Shown piece after piece: positions 1 through 64,000 of a DNA stretch of 64,000 nucleotides. Made by a program: the position numbers and the translations under genes. A model generated the notes under the pieces. That model worked only from the letters and a program-made list of their open reading frames with translations. It was not told the DNA's origin and searched no databases. The stretch is from Stentor roeselii (taxonomy: Eukaryota > Ciliophora > Heterotrichea > Heterotrichida > Stentoridae). Position 1 is the first letter of the stretch. The number at the start of each line of letters is the position of its first letter. Where the stretch lies: contig RSEH01000154.1 in the NCBI GenBank assembly GCA_006503475.1, positions 50,258 through 114,257 on the forward strand. Reading direction: 5' to 3'.

Positions 1-1473
1 AAATCTTTTCTTTCAGATACAACTTTTGAGTCCGCTTCACTGAACAAAGAAATTCTTAAAAAAAACTTGCAAACAAAAAGACTGGCGAAACTAAAAACGC
101 AACATGAAGAAGCTGTTGAAAAAGTGAGACAAGTTTCGACTGTTCATTCAAAAATTCGAAAATATATGCAACAGGTCCAAGTCTTTAAAAATCGACAAAG
201 AGATTTTTTTAAGATGCAGGAAAAAATGAATGATTCTGTTGTTTTGATACAAAAAGTAGTCAGAGGGTTTTTAACTAGGAAGAAAATCGAGGAAGTAATT
301 TAAAAATAGAGAATTATACCTGTTTATCAGAAGATTTTAAATAAGGATTTGGATGATATGTTGAAAAATGACAGGTTTTGCCTGTTTTTTGTAGGAAATT
401 CAAGTCTTGAAGCGATTATCGTCTTGCAGAGGTTCTTTCGAAGATGTCTATTTTTGAAGAAACTGATGAAATTTGCAAAAGCTTTTAATTTACTTCAGAA
501 CCAGCAAGAAAATCGTAGGTCTTTACGTTTCCATCCATTTTTCCTTTGTTTTCACTGCAAAATCAAGGTAAACGAGGCAAATGAAGCAAAAGTTTTACAT
601 TTAAAACTAAGAAAAATCCGTCAAAACCTTGCAATTCTTTCCATAAAATCAAAACTAAAGCATTTAAAACTCAAAATGAAAACAGTTCGATATCGAGTCA
701 AGCGATACTCAAAGCGTTTCGCTATAAAAGAAGTAGAAACACTTTTTCCAATATCAATAGAAAAGTCTTTATCAAACACAGACGCTTTAATTCCAATTCT
801 AAAACTCGAAGAATCCGTGATTCAAACTGAAAAAGCAAAGCAGCCATCTGTTGATCGCTTTTCTCATTCAACAGAATTTTACATCCAACAAGACCTGATA
901 AAAAAAGAAAGAATTGACAAAGGAAGAATCGTTTACGGAATTAAAAATAAATCGCCTTCAGTCTTGAGACCAATTTTTTCAGCGAAACAGGAAAAAAGAC
1001 CTCAGACTACGAATGTGTTAACAATTCGCATGAATTTAGTGAAACCTGTAAGACCTGTCTTGAGACTTTCACCGAAAACTGAAAGTCCTTCTTTTCAGAA
1101 AAGCAGAAAAAGACATAAAAGGTACTCGGAAGGAGACTCGCCTCCTTATATGAGACAAACTGAAAATTCTAAGGCAAAGTTTCAAAATACACCTTCACCG
1201 GAAAATAGTCAGAAAAATTTGAAGGCTTCTGGGAATAATAGTATCAGGTATCCTACTTTTTCTTATGCTCAGAAAGTGAAAAATAAGGAGAAAGGTGAAG
1301 TTAAGGAAAAAAATAAGGAAAGACCTTGCACTGGATTTAGGATTAAGAGAAAGGTTGTTAGAAGTAAACAGATTTCTTGTGCTAGTTTTATTGACTTTCA
1401 GTTTGAACCACCGTTGTTAGATGTGCCTGATATGCAAAAGCAGATTTTTAGGCCGTTTTACTCGAAAGGGTAA
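1..1473 (+). CDS. IQ-motif coiled-coil protein, 5' end outside window
   Basis: The frame is open from base 1, so the true start lies upstream. A 15-nt intron, gtaatttaaaaatag at 295-309 (phase 0), removes in-frame TAA and TAG and joins two open frames into at least 485 residues. The N-terminal part is a basic helix followed by a clear IQ motif (VLIQKVVRGFLTRKK, residues ~80-95), and a second weaker IQ-like helix (IIVLQRFFRRCLFLKK) follows in exon 2. IQ motifs bind calmodulin or EF-hand light chains, so a calmodulin-binding cytoskeletal role is likely (family inference). The C-terminal ~300 residues are basic and low in hydrophobics, with no domain I recognise. Intron and IQ motif are well supported; the exact function is unknown. 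Confidence 0.8.
295..309 (+). other. 15-nt mini-intron
   Basis: gtaatttaaaaatag: GT..AG, 15 nt, A at position 10. Removing it restores the frame of the IQ protein. It contains an in-frame TAA and TAG, so failure to splice would end translation. Confidence 0.85.
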
Positions 1474-1548
1474 TTTTGTAATTTAAGGTTGATGATTTAG
1501 TAAATGGTAGGATTTTTAGTATTTGTGGTAGAAGTGAGTTTATAGGAA

Positions 1549-1655
1549 ATTATGTAAAGTGAATTAATAATTAGTGCATTAGAAGTGAGTTTTAGTAAAT
1601 TAAGTAAAGTGAATTAATAATTAGTGAATTAGAAGTGAGTAAAGTAGGAAATTTA
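1549..1655. repeat. ~50-bp direct repeat, two copies, in the 3' spacer
   Basis: The block taaagtgaattaataatta..agaagtgagt occurs twice in tandem between the convergent IQ and Kelch genes. The whole spacer 1471-1723 is almost free of C on the + strand (three C by eye). No coding potential seen. Confidence 0.65.
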
Positions 1656-1776
1656 TTAGTATGGTGACTAAAGGGCTAGTGATTTGGAATAGGGAGAAGT
1701 AGATTATGTAATAGAAGTTAGTACATCATTCAATTCTAAACAATCTAAATGAAACTTAATAAAAATAGAAAATTAA

Positions 1777-3570
1777 TCACCCAAGGTCAGCTAAGCTCCA
1801 TTTATTGTCAGTAATCGAATACTTGACAAGAGTTTTTTCCTTATTAATAGTCAACAAGTAGTCCTCATCCCGAATCACCTGTATCCAAAAATACAAATAA
1901 ACCGGAATATTTTCAATACTAGTTGTCGAGCTAAACCCTTCCTTTCCCGTATCATAAATAAACGAAATCTTATTCGGTTCTTCCGAGTCCTTCTCCCCTC
2001 CAAACACTAAAATTTTCTTAGAATCCAAAGCAAAGCATCCATGTTGCCAAATTTTTTCAGGTAACAAAGTCGGCAACAATGTCCAAACATTTAAATTAAC
2101 ACTGAACTTTTCAATAGAATTACTAACCGCATTTTGAAACCCTCCAAGAACATAAATCGATTCATTCAAATAACACCCAGCAGCACAAGTCCTTGGAAAA
2201 TTGATTCTTCCAATAGGATTCCAATTTTCCGTATAAGTATCAAGAACTTCACAGAAACTATCACAAATATTTTCCTCATTTTTCCCTGAAATAATATAAA
2301 CTTTATTCATGACCCTTAAAGAAATATGAGAAGAATGTCCTCGAAGCATAGGGACTCCATAGTTATACTGAAGCTTCACAGGATCGATGTACATGCAAGT
2401 CCTGTGAGATCCTGAATTCCTTTCAACTTTTCCACCTGTTACTAAAATGCGACCGTCAGCGAGGGTAGTGAATGAACTCCATCTGGATATATGAGGAGAG
2501 TTTGCTGGAAGTTCTTTTACAAGAAGTTCTTTTGTTGCAATGTTATAAGCGTAGAACTCTGTTGTCCCTCGATTCATGTAGTATAGAAATTTACTTGGAG
2601 CTGATAATTCAACTACTGGAAGTTGTTGAGGGGTAAAGACTATTGCTGGCAAAATCACATCTCCACTTATTGGCTTTATTGCTGTGTAATAAACTGAACT
2701 TTGAAGTAATTCTAAACCGTCTTCTACTAGCATTAAACGTTTCAAGCCTTGTTCTGCTAGTTCTAAAGTGTTTTGCTTTTGAAGGACTTGAAGTTTGATG
2801 CCGTTGAAGGTTTCTTGGATCTTTTTGTGAGTTGTGTTCTTGAATTGGATTATTTCGTCTACGGCCTTTTCGCAGAGAACATCTAAATCGGTTAAACTTT
2901 TCTCTTCGGCACTTTGGACCACGTCTGACATGTTTAGGATTTTTACTTGGTTTTCTTTTAAGGTTGATTGAAGAGTCTTTAGCTGGTCTTTGCAGATTTC
3001 GATTTCAGATTTTAGTAATTCTTCAGCTTTGCTTCTGGGAATTACTGTGTGGTCTGCATGCTTTTTTATGCATTGGGGGCAGATTAATAGTTTGTCTTCC
3101 CTACAAAACTGACTAAGTTCCTGCATATGAGCAAGACAAAAAAGGTTTTTCGACTTTCCAATAGGAAGTATTTTATGATGGGAAAAACGCGGTTTAGACA
3201 GATGAATAGCCGAGCAAGTTTCACAACAAGGTGCTTCACAAGCAATACATTCATTAGTAGCAGGAAAAGGCGAGTCTTTACAAAGTGAGCAAAGAATCGA
3301 AGAGCTTCTAGCATTCATAATCCGATACTCTCCAATAAGTGCTTCAAGTGCTTTATTCTTCGGAAGTCCTTCAGCAGAGGAATAAGCCAAAGGAGTTTTA
3401 TTTCTGCAATAAGGACAAATAAGACTACTCACAGGGTCTTGTGAAAGCTTACTAAGCGAAATGATCTGACTTGCGCACTCATAGCAGAGGTTATGCGAAC
3501 ACTGTAAAATCACCGGATTTCTCAGTAGTTCCAAACAAACCGCGCAGGTGCATATTTCATCGATGTTCAT
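1777..3570 (-). CDS. RING / B-box / coiled-coil / Kelch protein (TRIM-like E3 ligase)
   Basis: 597 residues, ATG at 3568-3570, stop TGA. Domain order: C3HC4 RING at ~7-56 (CTCAVCLELL.., CSHNLCYECA, CPYCRNKT), a first B-box at ~92-135 (CSLCKDS.., CIACEAPCCETC), a second B-box at ~145-180 (FCLAHMQELSQFCREDK, CPQCIKKHADH), a coiled coil ~185-290, then about five Kelch blades ~320-597 (GGKVERN, ISGKNEE, LGGFQNA, FGGEKDS). This is the RING-B-box-coiled-coil order of TRIM proteins with a Kelch propeller in the substrate-binding place, so the likely role is a ubiquitin ligase with the propeller choosing substrates. It faces the patatin-like gene 26 nt upstream on the same strand. Ligase activity is inferred from family only. 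Confidence 0.88.
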   Translation of the reverse strand: MNIDEICTCAVCLELLRNPVILQCSHNLCYECASQIISLSKLSQDPVSSLICPYCRNKTPLAYSSAEGLPKNKALEALIGEYRIMNARSSSILCSLCKDSPFPATNECIACEAPCCETCSAIHLSKPRFSHHKILPIGKSKNLFCLAHMQELSQFCREDKLLICPQCIKKHADHTVIPRSKAEELLKSEIEICKDQLKTLQSTLKENQVKILNMSDVVQSAEEKSLTDLDVLCEKAVDEIIQFKNTTHKKIQETFNGIKLQVLQKQNTLELAEQGLKRLMLVEDGLELLQSSVYYTAIKPISGDVILPAIVFTPQQLPVVELSAPSKFLYYMNRGTTEFYAYNIATKELLVKELPANSPHISRWSSFTTLADGRILVTGGKVERNSGSHRTCMYIDPVKLQYNYGVPMLRGHSSHISLRVMNKVYIISGKNEENICDSFCEVLDTYTENWNPIGRINFPRTCAAGCYLNESIYVLGGFQNAVSNSIEKFSVNLNVWTLLPTLLPEKIWQHGCFALDSKKILVFGGEKDSEEPNKISFIYDTGKEGFSSTTSIENIPVYLYFWIQVIRDEDYLLTINKEKTLVKYSITDNKWSLADLG

Positions 3571-3596
3571 TTATCCTGTTCATTAAACTAACTAAA

Positions 3597-4532
3597 CTAA
3601 GGACTTACTGCAGCTTTACCCGCAAGGATGCCTTGAGAGAACTCTTGGTATAAGTGTCTCTTTGAATCATAGCTGAAAGGAAAGGCGTCTTTTTGAGATA
3701 TCTTTTCGGGTAAGACTATTTCAGTCCTGAAATAAACATTTTTATAGTTGGTTTTTGAGTTCTCGATTCTTTCGAATACGTTGTGGAAGTTCACGATTTC
3801 GAAGTACCTTATTCCCATCTCTAATGCATTCTTTCCAGCAGCGTTGAAAGGAGCGAGTTTTCCATTGGTGACTAAAATGATATCGACAGTGATGTGAAGA
3901 TTAAGATAACCAAGATCTTGACAGTAGTTAATAGCTGAAGCGACATCTACTCCAAACATTACTTCTCCTGATACAAATTGATGCTGGTCAATGTCAACAA
4001 CAGGGAAATTCCCGTGATTATTCAAAGAAGCCCTGACAGCTCCAAGGAGTTTATCAGTGGAATATGAGGAGTTGAGAAGGTAATATTTACTTTCGTATAA
4101 ATCAGTCACACCGACCAAGAAGAACCTGTCAAAAGTCCCGTCAAATCTATTTTTAATCGTTTGGCTCAAAGGGTAGTCATTATAAAGACCTGTCTTGAAA
4201 AAGTACCCAATCATTCTCCCCCCCCACCAAGACTTGTAAACTTGGGACCTTCTGAAGTTCAACCAAAAGTCACTCAGGGTGCTGTTCAAGCTCTGCTCTT
4301 CACCGAATAACGTCTGAGCCACAAACATGCCATTAAGGGCTCCTACTCCATTTCCAAGAACCACATCCCACATTGCCTCTCCTTGTGGCAGGTAAGTGAT
4401 CAGACCTGATATCGCACCGGCTTGGAAGGCTCCTCGGTCGCTTCCTCCTCCTAAGACCAATGCTCGGCATCTCCCGTTTATCGCTTCGGTCACTTGAAAT
4501 AAGGCAACAACTGCAAAGTACAACATAATCAT
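3597..4532 (-). CDS. Secreted patatin-like protein lacking the catalytic dyad
   Basis: 311 residues with a likely signal peptide (first ~18 residues, hydrophobic, ending near TEA). The glycine-rich oxyanion loop of patatin phospholipases is clear (LVLGGGSDRGAFQAGA, residues ~26-41). The nucleophile elbow, normally GxSxG, reads GNGVG (~59-63): the codon for Ser is GGA, Gly. The second catalytic element, normally DGG/A, reads SGE (FVSGEVMFG). Both members of the Ser-Asp dyad are therefore replaced while the frame is intact, which suggests a secreted pseudoenzyme rather than a dead gene. Acyl hydrolase activity is not expected. The family assignment rests on the oxyanion loop and overall order. 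Confidence 0.8.
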   Translation of the reverse strand: MIMLYFAVVALFQVTEAINGRCRALVLGGGSDRGAFQAGAISGLITYLPQGEAMWDVVLGNGVGALNGMFVAQTLFGEEQSLNSTLSDFWLNFRRSQVYKSWWGGRMIGYFFKTGLYNDYPLSQTIKNRFDGTFDRFFLVGVTDLYESKYYLLNSSYSTDKLLGAVRASLNNHGNFPVVDIDQHQFVSGEVMFGVDVASAINYCQDLGYLNLHITVDIILVTNGKLAPFNAAGKNALEMGIRYFEIVNFHNVFERIENSKTNYKNVYFRTEIVLPEKISQKDAFPFSYDSKRHLYQEFSQGILAGKAAVSP

Positions 4533-4560
4533 TATTAAAAAATATGCAACAGATTTTCTA

Positions 4561-4646
4561 TGAGGAGAGATGGGAGATGGGAGATGGGAAGATGGGAGAT
4601 GGGAAGATGGGAGATGGGAGATGGGAAGATGAGAGATGGGAAGATG
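4561..4646. repeat. G-rich minisatellite (gagatggg/aagatggg)n
   Basis: About ten units of 7-9 bases built on agatggg, just upstream of the patatin-like gene start (4532, minus strand). Many GGG runs separated by 4-5 bases give G-quadruplex potential on the + strand, the non-sense strand for the neighbouring gene. Confidence 0.85.
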
Positions 4647-4872
4647 GCGTGATTGGAATTTGTGGATTATCGGAAGAGAAGAATTTTTTCTCTGAATATT
4701 TTGAATGGATTTTTTAAGAGTTGGGATTTGATTTTTTTTGGTTGGGAAGTCTTGAAGTTAAGGGTTTTTTGGTGTTATTGTTATTATTAGATTAGTACTC
4801 ATCAGTTCTTTACTGATCTTTTCATTCATCATATCAAGATTTTTAAGTGTTAATCCTAAGTCTCCCTAGGTT

Positions 4873-6234
4873 TTATTTACCGATTCCAACAACTCTTACC
4901 ACTTTCTCCTTCTTGACCTCGATTTTCAGTACTTTTTCAATAAAAGCTCTACAAATAACGCACTTTTTCTTAATTCCAACTAGTTTCCCAGAGCACTGAA
5001 TACAGATTCCTCCATGTCCACAAGGTAAAAACACAGCATTACATTCATGTTCAAAGCAAATGCTGCATTTTTTATTGATGAAAGAAGATTCAGATTCCTC
5101 AATCGCAGGACATTCTTCTCCCTGCTCAGATTCTAAGACTATGGGCAATGTGCAGCTTCTGATGTGTCCAGGGCCTGAATCATCGATTGGCACTTCAGAC
5201 ATGGTCCTTCCCTTAAAGTTTGCTGCACAAGGTTTGAAATAAGTACTCGTGATTCTTTCTAAAGTCACTGGAGGAAAAAAGGCCAAAAGTGACTTTTCTT
5301 CTGAAGAACTTCTTGAAGGACTTTGTGGTTGTCTTTGAACTGTTCTTGAAGGAGATGGACTGTAAAGTTCTTGGACTATCCATGAAAGGAGCTGACTGTA
5401 CATGAAAATTGAGAAGAGGACTAAAGGGATTAGGTATATTTGAAGGGGTAATAAACTTTTCCATGAGTTTTGAGGAAGTAACATGAAAACTAGACCGCTC
5501 GATCCTCCTCCTGTTGTTAGGTAGAAGAACCAGAGAGATGAGAATAGATCTTGTTTTGATCTACCTATATAAATGAATCTCACAGTTGATGTTATCAGAC
5601 GGCCCAGAGCTACTGCTGATCCTAAAAAGAAAAACGAAATCATCACCCAAACTGGCCAAATAGTTGCTTTCCATGAACAAGAAATCACCCCAGTTTTTTT
5701 AAGTCCAGCTGAAAATACCAGAAGTGCCAAACAAAGTCTAAAAAATATTTCAAACTACCTGAAAATTACAATCATTAAATACCTGCAAATCGAATATTTT
5801 ACCTTGAAAGTCTGAAAAACCAAGAAAACTCCAGATACCGTCACAGGGACCATCAAAATAAACACTGGAAATCCTTTACTTTTCATGTAAATAATCATGA
5901 AAATCCAGAAAACCATATCAAACATTCCAAGTAGAAGTTGACAAAAAGTCCACTTTTTATTTTCAAAGAAAGCCAACTTGAAAATCTGCACAAATGCAAG
6001 TCCTGCTTCAATTAACACAAACGGAACAAATATAACAGAAAAGTCAAACTTATAAAAAACATTGAGGCCTACAAGAGAAAAACAACAGATCATTCCAAGT
6101 GAAGACGTTACTAGTTTCATTAAAAATCCTCTAACAATAGTTTTCACATCTTTCACTACTTCATCTTCCTGACTTTCCAAACTTCTGCTATCCTCTGCCC
6201 CGTTTTCCACGTTTAAATTGCTGGCAGTATCCAT
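4873..6234 (-). CDS. Multi-pass membrane protein with C-terminal RING finger
   Basis: Two exons joined by a 15-nt intron at 5755-5769 (sense gtaattttcaggtag, A at position 10, phase 0) give 448 residues. ATG is at 6232-6234, stop TAA. The N-terminal ~37 residues are acidic and cytosolic-looking. Roughly seven or eight hydrophobic segments follow, two of them on either side of the intron. A Ser/Pro-rich linker leads to a C3HC4 RING at about residues 385-425 (CSICFEHECNAVF, CGHGGICIQCSGK, CVICRAF). The layout resembles membrane-anchored E3 ligases whose RING lies at the C-terminus in the cytosol; this role is inferred. Neighbours: a DHHC gene 55 nt upstream on the same strand. Confidence 0.83.
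5755..5769 (-). other. 15-nt mini-intron
   Basis: Sense gtaattttcaggtag, with A at position 10. Other GT..AG pairs nearby (18, 20, 21 and 24 nt) were considered, but only this one has the 15-nt length and A10 seen in all the others, and it keeps the frame. Confidence 0.75.
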
Positions 6235-6288
6235 TAATATTATTAAATCTGAGAAAATTCATCTTTCTCAATATTCTTACTTAAATAG

Positions 6289-7053
6289 CTATTCTATCTG
6301 GAAGTACCCTTCAGGCCAATGAATTCCATCAAAACTAAGTTCAAAAAATCTGGGCAAGAAAGCCTTTCCCAAACTTCGAGTTCCAAAAACAATTTCAAGA
6401 TTTGCCCTCCAGTCCAAATGAATGACTTTAACCCGATTTTCAAGTATTTCAATAGAAGTGAGTCCTTTAACTACCAGAAACCAATGCCAAGCTGCGAACC
6501 CTGAAAAGATAACAGCGAAAACTGAGAACATGAAAAAAGTGAGTTTAAAAATCGAGTCATTTGACAAGTCATCGTAAAAGGCAAGACTTGAAATGAAGAA
6601 AGTTAAGCAACCAAGCCAGCAAAAAGTGATGAAAAGGACGAAATAACTGTGATTTTTTAAACCTACACAGGTGTTTATCCATGGGCAGTGATGGTCCATC
6701 TTCAAAACACATCTTCCGCAGATTGAACAGTGATGGGATCGATGAGCTTTACTGATTCCACATTTGGAACATGATGGAAGACCTTCTGTCATTGATGTGA
6801 AACCAGGACCTGTTGTTATTGACTTGTAGTAGTTGAAAATTAGGTTTAGAACTGAGAAGAGGAATAGGCTCAGAAGAAGCAAAGAGGTCGGAATTGATGA
6901 ATTGTAGAGGAATGGAAATACTTTAAAGATGTAGCTGTAGGTTCCGCAAAGGATTAGCAGACTTGCGCAGAGGATTAACAGTGGACCTAGAATGCTCATG
7001 AAAAGTTTTTCACCGGAATCTTGGATTTGGACTTCTGTATCGAAATGGTTCAT
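6289..7053 (-). CDS. DHHC-type protein S-acyltransferase
   Basis: 254 residues, ATG at 7051-7053. Two TM segments lie in the first ~70 residues. A Cys-rich DHHC domain follows at ~93-140 ([20 protein letters not shown], then [13 protein letters not shown] with the catalytic Cys). Two more TM segments flank a short loop, and a TTxE-like motif (TSIEILEN) sits after TM4. All zinc-binding Cys/His positions look intact. It attaches palmitate to cysteines of membrane proteins at Golgi or plasma membranes. Two proteins in this window start MGxxC or MGCC (the PKG and the TPR-DUF726 protein) and are the kind of substrate such enzymes modify; a direct link is speculation. Confidence 0.93.
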
Positions 7054-7772
7054 TTTTAGGATTTTTTTAGGATTTGAGGATTTTGATGTGGATTAGAAGG
7101 TTTTGGAGGAAAGGGGATTTTTTTGATTTTTTTTTTGTGAGGATTTTTTGGTGGGAGTTTATTAGAATGGAATTAGTTTTATGAAAAGATTAGGATTTTT
7201 TTGGAAGTGGAATAATTTGTGAAGGCTTTTTTGGATTTGATTATAAATTGTTGGAAATTGGTTTGTTTAAATTCACTGTAAGCTTAATTTTCTTTATCTT
7301 AATCATTCATTTTGAGTATTAAAAATTATAAACTGAATTGTGAAAAAGTATCTTAATTTAAAAAACTACTTCAATACAACCTTTTTCAATACTTTTGGTG
7401 AATTAATTCTTATGAGTTAAATATCGTTAAAATGTTACTATATTTCATGATGATTAGGCTTCATACTTTTTAGAATCTTTACTTGCTGCCTGAGGGCCTT
7501 ATCTATTTGCCTTTGTTTTTATGAATAGGCCAATAATTTATAAGACAAATAATAGTGTATATTACAGCGTCGGGATAATCAAATTTAATAAAACATTTGA
7601 AGAAATCAACTCATTTAATCAAGGGTCAGTTTTTCTATTGATATTTCAAGCATTGTTTATATATTCACTCCTTAAATTATTCTATAATTCTTCAAAGAAT
7701 CATCAACGCAAGCACCACCTTTTACCAGAACTTATCATCTGATCTAATAATATTAAACTACCTATTCTCTAA
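7054..7772. other. Spacer between DHHC gene and MORN gene
   Basis: The first ~200 bases are T+G rich on the + strand, i.e. A+C rich on the sense strand of the DHHC gene, as in other leaders here. The rest is AT-rich. A 73-codon + frame at 7521-7742 is not supported as a gene. Confidence 0.5.
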
Positions 7773-8798
7773 TCACTGAACAAATGCATCATTTTCCCAT
7801 ACTCCTTCCGTTACTCTTCCATCACTCGAGGTCATCCTTCCATTTCCATGTTTCTTATGATTGAGCCATCCTCCTTCATACTTGCCTCCAGCCGCAAAAT
7901 AATAAACACCATGCCCACTCATTATGCCATTCTTGAAATCGCCATCATATCTATCTCCATTAGCACAAAGCCATGTTCCCTTTCCATGTATCTGCGATTC
8001 CTTAAAGTTTCCTTTGATACTATCACCTTGAATATATTTTATGAGCCCATTCCCATGAAAATGACCATTAAAAAAGAATCCTTCATATTCATAATGTCCA
8101 TTCAAAGTAATTTTTCCACACCCGCTCTTCTCACCATGTCTCCACAAGCCTTCAAAAGTTCCAGGATTGTTATAATTGTCCTTCCATTCATAAACTCCAA
8201 AACCTGACTTAAAGCTATCCAAATATTCTCCAAAATAACGATTTCCTGCTTCAGTCACTGTGATCCCAATACCATTTTCTTTTCCTCCACCTATCATTCC
8301 AAAATATTTCCTGCCACTGTCATATAAAATCTCACCGAAGCCGTTTAATCTATCATCAAAAGTTCCAGAAAGTGTTTTGTTCCCTTCTATTTTAATCTTT
8401 GAAGAATTTTTAGGTAGTTTTATTTTTTTAAGGTAAAAAAGTGTGCGAATTGCAGAAGTAATAAAAAGTACCTCTTCACTTTCAAAGGATATGTTTAGTG
8501 CATCGATGTCATCATTCTTATAAGAATTTGTGAGACATTTTTGGAAATCTTGAGTTAAATTTTTTACGTTTTTTAGAATTTGGTTTGAAAAATTTACTAG
8601 TTTTGACATGCTTGATTGGTACTGAGTGATTAAGTTTTTCTTATGTTCGTTTAAGTCTTGCATGTACTCAGAGACTTTAATGGGCTTTAAACCGCATTCA
8701 TTTCTATGAGTTGCTTCATGGATGTGACAACCTGAATATTTATGCTGCTGGCAAACTCCTGTTGCTGGGTTAAGGCAGCCTGAGTAAGAACAATTCAT
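7773..8798 (-). CDS. MORN-repeat protein with N-terminal B-box/AN1-like Cys-His module
   Basis: 341 residues, ATG at 8796-8798, stop TGA. The first ~40 residues hold spaced Cys/His (CSYSGCLNPATGVCQQH.., GCHIHEATHRNEC), like a B-box or AN1 zinc module. A helical stretch (~45-130) follows, and then about eight MORN repeats from ~140 to the end (e.g. YDGDFKNGIMSGHGVYYF, YEGGWLNHKKHGNGRM). MORN repeats bind membranes or scaffold proteins, and ciliates use them at the cortex and in basal bodies; the specific role is unknown. A second MORN gene lies at 43.6-44.3 kb but lacks the zinc module. Confidence 0.9.
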   Translation of the reverse strand: MNCSYSGCLNPATGVCQQHKYSGCHIHEATHRNECGLKPIKVSEYMQDLNEHKKNLITQYQSSMSKLVNFSNQILKNVKNLTQDFQKCLTNSYKNDDIDALNISFESEEVLFITSAIRTLFYLKKIKLPKNSSKIKIEGNKTLSGTFDDRLNGFGEILYDSGRKYFGMIGGGKENGIGITVTEAGNRYFGEYLDSFKSGFGVYEWKDNYNNPGTFEGLWRHGEKSGCGKITLNGHYEYEGFFFNGHFHGNGLIKYIQGDSIKGNFKESQIHGKGTWLCANGDRYDGDFKNGIMSGHGVYYFAAGGKYEGGWLNHKKHGNGRMTSSDGRVTEGVWENDAFVQ

Positions 8799-8929
8799 TT
8801 ATAAGTAGCTAGATTAATCAATATGGGTGTAAATGTCTATATTTTTTTTAATTTTATCAATTTAGATTATTACTATCAGCTTAATTATCTAGGGCCAGTA
8901 GGTAATTTGAGTAAATAGTTTTATTGATT

Positions 8930-9356
8930 TGAGCTTTGGAATGGATTTTTTACAGCTTAAGTATCAAATATCAATTAATTATACTCTGATAAATCATAAC
9001 AGTAGCTTTTCACTTGGGTAATATTAGTATTCTTGATAATTCTGATATCATTATAAGTTTTTTCCAATTCAATACTTCATTCTTCAAACTATTCTATCTA
9101 TAAAAATCAAGATTTAATAAAAGGTTCTTTTCACGTTACTTCCTGGTACCCTCCTCAGCATTATCTTTCATTCACTACAGTGACGAAGTTTCAGGAATGA
9201 TCTAATCGTGAACCTAAGAGAGATGAAATTTTGCTTATTATTTTATGCGCATCCTCCCTTGTAATCATCTTCACCCTCTTATTTCCTATGAATAAATTGA
9301 GAATCAGTCTTAAAGTTAGATTAAATCGAAGAATACCTGAAAAAGTGATTTTTTAA
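8930..9356 (+). pseudogene. Decayed membrane-protein gene, C-terminal part
   Basis: From 9123 the + frame reads GSFHVTSWYPPQHYLS.., passes one TGA, then SNREPKRDEILLIILCASSL.. with a single hydrophobic segment and a basic tail (PMNKLRISLKVRLNRRIPEK), ending at TAA near 9356. Upstream to ~8930 another frame also looks coding (ITVAFHLGNISILDNSD), which implies a frameshift. The pattern is that of the last TM helix and cytosolic tail of a type I or multi-pass protein. Family unknown. Confidence 0.4.
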
Positions 9357-10065
9357 CAGTTGTTCTTATTTTAGACTATTTTCAGCTATCTGTAGTGTTC
9401 TTTATTTTTTCAAGTACTTTAAGAGACTTCTGTGATACTTTAACCTATTGTTTTGCATGAAAATAGCAAATAAGTCGCTATTAACTTGAAAATTAAGGTA
9501 GAAATAATTATGAGTTACTTGAACGTATTTCTTTACTGGATACTTTAATACTGGAAACTTGCTGTTGGAGTTTCGAATGAAAACGCGTCATAATTGAGAA
9601 GACGTAGCGATTTTAACAAAATTGAAAGATTAGATTATTGATTAAGAGAAAATTTTAGTCTCAAGTACTTTGAAAAGGTGATTCAAGATTTAGGGTTGAT
9701 AAATAATTTTATTTAGATTTAAGGGAAAAGTTTTAGATGAAAAAAGTTGAAATAATATGATCCTTAACAAAAAAAATTACTAACTTGATTATAATTTCTA
9801 TATAGGTGAATAAGTATCATTAAAATTCTCATCATTAGTTCAAACATTTCCTATAATTTATTTATTTTTAGTTAAATTCCGAGTAAATTAATTAGAAAAA
9901 TTTGTGTCAAAACTCTAAAATTTTTCTAACTGGATATTTTTACTCCTAGTGATCATTTTTGCATAATAAAATTAGCAGGACTTCATCTTTCATCTAAAAA
10001 GATCTCAGACTATTTTAATAATTCCTTTGTATCTAAAGTAGTTAGACTGTCTTGTGACTTGAACA

Positions 10066-10458
10066 TTTAAAGATATATCAGAGTTGAACTCACGGAAGGA
10101 CATGGAATATTACCAGGTAAGTGGAAGTGTGAACGACATATACCTGCTGCTAAGACTGGAGTTCATGATCGGTTCTAGTTCGACAGTAAAAATATTTGTG
10201 CTCTGCTGATAATTCAAATACTGAATGGCTCTTGTTAGTGCCCTCAAACTTCCAGCTGGCATAATTCTGTACAGGAAAGGATCTGGTTAGGGTTGATACT
10301 TTTTATTTTGAGGGTCACTTATACTGTTGATGGAATCGAGTGGCTTGATTATAAGAATGATTTGTCTTTGGACTCAGGTTTTCAGATTCTGGATCTATTT
10401 GAGTTTCAATGTTTTTTTGATTTGAGTTTAAAGGTTTTTTTATTGGACAACAGGATTT
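10066..10458 (+). pseudogene. Possible decayed coding fragment
   Basis: A GC island in AT-rich DNA. One + frame reads IRVELTEGHGILPGKW.., two TAG stops, then TYTVDGIEWLDYKNDLSLDS.. up to a TGA at ~10456. The last ~45 codons look most protein-like. The reverse strand also has a 60-codon open stretch, so strand and identity are uncertain. Confidence 0.3.
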
Positions 10459-12330
10459 GAATGAGATTTAAAGCTTATCTATTGAGGATTATTTAAATAT
10501 TAGAGAGATTAGTTTTAGTATGAGATAAGTTATGATTCGATTTTTATCCAATATAAATTATAAGATTGACAAAAATATCGAAATTTTTTATAAGAAATTA
10601 CAAATTTTTTAATTAATTCAGAACTGAAATCATATATAAATACTCAACCAATTTATTAAATCATGATTAAGTCTTTGAGATGAAAGGCTATATTCTATTC
10701 ACTAGCTTTTATAAACAAATCAATTATTATTACTACTTAAAAGTTATATTCAATTTATTTGATTTTCTAACACAAAATATCTCCAACCCATAGTAATTTA
10801 CTTATAATTCTCTAGATTAATTTTAACATCAATATCATTCATTGTAATTTAATAGTTAAAACTATGATTTGAAGACATTGAAATATCATTTCAAAAATTA
10901 ATTGATCTTTTCGCATACTTGTTTCGATGTAACCATGTTTAAATCATCGAATCATTGTATTTTCTAATAACTTTTAAAATAATGTCTACATTTTTATGGT
11001 ATTCAAAAGTAGAAATTATTTAGATATTTTCAATGATTTTCTACAAGTTTCGCTTTATATTGTATCTAACTTAAAAAAGATATATAATATATCTTATCTT
11101 TGATAAGTCTACATAATTGTCAAATATATAGAACTATATCTTTCATTTTTATTATCTTTCAATAAAATAAAAAATCCTCTGATTAAAAATAATCAAATGA
11201 ATTTTCACTTTTATAACCAAAATCTGAAAGATAGACTAGAATTAACCGAATGTAAGCATAATAAAAATTCTATCAACCAAAATATTGAAAATTTATGAAA
11301 AAAATCACAAATGTTTTGTATTTAAATGTTGAAAATCGAAAAAAGTATCGATTGAAATAATTTTTCATTTCTAAATATAGCTTATGTATAATTAGAATAG
11401 TATAGATAAAATTTTTAAGGATTTTGAAATATAGGGTACAAAGATAGAAAAAATAACATAGAAATAATCCTAGAAATTTAATAATACAGAAAGGAATCTT
11501 GGAAATTTAAATAAAGAAAGAATCCTGGAAATAATTTAAATAGAGAATGATACAAATGTTTTCAAATCAAATAATGGAGCTTTTCTGCTTTAAATTATTT
11601 AAGTGGCGACTTGGAACTTTCCATAAATTTCGAAAGCATTGATATATGGAGCTCTTATTAGTACTCAGGCATTAGTTTTTCCAGATCATCACTTAAATAA
11701 ACCCATTTATGAAACATCAGGCATGACATGGTTCTTATCGTCTTTGTTTAACTTTAAACCTATTTCATGGAATTTTAAACATGTTTTTTATTGATTTAAT
11801 TTACAAGGATTGAATCGGAATATTTATCAGATGTACATAATTATTAAATCACAGAAAATTTAATATTAAGAAAGTGCAAAGAAATGTTTTCTTTTGTGTA
11901 AAAAACTGAAGATTTAAGTCAATATATATAAATTTATAAATAATATATAAAAACTATTTCTCTCACTAAATTTCTTAATATCTTCTTTAGTAATTGATTA
12001 ATTCTTGATAAATAACATTTTAGAATCGATTTATTTGTTCTTTAAATATCATTTTTTAGACAGAATATGTGACTGTCCTATTTCGATGATGCTCTTTCTA
12101 ACTAAAAGATAAGCTTGACCATACTAAACGCTTTAAATGTTTTAATATTCACTGTTTATTAAAAAATAAAAATTCTAAAATTGAACTTTAGGTAATTAAA
12201 ATAAATTACGCAAAATTTTATTAATTTAATCCTAAAGTAGTTATCATTTTCAGGATTCCTTGTTTTAGGTACTTATTTCGAGTGTGTTTGATATAGTTTA
12301 TTCATTATAAAATATTCTATTATAATAAAT

Positions 12331-14324
12331 ATGATGAAAATGATGTCAAAAAATCGATTATTCAGATGCATTTGTCAAATTAACGACATAAATTCTTCTC
12401 AAATAAGAGCTCATATAAAAATACCTAAAAATCATAGAATCACTCTAATTAAACCTGAAAAAACCAAAAAAGAAATCAAAAATGTGCAAATTTACTTAAG
12501 AATCATATTTTTAAAGTCTTCAAATCCTCGAATACAACAAACAAACAACCAATTAATTTCAAATCTTTCAAAAAATTTACTTTCATTAATTCAAGAATTT
12601 CACAATCATTCAAACTCCCATGAATCTTTAATTTCAACTTCTAAGCCAAACCTAATCATTCCAAAAAATTCAAAGAACACCAAATTTTTAATCCAATTCT
12701 ACAATCAAAATTTATTCAAAGAAACTTCAAATTTTAAATACCTCAAACACAGAACTCATCAAGGAATGAACCAATTTTTAATATCTCATATCACTGGAAT
12801 AGAAAAAATTTCAATAGAAGAAAATTTGAAAGTTTTGGTCACTGGAGGCTGGGATTGAAGTATCAGAATTTTTAACCTTGAGAGTCTTTCACAAATTTCT
12901 TGCTTTTGGTTCCATGAATCATGTGTCAGATCAATCGATATAAAATCAAATCTTTGTATAACCGGTTCAGATGATTCAAAAATTTATTTGATCAATCTTA
13001 AAACAAAAAAACTTAAAACTTGCTTTAAAGGGGAACATACACAAATTTATCATTTGATGTTATCTGGGAACTCAGAGTTATTCTTGAGTGCATCTTTCGA
13101 AGGATATATCGAAATATGGTCTATTTCTCAGAAACAAATTTTAAGAGAAATGATTGCTTTTGATTCTGTTATTTTTGCAAGATTTATTCAAAATGATCAA
13201 TTCTTAATATGCTCAACTTATCAAGGATATATTCAAAAGTTCTCATTTGAACACCAGCTTCCTGTAATTAAAGAACAGTTTAAAGATGATATAAGGTGCA
13301 GTAGTTTCATTGAAGAAAACAATATTTTTTAACTGGACATCAAGATGGATGCATTCAAGTTTTAAAAAATTTGAAACTCTTCAAAACTATTCAAGCCCAT
13401 TTGAAAAGGGTATATTCAATAGACTACTGCTTAAAAAGTGACAAATTTGTTTCAGGGTCTTCTGATAAAACGGTAAAAGTTTGGAAGTTATCTTTGTTTT
13501 CACCTCTAAATGTACTTGATCATTTCAAACAAGAGATTTTGTGTGTAAAACTCTTGAATAATCAAATTTATTCAAGTGATTTAGGATATAGTATTCAGAA
13601 ATCTAATATTTTATCACCCGAAGTGATAAAAACAAAACAAAGAGAATTTGGATGTTTTTATTTCTCGATTTCAATAAAGCGTATGTTAATTGTTTATGGA
13701 ATTAAAGAAGTTTTCTTGCATAGTTTATGTTCGAACTCTGATATTTCTTCAAGGTCTTTTGATAGCTTTATCAGACATTTGGTGTTTGCAAAGGTTTTTA
13801 TTTTGTGTGGAACTGAGAATGGAATTATTTATTGTGTTGATACTCCTGGTTTAGAAATTAAGAATAAGTATATATTTGGAGTTTTTCCTATTCGATTTGT
13901 TAGAACAACTAATAATTGGCAAGTGATGGCATATTCGAGTGAAAATAAATCATTTTTGAGAAAATTAACCAACTCAGAATTGCTAATTACTCACAATAAA
14001 CCTATTAAAGTTGGAAAGTTTCGAGAAAATAATTTTGTATTTGTGGATTATGGAAATGATTTGTATGTTTCAAGTGACTTTAGAACAATCAGAAAAATTG
14101 GTAGGATTTATTGTTTTCAATTTTTTTGGTGTAGATCTATTGATTACATTCTTTTGAAACATCAGTATGAAGGTTTTTCGATCATAAATACGAGAACAGG
14201 AGAAGAAAACAAAATTGAAAGCTTGAAAGGACTAAAGTATTTGAAGAGGAAAAAAGATTTGAATTTGAGTAGACAAGTTTTGATTTTATCATCTCTTAAA
14301 TTTAGATATGGCCATTTAAACTAA
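12331..14324 (+). pseudogene. WD40-repeat gene with one in-frame TGA and one frameshift
   Basis: An ATG at 12331 opens ~663 codons of coding-like sequence, broken twice. At 12856-12858 a TGA interrupts a WD40 motif (TGGWD*SIRIF), where the family usually has Lys, Arg or Gly; AGA, CGA or GGA could have become TGA by one change. At ~13318-13325 one T appears to be missing from a T run (frame needed: FLTGHQDGCIQ). Beyond it the frame continues with WD40 repeats (SGSSDKTVKVWKL) to TAA at 14322-14324. The first ~165 residues have no recognised domain. No 15-nt intron repairs either break. It is either a young pseudogene, a gene with assembly errors, or a recoded gene; the high residual quality leaves this open. 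Confidence 0.7.
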
Positions 14325-14944
14325 ATATTATTATTCATTGTGAGTATTTTTTAGTAAATTTCAGTCATAAACTTTTGAAGTAAATTCAATTTTCCCAGTT
14401 TATTTTTGACTTCAACTCTTAAAAATTTATTCATTTTACTACCTATCTTCAAACTTAAAGTCATAAAAATTTAAATGCAACCCCTGTTGCATAATATTTT
14501 GTACGATGACTGATATAAAAAATTTAGGTTTTGAATATACTGTGTTTCAAATTTTACCGAATTGATAATATTTAGAATTATCTAAGTTGAAATTAAACAC
14601 TTTTATATTAAGATTCATCCACTTAAATATTATTTTAAAACATTTAGGCTTTTGATAGCCAAGAAATTTAATAATATTAAGTTTGAAGTCAATTTTTTTA
14701 TGAGAAATGGCCTTGATCATTACTGATAAATCAATTAATCTACAATAAATGTACCTAATTCTTATTATTAATAATAAATATTTCCTATATTATAGTGTAT
14801 TAAAAAAGGATTACTCTTAAGATTCAATCAAATCCAATATTTCATCTCATTTTAAAATACTAGTATGATTTCATGCATTAATTTCTAAAATCATCTAAAA
14901 ATCATAAGACCATTATTAACTAATTCTACTTTAATTGGGTATAA
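14325..14944. other. AT-rich convergent spacer
   Basis: Lies between the 3' ends of the WD40 gene and the RING/TM gene. Very AT-rich; nothing supported. Confidence 0.5.
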
Positions 14945-16282
14945 TCAGTTCTGATTTGAACAGAACCTAGGAATAGAATCTTTTATCCCAAATTTTTTGT
15001 TAAAGATGAAAAGAATAGCAAACATTAACAAAAGATAAACTACCGAAGCAAAAGTAATACCACCAAAGAATAATTTGCTTGAATTCAGTTTTGTAACATT
15101 ATCATTACTAAAATAAATAAAAATCCCTGAAACAGCAAAAGAGAAAAAACTAAAAACTGTTACGATTATAATCAATAACAGAATAGCTTTTAATGTTTCA
15201 ACCTGAATTTTGCTCTTAAAAATCAAGAAAAAAGTAAGAAAAATAATCTGAAGGTATCCAAATGCGACATGTGAACTCATCCAAATCATTTCATTCATAC
15301 TCAGATCTCCATTCTCAATCACATTGATAGAGTAAAGGTTCTAAATATTCTTTACCAGGAAGAAAAAGAAAAAAAGGTTCATAAAGATCATGGTCCAAAA
15401 AAAATTCAAGACCATTTTATAATCACGACCATTTTCTGAACTATTAACGAAATATTTGTAAAGTTTATACGATACAAATAATAAAAATGTCAAACCAAAT
15501 GCCAACAAGATGAAAAAAGTGATGATGTAAAGTGAATTACTGCCTAAGTAAAACTTACTTTCACAGGTATTTGAAAATAAAAAGTAATAAACTCCAATCA
15601 TTCCGATCACTGTTAAAATTAATAAAGATTCATATGAAAGCCATTTGAAAATCATTTTGCATTTATGAGTTTTATGTCTCTTGTTGGAAGACATTGACAT
15701 GTAAATTGTGAATATCGAGACTGAGGGAATCAGAAGCAAGGCAACGAAGATAATCAGCCATCGTCTGAATAATCATTACCTTAAAAGACGGCATTCATCT
15801 TGCTTAGCGGAATAATAAAGGAAGAGCCCAGCCTGAATAACCATTACTGCAGCTAAACTGAAAATTAAAACTGATAGAATTAATGCATATCCATAAGGCT
15901 TTATCAATTCAGGATCATTTTCTATGCTTTGAAGCAATATATTTGTTTTAGCTGAGATATCCCCATCTTCCATAAAATTATTATACAATTCTTTAGTTTC
16001 TTCATCAGTTAGTTGTCTACCAAGATCTTTGTTTTCTCCCACACAATCAATGCAAATAATTTCTTGGTCTTGATTTTTTGTGCTAGGATATTTGATTTTT
16101 TTGCAGTATTTACAATTTAAATTTTTACTTTCACATTTTGGGCATTTATTTTGGAAGGAATTACCAATTTTATTTTCACAGTCTTGACAATATTGGTGAC
16201 GATAGCACTGATATAAATGCCTACATGAGTATGAGGGGGTTTCTTGACACAACGAGCATATAGACTGTCTCGATCCTATATT
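14945..16282 (-). CDS. RING-like zinc protein with about seven TM segments; start codon not found
   Basis: Three exons joined by 15-nt introns at 15765-15779 (gtaatgattattcag, phase 2) and 15341-15355 (gtaaagaatatttag, phase 0) give ~435 codons. The N-terminus has a RING-like Cys/His set (CSLCQETPSYSCRHLYQCYR, HQYCQDC, CPKCES) and a second Cys cluster (CKYCKK.., CIDC). One TM then precedes intron 1, and about six more follow in exons 2 and 3. No ATG precedes the RING in frame: upstream stops TAA TAA occur at ~16283-16288, and the only nearby GT..AG pair is 14 nt (16276-16289). The true start may lie in an upstream exon, or the 5' end may be lost. Stop is TGA. Likely a membrane protein of the ubiquitin system; substrate unknown. 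Confidence 0.68.
15341..15355 (-). other. 15-nt mini-intron
   Basis: Sense gtaaagaatatttag, A at position 10. Joins ..FL to NLYSINV.. in the RING/TM protein. Confidence 0.85.
15765..15779 (-). other. 15-nt mini-intron
   Basis: Sense gtaatgattattcag, A at position 10, phase 2. Joins ..CRLL to RRWLIIF.. and links two TM-rich frames. Confidence 0.85.
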
Positions 16283-16585
16283 TTATTACAAAATGTAGAA
16301 TATTAAATTTTAGTAAATTATTCAAGTAATTTTGAATATGAATAGATTTTATATCTTAGAAATCGATTATTTTGAAAATATTTGCTTAAAGGTTTAAGTC
16401 TTATTTGAATTTTTATCGATAAAGCTTGGTGAGGATTTTTCTTAAAAATCAAGTAATAAACCTCTTATTTTTAATCATCTAATTTATAAGAATGATATGA
16501 GACAAGAACTTCCCCATCTCTTCAACAAAAATTTCCCAATCTCAACAAAACTATTCAATCCAACCCATCATAACCTATCATCTAC
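16283..16585. other. Spacer upstream of the RING/TM gene
   Basis: AT-rich. I looked here for a 5' exon with an ATG for the RING/TM gene and found none. Confidence 0.45.
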
Positions 16586-17425
16586 TTAACTCTTAAAAAA
16601 ACTTGAAAACAACCCTTCACTGACACTCATCTTAATAAAAACAGGCGGCGCAATCACTTCCTCACAAATACTCTCAACAATCTCAAACTTTCCCATAAAA
16701 TTTCCACTTCCAGGTCTAACAATCCCCGAAACTTCCAAAACAACAATTTGTTGAAACTTGCAAACAACATCAACTTCTTTCCTAACCACAACAAAAGGAC
16801 ATCCTTCATCTCTAACAGTGAGTCTTCGAATTTCCTGCAAAGAATTATTGAAAATGACAAATTTTATCTGAACTTCTTCATCTTTTTTGAGTTTCATCAA
16901 GTTGCGATTAGAGTTCCACTCAACAATGACATCAAAAGGTAGAAAATCGATGATATTTGCATGAGGGTGGCCATTGACAATCAGGCATTCATGACAAAGT
17001 TCTTGAAAACATTCAGCGCATTTATGAATGACGTCTGCGATCTTCCCGAAACAGAGGTGGCATTGTTTGTTTGAATGAAAATTTCCTGTTGTTATTGCGT
17101 AAAATGACCTGTGCTGGTGTCCAGATGAATGCCGACAACGAAAGCATAGGTCGAAGTTTGGACATTCTTTGCACTTGTAACGAGTTCCTGTCAGTGGAAG
17201 ATCGTAACAGCTGTCGCAACATGCGAATTGATGAGATATGCTCTTGAATAAGTCGAATGCGAACTCGCCTTTTGAGAGACTGAGGCTTGAATTTTCGTAG
17301 TGGGAAAGGATTTGCTTCTGGGATGATATTTGACTTGATAGTCGGGAGGATATTTCGTTTAAATGCTCCAGGCAGGACTTGTTGTTGTGAGACTTCAGGG
17401 TACAACCTTGGCATATTTCTGACAT
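16586..17425 (-). CDS. ZZ-type zinc-finger protein (NBR1-like layout)
   Basis: 279 residues, ATG at 17423-17425. An N-terminal Cys pair (CQGC) and helix precede a ZZ zinc finger at ~68-112 (CCDSCYDLPLTGTRYKC, CPNFDLCFRCRHSSGHQH). A second ZZ-like set follows (CHLCFGKIADVIHKC, CFQELCHECLIVNGHPH). The C-terminal ~110 residues are beta-rich (EVQIKFVIFNN.., IVVLEVSGIVRPGSGNF) and recall the FW/Ig-like domain that follows ZZ in NBR1-type autophagy receptors, but without the tryptophans. ZZ fingers read N-terminal or modified peptides. A cargo-receptor role is a guess; the zinc finger itself is clear. Confidence 0.82.
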   Translation of the reverse strand: MSEICQGCTLKSHNNKSCLEHLNEISSRLSSQISSQKQILSHYENSSLSLSKGEFAFDLFKSISHQFACCDSCYDLPLTGTRYKCKECPNFDLCFRCRHSSGHQHRSFYAITTGNFHSNKQCHLCFGKIADVIHKCAECFQELCHECLIVNGHPHANIIDFLPFDVIVEWNSNRNLMKLKKDEEVQIKFVIFNNSLQEIRRLTVRDEGCPFVVVRKEVDVVCKFQQIVVLEVSGIVRPGSGNFMGKFEIVESICEEVIAPPVFIKMSVSEGLFSSFFKS

Positions 17426-17546
17426 GATGAATATAGATTGAGTTGGGAATCAAGAGAATAAAGATTGATTAAAAGTTTAGAATCATTTTAGGAAAAGGTA
17501 GAAAATTGAATTATTGGCCTTTTATCGATAGATTCAGTTAAATAGT
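17426..17546. other. Spacer upstream of the ZZ gene
   Basis: AT-rich, no gene; leads into the TAACACCCT minisatellite. Confidence 0.4.
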
Positions 17547-17820
17547 TAACACCCTGAAGGTAAATTTTTTATAATTAACACCCTGAGGGTAAATGTTGTA
17601 GAATTAACACCCTAAAGGTAAATATTGTATTTTTAACACCTTGAAGGTAAATGTTAAATTTTTTAACAACTAAAGGTAAATGCTTTATTTTTTAACACCT
17701 TGAGGTAGATGTTGTATTTTTTTAACACCCTGAAGGTAAATGTTTTCTTTTTAACACCCCGAAGGCAAATATTGTATTTTTTAACACCCTAAAGATAAAT
17801 ATTGTATTTTTAACACCCAG
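17547..17820 (+). repeat. 29-30 bp minisatellite with telomere-like core TAACACCCT
   Basis: Nine full copies and a partial tenth of a unit of the form TAACACCCTgaaggtaaatgttgtattt. Seven of the cores match TAACACCC, the permuted telomere unit of this chromosome (CCCTAACA), with flanking T making TAACACCCT; the others differ by one or two bases. The rest of the unit is unrelated to telomere sequence. It lies between two minus-strand genes, ~46 kb inside the chromosome end. Confidence 0.9.
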
Positions 17821-17897
17821 TGATACCAGTTCTTCATAATTCAAATAATCATTAAACCTTTCGAAGCTAAACCTTCACAATCTGAATTTCCTTATTA

Positions 17898-18422
17898 TTA
17901 AAACCTTCTCTTACTATCAATACAAAAAACATCTCTAGGAAATCTTCCATCCTTTCGACTAGGAGTAACTTCAGGTCTAAAAGTAATCAAATCCTCCTGA
18001 ATCCTTTTCCCATGATTCAAAAAAGAGGTATTAACCGGAACATTTCCCAGTCGAATCTTAGGAACCATGACCTTCTCCTGATTATTCTGCCTTCCTTCAA
18101 AACCACCCAAAGCTCTCTCTAATTTCCCTTCACTTCCTCTACAAAGCGACTTATGCCTAGGAGCCTCCTGAGACCTATCAACCCTTCCCACCTCATCATT
18201 TCTATTCTCTTTGTTAGGGTTCGCCTTAGGAATATGAAAAACTCTTCTAAAGTTGCATCGAACACTTTCACTTCTTGTCTGTTTCTTCACTGGAGTCACT
18301 TGAATTTTCTTTGCTTTGATTATTTCAGTTCCATGCTTTGTCATTTGAAACTCAGGGACTTTGATATGACTAATTCGAATTTTTTGACTGAAAATTTTAG
18401 GAACTTGAAGATTCGGGTTCAT
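17898..18422 (-). CDS. Small basic protein of unknown function
   Basis: 174 residues, ATG at 18420-18422. Rich in Lys/Arg with scattered Pro, no hydrophobic segment and no recognised domain. The C-terminal 40 residues (NHGKRIQEDLITFRPEVTPS.., FPRDVF) look the most ordered. It is divergent from the next gene, with only 46 bases between the two start codons, so they probably share a promoter region. Confidence 0.62.
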   Translation of the reverse strand: MNPNLQVPKIFSQKIRISHIKVPEFQMTKHGTEIIKAKKIQVTPVKKQTRSESVRCNFRRVFHIPKANPNKENRNDEVGRVDRSQEAPRHKSLCRGSEGKLERALGGFEGRQNNQEKVMVPKIRLGNVPVNTSFLNHGKRIQEDLITFRPEVTPSRKDGRFPRDVFCIDSKRRF

Positions 18423-18468
18423 TTATTTAAATTAAAGAAAGTGGCGAAAACTGAAATTATTTATAATT

Positions 18469-19101
18469 ATGGGAATTCTTGTTTTTTTTTATCCTTTTGT
18501 CGCTCATGCCGCTTTAAACGACTCGATTTTGGATTTGAATTACGAGGCTTCTGCGATTTTAGGAATGGGGAATGAAAGTTTTCTTCTTTATGCAGTGTTA
18601 GCGAATGTCAGCTTGGAAAATGGAGTATCGATCTCAGTTGCTCTTTTGAATAACACCCTGGAGAATTGTCTGGAAATTCATTATTTTGAGTATTCAAGTG
18701 ACTGGAAAGTAGAACTTGCCCATTCAAAGCCTCTTTTTGAGGACCTTGTTTGGATCAAGGCTGATAAGGTTGAAAGGAAAATATTGAAAAAGTTCAAGTT
18801 TTCTTATGATAGGTTTGGAGTGGTTTCAGGAAGGACTCAGAGTATTGAGATTTTTGATAATCATGGACAGGTGGAAAAGGTTTGGGTTAAAGAGTATACT
18901 GTTTATTTTGATAAGGTTGTTTATAAGTTCTCTATTGCTAAGGGAACTAATGATAGCTTTTTTGAAATGTGGCCGGTTGGAAAGACTAGGATGAAGGATT
19001 GGCCTATGATTTATTTGAGTTTTGTTGCTGGTTTTTTGTTTATGTTGAAGATGATTATTATTTGTAATCGTTGGTATCGTGATAAAAATCGAAAAAAATA
19101 G
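18469..19101 (+). CDS. Type I membrane protein with signal peptide, unknown family
   Basis: 210 residues. Residues 1-15 are a hydrophobic signal peptide (MGILVFFYPFVAHAA). A ~160-residue beta-rich ectodomain follows with three N-glycosylation sequons (NDS, NES, NVS near the start) and only one Cys. A single TM at ~185-203 (MIYLSFVAGFLFMLKMIIIC) and a short basic tail complete it. Surface or endomembrane location is inferred. I do not recognise the ectodomain. Confidence 0.7.
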   Translation: MGILVFFYPFVAHAALNDSILDLNYEASAILGMGNESFLLYAVLANVSLENGVSISVALLNNTLENCLEIHYFEYSSDWKVELAHSKPLFEDLVWIKADKVERKILKKFKFSYDRFGVVSGRTQSIEIFDNHGQVEKVWVKEYTVYFDKVVYKFSIAKGTNDSFFEMWPVGKTRMKDWPMIYLSFVAGFLFMLKMIIICNRWYRDKNRKK

Positions 19102-19424
19102 GTTATTTTATTTATTATTAAAATAATGAGATAAGGGAGGATATTAGAATGGAAAAAAATAATAGGTTTAAGTAAGAAGGGGTTCCAGTGAACGAAGATG
19201 ATTAAATAAAGGATTTAAAAAAAATTATATCTTCTAATATTATCAATTTTCTCAAAGTGTTCATATAATTAACTTAAATTCAGGAAATTATGACTGATTT
19301 AAATATTTCATTAAAAAACATCTTCAAAAATCAAAGATTTCTCCATCACAATTTCAAGAGATATTCTAAAAATCTAAAAAAATAAATTATAATCATAATT
19401 TTCCACTTTCATCCAAATTCCAGC
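19102..19424. other. Convergent spacer
   Basis: Between two convergent genes. The first half on the + strand is G-rich and C-poor, the second half C-rich, in line with the skew pattern described in the findings. Confidence 0.5.
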
Positions 19425-21116
19425 CTAATTATTCCCAACAGAATTCAAAGCCTCTTCAATAAGTTCCCTAATTTCAATTTCACTAGGAAAATAATTAAAT
19501 TTCGGAAAAAGTGCAGACTTACTCATCCTAAAGCTAGTTCGATAATTAGCTCCAATAGAATAAGCAGCAAGATAAACTTTAACCTTCTTCGCATGAAACT
19601 GATTACACTGAGCAAGATACTTTTTAATAACAGGATCCCTATACTTAGAGCTAATTTTAGTATAAGGGTTATTCTTCGCTTTTGCATGTTCCATGATAAC
19701 CTTAGACAATACCTGATTCCAGATCTTCACAATACCCAAAAATCGATTCCTGTTCTTTTTCAGAAACTTTTTAACTTGTGTCTGAACCAGCAAAAGTCTC
19801 TTAAAAAATAAATCAAAACTCTTCTTGGCCTTACAATTCAAATAATTCATCCTCAAAAATCCAACAAATACCTTTCCAGCCTTTTTCTTCTCAACAGAAA
19901 ACAAATTCGCATGAGCTAAAAAAAGACTATTTCTTCCATTCAACAAGGAAATCTGAATAGGTCCCAAATGATTTATTTTAAACTGAAAATAATGTTGCAA
20001 GGTACGAGCGGCGAATTTCGCTTTTAAAGCATTGAATCTTTTTTCTTTCTTTGAACTGATCAAAGCTCTTATTGACTCTAGAGACTTGGCAAAGGTTGTA
20101 AGGATTAAAAATGACTTTTGACAGGTTTCGACTTTTTCTTTAATTCGATTTGAGGCGATTTCGTGTTTGACTTTCTCGATTTTTTTAAGTTTTCGGTTTA
20201 GAAGGTCGCGAGTTTTGCAGGCTTTTTCTTGAATCAGAAGATTTTTCTTGAAAATCGCGTTTTTTTGCTTTTCTTGCCAGTTTGGGTCTTTTGAATGACT
20301 TGCTGTTGGTGATTTGTTGAGGGTGACGAAATTTTTGTTTTTTCCGAGTTGTAAAGCTTGTTGTTTTCGCTTTTTTATGATGTTTTCAACTCGTTTTTCT
20401 AAGTCACTGCGAAAATCAACGTCTTTTAGTGATTCCAGCTCGTTTTGAAGCCTTTTGCTTGAAAAAAGGTCGTCAGCAGGAAGATGAGATTTTCCGAAAG
20501 TAGTGAAAATTGAGAACTGGGTGTCTTCAACAGCGAAAACTGAAAGATAATAAAAATCTCTTTGAAACCAGCTGGTTTTTTCACTGATTTCGTAGAAATC
20601 ACTAGAAAAACTAACGTCAAACCTGGAAAAATCAGGTTTTTCGACTGTTTTCGATAAAAAACACTTGAAGTTTCCGAAGTTTTTCTTAAAGTAAATGCAA
20701 AGTGGGGATTTTTTTCCTTTACAAGGAATAAGGAAATAAGTAAAAAAGTCTTCTTTTAACTCATTCGCATGAATCACTCCGTCTTTCAAAGTTTTTACTT
20801 TTGAAATGTCTGGACCTTCTGATATTTTATTCAACTTTTCAACCAGTCCTCGAAAGTCAGGAAAAGAAGTGTCTTCGAATCGAGGACTGGCCACTGAAGA
20901 CCCTGGACTTGAAAAGATCTTGTTTGTGATTTCTTGAGTTCTGTTATTTTCGATGACTGAAAATTTACTGATTCTTGATGAGTCTTTTGACTGTGATTTT
21001 AATGATTTTACGGAATGGTTCAAACTTTCAGGAGAAATGGTTTTTAAGGGTAGAATCGGGAGGCTTTTAAAGGTTGAAACTGTTCCTCGTTGTTTAAGGT
21101 CGGAGTATTTGTTCAT
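19425..21116 (-). CDS. Large basic helical protein of unknown function
   Basis: 563 residues, ATG at 21114-21116. Ser-rich, disordered N-terminus (~1-75). A middle part (~90-210) has mixed beta-like segments and ends in a DDLF element. A strongly basic helix-rich part (~230-560) contains possible coiled coil (KHEIASNRIKEKVET) and an IQ-like helix (FAARTLQHYFQFKINH). No domain recognised. The size and helix content suggest a structural or centrosomal/cortical protein, but this is only a guess. Confidence 0.7.
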   Translation of the reverse strand: MNKYSDLKQRGTVSTFKSLPILPLKTISPESLNHSVKSLKSQSKDSSRISKFSVIENNRTQEITNKIFSSPGSSVASPRFEDTSFPDFRGLVEKLNKISEGPDISKVKTLKDGVIHANELKEDFFTYFLIPCKGKKSPLCIYFKKNFGNFKCFLSKTVEKPDFSRFDVSFSSDFYEISEKTSWFQRDFYYLSVFAVEDTQFSIFTTFGKSHLPADDLFSSKRLQNELESLKDVDFRSDLEKRVENIIKKRKQQALQLGKNKNFVTLNKSPTASHSKDPNWQEKQKNAIFKKNLLIQEKACKTRDLLNRKLKKIEKVKHEIASNRIKEKVETCQKSFLILTTFAKSLESIRALISSKKEKRFNALKAKFAARTLQHYFQFKINHLGPIQISLLNGRNSLFLAHANLFSVEKKKAGKVFVGFLRMNYLNCKAKKSFDLFFKRLLLVQTQVKKFLKKNRNRFLGIVKIWNQVLSKVIMEHAKAKNNPYTKISSKYRDPVIKKYLAQCNQFHAKKVKVYLAAYSIGANYRTSFRMSKSALFPKFNYFPSEIEIRELIEEALNSVGNN

Positions 21117-21187
21117 ATTTAGAAGTAGTTTTTTTGTGATAATGAAAAGTTGGGAGTTTCGACTTTAAAGATATTTCTATATCAGCC

Positions 21188-21410
21188 TTGACCTCTTTTT
21201 CATCTCATCTAAATTCATATCAAAGAAGTATCCTACAATCACCCTTAACCTCTTTTCCATCTCATCTAAATTCATATCAAAGAAATACCCTAAAATCACC
21301 CTTAACATCTTTCCATCTCATCTAAATTCATATCAAATAATTATCCTACAATCACCCTTAATCTCTTTCCATCTAATCTAAATTCATATCAAATAATTAT
21401 CCAAATCAAT
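21188..21410. repeat. ~57-bp tandem repeat, four copies
   Basis: Units built on CTCATCTAAATTCATATCAA followed by an A/T-rich half and caatcacccttaa. They lie between the DPH5 3' end and the start of the unknown 563-residue gene, so they occupy its upstream region. Copies diverge by a few bases each. Confidence 0.85.
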
Positions 21411-21427
21411 CCTAAATTCAACAATTT

Positions 21428-22243
21428 CTAACTTCTTTTTACATAAAACTCCATCATCATCCTTTCAACCTCATCCAATTCCCCAGGAATCACCAAGCTC
21501 TGCAAAGGTTCTCCACATTCATCTCCACCAGCAAACTCTTCCAACTTCCTAACTAAAATACAAGCATCTTTAGTTCCAGCTCTTAAAACCGCAAACACCT
21601 TCAAGTCACTTCCAAGAGCATTTCCCTGTAATTCCCTTTCAGCTTCTAAAATCTGTGCGGCAGCTTGATTGACTTTCATGAATCGAGGAGGTTGAAAGAC
21701 CATTCTTCCTCTTGCCAAGTCTTCATCACTTTGTTCCTTAACTTTAATATCAAGTAAGACAAGAGTATGAAGGCCTCTTGTCCTGTTCTTTGCAATTTTT
21801 TCATAAAAAGAGTAGGGTCTCCAGTTTTCAGTGAAAAAAGGAACTGAAACAGTTTCGCCAAATCTGTAAAGCTGAAGACCTGTAAGGCCAACTGCTGTAA
21901 AAATAGAAGCATTGTGAATTACCTCGACTTCCACTCCCAAGTCCTTCGCTCGAAGGAATAGGTCTGAGTGAGTTGTGGCTCCGAAGGGGTCGCCTACTAC
22001 TAAAAAACTGATTATTGAGGATTTTGCCTCTTCTAACATTGTGTCGCTGTTGGATTCTACGAAGATTCGGTCTGCTAGGATTAGCTCTTTACCGTATAAG
22101 GACTCTAGAGAGGTTTTAGATGTTGAGAGGATTGAGGTGTAGGACTCGAGATAGACTTTTGAACTCTTTTGGATTGTTTCGAGACCTTTTAATGTTATGT
22201 CTTTCTCGTCACCTAGACCGAGGCCGATGAAGAACAGGACCAT
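21428..22243 (-). CDS. DPH5: Diphthine methyl ester synthase
   Basis: 271 residues from the ATG at 22241-22243, which gives the family start MVLFFIGLGLGDEKDIT (Dph5 normally begins near MxYxIGLGLGDxKDIT); the open frame extends upstream without an ATG. Further hallmarks are a GDPFGATTHSDL motif, the SAM-binding glycine-rich strand, a VEVIHNASI element and FQPPRFMKVNQAAAQIL near the C-terminus. It methylates the modified histidine of elongation factor 2 during diphthamide synthesis, using S-adenosylmethionine. Length fits the family (~270-300). A conserved eukaryotic housekeeping enzyme; assignment is secure. Confidence 0.95.
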   Translation of the reverse strand: MVLFFIGLGLGDEKDITLKGLETIQKSSKVYLESYTSILSTSKTSLESLYGKELILADRIFVESNSDTMLEEAKSSIISFLVVGDPFGATTHSDLFLRAKDLGVEVEVIHNASIFTAVGLTGLQLYRFGETVSVPFFTENWRPYSFYEKIAKNRTRGLHTLVLLDIKVKEQSDEDLARGRMVFQPPRFMKVNQAAAQILEAERELQGNALGSDLKVFAVLRAGTKDACILVRKLEEFAGGDECGEPLQSLVIPGELDEVERMMMEFYVKRS

Positions 22244-22539
22244 TTTTATGGAGGATTGGATTTTTAGGGGATTTAAGACTGGTAAGCTCAAAAGTATATA
22301 TTTTATACTGTTGATATGGATTATAAATTTATTCTAGCAGAAAATATTTATTAATTTCTATATTGCTTATTCAGTATTCTACAATTAATTAAAATGTTTT
22401 GCTCAAAGTTGTTACTATATTTACAAGGTTAATTAAGAGAGGATTTTTATAAAATCTGCAACTAAAATATTTCCACTCTCACAAATCTCTTCTCACCCTC
22501 CAAAAAAAATCTAAAACCCTCACCCATAAAAAACTAAAA
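22244..22539. other. Divergent promoter region of DPH5 and PKG
   Basis: Starts of two genes face away from each other. The last ~90 bases before the PKG start are A+C rich on its sense strand, the leader pattern seen repeatedly in the window. No specific element identified. Confidence 0.4.
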
Positions 22540-25239
22540 ATGGGAACAGGCTGTTTAAAGCTTCAACCCCACCAAGAACCGTCTGAAAACACAATCTTCA
22601 CTCGTAGCCAGCCAAGTCGTTACGGCCGTTCCCAGCTCTACCGAAAGAACTTACTAAAAAACCGAAATTCCCATTCGAACCAATCCTTTTTCCTGGAAGG
22701 ATCCTCTGGAGAATGCATCTCAATTTCATCAAAAACTCAAGAAGATCTTCTTTCAATATCCAGAGCTTTAAACTCTCACTTTATCTTCAGCAGTATAAGC
22801 GAAGAAGACAAAGAAGTAATCGCGAATTCAATGCAATTATATTCATTTACATCAGGTTCCACGATATTTAAACAAGGAATGCCTTCGAAGTCCTTTTACG
22901 TGATTCGTTCAGGGTCAGTAGATGTATTAGTTGACGGTCACAAGGTAAACAAACTACAGGCCGGGGCAGGTTTCGGCGAATTGGCGTTGATCAGTTCTTC
23001 AAATCGTTCAACAACGATTCGATGTGCAGAGGCTTCATCGTTTTGGGTGATGCAAAGAGAGACTTTCAAGAAGTTGATGGAAGAAATGAGTACTGAAGCT
23101 TTTGAACAAAATCGCATGTTTCTTGATAGGATCCATCTTTTGTCTTCTTTGAATTCAGCCCAAAAAGATTTACTTGCTGCGAATATGGTTTCAGTTAAGT
23201 ACAAGCCGGGTCAACATATTATTCAAGAAGGTGATAAAGGAGAGGTCATGTTTATTATTAAGGAAGGAACTGTCGTGGTTACGAGAAAAGGACAGGAAAT
23301 TAACCAGTTGAAAGGAGGGTCGTTCTTTGGGGAACAAGCTCTTATTAGCAATACAACACGAAATGCGACTTGTACAGCAGAAACTGTTGTTTATTGTGTT
23401 TGTCTTAGTCGTGAAGTCATTCAACAGGTCCTGAAGTACTCTTTAAAAGAGATTATTCAAAGAAATTACATCGTCGAAGCACTTAATAAAAGTCTCACCC
23501 TTGGCCTGTTAAAAAACTCTCAAAAAGACGCTATTGTTAATGACCTTACTATTGTTGACTACCGTTCAGGAGATATCGTTATTGCCAAGGGAGACTCTTG
23601 TAAAAGAAAACTTTTTGTTATTATTTCAGGACGTATTCAAAATTCAAGAAATATTCATCTTTTCGCTGAAAAAGGATTTTGCATTGGAGATGAATTCATT
23701 GATGATAATAATGAAACTTGCTATGAAGATGATTTTATTGCTGGATGTGATATGCAGGTCGGTGAAATTACGAAGTATCAGCTGGAATTGACACTCGGTG
23801 GAAAGTATGAAGATATCGTCAGGGAAAACTCGGCTCTTGCTGTGCTTAGAAAGGTCTGGCTCTTTAATTTCGTTGATGATAAACTACTTAAAACTCTCAT
23901 TCCGAAGATCACAGTCGAAAAAGTTAAAAAATATGAAGTTGTACTTAAATCTGGAAAACAAAGTGAAAATGTTTATATTGTTAAAAAAGGGAAAATTGAT
24001 TATTTTTCAGATGGAAAGGTGAAGAAAAGTGTTACGAAATATGGGTTTTTTGGGGAAAGTAGCTTGTTGAAGGAAAAATTTACGCTTGGGTCTTTTGCTG
24101 CTGCGGAGGATTCACAGTTGTGGGTCGTTTCGCATCTGGATTTTGAACCACTTGTATGTGAAAAGATGATTGCGGAACTTAATGATAGGGAGTCTCAGGT
24201 TAATACTAGTATTACTTTGAATCATTCTATTCCTATTCAGTTGCTGGGTAAGGGTCTCTACTCCAAAGTATACCTGATGATGTCAGAGACCGGTCTCTAC
24301 TACGCATTAAAGACCTACGATTACAGCCTAATCGAAAAAATCCACATAAACCAGCAGATCCTAGTACTAATTACTTAGAACGAGCGAGACGTGTTATCTC
24401 GACTAGACCACCCATTCATAATGCGTTTCCTAAAAACCCAAAAAGATTCAAAACGTATTTACTTTTTCCTCGAGTTCATCCAAGGAGTGACTCTTGAATT
24501 CCTTCTCCAAACAGTTGGGATCCTGACAATAAAAGACTCAAGATTTTACATAGCCTGTTTAATAATCGTGCTTCAATATCTCCATGAACGTGATGTACTT
24601 TATAGAGACCTAAACCCCGAAAACATCATGATTGACAAAGACGGGTATGTCAAAGTTGTCGACTTTAACAGTGCAAAGGTCGTCACTGGCAAGTCTTACA
24701 CACTCGTCACTTGTCCTTATTATATCGCTCCTGAAGTCATCTGTGGAAAGGGTTACACAAAACTTTCGGAAGTTTGGAGTCTTGGCGTCTTGCTTTTTGA
24801 ATTTCTTTGTGGAAAAGTACCTTTTGGACAGAATCAAGAAGATCCTATTTCTATTTATGAAGAAGTACTTAAAGGGTGTATTGAGTTTCCTTCTGATATT
24901 CCTTATATCAGTGAAAATGCGAAGAATTTTATTGGGAATTTACTTCAGAGGTACCCGGAAAATAGACATTCGGGATCGGTTGAAAAGATGAAGGGTAACC
25001 CGTTTTTTATTGGGCTTGATTGGGAGGAAATTTCTAGGAAAATAGCGATTCCACCTTATAAGAGTGAAGAGATTGATCCTATTGATATACACAACAACAA
25101 CTTTGGTTTAGACCTCGACTTAGAAGAATTCATCGAAGGTTTATCCGACAGTGACGAAAGTTTACCTCCAATAGAAGACTTCGAAATATCCAAGTACGTA
25201 TCCCAAATCCCTCCAAACTGGGACTCCATCTTCGAGTAA
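22540..25239 (+). CDS. cGMP-dependent protein kinase with four cyclic-nucleotide domains
   Basis: Two exons joined across a 15-nt intron (24364-24378, gtactaattacttag, phase 0) give 894 residues. The N-terminus MGTGCLK fits N-myristoylation plus palmitoylation at Cys5. Four cyclic-nucleotide-binding domains follow: A ~80-200 (AGAGFGELALI.. NRSTT), B ~210-310 (FFGEQALI..TTRNAT), a degenerate C ~315-425 and D ~435-560 (FFGESSLL). The AGC kinase domain runs from ~570: G-loop GKGLYSKV, Lys in ALKTYD, catalytic YRDLNPENIM, APE in APEVI. The metal motif reads DFN instead of DFG and the activation segment CPYYIAPE. Four CNB domains match apicomplexan and ciliate PKG. The spliced junction QQIL-NERDVLSRLDHPF reproduces the kinase consensus, which confirms the intron. 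Confidence 0.93.
24364..24378 (+). other. 15-nt mini-intron in the kinase domain
   Basis: gtactaattacttag, A at position 10. Splicing yields QQILNERDVLSRLDHPF, the expected alpha-C helix region of an AGC kinase. Confidence 0.92.
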
Positions 25240-25278
25240 TATTTTCCACTGATATCTCTTTAAATATTCCTTATTATA

Positions 25279-26493
25279 TTATCTACACCTCGGTGCCATT
25301 TTATTCCCAGGTGACTCACTGGCATCTTTATCACTCTCACAAAAAAGTTTCCAAAACCTTAAAGTTTCATCAGCTCCAGCAGTGACAACAGTAGAATAAT
25401 CAGGACTAAGACACATATTCAAGATCCTTGCCGAATGTCCATAAAACTCAGTGACAGGTTCAAGTCCTTTCGCTTTCCACAAGCTGATCTGATTTTTGTT
25501 ATACCCATGAGCACTGACTACCTCCTTATCAAACCTGTTCCATTCAAGGGCAGACACTTGACTTCCAGTGTCCCTTGACAAGAGACAAGCACCAGTCGAA
25601 CAGTCCCAAAGCTTTATAGTCCTGTCAAGGCTTCCACCTCCTGAAGCAAGAAGATTTGTCTTCCAAGGGCACCAGGCAAGAGCTTTAACAGCAGCTTTAT
25701 GTTCTTTAAATTCAAGTAAAGGTTGAGTACTTGCCAAGTCCCAAAGACAGACTTTGTTGTCATTGGCCCCTGAAGCTAGAATAGTTCCTTCTGGGTTCCA
25801 TCTTAACCCGCAGACTTCTTGGGAATGAGAAGAATATTTCACGAAATAGTCTTTTATTCGTAAGTCGTGGTTTACTATTGATGAGTCGCGACTTCCTGAT
25901 GATAGGACTAAACCGTTCCAGGCAAGGGATGAGACTCGGTCTGAATGACTGGAAATTTTACGGATTTCTGACTTTTTTTCTATGTCGAGAAGATGGATGT
26001 TGTGGCTTGAGTCACCCACTGCTAGGCATTTACCGCCTTTCATCCAGCTAACGGATGTTATGATCTCGTTTCGGCTGTCTTTTAAAACTTCTACTGAACC
26101 GTCTTGACCGCTCCATAAGTAGAGCTTGCCTCGAAGAGCTACTGCTAATATGTTTGAATCGCTCCAGCTTAGAAGGTTTAAGTAATAATCTTCTACTATT
26201 TCAGGAGCATCTAAAATTTTATCAGCTTGTGTTGGAAAAACTCGAGTTTGTCCTGAATTTTGAATTTTAAGTGGAGAAGACTCATACCCAGGAGCAAGCA
26301 AAGACGATTCTTGTGTTTTAATTGATTTGAATATAAAACAATTTTCGCATGACTGATTCTTGTGAGGAGTTCCAAGGTCGAATCCAGGAACATACTCAAG
26401 TTTACGAGAGGACAGGAAACGACATGAAAAATTAGCATTTCTTGAATGATTTGTTGAATTCGGCGTATTTGAAGGAGTTTCGAGAGATTGCAT
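25279..26493 (-). CDS. Cdc20/Cdh1-type APC/C activator, WD40 propeller
   Basis: 404 residues from the ATG at 26491-26493; an earlier in-frame ATG at 26536-26538 would overlap the upstream stop codon as TAATG, so the later one is preferred. The core is seven WD40 blades with Cdc20-family signatures: KILDAPEIVEDYYLNLLSWS, AVALRGKLYLW, ITSVSWMKGGKCLAVGDSSH, SHSQEVCGLRWNPEG, LASGANDNKVCLWDL, HKAAVKALAWCPWKTNLLASGGGSLDR (in parts), ETLRFWKLF. It recruits substrates to the anaphase-promoting complex. A canonical C-box (DRYIP) is not obvious and the C-terminus ends in CR rather than IR, so APC/C docking may differ. Whether it is Cdc20 or Cdh1 cannot be decided by eye. Confidence 0.92.
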   Translation of the reverse strand: MQSLETPSNTPNSTNHSRNANFSCRFLSSRKLEYVPGFDLGTPHKNQSCENCFIFKSIKTQESSLLAPGYESSPLKIQNSGQTRVFPTQADKILDAPEIVEDYYLNLLSWSDSNILAVALRGKLYLWSGQDGSVEVLKDSRNEIITSVSWMKGGKCLAVGDSSHNIHLLDIEKKSEIRKISSHSDRVSSLAWNGLVLSSGSRDSSIVNHDLRIKDYFVKYSSHSQEVCGLRWNPEGTILASGANDNKVCLWDLASTQPLLEFKEHKAAVKALAWCPWKTNLLASGGGSLDRTIKLWDCSTGACLLSRDTGSQVSALEWNRFDKEVVSAHGYNKNQISLWKAKGLEPVTEFYGHSARILNMCLSPDYSTVVTAGADETLRFWKLFCESDKDASESPGNKMAPRCR

Positions 26494-26537
26494 TTTGAAT
26501 ATAAGGATATCGTTAGGATTAATGGAAGATAAAAACA

Positions 26538-28868
26538 TTAAGGTTTTGCATATATCAAATCAATATCATCTTCTAAGGCATTTCTTTTTGTTCTACGAGG
26601 ATTAAACGACTTACTCAATGTTTTATAAGCATCAGCTCTCGACGCTACCTGTTTCGTCAGTTCTGAAAGAATTTCCTTATTTTTTTCACTTTGACTTGAA
26701 AGTTCGTCTTCAATTTTCTGATTATTTATCTGAGCGGCTTCTAGTTCTTCCTGTGTTGACCGAAGGTCTTGCTTCAGTTTTTTTATAACTTTTTCCTGCT
26801 CGGCGTGGATTTCTTTGAAGTATTCAACTTCCTGACTGTGAAGATTCAATTTTTCAGTAAGAAGAGAAACTTCTTTTGAGTAGTTCTCCAGCTTTAAAAA
26901 ATTTGAATTCTCTAAATCTTGGATTTTTTCTTCAAATGATCTGACCTGCTCTGTTAAGTCTTCGGTTTTTTCCTTTTCTGTGATGAGGTCTTGACGGAGT
27001 TTCATGATTTCAGAACTTTCTTCGTCTTTTGCGGAAAGTTCTTGGATTAAACTTTCGTTTTCGTCGATGAGTTCTTGGATTTTTGATTGGAGTTTTAATG
27101 TTTCTTGGTCTTTTGAATCGATTTCTTTTTGGTATTCGTTGTTTTTTTCTTGGAGGTCTTCGAGTTTTTTTTCGAGTGAGGAGATTTTGTTTAGGTGAAT
27201 TGGAATTTCTTTGATTTCTTGGCTGAGGACTGAGTTGTGGTTTGCGATTCCTACTGAGTTGTATTTCAGATCATCCAACTCTGCTGTTTTCCGCTGAAGC
27301 TTCTGATGAAGTTCTTGAATTTCCTGTGACTTTCCATCTAACTCCTGCATTAATTCCTGCACTTTCTCTTCAAACCTACCTAATCCATTATCCCTTTCAG
27401 TCTGAGTTAAATATTGATCATTTTCCACATCTTCAACTCTCTTTCTCACCTTTTGAATCTCAAAATCTTTTCTTTCCACTTCAGTCTGCAAAGCTTCAAT
27501 AAAATCTTTCATCTGTTCATTTTCCAAAACAACATCCTGATACTCTCTCTTCACTTTTTCCTTTTCTCTAATAAGATCCTTTAAAATATCTTCAAGGTGT
27601 TCCTTCTGCCTAGTCTCTTCATGAAGTAAGCTCTGTAAATGATTTTGTTTAATTTTGCTTTGTTCAAGTTTATAACTCATCTCCTCCAATCCTCCAGCTC
27701 CTTTTTGCAATCTCTGAATTTCTTTTTTCATTTCTTCAAGTACTGGCAACAAGTCATTACTTTTCGATTTATTATGAACGACCTGACTTTTCGAGACTTC
27801 CATATCTTTTCCCAAAGCAATCACAAATCCCGAGCCACAAGCGACTTGAACGGCAGCTCGTCCTTGAAGGTCAATGACCGGAAAAGGCTGTGCTTTTGAC
27901 TCCTGGTCTCCAGTTCCAAGAGCTCCAGAGCTATTCGATCCCCATCCCCAGATATTTCCACTTCTATCAATAGCCATTCCAAATCCATTTCCAACATCCA
28001 AGTCATTAAACTTACTTGCACAGTTCATCTTACAAGGAACCAGCAACTCTCCAAAGATGCCCGATCCCCATACAAACAATTCCCCATTACTCGTAATTCC
28101 TGCAGAGTGCTGCCCTGCAGCGACTTTTACAACATTTTTACCTGCAAGTCCTTGAACCTTCAAAAAATTTGCAGAACTTTCTTTATTGCCAAGTCCAAGT
28201 TGACCGAAGCTATTTCCTCCAGTTGCGAAGACCTCTGCATTCCTGGCTAAGACTAAAGTATGAGAAACTCCACAAGCGACTTGTAAAACATTATTCAAGG
28301 AGTTGACTGCAGGGTACTTTTGATTGACGCGGTTTCCGATTCCCAGTTGACCTGCTTCATTAGCGCCCCAGAGGACGAGTTGTGCGTCTTCAGTGATCAC
28401 TGCCGTGTGACGTCCTCCGCAGGAAACTTTGCAGATGGAGTTGTTTAATGAGACTTTTTTAGGTAAAATTGAATTTTCACTCTCATTAATACCAAGGGCG
28501 CCGTAGGCGCCATTCCCCCAGGTGAAGACCACGCCACTTGCGGTGACTGCCGCAGTGTGAGACCCCCCGCAGCTTAAGTCGATTATTTGGTAATCGGCAA
28601 GAGACTCTACTATCAACGGACGCGAAGCGTACGTTAACGACTCGTTGTTTATACCTAGTTTACCTTGCTTGTTACTACCCATCATGTATACGTAACCGTT
28701 CGCTGCGATGAAACCTGAGTGCTCGTCACCGCATGAGATCTGCTTTATTAAGATGCAAAAACTACAGCATTTTGGACTTGTGTAACTTTTTCCGATTGAA
28801 CGGTCACCTACACCGAATTGTCCGCAGGTGTCGCTTCCCCAGTAGAAGACTTCTGTGAATTTTTCCAT
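26538..28868 (-). CDS. RCC1-repeat protein with long C-terminal coiled coil
   Basis: 776 residues, ATG at 28866-28868. Residues ~1-370 form about seven RCC1 blades (FYWGSDTCGQFGVGD, YMMGSNKQGKLGI, FTWGNGAYGALGI, VLWGANEAGQLGIG, FATGGNSFGQLGLG, FVWGSGIFGE, WGWGSNSSGALGTG). A heptad-rich coiled coil spans ~385-750 (e.g. LHQKLQRKTAELDDLK). RCC1 propellers act as GEFs or as scaffolds; with this coiled coil a scaffold or trafficking role is more likely than Ran-GEF. The Cdc20-like gene follows 44 nt downstream. Strand composition and synonymous codon choice switch abruptly near 27250 inside this exon. Confidence 0.92.
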   Translation of the reverse strand: MEKFTEVFYWGSDTCGQFGVGDRSIGKSYTSPKCCSFCILIKQISCGDEHSGFIAANGYVYMMGSNKQGKLGINNESLTYASRPLIVESLADYQIIDLSCGGSHTAAVTASGVVFTWGNGAYGALGINESENSILPKKVSLNNSICKVSCGGRHTAVITEDAQLVLWGANEAGQLGIGNRVNQKYPAVNSLNNVLQVACGVSHTLVLARNAEVFATGGNSFGQLGLGNKESSANFLKVQGLAGKNVVKVAAGQHSAGITSNGELFVWGSGIFGELLVPCKMNCASKFNDLDVGNGFGMAIDRSGNIWGWGSNSSGALGTGDQESKAQPFPVIDLQGRAAVQVACGSGFVIALGKDMEVSKSQVVHNKSKSNDLLPVLEEMKKEIQRLQKGAGGLEEMSYKLEQSKIKQNHLQSLLHEETRQKEHLEDILKDLIREKEKVKREYQDVVLENEQMKDFIEALQTEVERKDFEIQKVRKRVEDVENDQYLTQTERDNGLGRFEEKVQELMQELDGKSQEIQELHQKLQRKTAELDDLKYNSVGIANHNSVLSQEIKEIPIHLNKISSLEKKLEDLQEKNNEYQKEIDSKDQETLKLQSKIQELIDENESLIQELSAKDEESSEIMKLRQDLITEKEKTEDLTEQVRSFEEKIQDLENSNFLKLENYSKEVSLLTEKLNLHSQEVEYFKEIHAEQEKVIKKLKQDLRSTQEELEAAQINNQKIEDELSSQSEKNKEILSELTKQVASRADAYKTLSKSFNPRRTKRNALEDDIDLIYAKP

Positions 28869-29363
28869 GTTTATCCAATCTTTAGGCGTTGGGGTAAAGT
28901 TATTTGAATTTGGAAGGGGTTTGGGCTTTTTTTTAGATTTAAGGAGTTTTTGGGTTTTGATTGAAGGGGTTTGGGAATTGGGATTTTTTTATGATGATTA
29001 GGAAGGTGGAAGGTTTGATGATGATTTTATAGGTTTATGTAAGTAACGGATGTTTATTTGTCTTTAAATTATTGTTTAAATTGATGATCGTAGTGAAAGA
29101 AATCAGAAGTTTTAATAGAAGGATGAATTCATCGAGATGATAAAAGTTTAAAAAAATATCTAAGAAATCTCAATCCAAGCTTTTAAAGGAAAAATCCTTA
29201 ACACCTAAAGTAAAAACTTCATTTCTAATTCAAAATAATCCAACCTCTAAACCCATACTCTTCAAACACTCCAGAAATTCACCCATAAAAACTACTACTA
29301 CTAGAAAAACTCATCCTTTCCTTATAATCCTCAAGACTTTCCCAATATTTAACTATCTACTAA
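28869..29363. other. Spacer upstream of the RCC1 gene
   Basis: The first ~170 bases are T+G rich on + (A+C rich on the RCC1 sense strand). The rest is A+C rich on +, adjoining the 3' end of the next minus-strand gene. Nothing else seen. Confidence 0.45.
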
Positions 29364-29699
29364 TCAAGAATTTGGTGATCTTGGTTTCATTAACTTGGAC
29401 CCTATGACTAGAAGTCCATGTTGTTGAACATCAGCTTCAGTGAGAATTGTTGCAAAAGTCGGTTCTGGCTGGTCTCCTTCTTCCAATTTCGCGTAAAAAG
29501 CGTCGCCTTCAGGGGTATTGACCTGCACATCTTCTTTCTTCTTATAATGGACATTATTTATGTATTTGAACCTTCTTGCTGATTCAGCTTCTTTTCCTCC
29601 CCATATCCAGTAAGGATTCGCGAATGTTAATGAAAGAGGACCGATGAGGACTCCTATTATTCCACCCAATCTGACGTACCAAGGGAATTTGATTTTCAT
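29364..29699 (-). CDS. Small single-TM protein, possibly mitochondrial
   Basis: 111 residues, ATG at 29697-29699. One N-terminal hydrophobic helix (VRLGGIIGVLIGPLSLTFA, ~9-27) is followed by WIWGGKEAESARRFKYINN and a polar tail. The short basic N-terminus, one TM and charged tail resemble accessory subunits of respiratory complexes, but I see no diagnostic motif, so this is only a suggestion. Confidence 0.65.
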   Translation of the reverse strand: MKIKFPWYVRLGGIIGVLIGPLSLTFANPYWIWGGKEAESARRFKYINNVHYKKKEDVQVNTPEGDAFYAKLEEGDQPEPTFATILTEADVQQHGLLVIGSKLMKPRSPNS

Positions 29700-30631
29700 T
29701 TATATGTGAAGATTAAATGGCTTTCATTTTCTAGATTCAATCAAGTTGGGTGAAGGCTGTTTTCTTGATTTTTCTTTTTTCATTTGAATCAGATTAGTTT
29801 TCGTTCGACTTTGAGGTGATGAAGAAGAATTTTAAAGGATTGAGTTTTATGGAATGAATGTGGATTCTGAGATTTCTGAATTGACGGAAGGATTTTGATG
29901 GAAAATAATTGATTAAATTTGATATCATCTGTACATAAGAGATCTGCAACTCTTCTTCGACCTCAACAAGATCGACCAGTTTTAACAATTTCTTGCAAAA
30001 TAATCGAATATATTTTATATTCTTACAATAATTAAAATCCTGAACCAGGCTTATAAAGATAGTAATGTTAAAACTTGATCATCTTCACTTTTTTCACTCA
30101 ATCTTGATTAAAAGTTATTAATTCTTAGCAAATAAAAGATACTTTATATATTCAGTAAAAAATGTTTAATGCTATTCTGATACCAAATCAAAGAAATTTT
30201 CAAGAATTCTATATTCCTCGAATATGATCATCAAATCTGAGAACTGACATATTCCTCAGAAGATATCTCGAGTATTAAAATTTTACCCGATCATAGATTT
30301 TTATACCAAAAATCTAGAAAAATTATGCATGAAGATAACTCCTTTATTTGTTGTACTATTTCGATAATTTCTGTTATTTTTATACAAGTTCTTATATAAT
30401 TTTTGTAGATTATTTTGTCTGAAAGTATTTCAATCTTCGAAAAATTCTGAATAAAGTTATTGAAATGATGGCGTGAAGTTACTACTTTGTCAATTGAAAA
30501 TATTTATCTCTCTACCACACAAATTTTGATAAGTTTGATATAAGTTTAATAATAAAAAAAAATTTTAATGATTAAAGTCCATCATTCTAATTTCTCTATT
30601 ACTATTCAACTAAACATTTAATAAAAATTTC
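29700..30631. other. AT-rich divergent intergenic region
   Basis: About 930 bases between divergent genes, with stops in all frames apart from one 64-codon minus frame that lacks coding character. It presumably holds both promoters; no element identified. Confidence 0.5.
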
Positions 30632-32602
30632 ATGGCTAAACGTCGAAAGTGGATGAGAAACATAGCGAAAACTCAAATAAGACTCAGCAAAGAAATCATA
30701 TTTAATACCCTAAATCGAATGAGAAATGATTTCAGCAAAAAGCAAAGCAAGCACACATTTTTCCCCGGAAACGAAATAATCAGCACAAGGTCAAATTTCA
30801 ACACAAATTACTTAATAGACTGCGACAATTTCTACAAAGTGATCTGGGATATCCTAGTGATGCTACTCACAGTAGCTCTATCATACCTAATCCCATTCTC
30901 AGTTGCTTTTTACTTAGATTATGACAAGTTTCTTACAGATTTCATTATAAGCATATATTTGTTCGACATGTTCTTGACATTCAACACAACTTATTACTTG
31001 AAAGGACAGAAAGTGTGTAACAGGATTAAAATCGCAAAACATTATTTAAAGTTTTGGTTTTGGTTCGACCTGCTAAGTTCTTTTCCATTTGAATATTTAA
31101 TCCAAGATTCCTTGAAAAATCAGAAAACCGACCCAGAATACACTGATTTTTTTTCATCAGACGGGCTTCGATATCTTCTATTTCTGAAACTTTTACGTCT
31201 ATTAAAATACGAAAGATTGATTTTTAACATCCAGCAACTTTTTTCCTTTTCTTTTATTTACAACCTGACTTCTTTTTTTACTTACATCTACGGAACTACC
31301 TTGATATTGCATATTATTACTTGTTTTTATAATGTGTTGTATTCAAATAGTTTATATGCCGAGCCTATCAAGTATCGAATGCTTGAAAGTGATGTAAGGA
31401 CGAGGTACTTAAAGTTTTACTTAAGAGCGATGGAGACCGTTGTCGGGGTCGGGTACGGTGAATTCCCAGCCAACACCCTTCCAGAGAAGATCATTCAAAT
31501 TTTCATCATGGCCTTCACTTCCAGTCTTCTCGGCTACATCGTCGGAGGGATCGAGTCAACAGTGGAGAAGTTAAACCACGTCGACTATTACTTCAACGAC
31601 GTGGTCCGTAAGACAAAAGCTTTCTTTTCAACTAACAAGTGCCCCAAACACATCAGAATTCGGGTGTTAAATTATCTTCGCAACTTGAAATTAATGCACG
31701 CTGAGAACCTCATCAAAGAACAAGACGTCCTCAGCCTTCTCTCCACCCCGATGAGAGAAGAAGTCTACGCAAGTCTTCAAGGACACTTCTTGAAAAGACT
31801 CAATGAATTCAACCTTGTCAGCAGTGCTTGTCTCAGATCAGTCAGTTTTCATTTGAAACTTCAAATGTTCGGCCCTAATGACCTCATCGTTGATCAAGGC
31901 GAGACCACCCGCGATTTATTCTTCGTAGTTGGAGGCACTCTTGAAGTATTCCATAAAAAAACCAGGACTATCTTCAAAGTCCTTGGAAAACATTCTTATT
32001 TCGGAGAAATCGGATTTTTCTTGAATCAAGCAAGAACTGCCTCTGTTAGAAGTTTTGATTATAGCGAAGTTTTGAAAGTCGCTAGTCATGATTTTTTTAA
32101 AATTTTAGAATCAATGCCAAGGGATAAGGAAAAAATTGATGTACTTTTAAGGAATGTGAAAAAATATGGAATCGGGTTTTTGGGGATTAGGTGTTATCTT
32201 TGTTATGGTCTTGGGCATACTGCTAGTCATTGTCAGAAATATATTTATTCGAAAAATTTTGATTTGAGCTTTTTTAAATCGAACAGAGTCCCGCATTGGT
32301 TTGCTCCAAGTAGAAATTATGAGGTTTTGAAGAGGTATGGAAAACAGAATTCAAAGGGAATGGAAAGAGAACCTCAGGAAATGTTTCAGGACTCGAAGAG
32401 ACTTATTGAATCTTCGAATTCGTTTTTGAATTGGCAGAGTTCGTTTTTAAGGAAAAGCAACCCGATTATTTCACTTATTGGGTCGTTAGATGATATTGAT
32501 GAGGACTCTGATGAAAATGTTATTGAGTTTAAAGTTAAAGCTCTTAAAAGGGCTGGAAGCATTTTTATGTCAACTCCTGATAGCTCTCCATTGAAGTTTT
32601 AA
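30632..32602 (+). CDS. Voltage-gated-type K+ channel with CNBD and CCHC zinc knuckle
   Basis: 656 residues. S1-S6 run ~70-320. S4 is weakly charged (RYLLFLKLLRLLKYERL). The pore carries the K+ filter GVGYG (METVVGVGYGEFP, ~276-288). A C-linker (SPXX-like HIRIRVLNYLRNLKLMHAEN) leads to a cyclic-nucleotide-binding domain ~385-500 (DQGETTRDLFFVVGG, YFGEIGFFL..ARTASVRS). After the CNBD comes CYLCYGLGHTASHC, an exact C-x2-C-x4-H-x4-C zinc knuckle (~525-540). Channel architecture matches the EAG/HCN/CNG superfamily. It would carry K+ at the plasma membrane and could be gated by voltage and/or cyclic nucleotides. The pore and CNBD are certain in kind; gating is inferred. Confidence 0.93.
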   Translation: MAKRRKWMRNIAKTQIRLSKEIIFNTLNRMRNDFSKKQSKHTFFPGNEIISTRSNFNTNYLIDCDNFYKVIWDILVMLLTVALSYLIPFSVAFYLDYDKFLTDFIISIYLFDMFLTFNTTYYLKGQKVCNRIKIAKHYLKFWFWFDLLSSFPFEYLIQDSLKNQKTDPEYTDFFSSDGLRYLLFLKLLRLLKYERLIFNIQQLFSFSFIYNLTSFFTYIYGTTLILHIITCFYNVLYSNSLYAEPIKYRMLESDVRTRYLKFYLRAMETVVGVGYGEFPANTLPEKIIQIFIMAFTSSLLGYIVGGIESTVEKLNHVDYYFNDVVRKTKAFFSTNKCPKHIRIRVLNYLRNLKLMHAENLIKEQDVLSLLSTPMREEVYASLQGHFLKRLNEFNLVSSACLRSVSFHLKLQMFGPNDLIVDQGETTRDLFFVVGGTLEVFHKKTRTIFKVLGKHSYFGEIGFFLNQARTASVRSFDYSEVLKVASHDFFKILESMPRDKEKIDVLLRNVKKYGIGFLGIRCYLCYGLGHTASHCQKYIYSKNFDLSFFKSNRVPHWFAPSRNYEVLKRYGKQNSKGMEREPQEMFQDSKRLIESSNSFLNWQSSFLRKSNPIISLIGSLDDIDEDSDENVIEFKVKALKRAGSIFMSTPDSSPLKF

Positions 32603-33001
32603 ATGAGTGGTTATTTAATATTGTTAAATTGAAATTTCATGTTTTGATTGTTTTGATTATTAAATTCTTAGAATTGAGGTAAGAATAGATAATTTTTTTA
32701 GAATTTTAAAATTTTTGATTTTTTATCGTAATTGAAACGTGTCTTTATTTCGTTTGTCTTCTTGAGAAATAATCGACGGAAATTTGAAGTTTTAACTTTA
32801 ATCCTTATCATTATGCAGTTTATATATTTTTGTTATAATTTTTCCTATAAAATTCTTATAATTGTTTCTATAAAATTGTTCCTTTCGATAAAGTAATAAG
32901 AAAATCAAGAGAGCGATTTGGTGATTCTAGTAAATAAATTAATAGTTAAATTAACAGGAAAATACATCAAATAAATCTCATTGAAATCTAATTCTAAACT
33001 A
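32603..33001. other. AT-rich convergent spacer
   Basis: Between the channel gene and GST copy 1, which converge. Nothing supported. Confidence 0.45.
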
Positions 33002-33625
33002 TTACCATGGCATATCTGGCCTTGTTGAAAGATAATTAGCCAAGTTCTGATTGTGGTTCCTGAAGTGCTCAGTGAATTGAAGTAATTTTGGAGCATGGGC
33101 TTCGAAAAGGGCTCTGACTTTTTCAATTTTCTCGGGTCTTAAAAATCCGTCCCACAAGAATTCGAAGATAGCCCAATCAGCATGCTGAGGAGTTGATCCA
33201 ACAAAGAAATTATGTTCATTGACTCTTCCATTCAAGTGTCTCAAATACCAGTAAAAATCAGTTTCAACCCACTTCGCAAATGCTTCTAAATCTTCATCAA
33301 CCCAGACAAATTTCGCAATAATATTTCTAATGTCTTCTAAGAAGGAAATCACTGAGTCATTCAAGTAGCCTTCAAAAGGTGTCGTTGTTTGGACTCCAGC
33401 TTTGGCCAACAAGTACCTCTCAATAGCTCTGGACTCGACCAAAGTCTTTCCATCGATTTCCAAACAAGGAACTTGACCGAACTCAGCTTTTCCAGTCTTT
33501 GAGAACTCTTCGAAACCTGCACCGTCGAAACGGTTGTCAGTGAAGGCAATGCCTTGTGCGTGAAGAAGCATTCTTACTACTTCTCCTTTGCCGTAACCAT
33601 CAAAGTAATGGAGCGTCACCGACAT
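33002..33625 (-). CDS. Glutathione S-transferase, tandem copy 1
   Basis: 207 residues, ATG at 33623-33625. N-terminal thioredoxin fold with Tyr7/8 in LHYFDGYGKGE, cis-Pro in QVPCLEIDG and the glutathione gamma-glutamyl site VESRAIERYL; an all-helical C-terminal domain contains NFFVGSTPQHADWAIFEFLW. The sigma/alpha/mu-type layout is of soluble GSTs that conjugate glutathione to electrophiles or act as isomerases. First of four tandem copies on the minus strand. Its 36 bases of upstream sequence (..ctctccaagttctagaaataaat before ATG) are nearly identical to those of copy 3. Confidence 0.95.
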   Translation of the reverse strand: MSVTLHYFDGYGKGEVVRMLLHAQGIAFTDNRFDGAGFEEFSKTGKAEFGQVPCLEIDGKTLVESRAIERYLLAKAGVQTTTPFEGYLNDSVISFLEDIRNIIAKFVWVDEDLEAFAKWVETDFYWYLRHLNGRVNEHNFFVGSTPQHADWAIFEFLWDGFLRPEKIEKVRALFEAHAPKLLQFTEHFRNHNQNLANYLSTRPDMPW

Positions 33626-34067
33626 ATTTATTTCTAGAACTTGGAGAGGATTTAGAATGCAAATATTATGGAAGAAGTTTTTACGTTCATGATGTGATAT
33701 TGAGGATATTGGATAGGATTTGTGAAATGAATTTTTAAATATTTTTGGTTTAATGTTTTAATGCTTTTGTAAATGATGCTTAGAGCCGATAAGATTAATT
33801 TGGATTGTTTGTAGATATGAGTTTTATAGACATAATTTTAATAGTTTAGGATAATAGTAGGATGAGCATTCATTTGAATCACATTTATTGAGATGTTCAA
33901 GTCTTATAAATACCCTTAGTTTTTCCTAATATTCTTTGGCTATTTTCATTATATAATACTTCAATTAACTTCTATCTATATATTAAGCTATATAGTCAAT
34001 ATTTATATTTGTATTAATCATTTGAATGATTTCCAAAATGGATTGAATATATCTAATCCTAAAACTA
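33626..34067. other. Spacer between GST copies 1 and 2
   Basis: AT-rich; begins with the upstream box of copy 1 (TTCTAGAA close to the start codon). No other gene. Confidence 0.5.
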
Positions 34068-34691
34068 TTAAAATGCCTTGTCTGGTCTTGATGCAAGATA
34101 ATTAGCCAAGTTTTGATTGTGGTTCCTGAAGTGCTCAGTGAATTGAAGCAATTTTGGAGCATGAGCTTCGAATAGTGGTCTGAATTTATCAATTTTCTCA
34201 GGTCTCAAAAATGAGTCCCACAAGAATTCGAAGACAGCCCAATCAGCATGCTGAGGAGTAGATCCAACAAAGAAATTATGTTCATTAACTCTTCCATTCA
34301 AGTGTCTCAAATACCAGTAAAAATCATCTTTAAGCCACTTGCGAAAGCCTTGCATATCCTGGTCTATGCGTATAAACTTGACCATGATATTTCTAATATC
34401 ATCAAGGAAGGAAAGAGCTGAATTATCCAAATAGCCCTCCAAAGGTGTTGCTGTTTGAATTCCAGCCCTGGCCAACAAGTACCTTTCAATAGCTCTTGAC
34501 TCGACTAAAGTCTTTCCATCGATTTCCAAACAAGGCACTTGACCGAATTCAGCTTTTTCAGTCTTTAAGAATTCTTCGAAACCTGGAAAGTCGAAACGGT
34601 TGTCAGTGAAGGTAATACCTTGTGCATGAAGAAGCATTCTTATTACTTCCCCTCTGCCGTAACCATCAAAGTAATGGAGTGTCACCGACAT
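34068..34691 (-). CDS. Glutathione S-transferase, tandem copy 2
   Basis: 207 residues, same length and layout as copy 1: LHYFDGYGRGEVIRM, QVPCLEIDG, VESRAIERYL, STPQHADWAVFEFLW. Differences cluster in the helical H-site region (~95-130: IMVKFIRIDQDMQGFRKWLK), where electrophile specificity is set. C-terminus RPDKAF. It is closer to copy 3 than to copy 4. The 3' flank shares an attaaaatg-type block with the other copies. Confidence 0.95.
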   Translation of the reverse strand: MSVTLHYFDGYGRGEVIRMLLHAQGITFTDNRFDFPGFEEFLKTEKAEFGQVPCLEIDGKTLVESRAIERYLLARAGIQTATPLEGYLDNSALSFLDDIRNIMVKFIRIDQDMQGFRKWLKDDFYWYLRHLNGRVNEHNFFVGSTPQHADWAVFEFLWDSFLRPEKIDKFRPLFEAHAPKLLQFTEHFRNHNQNLANYLASRPDKAF

Positions 34692-35267
34692 ACTTATTTT
34701 TAGATCCTAGGGAGAAATAAGAATAAGAAAAATTGAAGATTTTCTCAGAAGATGAGAGAATTGGCATACTTAGATCAAGTATTGATGAAAGGAATAAGTA
34801 AAATAATCTTAATGATGAAGAGGATAAATTATTTTAATCCTTATTTAATGATTTTCAGCAAAAGTGATGTTTTTAATCGTTGTTTTATCAATAGATGTTC
34901 AAAGTTTTAATTAAGCTTTATTATATCATATATAAAAATTATGAAAATTAGATTATTAGTTGAGCCTGTTGTTGAAATTATTTAATAGGACTCATTCCTA
35001 TTCCTTCATATCAAAACTATTTAGATGATAGATATTTTGAGCATTTAATAGTGTAGATTAAAGAATTACCATCATTTTATATTCTTAGTTTGTTATCAAT
35101 TCAATCAAGAAATAAAACTGTAATCTCAGCATCATCAGGAGCATCATAGAATACTTTCTCGATAAAATATCTCTTCACGAAATACTGTCTGCTATGTTAA
35201 AATATTACTTTACAGAACTTTTTCGAAGATTTCAAATTGGATTGGAATAAATCTAATACTTAAACTA
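34692..35267. other. Spacer between GST copies 2 and 3
   Basis: AT-rich; nothing supported beyond the leader of copy 2 (..tccctaggatctaaaaataagt before ATG), a diverged form of the box at copies 1 and 3. Confidence 0.45.
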
Positions 35268-35891
35268 TTAAAATGGCTTGTCTGGTCTTGATGCAAGATA
35301 ATTCGTTAAGTTTTGATTATGAGTCCTGAAGTGCTCAGTGAATTGAAGCAATTTTGGAGCATGAGCTTCGAACAGAGGTCTGAATTTATCAACTTTCTCA
35401 GGTCTTAAAAATCCATCCCACAAGAATTCGAAGACAGCCCAGTCAGAATGCTGAGGAGTTGATCCAACAAAGAAATTATGTTCATTGACTCTTCCATTCA
35501 AGTGTCTCAAATACCAGTAAAAGTCATTTTCAAGCCACTTTCCAAGAGCTTCCATATCTTGGTCCACCCAAATGAACTTGGCAATGATGTTTCTGATGTC
35601 ATCAAGGAAGGAAATGGCTGAGTCATCCAAGTACCCCTCGAAAGGTGTAGCAGTGTGGACTCCAGCTTTGGCCAACAAGTACCTCTCAATAGCTCTGGAC
35701 TCGACCAAAGACTTTCCATCGATTTCCAAACAAGGCACTTGACCGAATTCAGCTTTTCCAGTCTTTGCGAACTCTTCAAAGCCTGGAAAGTCGAATCGGT
35801 TGTCAGTGAAGGCAATACCTTGTGTGTGAAGAAGCATTCTAACTACTTCTCCTCTGCCGTAGCCATCAAAGTAATGGAACGTCGCCGACAT
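35268..35891 (-). CDS. Glutathione S-transferase, tandem copy 3
   Basis: 207 residues with catalytic-site elements intact (FHYFDGYGRGE, QVPCLEIDG, VESRAIERYL). Very close to copy 1 in the region GVHTATPFEGYLDDSAISFL and to copy 2 at the C-terminus (RPDKPF/RPDKAF), a mosaic that suggests gene conversion among copies. Its leader (..ctctccaggttctagaaataaat) is nearly the same as that of copy 1. Confidence 0.95.
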   Translation of the reverse strand: MSATFHYFDGYGRGEVVRMLLHTQGIAFTDNRFDFPGFEEFAKTGKAEFGQVPCLEIDGKSLVESRAIERYLLAKAGVHTATPFEGYLDDSAISFLDDIRNIIAKFIWVDQDMEALGKWLENDFYWYLRHLNGRVNEHNFFVGSTPQHSDWAVFEFLWDGFLRPEKVDKFRPLFEAHAPKLLQFTEHFRTHNQNLTNYLASRPDKPF

Positions 35892-36612
35892 ATTTATTTC
35901 TAGAACCTGGAGAGAATTTAGAAGCCGAGTAAATGGAAGAGGTATACTTTTACTAGATAAGTTTTGGGTTACAATTCGGATTAAGAATAAGAGAAATCAA
36001 TTTATATGTGGACTTAATAAAAGAATGGAAAAAGGATATTTGTGATTCTTTTAGGTTTTGTTAAGGAAGCTTAATTTTGTTATTCTAAGTTGTTTAGAGT
36101 CTTATTATTTCTGGTTAATTTTATATTGTGATTTAAGAAGACCTCAATTGCAAGAAAATATCAAATCTAATAAATTTACTTAAGGTTTTTGGAATGTGCG
36201 ACTTTTAAATAATTTAATTTAAAGATGATTATTGAATTTAAGTTACTATGTCTTTTAAACTACTAAAGAATATTAAATATTTTTGTGTTATTTCTATCTA
36301 AGTCATGTTACATAATAATGATAACATAATATCTTATACATTACTTCTATGAAAGAAAAAATTAAATGTTCAAAGATATATAAGCCTATGAGAATATTGA
36401 TGAAAGAATAATTTTACCACACATGTGAGTTTCCTAACATAATTTATTTATAGTCTAATTATTACTTTATACTCACTCCTAATATATTTATTGTACTTAT
36501 CTATAACTTCATGAATTTTATTATAAAAAAACTACAAATTCATCTTTAGCATGAATAGAAAATTGTTTATCATAGTTCAGAATGAAATTAAGTAAAATCT
36601 AATCCTTTAATA
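35892..36612. other. Spacer between GST copies 3 and 4
   Basis: About 720 bases, AT-rich, with stops in all frames. No relict GST copy detected by eye. Confidence 0.5.
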
Positions 36613-37236
36613 TTAAAATGGTTTGTCTGGTCTTGATGCAAGATAGTTTTTCAAGTTTTGACTGTGGTTCATGAAGTTCTCAGTAAATTGAATCAGTTTC
36701 GGAGCGTGAGCTTCAAACAGAGCTCTAAATTTATCAACTTTTTCAGGACTTAAAAACCAGTCCCACAAGAATTCGAAGGCAGCCCAATCAGCATGTTGAG
36801 GAGTTGATCCAACAAAAAAGTTATGTTCATTGACTCTTCCATTCAAAAGTTTAACATACCAGAAGATATCATTTTCAAGCCACTTTGCCAAACCTTCCAT
36901 ATCATTGTCAACAAAAATGAAGTTGATGATGATATTTCGAATGTCATCAACAAAGGAAATAGTTGAGTCATTCAAGTAGCCTTCGAAAGTTGAGATTGTG
37001 TGGACTCCAGCTTTTGCCAGCAAGTATCTTTCAATGGCTCTGGACTCAACTAAAGACTTTCCATCGATTTCCAAACAAGGGATCTGTCCGAACTCAGCTT
37101 TTCCAGTCTTTGAGAACTCTTCGAAGCCTGCATCATCCAGGCGAGAGTCAGTGAAGGCAACACCTTGTGTATGTAGAAGCATTCTAATTAGTTCTCCTCT
37201 GCCGAAGCTGTCAAAGTAATGTAAAATCACCGACAT
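36613..37236 (-). CDS. Glutathione S-transferase, tandem copy 4 (most diverged)
   Basis: 207 residues. Core motifs kept (LHYFDSFGRGEL, QIPCLEIDG, VESRAIERYL, STPQHADWAAFEFLW), but the helical domain differs most: NIIINFIFVDNDMEGLAKWL and FWYVKLLNGR replace FYWYLRHLNGR. It also lacks the TTCTAGAA leader seen in copies 1 and 3. It is probably the oldest split in the array. Confidence 0.95.
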   Translation of the reverse strand: MSVILHYFDSFGRGELIRMLLHTQGVAFTDSRLDDAGFEEFSKTGKAEFGQIPCLEIDGKSLVESRAIERYLLAKAGVHTISTFEGYLNDSTISFVDDIRNIIINFIFVDNDMEGLAKWLENDIFWYVKLLNGRVNEHNFFVGSTPQHADWAAFEFLWDWFLSPEKVDKFRALFEAHAPKLIQFTENFMNHSQNLKNYLASRPDKPF

Positions 37237-37883
37237 TTATATTTTAATCATGAAAGAAATTCAAGTGTTCTATGAAAATAGAATTTTTATTGATAAGAAA
37301 TAGTTTAGGGATGTTTGAGTGATTAAGAAATAGAAATGATTGAATTATAGATATTTTTGGTTTTATTTTAGATTTTTTGATTGACAGTTATTAAGATTGT
37401 TTTTTGTTTTTTTGAAGACTGTAAAATGGTGCATGAAGCTTCTTTATTTATAAAATAAAGAAGATCAGATTTTCATTCTATGAATAAGTAAAATGTTTTA
37501 TTTATTTACAATATCAAATATTATAAACCTGATTTAAGAAGCCTTTAATTTCTTTCACCTATATTTGCCTTTGAACCCGTTTTAATTAATCCAAGTTAGC
37601 CTATTTTAAATAAATTTCACTCCAACATTGCTTTAATAATTCTCAAATCAGTAGGTTGAATCTTCGTGAAGAAAAAATTCTTTAATCAGATTAAATATTC
37701 AGAAGCTCATATAAAATAATTTTTCTAAATCCTCTTATTACCATATAATAATTTAACTGTTAAATATAAAATCTCACCAAAAACAAAGAAGTGATATTAA
37801 GATCAATATTTTTTAACTTCAACCTGCTTCTTGCTATCTTATAAGCCTATATTTAAATTAAAAATCTTTTAAAATTTATAAAT
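37237..37883. other. AT-rich divergent spacer
   Basis: Between GST copy 4 and the SHIPPO gene, which diverge. No element identified. Confidence 0.45.
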
Positions 37884-38654
37884 ATGTTAGCCTCGACCCC
37901 AAATCAAATCCTCATGTCACCTACAAACAACTCTACAGCCAAGGCGCAGTTCTCATTTCCAAAAGCATCTCGTTTTCTTAGCCCAAAACCCCTTTCCCAT
38001 AATTTTTACAACATTCCAGACACATTCAGTAAAAGATTTACGACTTTCGGGAAAGGACACAAATATGACTTTACATCAGACAAAGAAAAGACTCCAGACC
38101 CAGGAGCCTACAAGATCGAAAGCGACATCCTAAACAAATCAAAAGCCTTTTCCTTCGGGATCTCTCGAGAAGCCAGCAAAGTATTCATAGAAACCCATCC
38201 ACCCCCAGACCCTTCCATTCCAGGTCCAGGCAGTTACTCCTTTTCTCCAAAGTTCGGAAAAGAAGGTCGTTTAATAACAATATCAGGTAAAAAGGCAGAA
38301 CCGAAACATCCCAACAATTCCCCAGGTCCAGGGGCCTACAACCAGTCAATCGAGAAGCAAAAAGGCGAGTACTTCTTATCCACCTGCAGAAGTGCCCAAT
38401 CCTTCAAAATCTCATCAACTTCTCCTCGTTTCTTAAAAGAAATCACTGAAATGACTCCAGCTCCAGGTTCATATGAGACTGACAAAGGTTTCTTGAAGAA
38501 CTCTCAGGTGCTTTCAACTTTAAAGTCATCCGGGGGACGTCTTTTCGCGAGGTCTGAGCGAAAACCTTTGATTTTAAAGAATCTGAGTCCAGGTCCAGGT
38601 AGTTATCGACTTCCGAGCGAGTTTGGGTATTACGACGGGTTGGGTAATAAGTAG
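37884..38654 (+). CDS. SHIPPO/STPGP-repeat protein (ODF3-like)
   Basis: 256 residues with five Pro-Gly-Pro repeats: TPDPGAYKIES, IPGPGSYSFSP, SPGPGAYNQS, TPAPGSYETD, SPGPGSYRLP. Low hydrophobicity and no TM. These repeats mark outer-dense-fibre-like and microtubule-inner proteins that run along axonemal or cortical microtubules. The stop codon TAG lies at the start of a 31-bp repeat that fills the gap to the next gene. Confidence 0.9.
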   Translation: MLASTPNQILMSPTNNSTAKAQFSFPKASRFLSPKPLSHNFYNIPDTFSKRFTTFGKGHKYDFTSDKEKTPDPGAYKIESDILNKSKAFSFGISREASKVFIETHPPPDPSIPGPGSYSFSPKFGKEGRLITISGKKAEPKHPNNSPGPGAYNQSIEKQKGEYFLSTCRSAQSFKISSTSPRFLKEITEMTPAPGSYETDKGFLKNSQVLSTLKSSGGRLFARSERKPLILKNLSPGPGSYRLPSEFGYYDGLGNK

Positions 38655-38737
38655 ATTAAGGAATTGTTGAAGTTTAAATAAGTAGATTAAGGAATTGTTG
38701 AAATTGAAGTAAGTAGATTAAGGAATTGTTGAAATTT
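38651..38737. repeat. 31-bp tandem repeat, three copies, filling an 87-bp gap
   Basis: gtagattaaggaattgttga plus ~11 variable bases, starting at 38651, 38682 and 38713. The first copy overlaps the SHIPPO stop codon, and the last ends five bases before the SDR start codon. Confidence 0.9.
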
Positions 38738-38741
38738 TACA

Positions 38742-39659
38742 ATGGAGACCTTGGAAATCATTTGGCTTACACTGTCAGTCATCGGAGGACTCAAGATCTT
38801 GACAGTTCTCCTGCCCTGGCTTTATTCTTTCCTCTTCGGCAACATCGTCTTGAACCAGTTCAAATACGGCTACGTCCTCATCACCGGAGCCTCCGACGGT
38901 ATCGGCAAGGCCTTAGCTCAAGAATTTGCAAGAAGAGGCTTCAACCTGCTGTTAGTTTCCAGGTCTCTTGAAAAGCTAGAAACAGTTAAAGCTTTGATTC
39001 TCTCTGAAAGTCCTTCTGTCTCAGTCGAGGTGATCTCTTCAGACATGTCGTATTCACATCGAGACCCTTTTAACTTCTACAACGACTTATCTTCGAAAAT
39101 CAGCAACTTCGCCGTCTCTGTCCTGGTGAACAATGTAGGAGTGATGGATGTTCACACTTTGATGAATACTTCCGATGCAGCAAATGAAAACATGATTGGA
39201 GTGAATATCTACCCGAGTACTTTTTTAACCTTTAAACTTCTTCCTTCCTTTCTAGAACGTTATAAAGAAAGGAAGCTGAAGTCTTTAATCATCAACTTTT
39301 CATCAGTGGCTGACGAGGCGGTTTCAGTGGGGATGTCAGTTTACTCAGCCACTAAACGATTCAACTCGTTTTTCAGTGAAGGCCTGAGGTTTGAATACTC
39401 GGAAGTCGAAGTGGCAACTGTCAAGCCCGGCCCTGTGAAGACTCCGCTTCTAGCAGGGGGCGGCGAAGGGCTTCCGTTTCAAGCCGAGGTCGATGACTAC
39501 GTCAAGGCCCTGCTCAACGGTCTGAGAAGAGGAGTCAATCACGGGCACTTCAAGCACAAGTTCATGAGCGGGCTGATGAGGGACTGGCCGTACCTGGTCA
39601 ATGTTTTGGCCTTGCGACTCGGAATGTCACAAGCTGTCAAGAGGGGGTTGATGAGGTAA
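38742..39659 (+). CDS. Short-chain dehydrogenase, 3-ketoacyl-CoA reductase / 17-beta-HSD12 type
   Basis: 305 residues. An N-terminal membrane anchor (~5-35) precedes the Rossmann motif TGASDGIGKALAQEFARRG (~49-67), the NNVG motif (VLVNNVGVM), the catalytic Ser (INFSS) and YSATK (Tyr-x3-Lys). N-terminal TM plus this set is typical of KAR/HSD17B12 enzymes of the ER, which reduce 3-ketoacyl-CoA in very-long-chain fatty acid elongation. The gene is GC-richer than its surroundings, with many C-ending codons. Substrate is inferred from family. Confidence 0.9.
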   Translation: METLEIIWLTLSVIGGLKILTVLLPWLYSFLFGNIVLNQFKYGYVLITGASDGIGKALAQEFARRGFNLLLVSRSLEKLETVKALILSESPSVSVEVISSDMSYSHRDPFNFYNDLSSKISNFAVSVLVNNVGVMDVHTLMNTSDAANENMIGVNIYPSTFLTFKLLPSFLERYKERKLKSLIINFSSVADEAVSVGMSVYSATKRFNSFFSEGLRFEYSEVEVATVKPGPVKTPLLAGGGEGLPFQAEVDDYVKALLNGLRRGVNHGHFKHKFMSGLMRDWPYLVNVLALRLGMSQAVKRGLMR

Positions 39660-39666
39660 TTAATAA

Positions 39667-40227
39667 ATGAAAAAAGAATCGCCCAGGGCGAAATTCGTGC
39701 TGAACAAGGACCTCACCTTTCGACTTGACGAGAAAAATCAGGACTCTCTTGACCGCCTGCTGAGGAAAACAGGAGCCACCATGCCTATGATCGAAGCAGT
39801 TCTTTCTAGAATCAACAAAGCACTCGCCCAGGACCAAGGCATTCAAGACGCCGGGAATAAAACTCATGAGTATCGGCCTGATAAGCGCCCGCGGTTGTGG
39901 ATTTATGTGTCGTGTTTTTTTATCTGTGCTTTTTACGTGCTTAATCTTATTGACTACTACCTTGTTAAAAACTTCTTTCTTACATTTGCTGGACTTGGAT
40001 TTATGTTCACGGGACTTTTTATTTTGTTTCTTTTTATTTATAAAAACGCGAAAATCACCAAGCCGACAAGTCTTGTCACAGTTATTCATGACCCTGAAAA
40101 ACTTGCGAAAATTGAACATTTTTTAAATGATTTTCTTCCTGATCGAAATAGAAAACTTAAGGCTTATGGACTGAAGATTGAAATTATTGATGGAGCTACT
40201 TTTGAACTTGGTTATTTAGAGGAATAA
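39667..40227 (+). CDS. Two-TM protein of unknown family
   Basis: 186 residues, starting only 7 nt after the SDR stop. Polar N-terminal half (1-75), a hairpin of two TM segments (~80-122) and a C-terminal mixed domain (VIHDPEKLAKIEHFLNDFLP). Such TM hairpins with a soluble tail occur in ER-shaping and cargo proteins, but I see no diagnostic motif. Confidence 0.7.
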   Translation: MKKESPRAKFVLNKDLTFRLDEKNQDSLDRLLRKTGATMPMIEAVLSRINKALAQDQGIQDAGNKTHEYRPDKRPRLWIYVSCFFICAFYVLNLIDYYLVKNFFLTFAGLGFMFTGLFILFLFIYKNAKITKPTSLVTVIHDPEKLAKIEHFLNDFLPDRNRKLKAYGLKIEIIDGATFELGYLEE

Positions 40228-40283
40228 ATTTTAGTCATCTTGGAAAAAGACATTTTTAAGAGATTTAATTAATGAAGGGTATT

Positions 40284-40673
40284 TTAGGTTGGCTCTGTTA
40301 ATTTTAGGTTTCTTTTTAAAGAGTTAAGTCGGATACCTGGCCTTAGCTCGAATAAGCTGCTTGTCAGGTTTCTTGTTCGTTTTTTTCTGATGAAGATCTC
40401 GTTGGAGACCTTTTCGATGAGAATTGTTTTGTTTGAACTCTTTTCGGCTTGATTAGGAATTTTTTTAGATGGTTTTTTTGGTTCTCTTGTGGAGTCTTGG
40501 TGGAAGCGATTGTCGAAAGACTGAAAAATCTTTTTCTTTTCTGACAGCTGCTGGGCTTTCAATGAGTTCAATCGAGAGACGAGGTCTTTGTAGTTAAATT
40601 GAGCTGAGTACAGGTCTTTCGGTTTTTGAGTGTTTTTTGGGAAAGGATTCTGACTTTTAAGGTCAAAGATCAT
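40284..40673 (-). CDS. Small basic protein, paralog A of a tandem pair
   Basis: 129 residues, ATG at 40671-40673. Shares with the protein at 41212-41631 an N-terminal block (FNYKDLVSRLNSLK here, FEYEDLVKKLNMLR there), a middle SFD element and a C-terminal R-x-N-x-(T/S)-S block. No known domain; strongly basic and probably disordered apart from the helix. The shared blocks at matching spacing support both as real genes. Confidence 0.68.
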   Translation of the reverse strand: MIFDLKSQNPFPKNTQKPKDLYSAQFNYKDLVSRLNSLKAQQLSEKKKIFQSFDNRFHQDSTREPKKPSKKIPNQAEKSSNKTILIEKVSNEIFIRKKRTRNLTSSLFELRPGIRLNSLKRNLKLTEPT

Positions 40674-41211
40674 TATATTAAACGGGAATTAATTTGATAA
40701 GACTTAGAACTGATCAAAAACTTACAATTTTATCAAATTTTTTGAAGAATCGTGAATTTTTTGATGTTTTTCAGAGGGTCTTTAAGGATTCTTTGTTTTC
40801 AGGAGTTATTTAGTTTAGATATTGAGCCTAGTGAAAAAGTTTGAATATAGACTATCTCTAAGTTTTTCTGAAAATTAATTATAATAAAAACTCTATACTC
40901 TTTAGGGTTTATTAAGTTAGGAATAAAATATGTATTGACATATTTTTAAGCTAATTATTTACTTAAAAACTTAATCCAATCATTTGATAATCGATTTATT
41001 ATAGCTATTTGAAGAATCTTCTAACAGAAATAATTCTTTTTCTGAACTAATATTTTTTACTAAAGAAAATCATCTGATGTTCCAACTTTTTCAAGGCCAT
41101 AAATAAAAATATTCACAATAAAACAATAATAACATTTATTTAAATCGATATCTTAATGTTTCCATAAAATATAAACTTTCCATTTTGTTATTTTCTGTTC
41201 ATATTAATTAT
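40674..41211. other. AT-rich spacer between the paralog pair
   Basis: No gene seen. Confidence 0.45.
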
Positions 41212-41631
41212 CTATGCAAGGACTTTGACCAAACTTCTTTGTGTTGTAAAAGTGTTCACAGCCCTTGGAGTTCTTTTTGTATGGACCGGCTTGAGTTTAA
41301 TTTCGAAATTATCAAAAGTAGAGCTCCAGTTTCTTCTTTGCTTCTGAATTTTTTCTTCAATAATGACATCACCGACTGATTGATTCACTGAAAATTTTCG
41401 ATGGTCTACAAAATGAGGATTCTTTTTGGGTGACTTGCCAGAGTTATCAGAAGTCTGAAAGTACTGATTCTGATCAAAGCTCTTGACGAAAAACCGTCGC
41501 CCATTATCTTTACTTTTTCTGAGCATATTCAATTTTTTGACCAAGTCTTCATACTCAAATTGAGGCCCGTAGAAGTCAAAGCTTTTGCGATTTTCTCTCC
41601 CTTTACCTGTCCTACTGTAATTGCCTATCAT
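41212..41631 (-). CDS. Small basic protein, paralog B of a tandem pair
   Basis: 139 residues, ATG at 41629-41631, stop TAG. Conserved with paralog A: DFYGPQFEYEDLVKKLNMLR against DLYSAQFNYKDLVSRLNSLK, then KSFDQN against QSFDNR, and RRNWSSTFDNFEIKL against TRNLTSSLFELRPGI. The family is not recognised. Its leader (41632-41760) is A+C rich on the sense strand, as for other genes here. Confidence 0.68.
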   Translation of the reverse strand: MIGNYSRTGKGRENRKSFDFYGPQFEYEDLVKKLNMLRKSKDNGRRFFVKSFDQNQYFQTSDNSGKSPKKNPHFVDHRKFSVNQSVGDVIIEEKIQKQRRNWSSTFDNFEIKLKPVHTKRTPRAVNTFTTQRSLVKVLA

Positions 41632-42080
41632 ATTTATTACGACTGGGTGAAATTAGCGAGATATTTTGGCATTAAAAATGTCTGAAAAATGCGTGATTAG
41701 ACGGTTTTAATTTTGGAACTAGAAGGTTTGGGTGGAAATTTCTAGGATTTTTAGGAGATGGGGAGGAGTTGGTTATTTGTGTAAAGATATGTTTTTCGGT
41801 TATATCAATTATTTGAGTGAGCTTGTCTGCGTTTTAATGAATTTAAGCATCTACTATGTGTAATTGAGGCTTTCTGCTTTTGGAGACATAACCTTCAATC
41901 CAGGCATCCATTTATAAAATCGGTTTCTAACATTTCCAATAAACTTTAATAAAAAGCATTCAAAATCCTCCCAATCCAAAAAAATCTCCAACCCTTAATC
42001 CTTACATCTAAACCCAGCCAATCCAACTCAATCAGAACCCAAAAAATCCGATCTCCAAACCGAAGGTTCATACAACTAAA
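41632..42080. other. Divergent promoter region
   Basis: Between divergent starts. The left half is T+G rich on + and the right half (41935-42080) A+C rich on +, so both flanking genes have A+C-rich leaders on their sense strands. Confidence 0.5.
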
Positions 42081-42911
42081 ATGGCCTCAGAAGACAGCGA
42101 AGTGAGCATAAGTGCAAACCTTTCAAACAACCACATCCAAAAGCTCTTAGAAGACAAGTCAAAAGCTCGAAACTACATCAAGTCCTGCAAAAACATCATA
42201 AAACGTCAAGTAGAGCAGTTAAAAAAGCAACAAGCCGAGTTCAAAAATGCAGTCTCGACTCTAGAAACCCAAAGCTTCACAACTCGTTTCCATTCAGTTG
42301 CCTTTAAACTAGAGCTGGACATTATGCGACTGATAAACATTCGTCGTCGCATCGACACGATAGCAAAAAAGAAGTTTTTCTTAAAGTTCGTAGGACAAGT
42401 TTTGAAATCACGCTTTTCTGAATACGCGAAAATTCGCACTGCTTACGCTTTGGTCCGACAGGCAGGTGAAAGTTTGGCGAAGTACATAAAAAACAAGCAG
42501 AAACAAAGAATGAAGCTGGCTTTGACGAGCATTGAAATTTTTTCTGCTGGGAAAGACCCGAATTCTGCATTTAGTCGATTGGAAATACTTAAAAAAGAAA
42601 ACTTTGGACTTAAGGCGGCTCTGCTGGAAACTGGAAAAGGAGGAACTTTTGAAGAGTTGGTTGAGGAAAATAAGAAATTGAAGGAAAAACTTAAAAGTAC
42701 TGAACAAAGTGTCGGGAATTTTATTAGGGATATGGGATGTTTACTCAATTCGCATGAACCTCCTGGATTTGCTCATGAAAATGACTCGCCGAAACCGGCA
42801 ACTAAGGCTAAGAAAGGAAAAAAACCGAAAAGTCGAGTCCCGGTTATTTCTCCTGATAGAGTTGAGTTCCCGGTCAGGAAAAACAAGATTAACAGAGTTA
42901 ATTTTGATTAA
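42081..42911 (+). CDS. Helical coiled-coil protein of unknown function
   Basis: 276 residues, basic and almost all helix: coiled-coil potential at ~20-60 (KNIIKRQVEQLKKQQAEFK) and ~170-215 (LVEENKKLKEKLKSTEQ). C-terminal Lys/Pro-rich tail (KKGKKPKSRVPVIS). No motif recognised. Confidence 0.7.
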   Translation: MASEDSEVSISANLSNNHIQKLLEDKSKARNYIKSCKNIIKRQVEQLKKQQAEFKNAVSTLETQSFTTRFHSVAFKLELDIMRLINIRRRIDTIAKKKFFLKFVGQVLKSRFSEYAKIRTAYALVRQAGESLAKYIKNKQKQRMKLALTSIEIFSAGKDPNSAFSRLEILKKENFGLKAALLETGKGGTFEELVEENKKLKEKLKSTEQSVGNFIRDMGCLLNSHEPPGFAHENDSPKPATKAKKGKKPKSRVPVISPDRVEFPVRKNKINRVNFD

Positions 42912-43098
42912 TATTATGGAGACGTTGTTTAGTGATGATAGTTGATTAAGTGAAAATCCTCTTATAAGTGATGTTATCTAACGTTCAATTTCCTAAAAAG
43001 TTATCAATTATCTCAAGTCTCTTCAAGCAATTAATTTGTTAAATATATCCAATACCCGATATCGAATAGATATCTAATGCAAGAAAAATATAAATCTC

Positions 43099-43545
43099 AT
43101 GAGAACTCGTCAAAAGGACTCGGATTTCTTTCCAGAGACGATAAATTTCCGACAAAAAATCAAAGCAAGTCCATCAGAGATAATGAAAGACCTCCTTCAA
43201 ATAAATGACTCGATCCAGCTTTCCCGAAAGTACTCAAACCCTGACCAAGACCCTCGAAAGCCGTCAAAAATGCAATCAAACCAAAGACCTCGCAAGTCAA
43301 AGACGCGAATCACTGAAGACATCAGCCCGATACTTGGCCTGGCGAGTCTTATCAATGAAATGGACAGCTTGCCGCAAATAGTGACAGAACAAAAAGTAAA
43401 ACCTAACAAAAGTCTTAACACCTTCAATAAAAAGACTGGAAAAGTCAACAAGTCTAAGTACTCTGTCAAACTTTCAGGATTCACCCGGGCTGAGACTCAT
43501 CTTGGCATTGCGCGGTTCATTAGTGAAAGACTTAAACGTAATTAA
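43099..43545 (+). CDS. Small basic protein of unknown function
   Basis: 148 residues, ATG at 43099. Lys/Arg/Ser-rich, with a possible helix ~75-95 (SPILGLASLINEMDSLP) and an ordered-looking C-terminus (GFTRAETHLGIARFISERLK). Convergent with the MORN gene, 7 bases apart. Real-gene status rests on length, ATG and codon composition. Confidence 0.6.
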   Translation: MRTRQKDSDFFPETINFRQKIKASPSEIMKDLLQINDSIQLSRKYSNPDQDPRKPSKMQSNQRPRKSKTRITEDISPILGLASLINEMDSLPQIVTEQKVKPNKSLNTFNKKTGKVNKSKYSVKLSGFTRAETHLGIARFISERLKRN

Positions 43546-43552
43546 TGTGATA

Positions 43553-44329
43553 TTAATTATAAGGTTGTTTGTTTATCAGCTCGTTTTCTTTGAAGTCTCC
43601 TTCGAATAAAGTGTTTTCGCTTGCAGAAAAAAATTTACCCTTGCCGTCCATTTTTCCATTTAGGAACTCTCCAAAGTAGTAATCCCCATTCGAAAAGTTG
43701 ACCCTGCCCAATCCATGAAGCAGTCCATATCGATACTCACCAATATGATACTTTCCATCAGGAAAATGAAAAATGCAAACCCCAGTCGGATAATTTTTGC
43801 TCCAAGTTCCTTCAACTCTTCCTCCATCTCTCAAATAAAGAACTCCATTTCCTTCCCTAAGTCCCTGCAGTACTCCTCCAGCATACTTGCTTCCTTCAGC
43901 CATATCAAAAAGAACATTTTCCTGTTCTCGAGCAGTTTTGTTAAGTTCCAGCTGAGAAGGCTTTCCAGTTCCACTTTTAATTCCCTTGACCTTCCTTCCG
44001 TTGTCCCAAACTCCGAGTTCCCAGGTCTTTGAATGAGCAAAGTAAAAAACTCCATATCCATGAGTGTTCCCGTTTTTCCACATCCCGATATAACGATCGC
44101 CGTTCGGAAAGTCGCATTTTCCGTAACCGTTTAGCTTGTTGCTTCGAAAACATCCTGAAAACTCGCCGCCTTGTCGGAGGTTTAGAATGCCCCAACCACT
44201 TATGTCGTTTTCGAGCCAGGACCCGATGTACCAGGAACCGTCGTGCCAGGTTAATAGACCGAAACCTGATTTTTTGTTGTTTTTTAACTGGCCTTGATAT
44301 ATTCCGTCATCTTCTTGAATTGTTTCCAT
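43553..44329 (-). CDS. MORN-repeat protein
   Basis: 258 residues with about nine MORN repeats across nearly the whole length (YQGQLKNNKKSGFGLLTW, YIGMWKNGNTHGYGVFYF, HIGEYRYGLLHGLGRVNF, YFGEFLNGKMDGKGKFF). A ~25-residue non-MORN insert (KGIKSGTGKPSQLELNKTA) splits the array in two. No zinc module, unlike the MORN protein at 7.8-8.8 kb. Likely a cortical or basal-body scaffold. Confidence 0.9.
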   Translation of the reverse strand: METIQEDDGIYQGQLKNNKKSGFGLLTWHDGSWYIGSWLENDISGWGILNLRQGGEFSGCFRSNKLNGYGKCDFPNGDRYIGMWKNGNTHGYGVFYFAHSKTWELGVWDNGRKVKGIKSGTGKPSQLELNKTAREQENVLFDMAEGSKYAGGVLQGLREGNGVLYLRDGGRVEGTWSKNYPTGVCIFHFPDGKYHIGEYRYGLLHGLGRVNFSNGDYYFGEFLNGKMDGKGKFFSASENTLFEGDFKENELINKQPYN

Positions 44330-44429
44330 TTATTTTTAGAGTCATGAGATTTTTAGGATTTCGAGTCAGTGAAACCTAAAAAACAAGCAAAAAGCATATA
44401 CCAACTATTCCCTTGAACCTGAATTCAAA

Positions 44430-45194
44430 TTAATTAAATAAAAAAAACTTACTTCTGTACGAATCAAAACTCTGCTTAGTCTGCCTTCCTCCAGTAAGAG
44501 ACCTTTTCGATGAATTTGTGGCTTCAGTTGAATGAGAAGAGACACTTTCTTGTTCAAAAAACTTGAAAATAACTTTCTGGTTACTTTCGAACTTATTTTT
44601 CTGATTTCCAAGTTTTTTTACCTCCGCCATAACCTTTTGTATTTCCTGGCTGATTTTCTTGATATTTTCCTTTTCATTCCACACAAGTTGGCTGATTTTT
44701 TCATAGAAAAGCGCGTTTTTCATCCAAGAAATCAAAATTTTTTCACTTTTAGCAGGATTTCGCATACTTTGAGTAATTTTCTCAGCTTTTAAAAGCAACT
44801 CTTTTTCAACGCCTTTCGCTTGAAAAAGTTGCATCCGGGTCTTGAGTTCTTCGTAAGAAAGACTTTCTGGTGATTTAAGCTGCAGCAGATCAACGAAAAC
44901 TGAGAAAAGATCTGAAGAGATCAGAGAAAATTCGAAGAACTTTTGCCGGTCGAACTTCAAAAATGAAGACTTTTGCTTTTCTAGAGAATTTTTTTGTTTT
45001 TTAGAGAGCTGCAGTAGAGAATTTTTGCTTTCATGCAGAATTTCATTGAGCCGCTCGATTGTTTTTAGAGAAAACTTGATTTTTCTATCGATGTTGTCGA
45101 ATTTCGTTTGGATCTAAATTTTGGATACATTTTGAAGGTCTTTTTTGAGAAAAATTGAGATGTTGACTACTTCTTCGGGCTCAAATGTATTCAT
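44430..45194 (-). CDS. Coiled-coil protein of unknown function, two exons
   Basis: A 22-codon first exon (ATG at 45192-45194) joins the rest through a 15-nt intron at 45114-45128 (sense gtatccaaaatttag, A at position 10, phase 0), giving 249 residues. The protein is highly helical and rich in Lys, Glu, Gln and Ser with several coiled-coil stretches (e.g. KTIERLNEILHESKNSLLQL). No domain recognised. Without the intron the first 22 codons and the true start would be missed. Confidence 0.75.
45114..45128 (-). other. 15-nt mini-intron
   Basis: Sense gtatccaaaatttag, A at position 10. Removes an in-frame TAG and links the ATG-bearing exon to the long open frame. Confidence 0.85.
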
Positions 45195-45442
45195 TGTTGA
45201 AAATGAAAGATTTATATTAGGATTATTTGATTAAGAGAAAATTATTAAAAACTGCTAAGGTTTAATTGAAACTTTTGATGGTCTTTTTAATTGATTGATT
45301 AATCATTCGAAAAATCAATTCCCTATAAATATGAAAAGTTTTATAAGAATAGAATGATTGAAAAGTATAAAAAATTCAAGGTATTTGGATTAATTCTTGT
45401 ATTATTTCTTCTCTGAATAAATTTAAAGATTACTTATTTCCC

Positions 45443-45530
45443 ATTTTTAGTTAACTTTATTGAACCATTTAAACTCCCTTGATTGAAAATTTAGTTAACT
45501 TTATTGAATTTAGTTAACTTTATTGAATCA
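45443..45530. repeat. tttagttaactttattgaa motif, three copies
   Basis: Three near-identical 19-bp copies in the spacer between the coiled-coil gene and the surface-protein gene; the second and third are directly adjacent. The rest of 45195-45578 is AT-rich spacer. Confidence 0.75.
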
Positions 45531-45578
45531 TTGAAACCATCTTGATTTTAAACATCTAAAATAAACTACTTTAACTAA

Positions 45579-48500
45579 TTACTTAATAATCAACTCTGGA
45601 AACGTTTTTTCCGCTCGGTTAACAAACTGCAAACTTCTAGCTTTTTCAATTTTTTTCAAAATAATGATCATAGACTGTCCAAAGATAAACAAAGAAAGAA
45701 TAAACTGAACCATCATACCCGCAAGTACAGAAAAAATGATAATCATTTCAATCAACTCCGAATTAGCAGAGCTCATTTCCCAAAGATAACAATAACTTAA
45801 AACCATGACTAAAGTAATCGAGATTTCGCTGGTCATATTCGAAACAAGAATAGAAGTTTCCTTGAAAGGGCGATAAACAATCAAAAACCCTAAAGAAACA
45901 ACTGAAAAAAAAATATTCAAAGCTCCTTGCAAGACCAAAAACGAGTTAAGATAAACCTGACAAAGTGCAAAAGCCACTCGTCTCAAAAAGTAAACAAAAT
46001 AAAACTGCGAGCTCCAAAATCCTCTGTCATTTTTGAATTCCAGAAAAAGACTTCCCCACCTCTGTTGAAATTCCTCATTTCCACCATTGATATCACTGAG
46101 AGAAACATAAGAAGCAACAAAGAGCAAAGGCGGGGTAAGAACAGCAGCGATCTAATTGCGGATTACGACTGACAACGTTGCGAAAAACTGGTTGAAATAT
46201 CCCTGGACTGGCATGACAACGGTCTGTTTAAATCTTACCGATCTCAGCTGAATGAGTCCAAAAACCAAGAGTTCCAAAGCAGTCTGAGTCCAGAACCGAA
46301 GAAAAAATCCGTATTTATAATTTCCCAGTAATTTTATAGCTTTCGCTGCAAGTTTACCTGAACTGCATTTCGATAGGACAAGAACAAGTGGGTACATCAG
46401 GACTGTGACCACGAAAATCGACAGGCTTTTCCCGGTGTTCAAGAAAAAAACTGAAGTTTCTATTCCGTATCGCCTGGCTTCTAGGTAAGGAAGCGAAGTT
46501 GCCTCGTCGTTGAAAACGTGGTTTAAAACATTCGGCAACATGTTGTACCCGGAAAAACCGTATAAAAAGGTTCTTGTGTTTTTCGTCATGTTGTTGCTGT
46601 TTAAGGGCAAAAGGACTAGAATTTGAATCGAGTTCAGCAAGGCCCACGCTGCTGAAGGGTTGCTTACAAGAGCTGCTCCTACTGAGGAGGAAACTGCTGT
46701 TTGTGCCATTGCAGTTGTCGAGTTTAACACAGCTTGGACTGAAGGGTTCAGGACGACCGAGGGGGACCCGGGTAAGGAGCTTGTTAAAAGATAATTTTCT
46801 AGTTGGGACTCGAAAAGACTGTAAAGGTTTTCATGTTTTATTTCAACTTGGATACCTGTTCCTTTTTCCACTGAATCTTGGAAGGACAGAGAAAAAAGGT
46901 AGACTGATGAACTCTTGGCTTTTATCAACTCGGCTTTGAAGTCCGACCTGCCGTTTACTGAGAAGTTAAAGTTTGAGTTATTCAGATTGACTTTCAAGGA
47001 CTCTGAGAATACAACACTTGCTAGAGTCATTGAGTCGATTGTCAAGGTTGATGTAAAGTATTGAGCTTCGCAAGAGTTATTTGATTTCTTGTAGCCTTTG
47101 ATGCACTCGCAGTAAGAGCTGGTTAAAGATGAATTGGTTATGCACTCAGTGCACTTTGGATCACATTTTCGGCAGAGGTCAGGACAGTTCTTGCATTTTC
47201 CTTGATAGAGATAAGTGAAGTCTGGACATGCCTGATAACAAATTCCATTTTCAATGACTTTAGTTGAGTCTTTGCACTTAAGACAAAAAGAAGAATCCAA
47301 ACATTCACTGCAGTCTTCAGAGCAGGAGAAGCATTGATAGTCACTAAGAAACATTCCTGCTTCACAAGTTTGACATTTATTCAGATCGTCTTTCAGAATA
47401 TTATTCGCGCAGATTTCACAAGAATTTCCACTTTTTGTGCAAGTTTTACATGATGGGTCGCATTTTTCTGAGCTGTAACCTGAACTCGCGTTGTATGTCA
47501 TAAAATATCCTTCATTTGCTATGCAGGAGTCTTCGAAAAGGTCAGAGTTTGAAGGACATTCGCAAACTCCATTGGAAGGACTCATGTTTTTGTACTTGCA
47601 AACTGTGCAGTCTGTGAAACTGTTGCATTCGCTGCAGTTTGAAGGGCATTTAGAACATTCCAGGTTGCCTGATAAGGAAGAGTTGAAGTAGCTGGCTTGG
47701 CAGGCGCAGTGGATTGTGCTGGGAAGTGCCCAGTTGTCGATGCACTTTGTACATTTGTTGTAATCACTGCAAGTGCTGCAGTCCTTGAAACAGCTTTGGC
47801 ATGAATTGTCTGTGTCACGATAAAATCCTGTCTTGCAGTCACATCCTTGAGAAGTGGAAATTTCTGAATTCGGATCTGTGCAGGATAAGCATAAGAGAGA
47901 CTGGTTACATGTTTTGCAGTCTGAATGGCATGCCTGGCAAACTCCTTCGCTGATGATTTGTGAAGTATTAAAATATCTTGAATTGCATAAGCATCCGCCA
48001 CTAGATATTGGAGATGCATTAGAGTCATAACACTTTTCACATATATATTGGCTTGTACAGTTTTTACACTCGGAGAAGCAAGCCAAGCATACGCCATCAC
48101 TATCAATGCTTGTCTTATTAAAATAGCCCTGCTTGCAGATACATCCAACATCATCATGAATTACAGAATTTCCATCAATGCAAAAATTACATTTCAAGCT
48201 TTGAGTGCAATTTTTACAAGAAGGATGGCAAGCTAAACAAGTTCCTCCACTATTCAGAGCAGTTAGATTATAAAATCCTTCTTTGCATTCGCATCCTTGA
48301 ACCGAAGCAGGCTTTGCATTACTTTTCAAGCAATTATCACACAAGAATTCCTGAGTGCAGGTTAAGCAGTCAGCATGGCAAGCCTTGCAAATCCCATTAG
48401 CAACAATTTGAGTGGTGTTATAAAATCCAGCAAAACACAAGCACCCTCCACTGCTAATTTTCGAAGCATTCGAATCATAGCACTCCGTACAAATGTATTT

Positions 48501-50126
48501 ACTAGAACATTCTTTACATTCACTGAAACAAAGCAAGCACCTGCCATCGCTGTTCAAGTTGGTGGTGTTATAAAATCCTTTTTTACAAACGCACCCGACA
48601 AGACTATGAACTTCAGAGTTGCCATCAAGACAGCTCTCGCATTTCAAACTTTGAGTGCAATTTTTACAGTTGCCATGACAGGCAAGGCAAGATCCTCCAG
48701 TCTCCAAAGCAGTCGAGTTGTAATATTTTTCTTTGCAAAGACAGCCGAAGGATGACCCCGGGTCTGCGTTGGGATCGTCACATGTTGTGCAAAGATTATT
48801 TGTTGTGCATGTTTTGCACGTTGAATAGCAGTCGAGGCAAGAACCGTCAACGCTTAGAGATGAGGTGTTGTAATATCCTTGATTGCAAACGCACCCTACA
48901 GTGCTATGGGGACTTGAGTGTGATTCTTTGCAGGATGAGCATTTTAATGATTGGGTGCATGAAGAACAGTCTGAATAGCATGTTTGGCATGTGCCTCCGT
49001 TGATAAGTGCTGTTGAGTTGTAAAAGCCTGTTTTACATGTGCATCCAATCACACTGTGAATTTCTGCATTAGAATCCTTACATGTTGAGCACTTAAATTT
49101 TGTTGTACATGCCGAGCATTCATTATAACAGCTTTTGCATTGAAAATTTGAGTCTGAAAAATATTGATTTGATGAGCAAGGACATGTTGTAGTAGTTTCT
49201 GATTGGTCTGGGCATATGCATTTCACAGCATTATTATCAAATATGCAGCATTTAGAGGAGCAGCTACCACAGTTAAGGCATACTCCAGATATACATCCAT
49301 ATGAGCAGGAATTGCAATATACATCATTACTTAAGGAAATACAGTAATCAGAACCATTTTCCTTTATTGCAGGGGAGCAGTTCGATGGACAAGTAGAGGT
49401 AAGGCAATTACCCACATTATAAGATGATTCGAAGAACTCTGATGGAAGCACTTCAGATGTATACAAATAAAAACTCCAAACAAATCCTTCAAAAGACTCT
49501 TCATGATTACCTATATAATGATCGTATGAACCTGATTCAGAATAATTATTATCCTGAGTTACAGTAAGATCTAAAATCCCATTTGAATAAAGCTTAGCAA
49601 TATTTTGCGAGTTCACCATTAACACAAAACCCCAAATATCTAAGTAATCATTACCCTTTTTGAGTGTATTATCTGAACTGTATTTAATATCTGAATCATA
49701 GTTTCCATTCCTAATTCTTACTCGATATTTAGAATTACTTGCAACTCTCTTCAAATAAAATCTATGTTCATCATCTTTTTTTCTATATGATAGTGAGAAT
49801 GTATCATCATCGCTGTTACTATCGTCAACAGGTTTTACCCAGATTGCAAGTGAAAATGAAGAGGTAAGTGAAATGGTTGTTGACTTAATATTGTTTGGTG
49901 GAAGCATAATGTAGTTTTCTACTGATGTTGAAAAGTACGCACCTCTATCTGTTGGAGTGGTATCTGCATTATCAGAAGATAGATCATGTCCATTTTGACC
50001 ATGGTTTCCGCTACCTGAGTAATCATAAAACACTTGTCCGAAATTCAACCCAAACTTGTAGTGAACAATTTTGGTAGATGACGAAATCCTCAAAAAGAGA
50101 TAAACAACTATACAATTCACTGCCAT
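45579..50126 (-). CDS. Giant surface protein: LamG-like domain, furin-like Cys-rich repeats, multi-TM tail
   Basis: 1510 residues in two exons (intron 46152-46166, sense gtaatccgcaattag). The ATG at 50124-50126 gives a signal-peptide-like start (MAVNCIVVYLFLRI); the frame upstream has no ATG. Residues ~30-230 form a LamG/concanavalin-like domain (FSLAIWVKP, FVLMVNSQNIAKLYSNG). About 16 or more Cys-rich repeats of ~50 residues follow (C-x2-C-x3-C-x2-C types with GCxCxxGFYN), like furin/growth-factor-receptor repeats. A beta-rich linker leads to about seven TM segments spread over both exons. The protein is probably a plasma-membrane receptor or adhesion protein. Three-repeat blocks recur with a 450-bp period. 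A decayed relative lies at 60.8-61.7 kb. Confidence 0.88.
46152..46166 (-). other. 15-nt mini-intron
   Basis: Sense gtaatccgcaattag, A at position 10, phase 0. Joins LSV to IAAVLTPPLL inside the TM region of the surface protein. Confidence 0.88.
47700..49180 (-). repeat. Cys-rich repeat array with 450-bp higher-order period
   Basis: Inside the surface-protein gene, ~150-bp units encode ~50-residue Cys-rich modules. The NCTQSLKC module recurs exactly 450 bp apart (tgagtgcaatttttac near 48200 and 48650), with its two following modules also matched, so a three-module block has been duplicated. Confidence 0.8.
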
Positions 50127-50580
50127 TATAATAAGTCTCCATGATGATATATAAATATGCTTTCCAATCTCAATTAGCTTCAAGAAAGTCTATTATTTAA
50201 GTAAATATCATGAATATAATAATTGTTTAGCTATTTATATAATTCAAATATACTCTGACAAATAATTAGGGAAAAATTTCGGATTAACTATTTTTGGTTT
50301 GTTTTTAACTCTTTAAATATGATTAGTTTAATATTATAAAGTAATATTATTGTATTTAGTTGCATATATTATAAATTTGAGAGAGATATTCAGTATAAAT
50401 CGATTATAAGTTATTTTGTGAATAATTTAGAGAAAAATTATATAAATTAATATCATTGGAATACTACATACATCAAAAGATCTTTAGTCGTCTTAAAGTT
50501 TGGTATTTCGACCAAAATGAATAGCATAGCCAATTAAATAATGTTTTTTACTAGGGATTTTAGATTAAATTCTTTTATTT
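50127..50580. other. AT-rich upstream region of the surface-protein gene
   Basis: Includes the open but ATG-less frame to ~50183. No specific element recognised. Confidence 0.4.
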
Positions 50581-51135
50581 AAAATCTGTTTAACTTTGGG
50601 CCAATAAAGTAGGATATGAGTAAGAAAATTCAACTTGATTGCAATTTTTAGTGTTGGGTCAGGATTTCTTGATATAATTACACTGAATGAGATTAAACAG
50701 GGCAACAAGATTCAATATTCGATTTATAAAAACAATTTCATTCTCTACAGAGAAAGATTTTATTGACTAATCTCCTAAATTTGATTGGATCATTCTGACG
50801 ATTACTTGAATGGAATAAAAGAGATGAGCTTGATATAGTCAAGCACTAAATTAGTGATTTCAAGTAAGAAAATTTATATAAAGTAAAATGAGTATGGTAT
50901 TTATGTTAAGTTCAATCATGACAAGTAATTTGCTACTGCTGGCAGGACTAACTGAAAAATAATAGCTTGAACTTGAGCAAAAAGGTTTATATGGAATTCT
51001 AAAATAATAGGACTTTAAAAGAATTAGTCAAAAGGACGGTATTTTGTATTTCAGCTGAATATGAGCTAAAAATCGAGATTTTGAAACGAAAAGATCTGAT
51101 GTTTATAAGAGCTTTTTCTGAAATCTAAGTTTTAG
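50581..51135 (+). pseudogene. Heavily decayed gene, WD40-like remnant
   Basis: One + frame reads IAIFSVGSGFLDIITLNEIK.. and later YGIYVKFNHDK*FATAGRTN*KIIA, which fits a WD40 blade (..FNHDGxxFATAGxDxxI..), with about 18 stops of all three kinds. GC is above the flanking spacer. Probably an old pseudogene; identity weak. Confidence 0.35.
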
Positions 51136-51357
51136 AAGTGAATTAATTAAGTATTGTTTAAAGGATCTATTCATATAAATAGTTAGATAGTAGTGCATTT
51201 CTTATTATATTATAAAATGTTTTGAAATAGAAAATTTGTGTATATATAACAAAAATCAATTCTTTGTCAAATTTTAATCATCTTTACATTTTCCAAATAA
51301 TTCAATTAACTCCCAAATACCTCAATTGACCAACTTCCTAAACTAATCTAAACCTAA

Positions 51358-53523
51358 TTAATTTCCCCAGATTCTCTTGAAAATCTCGTAGAAATGCGAT
51401 CTGTAGAACAAATGTCCTTTAACAATATCAGTAACATCATAATTCTTCATTCCTTTGACTTCCCCATACCCACAAGCGACAGATTTGCTGGCAATAGGAT
51501 AAACAAACCTTAAAATCGAGTCATTTTTACTAAAAACATTTGACAAATCTCCAAAGACCAATTTTTTTTTATAGTCTTCCATTCCACTAGCTTGTTCTCT
51601 GGAAGTTGCTGATCCAAAGTACATGACTTCATCAAGTAAAAAAGTTGAAAATTTGCTAAGTTCAGTCATGCAAGACGTAATAACAAGAGTCCCCAAAGAA
51701 AACCCAAAAATAGTGACACAATATCCCTTATCCAAAAAGTTCTTCTTAATAAGCTCAGCTAAATACCCCCCAGAAATGATGGCTCTCTCTGTGCTTTCCT
51801 TGAAGTCTCTTGTCGGATCCTTTTTCAAAGTCCCGAAGTAATTCTTTGCAAATTCCAGATATCCTGAAGCCTTCCACAAAAAGCAGTAAATCGAGGTGAA
51901 CGGGAATAACTGAATTATTTGTTCCCAGGACTCTACCTGGTCGTCACTTTCACTTAAGTATCCAGAAACACAGACAATGACGTGCTTTGAGTTCACGTTG
52001 TTCAGGTTTAAAAGACTGCAAAGACTTTTTGAAGTCTTTGGCAATTTTTTCGCGTTTTTAGGGTCAGGAGGGTCTTCCAAGTGAATGGTTTCTGAATTTT
52101 TCCTTTGCAATACTGAAGAGACTTCTTCATCGATGAGGCTTAGAAACATTTTCGAGTTCTTTATAGTTTTTTTGCTGGTGGGCTTGTTGATTTCAAATAA
52201 AGGGAATTTTGTTGAAATATTTTGAAGAATTTCTCGAGCTATTGGGCTGTACCCGTTGTTCAGAGACCCTGAGAGTTGAGTGGTGTCGATTGATCTGAGG
52301 AGATAAACGTCTTCTGAAAGAAGTAAAAAGCAAGCGATGTAAATTTCTACTCTTTTATCGAAATTTATATCTTTCCACTTAGTTTCTGTGATGTCTGATG
52401 GATTTATATTGAGACCGAAAGCTTTTTCTATCAAGAACTTGGTGACAGGCTTGTATATTTTGGGACTCGCTCCAGAAGAAAGTTGAATGACTCCGAAAGC
52501 GTTTTCAATTGAATCTTTGAGAGATTCGTTATCTGCTTCGAATTCCTTGAAATCAGTTGTTTTGTTTTTGATGACAACTTTACTGAACTTCTCAAACTCG
52601 AACGATCCTTTGAATAAAAGCTGATCCTTGATGAAAGGGATAAGTTTGCCGATATTTGGAATGTCTATGTCGAGTTCTTGTAAAATCTGGTCTTCACTCA
52701 TCTCTTTCAAGTTTTTGATCTTCATTATTTCTTCGAATTCAAAAATATTGAAGCTTTTTTTGGCTTTTAGGAAGTCTCTGATCTTTACGGAAACATCGAG
52801 GTTTCTTCGCAGAAGAAGTTCTTCAAGGTAATAGTTGTAAAACTTTTTCTCAAGCATCGAAATTATTCCTTCTTTAGTTGTTTCTGCAAACTCTTGCCAT
52901 CCTTCGTGGTCTTCGTTACAGTAGGCATCTATTTGAGCCAAAATATCATTGGGCATATTCGGGATTCCTTCTGATTCGATTGATTCGTTTGTCGCTTTTG
53001 AGACAAGCTTTTTTGCACGCAATTTTAGATTCTTTGTGAATCTATCTATGGTTAGTTTGAATCTTTTGAGGAAAGTGTTGCGGATGAGATCTTCATCATA
53101 GCTGAATTGTTGAATTTCAAGCCATTTAAGGTAGTATTTTTCAGCGAGATCGGATTTTTTTAAGTTCTGGTATACCAATCCTAAATTTCTATATGTTAAG
53201 GCTAAGTCGGCACTGTTTTTACCGTAGTTGCGCTCTTGTAATTTAGAACTCTCCAAATAATACTTTTCTGCTGAATTCCAATTTCCTTGATCTACTGAAT
53301 TTTGAGCAAGACCTTCGAGTTCCTCTAATCGCTTTAAATCATTTTCAGTAGATATGCTAATGTCGATTTCTGCTTCATTGTTGGGTTCTCTATCTAATTC
53401 TTGTTTCAATTCGCCTGAAATTCCTTCAGCTAGTTCTCTTCTAGAAGCATCTGTAAGGTGTGCATTATTTTCTTTTTTTGAAGCGCTAATTTTGTGTTCA
53501 GGTTTAGATGAACAGCAACCCAT
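51358..53523 (-). CDS. Acylated TPR protein with DUF726/TMCO4-type alpha/beta-hydrolase domain
   Basis: 721 residues, ATG at 53521-53523. The N-terminus MGCCSSKP fits myristoylation at Gly2 and palmitoylation at Cys3/4. Residues ~65-140 carry TPR units (NWNSAEKYYLESSKLQERN, ALTYRNLGLVYQNLKKSDLA). A long helical middle follows. The C-terminal ~210 residues match the DUF726/TMCO4 hydrolase: VIVCVSGYLS, nucleophile elbow GFSLG (Ser), NVFSKNDSILRF (Asp region) and VTDIVKGHLFY (His). All three triad elements appear present. TPR plus this hydrolase plus dual acylation is not a layout I recognise. A membrane-tethered lipase or esterase is likely; substrate unknown. Confidence 0.82.
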   Translation of the reverse strand: MGCCSSKPEHKISASKKENNAHLTDASRRELAEGISGELKQELDREPNNEAEIDISISTENDLKRLEELEGLAQNSVDQGNWNSAEKYYLESSKLQERNYGKNSADLALTYRNLGLVYQNLKKSDLAEKYYLKWLEIQQFSYDEDLIRNTFLKRFKLTIDRFTKNLKLRAKKLVSKATNESIESEGIPNMPNDILAQIDAYCNEDHEGWQEFAETTKEGIISMLEKKFYNYYLEELLLRRNLDVSVKIRDFLKAKKSFNIFEFEEIMKIKNLKEMSEDQILQELDIDIPNIGKLIPFIKDQLLFKGSFEFEKFSKVVIKNKTTDFKEFEADNESLKDSIENAFGVIQLSSGASPKIYKPVTKFLIEKAFGLNINPSDITETKWKDINFDKRVEIYIACFLLLSEDVYLLRSIDTTQLSGSLNNGYSPIAREILQNISTKFPLFEINKPTSKKTIKNSKMFLSLIDEEVSSVLQRKNSETIHLEDPPDPKNAKKLPKTSKSLCSLLNLNNVNSKHVIVCVSGYLSESDDQVESWEQIIQLFPFTSIYCFLWKASGYLEFAKNYFGTLKKDPTRDFKESTERAIISGGYLAELIKKNFLDKGYCVTIFGFSLGTLVITSCMTELSKFSTFLLDEVMYFGSATSREQASGMEDYKKKLVFGDLSNVFSKNDSILRFVYPIASKSVACGYGEVKGMKNYDVTDIVKGHLFYRSHFYEIFKRIWGN

Positions 53524-54049
53524 ATTTATTATCAGTGTCTACTTTTAGAAATCTATCAATCAGAGAGAAGAAACAAATAATAAAGATTATTGTGCTCTCC
53601 TTTCTCACTAACTAAAGTTTTAAACCCATAATATATGAAAGATTGATCTAATATTACTTCAGATTTAAGTTAATTAAGATTTTATTGGACAAATTATTTA
53701 GATCTCACTCAGAAAGTTGAATATGAGCAATTTCTTTATATTATTCAAATCTTTTTTACTTAATTTCTGGTTAATCAGTAATACTTGAAAACATTAAGTA
53801 TTTAACATTCTTATCACATCTTTTTGATAACTATTACTTTACATAGAATGAATTTAAATTCTAATTCCAAAGTTCAAAAATGATATAATAAAAAATCGTA
53901 GATCAATTCTAATTAATATAGACAGCTAAGAATTAATAAAAATATAGACAATCTAAAAATGGAATAAATATATATCTAAATATACTGTAATTTTTTAAAA
54001 TTTTAAAGAACTGAAATCTGCTAGGAACCAACTTCGTTAAATTTATTTC
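53524..54049. other. AT-rich spacer
   Basis: Upstream of the TPR-hydrolase gene and before the ABC pseudogene. Nothing supported. Confidence 0.45.
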
Positions 54050-57000
54050 AAATGAGCAACTTCCCAAGTTTACTATCAATTTCCTTAAAATGAAAAAAGT
54101 TTTAGATCTCGAGTTTCCTTTTTTAAGGAAAAGTTGACCGAAAAAACTCCTTAACTGTAAATCCAGAAAGAACTCAGCCTAATTGTTTTGGAAAGTTCAA
54201 GAACTATTCCATTCTTCCTTGTTATTTGAATATTAGAAAAATTAAGTAAAATTTCTTTATTTTGGATGCTAGACACAGAATCTCTAAATAAATGGAATCT
54301 GGCAGTTTTTAAATTTCTAAAAGAATTTCATTCTTCAGATATTCAGATTTATTAATGAAAAAATCATGAATTTATTACAATATAAATCAAATCAATCATC
54401 GTTTAGAACATAAAAATAGCTTGAACAGTTCTAAAGGAGTTTTAACAATAGTTTTGCACTTTCCAGTATCTCATTTGCTCATGAAATGCATATCAGTTCA
54501 AACTGTAAAATTTTTCTAGCTTCAGATAAGAGACTGAATATGTTTAATGTTTTACTAGATGGAATCAAGGTCATAAGGTTTAATGGTTGGGAAAGTCTTT
54601 ATCTTTACAAAGTTCTTGAATTGCGGGTCAATGAACTATCTTTAATAAAATACAAAACTTTTTTTTTATTTTTGTATAGCACTTTCAATGCAGAATCAAT
54701 AAGAGTGATTTTGCTCATAACGTTCTCTACCTATTCACTTCTTCGAAACGAATTCGAGCCTGCAAAAATCTTTGGTTCAAGAACTGATTTAATATTGTGA
54801 AATGGGATTATAACATCAACTGAGTTACAAGGGATTTTTAGTTGTTTTACTATCAAAATTGCATTTAAGAGGTTTTCAAGTATATTCTTAGAACATGAGA
54901 AGCCTGAAAATTTCGTTGAATCAAGTAATTCACATTCGATCGATGTAAAAGCAGTTCATTTTTCTATAATTACGAAGATCATCGACTCAATAATAATTTC
55001 TGTTGTGCAACAAATCTCAGTAGGTTCGAACTCAGCCAAATCAATTTACCTTTTCAAAAGGAGAGTTGCTGGTCATAACAGGTGATGTTGGCTAGCGGGA
55101 AGTCTTCTTTACTGCTAGCACTTCTACAAGAACTAATCTGTATCTAAGGAACAGTTAAATCGAAGGAAGTGTTTTTTACACTTCACAGCATCCATGGCTC
55201 GTAGAAGGAAGTACCAGAAAGAATATTTCAATAGGAAAAGAATTTAAATAAAAGCTTTACAAGAAAATCATTCGCGCTTGTGCCCTTGAAAAGATTTATC
55301 AGGGGAGTCAACAGTTTGTGAGTCATAAAATTTGGAGAATTAGAAACAAGATAAGTGGAGGCAAATGGCCAGAGTTAGCCAGAGCTCTTTACGCTGATAG
55401 CGATATTTACTTGCAAGATGATCCTTTTAGTGCTATCGACTTAAATCTGCAGAATCAGTAGTTTAAGTCCTGCATCGAAAAAGAAAAGTATCGTTGTTGC
55501 TACAATCAACCTTCTTTTCTAAGAAATGCTGATAAATTTTACTGCTTTATCAGGGTACTCAGATTTCTTTAGAGACTTTCAGCAGTATTTAGAAGCCACT
55601 GATTCTGGGATCCACAAATCGCTTAGATTTGAGAAAAAGAAGTTGGTTCATAAATTGTCTCATAGGCCAAGTATCAATTTTCAATCATTTTCTAATTCGG
55701 AATTAAGCTTAAAAAAAGAGGACTTGAAAATAACTTGACTTCCAGGAATGTACTCAAAAGTATTAGATTTTCGGATTCAAAAACTGTTTGAAATTTTTTT
55801 GATGTTTTTGGTTCTTTCTATTGCTCAGGTCTCTAGTTTTCACTAATCTGGCACTTTAAGATTTGGATTATTTCCCCAAATAGTCAAAATTTACCGATAA
55901 TTGGAATACTTGTCACCAGTTTTATGTGTTTTCTTATTCAAAAGAAGCATCTCACTTCATTTCCCTTTAATTTCTAGTTCGAAAAATCTTCATAATCTTT
56001 CAATAAGCCGCTTTATTTTCATAAGTTTATTCCAAATCGATAAAATTGGTATCAATCAGATCCAAAAACGATTTTCCAAAGACCTAAATATAACCGATCA
56101 AGAAATCCTTAACAAATTAGAAGAATTTCTAATAATGTCAGTAATTCTGTGCAACATTAATATTCTCCATAATAATATCCCCATTCCAGCTAATAACATC
56201 ACTATTAGTGATCCTCTACATTGCATTCCTTCTAAATTCTTAATTAAAGTGCTTAAAGACATTCGAAAATTTGACATTAACACCCACCTTCAAATCGTAG
56301 CATCAATCGGCAACTCAATATCTGGGTTTGCATTAATCCGTTGTTTCCACTCAGAGGATTTTTTCACAAAAGAAATCATATCAAAAGTATTGAAAAACAT
56401 GTCAGCCTACCTGACATCGAAACTGATGTACCTTTGATTATTCAACTATTTATACATCGGGCCAATATTGTGAATATCGCAATTATGGTCTTTTTTGTTC
56501 TTTACCGCGATTCAATCGATGCAGAAACAGCAGCGATAGGTATCAGCTATAGTATTTCAATGTTAGCAGTGATTGTAACCTCTTTAGAAAGTTAATTAAA
56601 TTCGACTGCTCTTTAGTTTCAAGACTGTAGGAGTTGCAAGACAGAATCCCTGAGGATGTTTCAGGAGTTCCGTTTAATATTAAAAATGGAAACATCGAGT
56701 TTGAAAACGTGTTTTTAAAATACGACTCTAGAGCCGATTTTACATTTAAGATTTTAATATCTCTTTCACAGCTCTTAGTAAAACTGGGATTCTTGGCAGG
56801 AGAGGTGCGGGAAAATCTACAAATTTTAACGTGGTTTTCATAACGGTGGATTCCTTGGCTGGTGTTAGGGCTGTAATTACCCCTGTGCATGATCTAAGGG
56901 TCCAAAAGGGCTGAATATCTTTAAAATATTTTAAATGACAAGTTCTGATTTTTTCAAATTTGAAAGGAAACTAAATAATCGTACTTAGTCATAACTTGTG

Positions 57001-57890
57001 TTTTATGTGATAATATAGAATTGGATTATCTGTAATATTAGTATAGATTTGCAGACAAAAAGGAGTTATGACTAAAATTCATTATTTTGATTCGATTTAA
57101 ACTCAAAAAAAATTCACCTATACATAAAATTTTTAGAGAGGAAGGGATGAAATATCTAATAAAATTATTTTCCTGAAGTTTACCCTATAATTTGCGATTG
57201 ATTTTCTATTTTATAAAAAATTATAGAGAACCTAACATCCTTCCTTTATTTCTATAGATTAGAGACCTATCTGAAAATAAGAACTTAGAGTACCTACACT
57301 GGTATAAGGATGGTTGGGTACTAATCGATGGGGTTGATATTCGATATATTGATTTGGATAGACTTCGAAAGCATATCATTGCGATTCCTCAAGAACCTGT
57401 CTTGTTCGGAGCCAGTATTAGGTTCAAACTCGGCGTGCATTCAAAATTCGATGATGAAGAACTGAAAAAAAAAATTAACAGAGCTCAAGTTGGATAAGTT
57501 ACTTTGTGGGCTTGGAAACGATCTCGATAAAAATCTTGCTGAAGTTGATTTGAACTTGCCAATTAACAGAAGAAGCTGTTTTTAGTTGCTAGAGCCTGTG
57601 TTAATATGGGAAAAGTGCTATTTGTTGATGAGGCTACTGCAACTATTGATTGAGCTTTGGAAAGGTTGGTGAATCTCAAAATTTGGAGCTGCTTTGATAA
57701 TAAGACTTTTATTATAATTGCTCATAAACTTAAAAGTGTCGTTTTTTGTGATTCGGCTGTGTTTTTGCAAGATGGAAGTGTTAAAGAAGAGGGAAAAATT
57801 GAAACATTGATCGCTGATTCTAGGTAAAATTTTAATGAAATGATTGCACTTTTAGATAATGAAGAAATGAAGAGTTTTTTGAATGCTTGA
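54050..57890 (+). pseudogene. Decayed ABCC-type (MRP-like) ABC transporter
   Basis: Broken by many stops and frameshifts, but the order of a full transporter is clear. TMD1: DKRLNMFNVLLDGIKVIRFN at ~54527. NBD1: Walker A GDVG(tag)GKSSLLLALLQ at ~55085-55130 with a frameshift, signature SGGK..ELARALYADSD and Walker B IYLQDDPFSAIDL at ~55350-55440. TMD2: FSKDLNITDQEILNKLEEF at ~56070 and onward. NBD2: Walker A GILGRRGAGKST at ~56790, Q-loop region [27 protein letters not shown] at ~57330-57415, Walker B FVDEATATID at ~57620 and the H-loop IIIAHKL. Some 400 bases too many lie between NBD2 Walker A and the Q-loop. The 3.8-kb span fits a ~1280-residue short MRP. The 5' limit is approximate. Not functional as it stands. 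Confidence 0.88.
56860..57290. other. ~400-bp AT-rich insertion inside NBD2 of the ABC pseudogene
   Basis: Walker A (ends ~56823) and the Q-loop segment (from ~57310) should be ~25 residues apart but are ~490 bases apart. The intervening DNA is AT-rich with stops in all frames. A tggtgttagggctg stretch at ~56860 holds ten bases (GGTGTTAGGG) identical to the telomere repeat. No terminal repeats recognised. Confidence 0.55.
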
Positions 57891-57996
57891 AATTGAGAAA
57901 AAATTCAGGTTAGGATTTATAGTTTAGGAATAATTTTTGAATAGATGTTTGAAATACTTAGAATTTATGATGGATTCCTATTTTTAATCTGTTAAC

Positions 57997-59322
57997 TTAT
58001 TTAGGTATGTTTAGATGGTTCAATAAAAATGCCTCCAAATTTACTTCAGAATCAAAGTCAGAGGTTAATGTCTCAAGCAGTAACTTTATATCTCTAATAT
58101 GGTCAAATACGTTGCATTCTGCAGATATTCCGGAATTATAAAAAAATATTTCTTTTTCTTTATAATTTCCAACTGTATTCAGTAGCAAACTTTCAACTGA
58201 GTTGGCAATAAGTTTCACTAAATCATCAAGATCTTTTTCCGAATGTTCACTTTGAATAATTATTTTCTTTATTTTTGGATATTTTTGGTCAATCGATTCT
58301 TTTATTTCTTCAGGACTAACAAGATAAAAAACCTCCAAAACAAGAATTTTGAACCCTTTATAAGCCGCTATGAAAGAATAACAGTTTTGATCTTCAAATG
58401 GTAAGCTCAAGAAATTTTGATATGCTGTTTCATAGTCTTTATTAATTAGATTTCTTACCATTTGAATCAGCTCAGCTTGGCCAGTTAATGGAGGTCCTCC
58501 ACAGTATATCCCCAGAACTTTAGACCCTAAGGAAGACCCTGTCATGATTGGAGAGCCCGACATTCCCGATGTTGAAGAAAGTTCAAGCTCTGCTAACCCT
58601 GTTTCTGATAACCTTAGCAGTCCTTCCGAAATAACTTGAGTTTTGAAATTATGGAATCCTTCTTTTATTTTTGAGTCCAGGTCTATGATATCTATTCTTT
58701 CAGGTAGCATATAATTGATATTACGATTTCCTGTGGGATACCCTGAAATAAGAACCTTTTTCAACTCATAATCTCTAACTTCTTCTTTATCAGCAATTTG
58801 TAGCACTGGAAAGTCTAAGCATTCATCAAAGTCAGGAACCTTTGGTTTATAAAACTGATTAAACTGAAATATTGCCAATACAGCGACGTCATTGGGTAAG
58901 CAGTATGGTTTGAAGTGGTTTGAAATTTGCACTGAACTAAGTTTTGATTGGAATTCAAGTACTGGGCTACAGGAAAAACTCGTCACAAAATTATCTGAAT
59001 CATCATGGAAATTAATATCAGGATCAAAAGATACAAACATATCTTGGTTTTTCTCTTTTGTTACTAAATTATAAGCCACATGGAAATTGGTTAGCCCGAA
59101 TGCTATCACTCTTTTATTTCCAATGTGTATTATTCCTCTAGGTTTACAAAATACGAAGCATGTTCCAGAAGGAAAGACTTTTCCGATTGACCATTTTAAA
59201 AGTTCGTCTTCAGCTTTCAAGAGTTTTGTAACCTTATTAGGATCAAAATGTTCAGCTAAAAATTGCTGTCTCAATGCAACATCAAAGCAGTGAAAAGGCA
59301 TACGATCAGAGAAATCATCCAT
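57997..59322 (-). CDS. Trypsin-like serine peptidase (chymotrypsin fold)
   Basis: 441 residues, ATG at 59320-59322. A peptidase domain ~45-290 has all three catalytic elements: His in GLTNFHVAYN, Asp in LPNDVAVLAIF and Ser in TSGMSGSPIM, in HtrA/Deg-like contexts. A C-terminal ~150-residue helical region follows without a recognised PDZ domain. No signal peptide or TM, so it looks cytosolic or nuclear. It is the last intact gene before the telomere, lying between two pseudogenes. Such PDZ-less trypsin-like proteins are common in ciliates and fungi, usually of unknown role. Confidence 0.88.
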   Translation of the reverse strand: MDDFSDRMPFHCFDVALRQQFLAEHFDPNKVTKLLKAEDELLKWSIGKVFPSGTCFVFCKPRGIIHIGNKRVIAFGLTNFHVAYNLVTKEKNQDMFVSFDPDINFHDDSDNFVTSFSCSPVLEFQSKLSSVQISNHFKPYCLPNDVAVLAIFQFNQFYKPKVPDFDECLDFPVLQIADKEEVRDYELKKVLISGYPTGNRNINYMLPERIDIIDLDSKIKEGFHNFKTQVISEGLLRLSETGLAELELSSTSGMSGSPIMTGSSLGSKVLGIYCGGPPLTGQAELIQMVRNLINKDYETAYQNFLSLPFEDQNCYSFIAAYKGFKILVLEVFYLVSPEEIKESIDQKYPKIKKIIIQSEHSEKDLDDLVKLIANSVESLLLNTVGNYKEKEIFFYNSGISAECNVFDHIRDIKLLLETLTSDFDSEVNLEAFLLNHLNIPK

Positions 59323-59513
59323 ATTATTATAAAGAATTTATTTAACTAAAGAAATGTCTATATTTTAGTAAAGTTTTACCTATTTATCTAGACTAAATCA
59401 CTCATAAAATAATACAAGACTTTATAAACTGAATTAACAGAAAACTCCACCAGAAAAATACTTTTCACTTTTGAATTCCTACATCATATTCCATTCAAAT
59501 AGTCTAAAATCAA
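59323..59513. other. Spacer upstream of the protease gene
   Basis: AT-rich divergent spacer; no element identified. Confidence 0.35.
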
Positions 59514-60300
59514 AATCTTTCTCAAATAACATTGGAAGAAATAACTCAACAAGACCTGGAACAAGTTGCCTTCATCTTTAACCAAATCAAAATTTTCCTA
59601 AGAACTCGTGAGATCTCATCAACGCGATCACTTTCAGACGACCTAGAAGAAGCTGTGACCAACACAATGTCGGACATCTTGACAAAATCTGCAAGACCAC
59701 AGTGCAGAGTCCCTGCAACTTCACATAATAATCAGTCAGTACAATTTTTTTCAAATTCTGAGCAGAAAAAATGTCTCTGACTCAAGAAGACGAAGCAAGT
59801 TCGATTTGGAACCAGATTTTTTCAAGGTAGAAAAAATCTTCCAACAAGTCCATTTGCTTGTAACTGGCTGAGCAACCTTTAAAGATACAGGAAGAGTTGG
59901 AAATAAGTAAAAAGAACAAGAATTGGTTTTCCAGGCCGCTGAAGAGCTGGTAAGAACTACTATGGTCTTGACTTAAGCACGTGACATGTTAAAAGTGGAA
60001 CTTGATAAAGAAAATTCAAGGAACTATTAGTCAACTTGAAGAGGAAAGCAAGACGTATTTGGAAAAATTCATAAAACTTTTTAAATGTCCCGCTGAAAAC
60101 TTTCTTCCTACCCCTCCGATTGCTAAGAAAGTGGTCAGAGAAGTTAATCCTTTTAATAGTATGAGCTGCTTCACTAAGTTGGTTGTTTTTCCTATTGTCA
60201 AGGATCTCACTTAGAAACAGATGAAGGACTTTATTTAAGAACTTTACCTGGCTAATTCGAAATATGATATTAAGTGCAATGAGACAAAATTAAGATAGAA
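59514..60300 (+). pseudogene. Decayed gene, probably helical/coiled-coil protein
   Basis: The frame from ~59514 reads LEEITQQDLEQVAFIFNQIK.. for ~85 codons without an ATG, and after stops and a frameshift continues as IQGTISQLEEESKTYLEKFI.., LPTPPIAKKVVREVNPFN.. and finally KQMKDFI*ELYLANSKYD. Composition is coding-like, but I count at least five stops or shifts. Family not recognised. Confidence 0.6.
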
Positions 60301-60841
60301 ACCCTTGCCTTAGGATGATTATACAGAATAAATAATGATATTATTAATAATGAAAGTAAGTAAAAATTCTTATATTATCAAACGAGTTTTGGGTGATTTA
60401 TAAATTACAGCCAGGGTTGAATGAAGGTTCGAGTAAACTATGCTGAAATATTAAAATTTTGACATTTTTAATAGATCTAGAAAATGGAGAGATTTCGCTG
60501 TTAGAGTCATACTTTTAAACAACGTTTGAGATAACTGAACATAATAAAGAACAAGATTTAGGATATCATGCCCTTTATTTTGGAAAACTCATGCAAATAT
60601 TAAGTCTTCCGAATTTGGTTAATACAGAACTTGACAAACTTTATAAATTTTAATAAAAATATATACTTTGATGAAGAGGTTAAGACCTCGAAAGAATGCA
60701 TTTGAACGATAATAAAATTTTAATTAGTATTATATTCAGATATTTAAAATCAAACCTTCTCTAAATTATTAAAAAGTAAAATCAACAGGAATTAACTTCT
60801 CAGTCTTTCTTTTGTTCATATTAAATTTGATTGATATATAA
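60301..60841. other. Subtelomeric AT-rich spacer
   Basis: Stops in all frames; nothing supported. Confidence 0.4.
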
Positions 60842-61735
60842 ATGTTGCTTTTAAGTCTAATCCTTCTTCAGGTTAGTTCAAACATAGTAGAATGTAGGTT
60901 CAGCATCAACTTTGGGAAAAAATTTTGGAATTACTCAGGGAGTAACAACGATGGCTCAAATAATTTAGTTGCATCGAAGATAAAGTAAACAGGTAAAGGT
61001 GTATATTTGATTGAACAGGACACTAAAATAGAAGCCCCATTCGAATTAAATTTACCAATCAGCGTCTCTTATTTATAATTGGTGATACCAAGCGATTCAC
61101 AATACCAATTACTCTTCAGAACTAGAAATATTTTTTATAGATATCATTTAGGAAGAAAATATTGACTGATTCAGTCTAAATACATGTTACAGACAATGGA
61201 GTTGGAAATAATTTAAAATGTCCTCCTAAAAGATTTCCTGCTTCAGTTTGGTCTCTTGTAGTCTTAACTTATGATGGAATAACTTTTAGAGCTTTTATAA
61301 ATCAATATCAAAAGTAGCTTTGACCAACAATTCAAGCAATCATCAATTGGATTTCATACAAGTGTTGGGACTTTTTACTCGATTGAATTTACAGTAGTTA
61401 ACGCATTTGTGCGTAATTATATAATTAAGTCTGAAACTATTAATTACTCAAATTTATGAGTAGTTCAGAAATGACTTGCATAGTTCCTGGAAATTGCACC
61501 TTCTGCTCAGCTTCGGTTATTGATAACAGTCTTGGAACCGGCTGTTTGCCAACTGTTATCGATCCCTCGAATGAATCTTATTAGAACTTGTGTAGTTCAT
61601 CATCATATTGATGCACTATTACAACTAAGTACTACTGCGTTAATTCAACTAATACTTGTGGATATGACCGAATATCTTATAGATATTATAAGCAAATGCT
61701 ATCTTCTCCATATACAATAACTTATATTTCGTGAA
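60842..61735 (+). pseudogene. Decayed relative of the LamG/Cys-rich surface protein
   Basis: An ATG at 60842 opens a signal peptide-like start and then CRFSINFGKKFWNYSGSNND, which parallels the intact protein at 45.6-50.1 kb (HYKFGLNFGQVFYDYSGSGN). LamG-like pieces follow out of frame (FPASVWSLVVLTYDGITFRA against DIWGFVLMVNSQNIAKLYSN). Then comes the start of the Cys-rich part (GNCTFCSASVIDNSLGTGCL) before the similarity ends near 61735. Many stops and several frameshifts. Only the N-terminal fifth is present, so it is truncated as well as mutated. The copy is too diverged to be a recent duplicate. Confidence 0.82.
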
Positions 61736-63947
61736 CCTTGCTTAGCCTTTTGGCCTGATGTAACTTTGCTTTTTTAGAAAGGATTTAGATATTTCATGAG
61801 AAATTTAAGTTAAAATGATAAAATAATAATAGTTTATATAAAATCTTTGAAAGTAAATTTTTTTCTAAATTAGTAGAAAGTCTAATAATTACAAACAAAG
61901 AATCTATCACTTGCTCACAACACAATTACAATCTTTACCAAAAATTCAGATTCTTATTTCAAGTATAAACATTGAAGAAAGAATAATTTTGTGAAAAATT
62001 CAGGTTTTTTCAATATAATAAGAAAGCTTCAAGTCTTAACAACAACTTAATAAAAGCCAGATATTATTTAGCTCATTTCAATAACGATGCGCTTTAATGT
62101 TGGCTGGTGTATCCAAGTTGCTTAACAACAACTTAATAAAAGCCAGATATTATTTAGCTCATTTCAATAACGATGCGCTTTAATGTTGGCTGGTGGTATC
62201 CAAGTTGCCTAACTATAATTAAAAGCTAAAATATCGAATCTCAATCAATAAATATAATCTTACTTTTTAATGATCAAATGGTCGAATCTTTTCATATATA
62301 AAAGCTCAAATACATAATGTTGTTTTAATCTTTGAAGAATATCAAAACTTATTATGATTTTGATTGATGCTCAGTTTAATCTGGTCTCTGGAATGGGTTC
62401 CAGATGAGATCTAAAAAATATTTAAAACAGGTTTTAAAAGACCTTACCCGAAATAAGTTCCCATTTAATTTAAGGCTTGTTGTATTAAAAGAATATTCAT
62501 TGTCTCAATTTAAAAGTTCTAATTAAAATTCATCTTAATCCTTATATTGGGTAAAAAACCAGAAGAGGACTTTAAAGTTAAATAAATGAATTTTTCACTC
62601 TGAGTCATAATGAAGATTTTTCAAGTTTTCGCTCTTTTATTAAATAAATTAAACTAAGCTTATTTAACTGAAATTAATGATTTACCCTGCTAATTAAAAC
62701 ATCTGATATTTATTTTGCATTTGTCTTTATTGAATACATCCAGATTATTTACAATTTCACAAAAAAATTAATTATTATTATTGCATTCAAATACAAACCA
62801 ACTTATCCTTGAATTCGGCAAGAAACCCTTCATTGCTAGAAGATTTAAGATAATATAGTTTTTTATCATATAAAGAAAGAATCGGTTCTTAATACTGATT
62901 TAGTTAATATTTGGAGTTAGTTAATATGAAAATAGTAATTTCCGTAATAAAGAAGTTTCATCTATTTCTTCTTTTCAACCTTAAAATAATAAATTTAACT
63001 TTGATTATAAAATCAATTCAAGGCTGATTCTTAATTAAAATTATTCTTGGATAATTAGAGCATATTTTATATTAAAGTAGATTATATACATTTGCTGATT
63101 ATAAAAAATGATCCAATTTCATAGACTGAGGCAAGACTAGTGATTATGTTTGGCTTTGAGTAATACAATGTAAATAATTTTTCACTGTGTAATATTTATG
63201 ATATTAAATTATCAAAAACACGTAAATACATTCCATTAAAGTCAATATCTCAAAAAATTTATATTATCTATTGTGCACTCGTGATGCATTTATTAAATAA
63301 ATCTATTATAAGAGTTACTAAAATCTGGAATACCACTTTCTTACCTGCAAGAAACTATCAATACCATGAGTTAAAAATCTTCTATAATCTGTTTAGGTAT
63401 ATTTTATATTTTCAATTGTAGTGAAATTCAACCAGATGAGACATACCTTGATAAATTTGAAGTCAAGTTAAGAGGAAAAGAAAGTAAAAAAAATAAGATC
63501 CCCTTATTTTTATGACTAAGGAAAAATTATATGTTCTAAATTTAAAGTTTTATTAAGACTTAAAATTAGAAGGGCAATAAACTTTTAACGAAGATTTGAG
63601 AAATGGTTAAAGAGCTCAGAAACTATTAAGCTACAATCAAGGAATTACAATTTGATTTTATCTAGTATTGTGTAAAGTATATATGTAAATATTCTTGAAA
63701 TTAGACAAAACTATTATTAAAGCGTATTAACTTAGAAAAAAAGTGTATAATTATTATGAAGATCCTTTAAAAAATTATCTTCCTAAATAATAATGAATTT
63801 TTCGTTCACTTATTTAAGTGAAATTTTAATGACTTTGTAAGTGTACTCAGTTAAAAAACCAGAAAACCGTTATTTAATATAAATTAAATGATCAAGTTTA
63901 ATTGCGTTTAAAAAAATCTCCTTTATATATCAAGAATGTTACAAAAC
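61736..63947. other. Subtelomeric AT-rich DNA
   Basis: Apart from the 86-bp tandem duplication there is no intact gene. Short protein-like stretches around 62355-62400 and 63320-63700 have too many stops to assign. Confidence 0.55.
62036..62208. repeat. 86-bp tandem duplication
   Basis: Two copies starting at 62036 and 62122, beginning ttaacaacaacttaataaaa and ending caagttgc. They differ by essentially one G insertion (ggctggtgtatcc against ggctggtggtatcc). Each has short inverted pairs (agccag/ttggct and caagttg/caactt), allowing small hairpins. Confidence 0.92.
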
Positions 63948-64000
63948 GTTAGGGTGTTAGGGTGTTAGGGTGTTAGGGTGTTAGGGTGTTAGGGTGTTAG
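63948..64000 (+). repeat. Telomere repeat array (GTTAGGGT)n, chromosome end
   Basis: Uninterrupted 8-bp units to the last base of the window (about 6.6 copies), i.e. CCCTAACA on the minus strand. The junction acaaaac|gttaggg is abrupt. G-rich strand runs 5'->3' toward the end, as expected for a right-hand telomere. Confidence 0.97.

Follow-up and report, generated by a model that had tools for sequence, protein, structure and literature searches.

We observed a minisatellite in which most repeating units carry one whole telomere unit as their core, and this core recurs across the genome with varied spacers, in a register that one alternative rotation does not share, and at interior, mostly non-coding positions. 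Several dozen separate cases, this array among them, are present in a genome of 44.39 Mb in 522 contigs; together they form a class of interstitial telomeric minisatellite that recurs and is largely locked in register. The best account of them, to which we assign a probability of roughly 0.6, is that short interstitial telomere motifs were amplified with flanking DNA; the array itself probably has no job of its own.

The array and its surroundings

The array lies in a window of 64,000 nucleotides, i.e. the whole stretch of DNA that was analysed (bases 50258-114257 of contig C64), at a distance of 46 kb from the nearer contig end. Tandem Repeats Finder reported it with a period of 29, 9.3 copies, 79% matches and a score of 298, and with an alternative period of 59 and a score of 332. 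Splitting the array at TTAACA[A/C]C gave ten unit starts; nine of these begin complete units, each 29 or 30 bases long, and the tenth runs on into unique sequence. The exact octamer TAACACCC is present at 7/10 starts (17547, 17576, 17605, 17723, 17752, 17782 and 17811), and the remaining three cores differ from it by 1-2 changes. Because the telomere at the end of the window reads (GTTAGGGT)n, TAACACCC is a rotation of the repeat CCCTAACA; the core is one whole 8-base telomere unit, with the G-strand form GGGTGTTA. Thus, the tandem array of 29-30 bp units with a telomere-rotation core that the first-pass annotation had described is confirmed by Tandem Repeats Finder and by the octamer positions. 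The same annotation took the other ~20 bases of the unit (GAAGGTAAATGTTGTATTT) to be non-telomeric, and this holds save for 2/9 units in which the telomere match reaches 11 bases, TAACACCCTAA.

With head-to-tail units in the range of roughly 10-60 bases, the array is a minisatellite, and with a telomere repeat at a non-terminal place it is also an interstitial telomeric sequence. It shares with telo boxes the single telomere unit, of which there is one per 29-30 bases; contiguous telomere units are absent from the window array and occur at sister places, e.g. C213 and C356. The features of the locus are collected in Table 1. The array is faced by the 5' end of the ZZ-type zinc-finger gene and by the 3' end of the 174-aa ORF. 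A genome search with the gap and the array returned the self-match only (1 match, E up to 0.001), i.e. no second copy, and nothing in the window reached the Rfam gathering threshold.

Table 1. Positions in the window of the array, its parts and its neighbours
Feature	Position	Strand	Remarks
Left neighbour, ZZ-type zinc-finger protein, 279 aa	16586..17425	-	PF00569, E 7.9e-09
Predicted non-coding gap holding the array	17450..17900	.	27% G+C; codon-score segmentation
Minisatellite	17546..17818	+	period 29-30, 9 full units + partial; consensus TTAACACCCTGAAGGTAAATGTTGTATTT
Exact telomere-unit core TAACACCC, first copy	17547..17554	+	
Three degenerate cores (TAACACCT, TAACAACT, TAACACCT)	17634..17700	+	
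Right neighbour, predicted ORF, 174 aa	17898..18422	-	without Pfam match
Terminal telomere tract (GTTAGGGT)n, same contig	63948..64000	+	reference for the core

Two further repeats were observed in the window. A second minisatellite at 21181-21402 (56-base unit, 3.9 copies) occupies the gap 5' of ORF 19425-21116 (minus strand), and its unit holds ATCACCCTTAACC, which is loosely telomere-like. At 62035-62213, about 1.7 kb from the telomere tract, there is an 86-base duplication with a 97% match.

The telomere repeat CCCTAACA is that reported for the heterotrich Blepharisma stoltei in the excerpted text of PMC9942806. Because TGA is nearly missing from long ORFs, the genome probably uses the standard code; in this respect it differs from B. 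stoltei, in which UGA = tryptophan according to the same excerpts (PMC9942806). A WD40-like ORF at 12331-13332 is broken by a single TGA after ...TGGWD, and this TGA could mark a tiny intron, result from an assembly error or be read through. On the minus strand, at about 15765-15779, a 15-base GT..AG segment lies within a coding stretch and fits the 15-16 base introns of B. stoltei, as given in part of PMC9942806.

Spaced telomere units across the genome

We searched the whole genome for three GGGTGTTA units, each without a following G and with gaps of 5-34 bases, and obtained 55 matches at 18 places. By contrast, seven control patterns, i.e. the reversed telomere pattern, two same-composition octamers and their reversals, and the rotation ACCCTAAC and its reversal, gave 0 matches each genome-wide. 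Three-unit arrays of the rotated telomere word ACCCTAAC, the one alternative rotation that the register control covers, are absent genome-wide. Spaced pairs gave 108 matches versus 0 in the control, and there were at least 36 separate places among the 100 matches listed. For an octamer with four G/C, the number of three-copy places expected genome-wide, as extrapolated from 94 kb, is about 1.0, and this expectation falls to about 0.5 once telomere words and the window array are excluded. In total, three-unit clustering exceeds chance, and the core is special genome-wide. Minisatellites are common here, with 14 separate non-terminal tandem arrays in the window according to Tandem Repeats Finder (the array under study included), and one of them might simply happen to contain the telomere-unit octamer; against the 18 places and the empty controls, however, such a coincidence is very improbable.

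Among the three-unit places, 17/18 lie mainly in predicted gaps. The sole place inside an ORF, C45, was rejected as a non-coding array: its repeat sits inside the ORF, which has a 7-residue repeat. The median distance of the three-unit places to the contig end was 32 kb, compared with a random expectation (quarter-length) of 28.5 kb, and C357 was the only one of the 18 located at a contig end. Thus, a link between such arrays and chromosome ends, as raised in the first-pass annotation, was not borne out by distance, and the places do not gather at contig ends. The starts of contigs C357 (65-149) and C174 (66-117) resemble each other in sequence and both carry clusters of telomere units, which lie on one strand in the first contig and on the other strand in the second; these starts possibly reflect an assembly break at such an array.

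Single copies of the octamer behave differently from clustered ones. TAACACCC without a preceding C (D+TAACACCC) occurs 2480 times genome-wide versus 387 times for the reversed word, which is a poor control for single copies; for the shifted words, the corresponding counts were 1139 versus 482 (VAACACCCTV) and 1106 versus 218 (DTAACACCCV). A predicted coding location was found for 13/15 sampled single copies, which were drawn from the first 23 listed with eight passed over, and for 4/4 copies in the window outside the array, where the predicted non-coding share is 29%. Accordingly, no excess of single copies in gaps was found in this small sample (15 copies plus 4 in the window). Because the sampled sites are mainly in predicted coding sequence, codon use explains most single copies, and TAACACCC was rejected as a dispersed genome-wide motif. 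We conclude that the oddity is the clustering between genes and not the octamer itself.

Altogether, 39 places were read in detail. The orientation of units within 150 bases of each other was uniform in 36/39 places, and a single opposite unit occurs in each of the other three, C12, C104 and C232. When the units were masked and all 39 places were compared with one another for shared spacers, there was one marginal match only, between C250 and C290 (20 bases, E 0.008). Since the spacers differ from place to place, such arrays originated repeatedly around the same unit. At a given place, the spacer is often repeated along with the unit, e.g. in C12, C13, C232 and C402, with C196 and C440 as exceptions. 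Place-specific spacers that repeat with the unit, together with the uniform orientation, are expected under tandem duplication. Moreover, exact contiguous dimers of the telomere unit are present in C3, C12, C17, C27 and C232, and five-unit runs (GGGTGTTA x3, AGGTGTTA, GGGTGTTA) in C213, C229, C247 and C356. C27 was kept as non-coding, and its ORF may begin just after the dimer; the telomere words of C51 and C104b were read as protein parts and treated as coding coincidences. Short interior telomere tracts with the AGGTGTTA variant were seen in C213, C229, C247, C356, C281, C518, C77 and C148; the frequency of AGGTGTTA means little because the pair pattern favours it.

Of 195 units after which no further full unit follows, 135 have A as the next base, 35 have T, 5 have C and 20 have G, the last being the base that would continue the telomere; this count is biased for pattern-found places because the patterns required a non-G at this position. 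The dimers of C3, C12, C13, C17, C21 and C27, which were found without the non-G requirement, end at the unit boundary, and single units extend 1-2 bases further in C13, C135, C179, C290 and C391b. The register is nearly fixed, and the class is largely register-locked.

Origin of the arrays and alternative explanations

Under the amplification account, a site between genes would have received one or more complete telomere units (8 bases each, with the G strand reading GGGTGTTA), most likely because a telomerase-type activity copied its template in full lengths onto the 3' end of a break under repair. The added unit would have been sealed in and then multiplied with about 21 adjoining bases by ordinary tandem duplication, with slippage or unequal exchange as the candidate amplifiers. 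Template-defined ends would account for the fixed register. Among the origins proposed in the first-pass annotation, a telomere addition whose remnant was multiplied together with the DNA beside it is the best fit to the dozens of places, the unrelated spacers and the contiguous units. The absence of ACCCTAAC arrays counts against random-length capture, because such capture would not predict it. C91 and C391a, in which perfect cores stand beside strongly diverged spacers, count against the amplification account.

The flanks of the units bear on their source. Before the first unit of the 39 places, A was found at -1 in 30/39, C at -2 in 23/39 and CA in 18/39; by the commonest flank per place, CA and TA were equally frequent (16/39 each). 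At the real telomere junctions of 18 contig ends (10 + 8), TTA precedes the tract in 13/18 and C is present at -2 in 1/18. First-unit flanks and junctions differed with a Fisher p of 1.2e-4 for C and 1.7e-5 for TTA, and of 2.6e-4 and 4.6e-5, respectively, when four coding or doubtful places were left out. Because the flanks differ, the interstitial units are not simply present-day somatic telomere ends pasted in; the CA flank and the nearly fixed register both speak against simple capture of present telomeres, and the CA flank is left unexplained by the telomerase account. The pyrimidine-A of the first-unit flank before GGG resembles a 3' splice site (YAG) across the 39 places.

The junctions also bear on a further possibility, namely that alternative telomere addition or developmental breakage in the macronucleus is preferentially seeded by the arrays. 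Telomerase could use the core as a primer, and in B. stoltei there are 46,705 potential sites of internal telomere addition, of which, however, 38,686 were seen in one read only (excerpts of PMC9942806). Moreover, no array was found beside the 18 junctions examined, and no exact unit was present in the 54 to 113 bases before their telomere tracts; AGGTGTTA directly precedes the tract at the start of C56, which is the only one of the 18 junctions with that unit. Among the ten junctions with at least 1.5 kb of sequence, one has a single unit and none has an array. A chromosome breakage sequence would stand at a telomere addition site, and the window array is located well inside its contig. Thus, position gives no support to the chromosome-breakage-like element that had been suggested, the places being spread along contigs, and we consider a seeding function improbable.

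Another explanation holds that the arrays are clustered sites of a protein that also recognises the telomere repeat, with selection keeping the units while the spacers drift. The first-pass annotation had raised such a site and had taken a conserved core against a drifting tail to suggest selection. In the window array, the mean identity was 0.944 for core columns versus 0.857 elsewhere. Under column shuffling, however, the core at its position gave p 0.084 and the best window anywhere p 0.74, and AGGTAAAT is conserved equally to TAACACCC. Therefore, a better-conserved core is not supported for this array.

Conservation was also examined over 13 non-coding arrays of the 39 places, which were picked for alignable spacers; the first three consecutive perfect units were dropped where present, and 3 of the 13 arrays were left without free units. 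Differences amounted to 30/416 in the core versus 163/1147 elsewhere (p 1.2e-4), in counts for which the cells within one array are non-independent. Considering substitutions only, the ten arrays had 29/415 in the core versus 137/1121 in the spacer (p 0.003), and in a simple neutral simulation of these arrays the core rate was above the observed rate in 400/400 runs, i.e. 0/400 runs were as low. The excess depends on C290, without which p was 0.22. Compared with other windows of the same array, the core was outdone by most windows in C13, C402 and C254 and by none in C91, C391a and C179. Because significance is lost without C290, we do not rely on the multi-array core conservation.

A protein site might be expected to show in the position of the arrays relative to genes. 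For 34/39 places (L038, L093, L099, L111 and L112 were left out because they are coding, doubtful or located at a contig end), the gene arrangement was divergent in 14, tandem in 13 and convergent in 7, based on gene calls from a crude codon-score segmentation in which a few gaps are implausibly short. In the window, divergent gaps account for 30% of the gap bases, tandem gaps for 58% and convergent gaps for 12%, and the comparison gave a chi-square p of 0.053 (divergent p 0.19 and convergent p 0.18 singly). The departure favours divergent as well as convergent gaps and therefore indicates no preference for promoters as such; convergent gaps lack promoters and are nevertheless over-represented rather than under-represented. 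Similarly, a preference for the 5' flanks of genes, as expected of telo boxes, was not found among the 34 places. We scanned 26 neighbours of sister places and four window proteins for gene families. A Pfam match was obtained for 17/26 neighbours, two of them only below the curated cut-off; those with a match include TBP, a CCT chaperonin, a proteasome subunit, PRP39, DcpS, kinases, a Ras-type GTPase and a chitin synthase. No common functional theme was found among the 26 neighbours, which are varied and include several housekeeping genes.

In favour of a protein site, we note the nearly fixed register, the flank that the units share outside the telomere match (GGG preceded by A or T and, one base further out, by a pyrimidine), the low core substitution count and the housekeeping neighbours TBP, CCT chaperonin, proteasome subunit, PRP39 and DcpS. 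These are set against conservation that hangs on one array, the lack of a promoter bias and, in the small sample examined, of any surplus of single copies between genes. In total, the binding-site proposal of the first-pass annotation is retained at lower odds, and we regard it as unlikely. More specifically, and with still more doubt, GGGTGTTA with its pyrimidine-A flank could be the functional site of a putative telomere-repeat-binding protein, clustered between somatic genes. If so, intergenic GGGTGTTA clusters might insulate genes or prepare alternative chromosome ends, and the telomere unit would serve two jobs in one nucleus.

The preferred account, amplification of interstitial telomere motifs, and the binding-site explanation have different implications. 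Should telomerase have produced the units, past break repair would be recorded in the genome as whole template lengths, and one could use register and CA flank to ask which telomerase, and which nucleus, made the units. Should they be protein sites, they would represent a telomere-like regulatory motif in a heterotrich-like ciliate. Either way, the sister places make the question of origin testable by strain comparison.

Relation to known systems

Under the binding-site explanation, the arrays would be comparable to yeast Rap1 sites and plant telo boxes, and likewise to Tbf1 sites. Human Jeffreys-type minisatellites are unrelated arrays with one short core in common; unlike in these, the core described here equals the telomere unit of its own genome. 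In Paramecium, interstitial telomeres are reportedly recombination hot spots (the title of Katinka and Bourgain 1992), and to judge by that title the two cases share telomere repeats within ciliate macronuclear DNA. Among the listed papers on interstitial telomeres in ciliates, none describes such arrays, as far as titles and abstract openings go.

For plant telo boxes, it has been proposed that telomerase, acting non-processively, adds one unit to a free 3' end (Gaspin et al. 2010, PMC3022908, in excerpt). The places described here resemble telo boxes, as characterised in that excerpt, in that one complete telomere unit is present singly at a non-terminal site (PMC3022908). However, plant telo boxes prefer the 5' flanks of genes according to the same text (PMC3022908), whereas the units here form arrays, and no such preference was found for them.

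Mammalian interstitial telomeres have been explained by insertion during the repair of breaks (PMC7215372, in the sections available). As in the short interstitial telomeric sequences treated there, telomere-identical internal units are found here within unrelated flanks (PMC7215372). They differ from the mammalian sequences, as those sections present them, in that they often consist of single whole units in spaced arrays, in a near-fixed register, and in that the first unit is often flanked by CA and not by in-register bases (PMC7215372).
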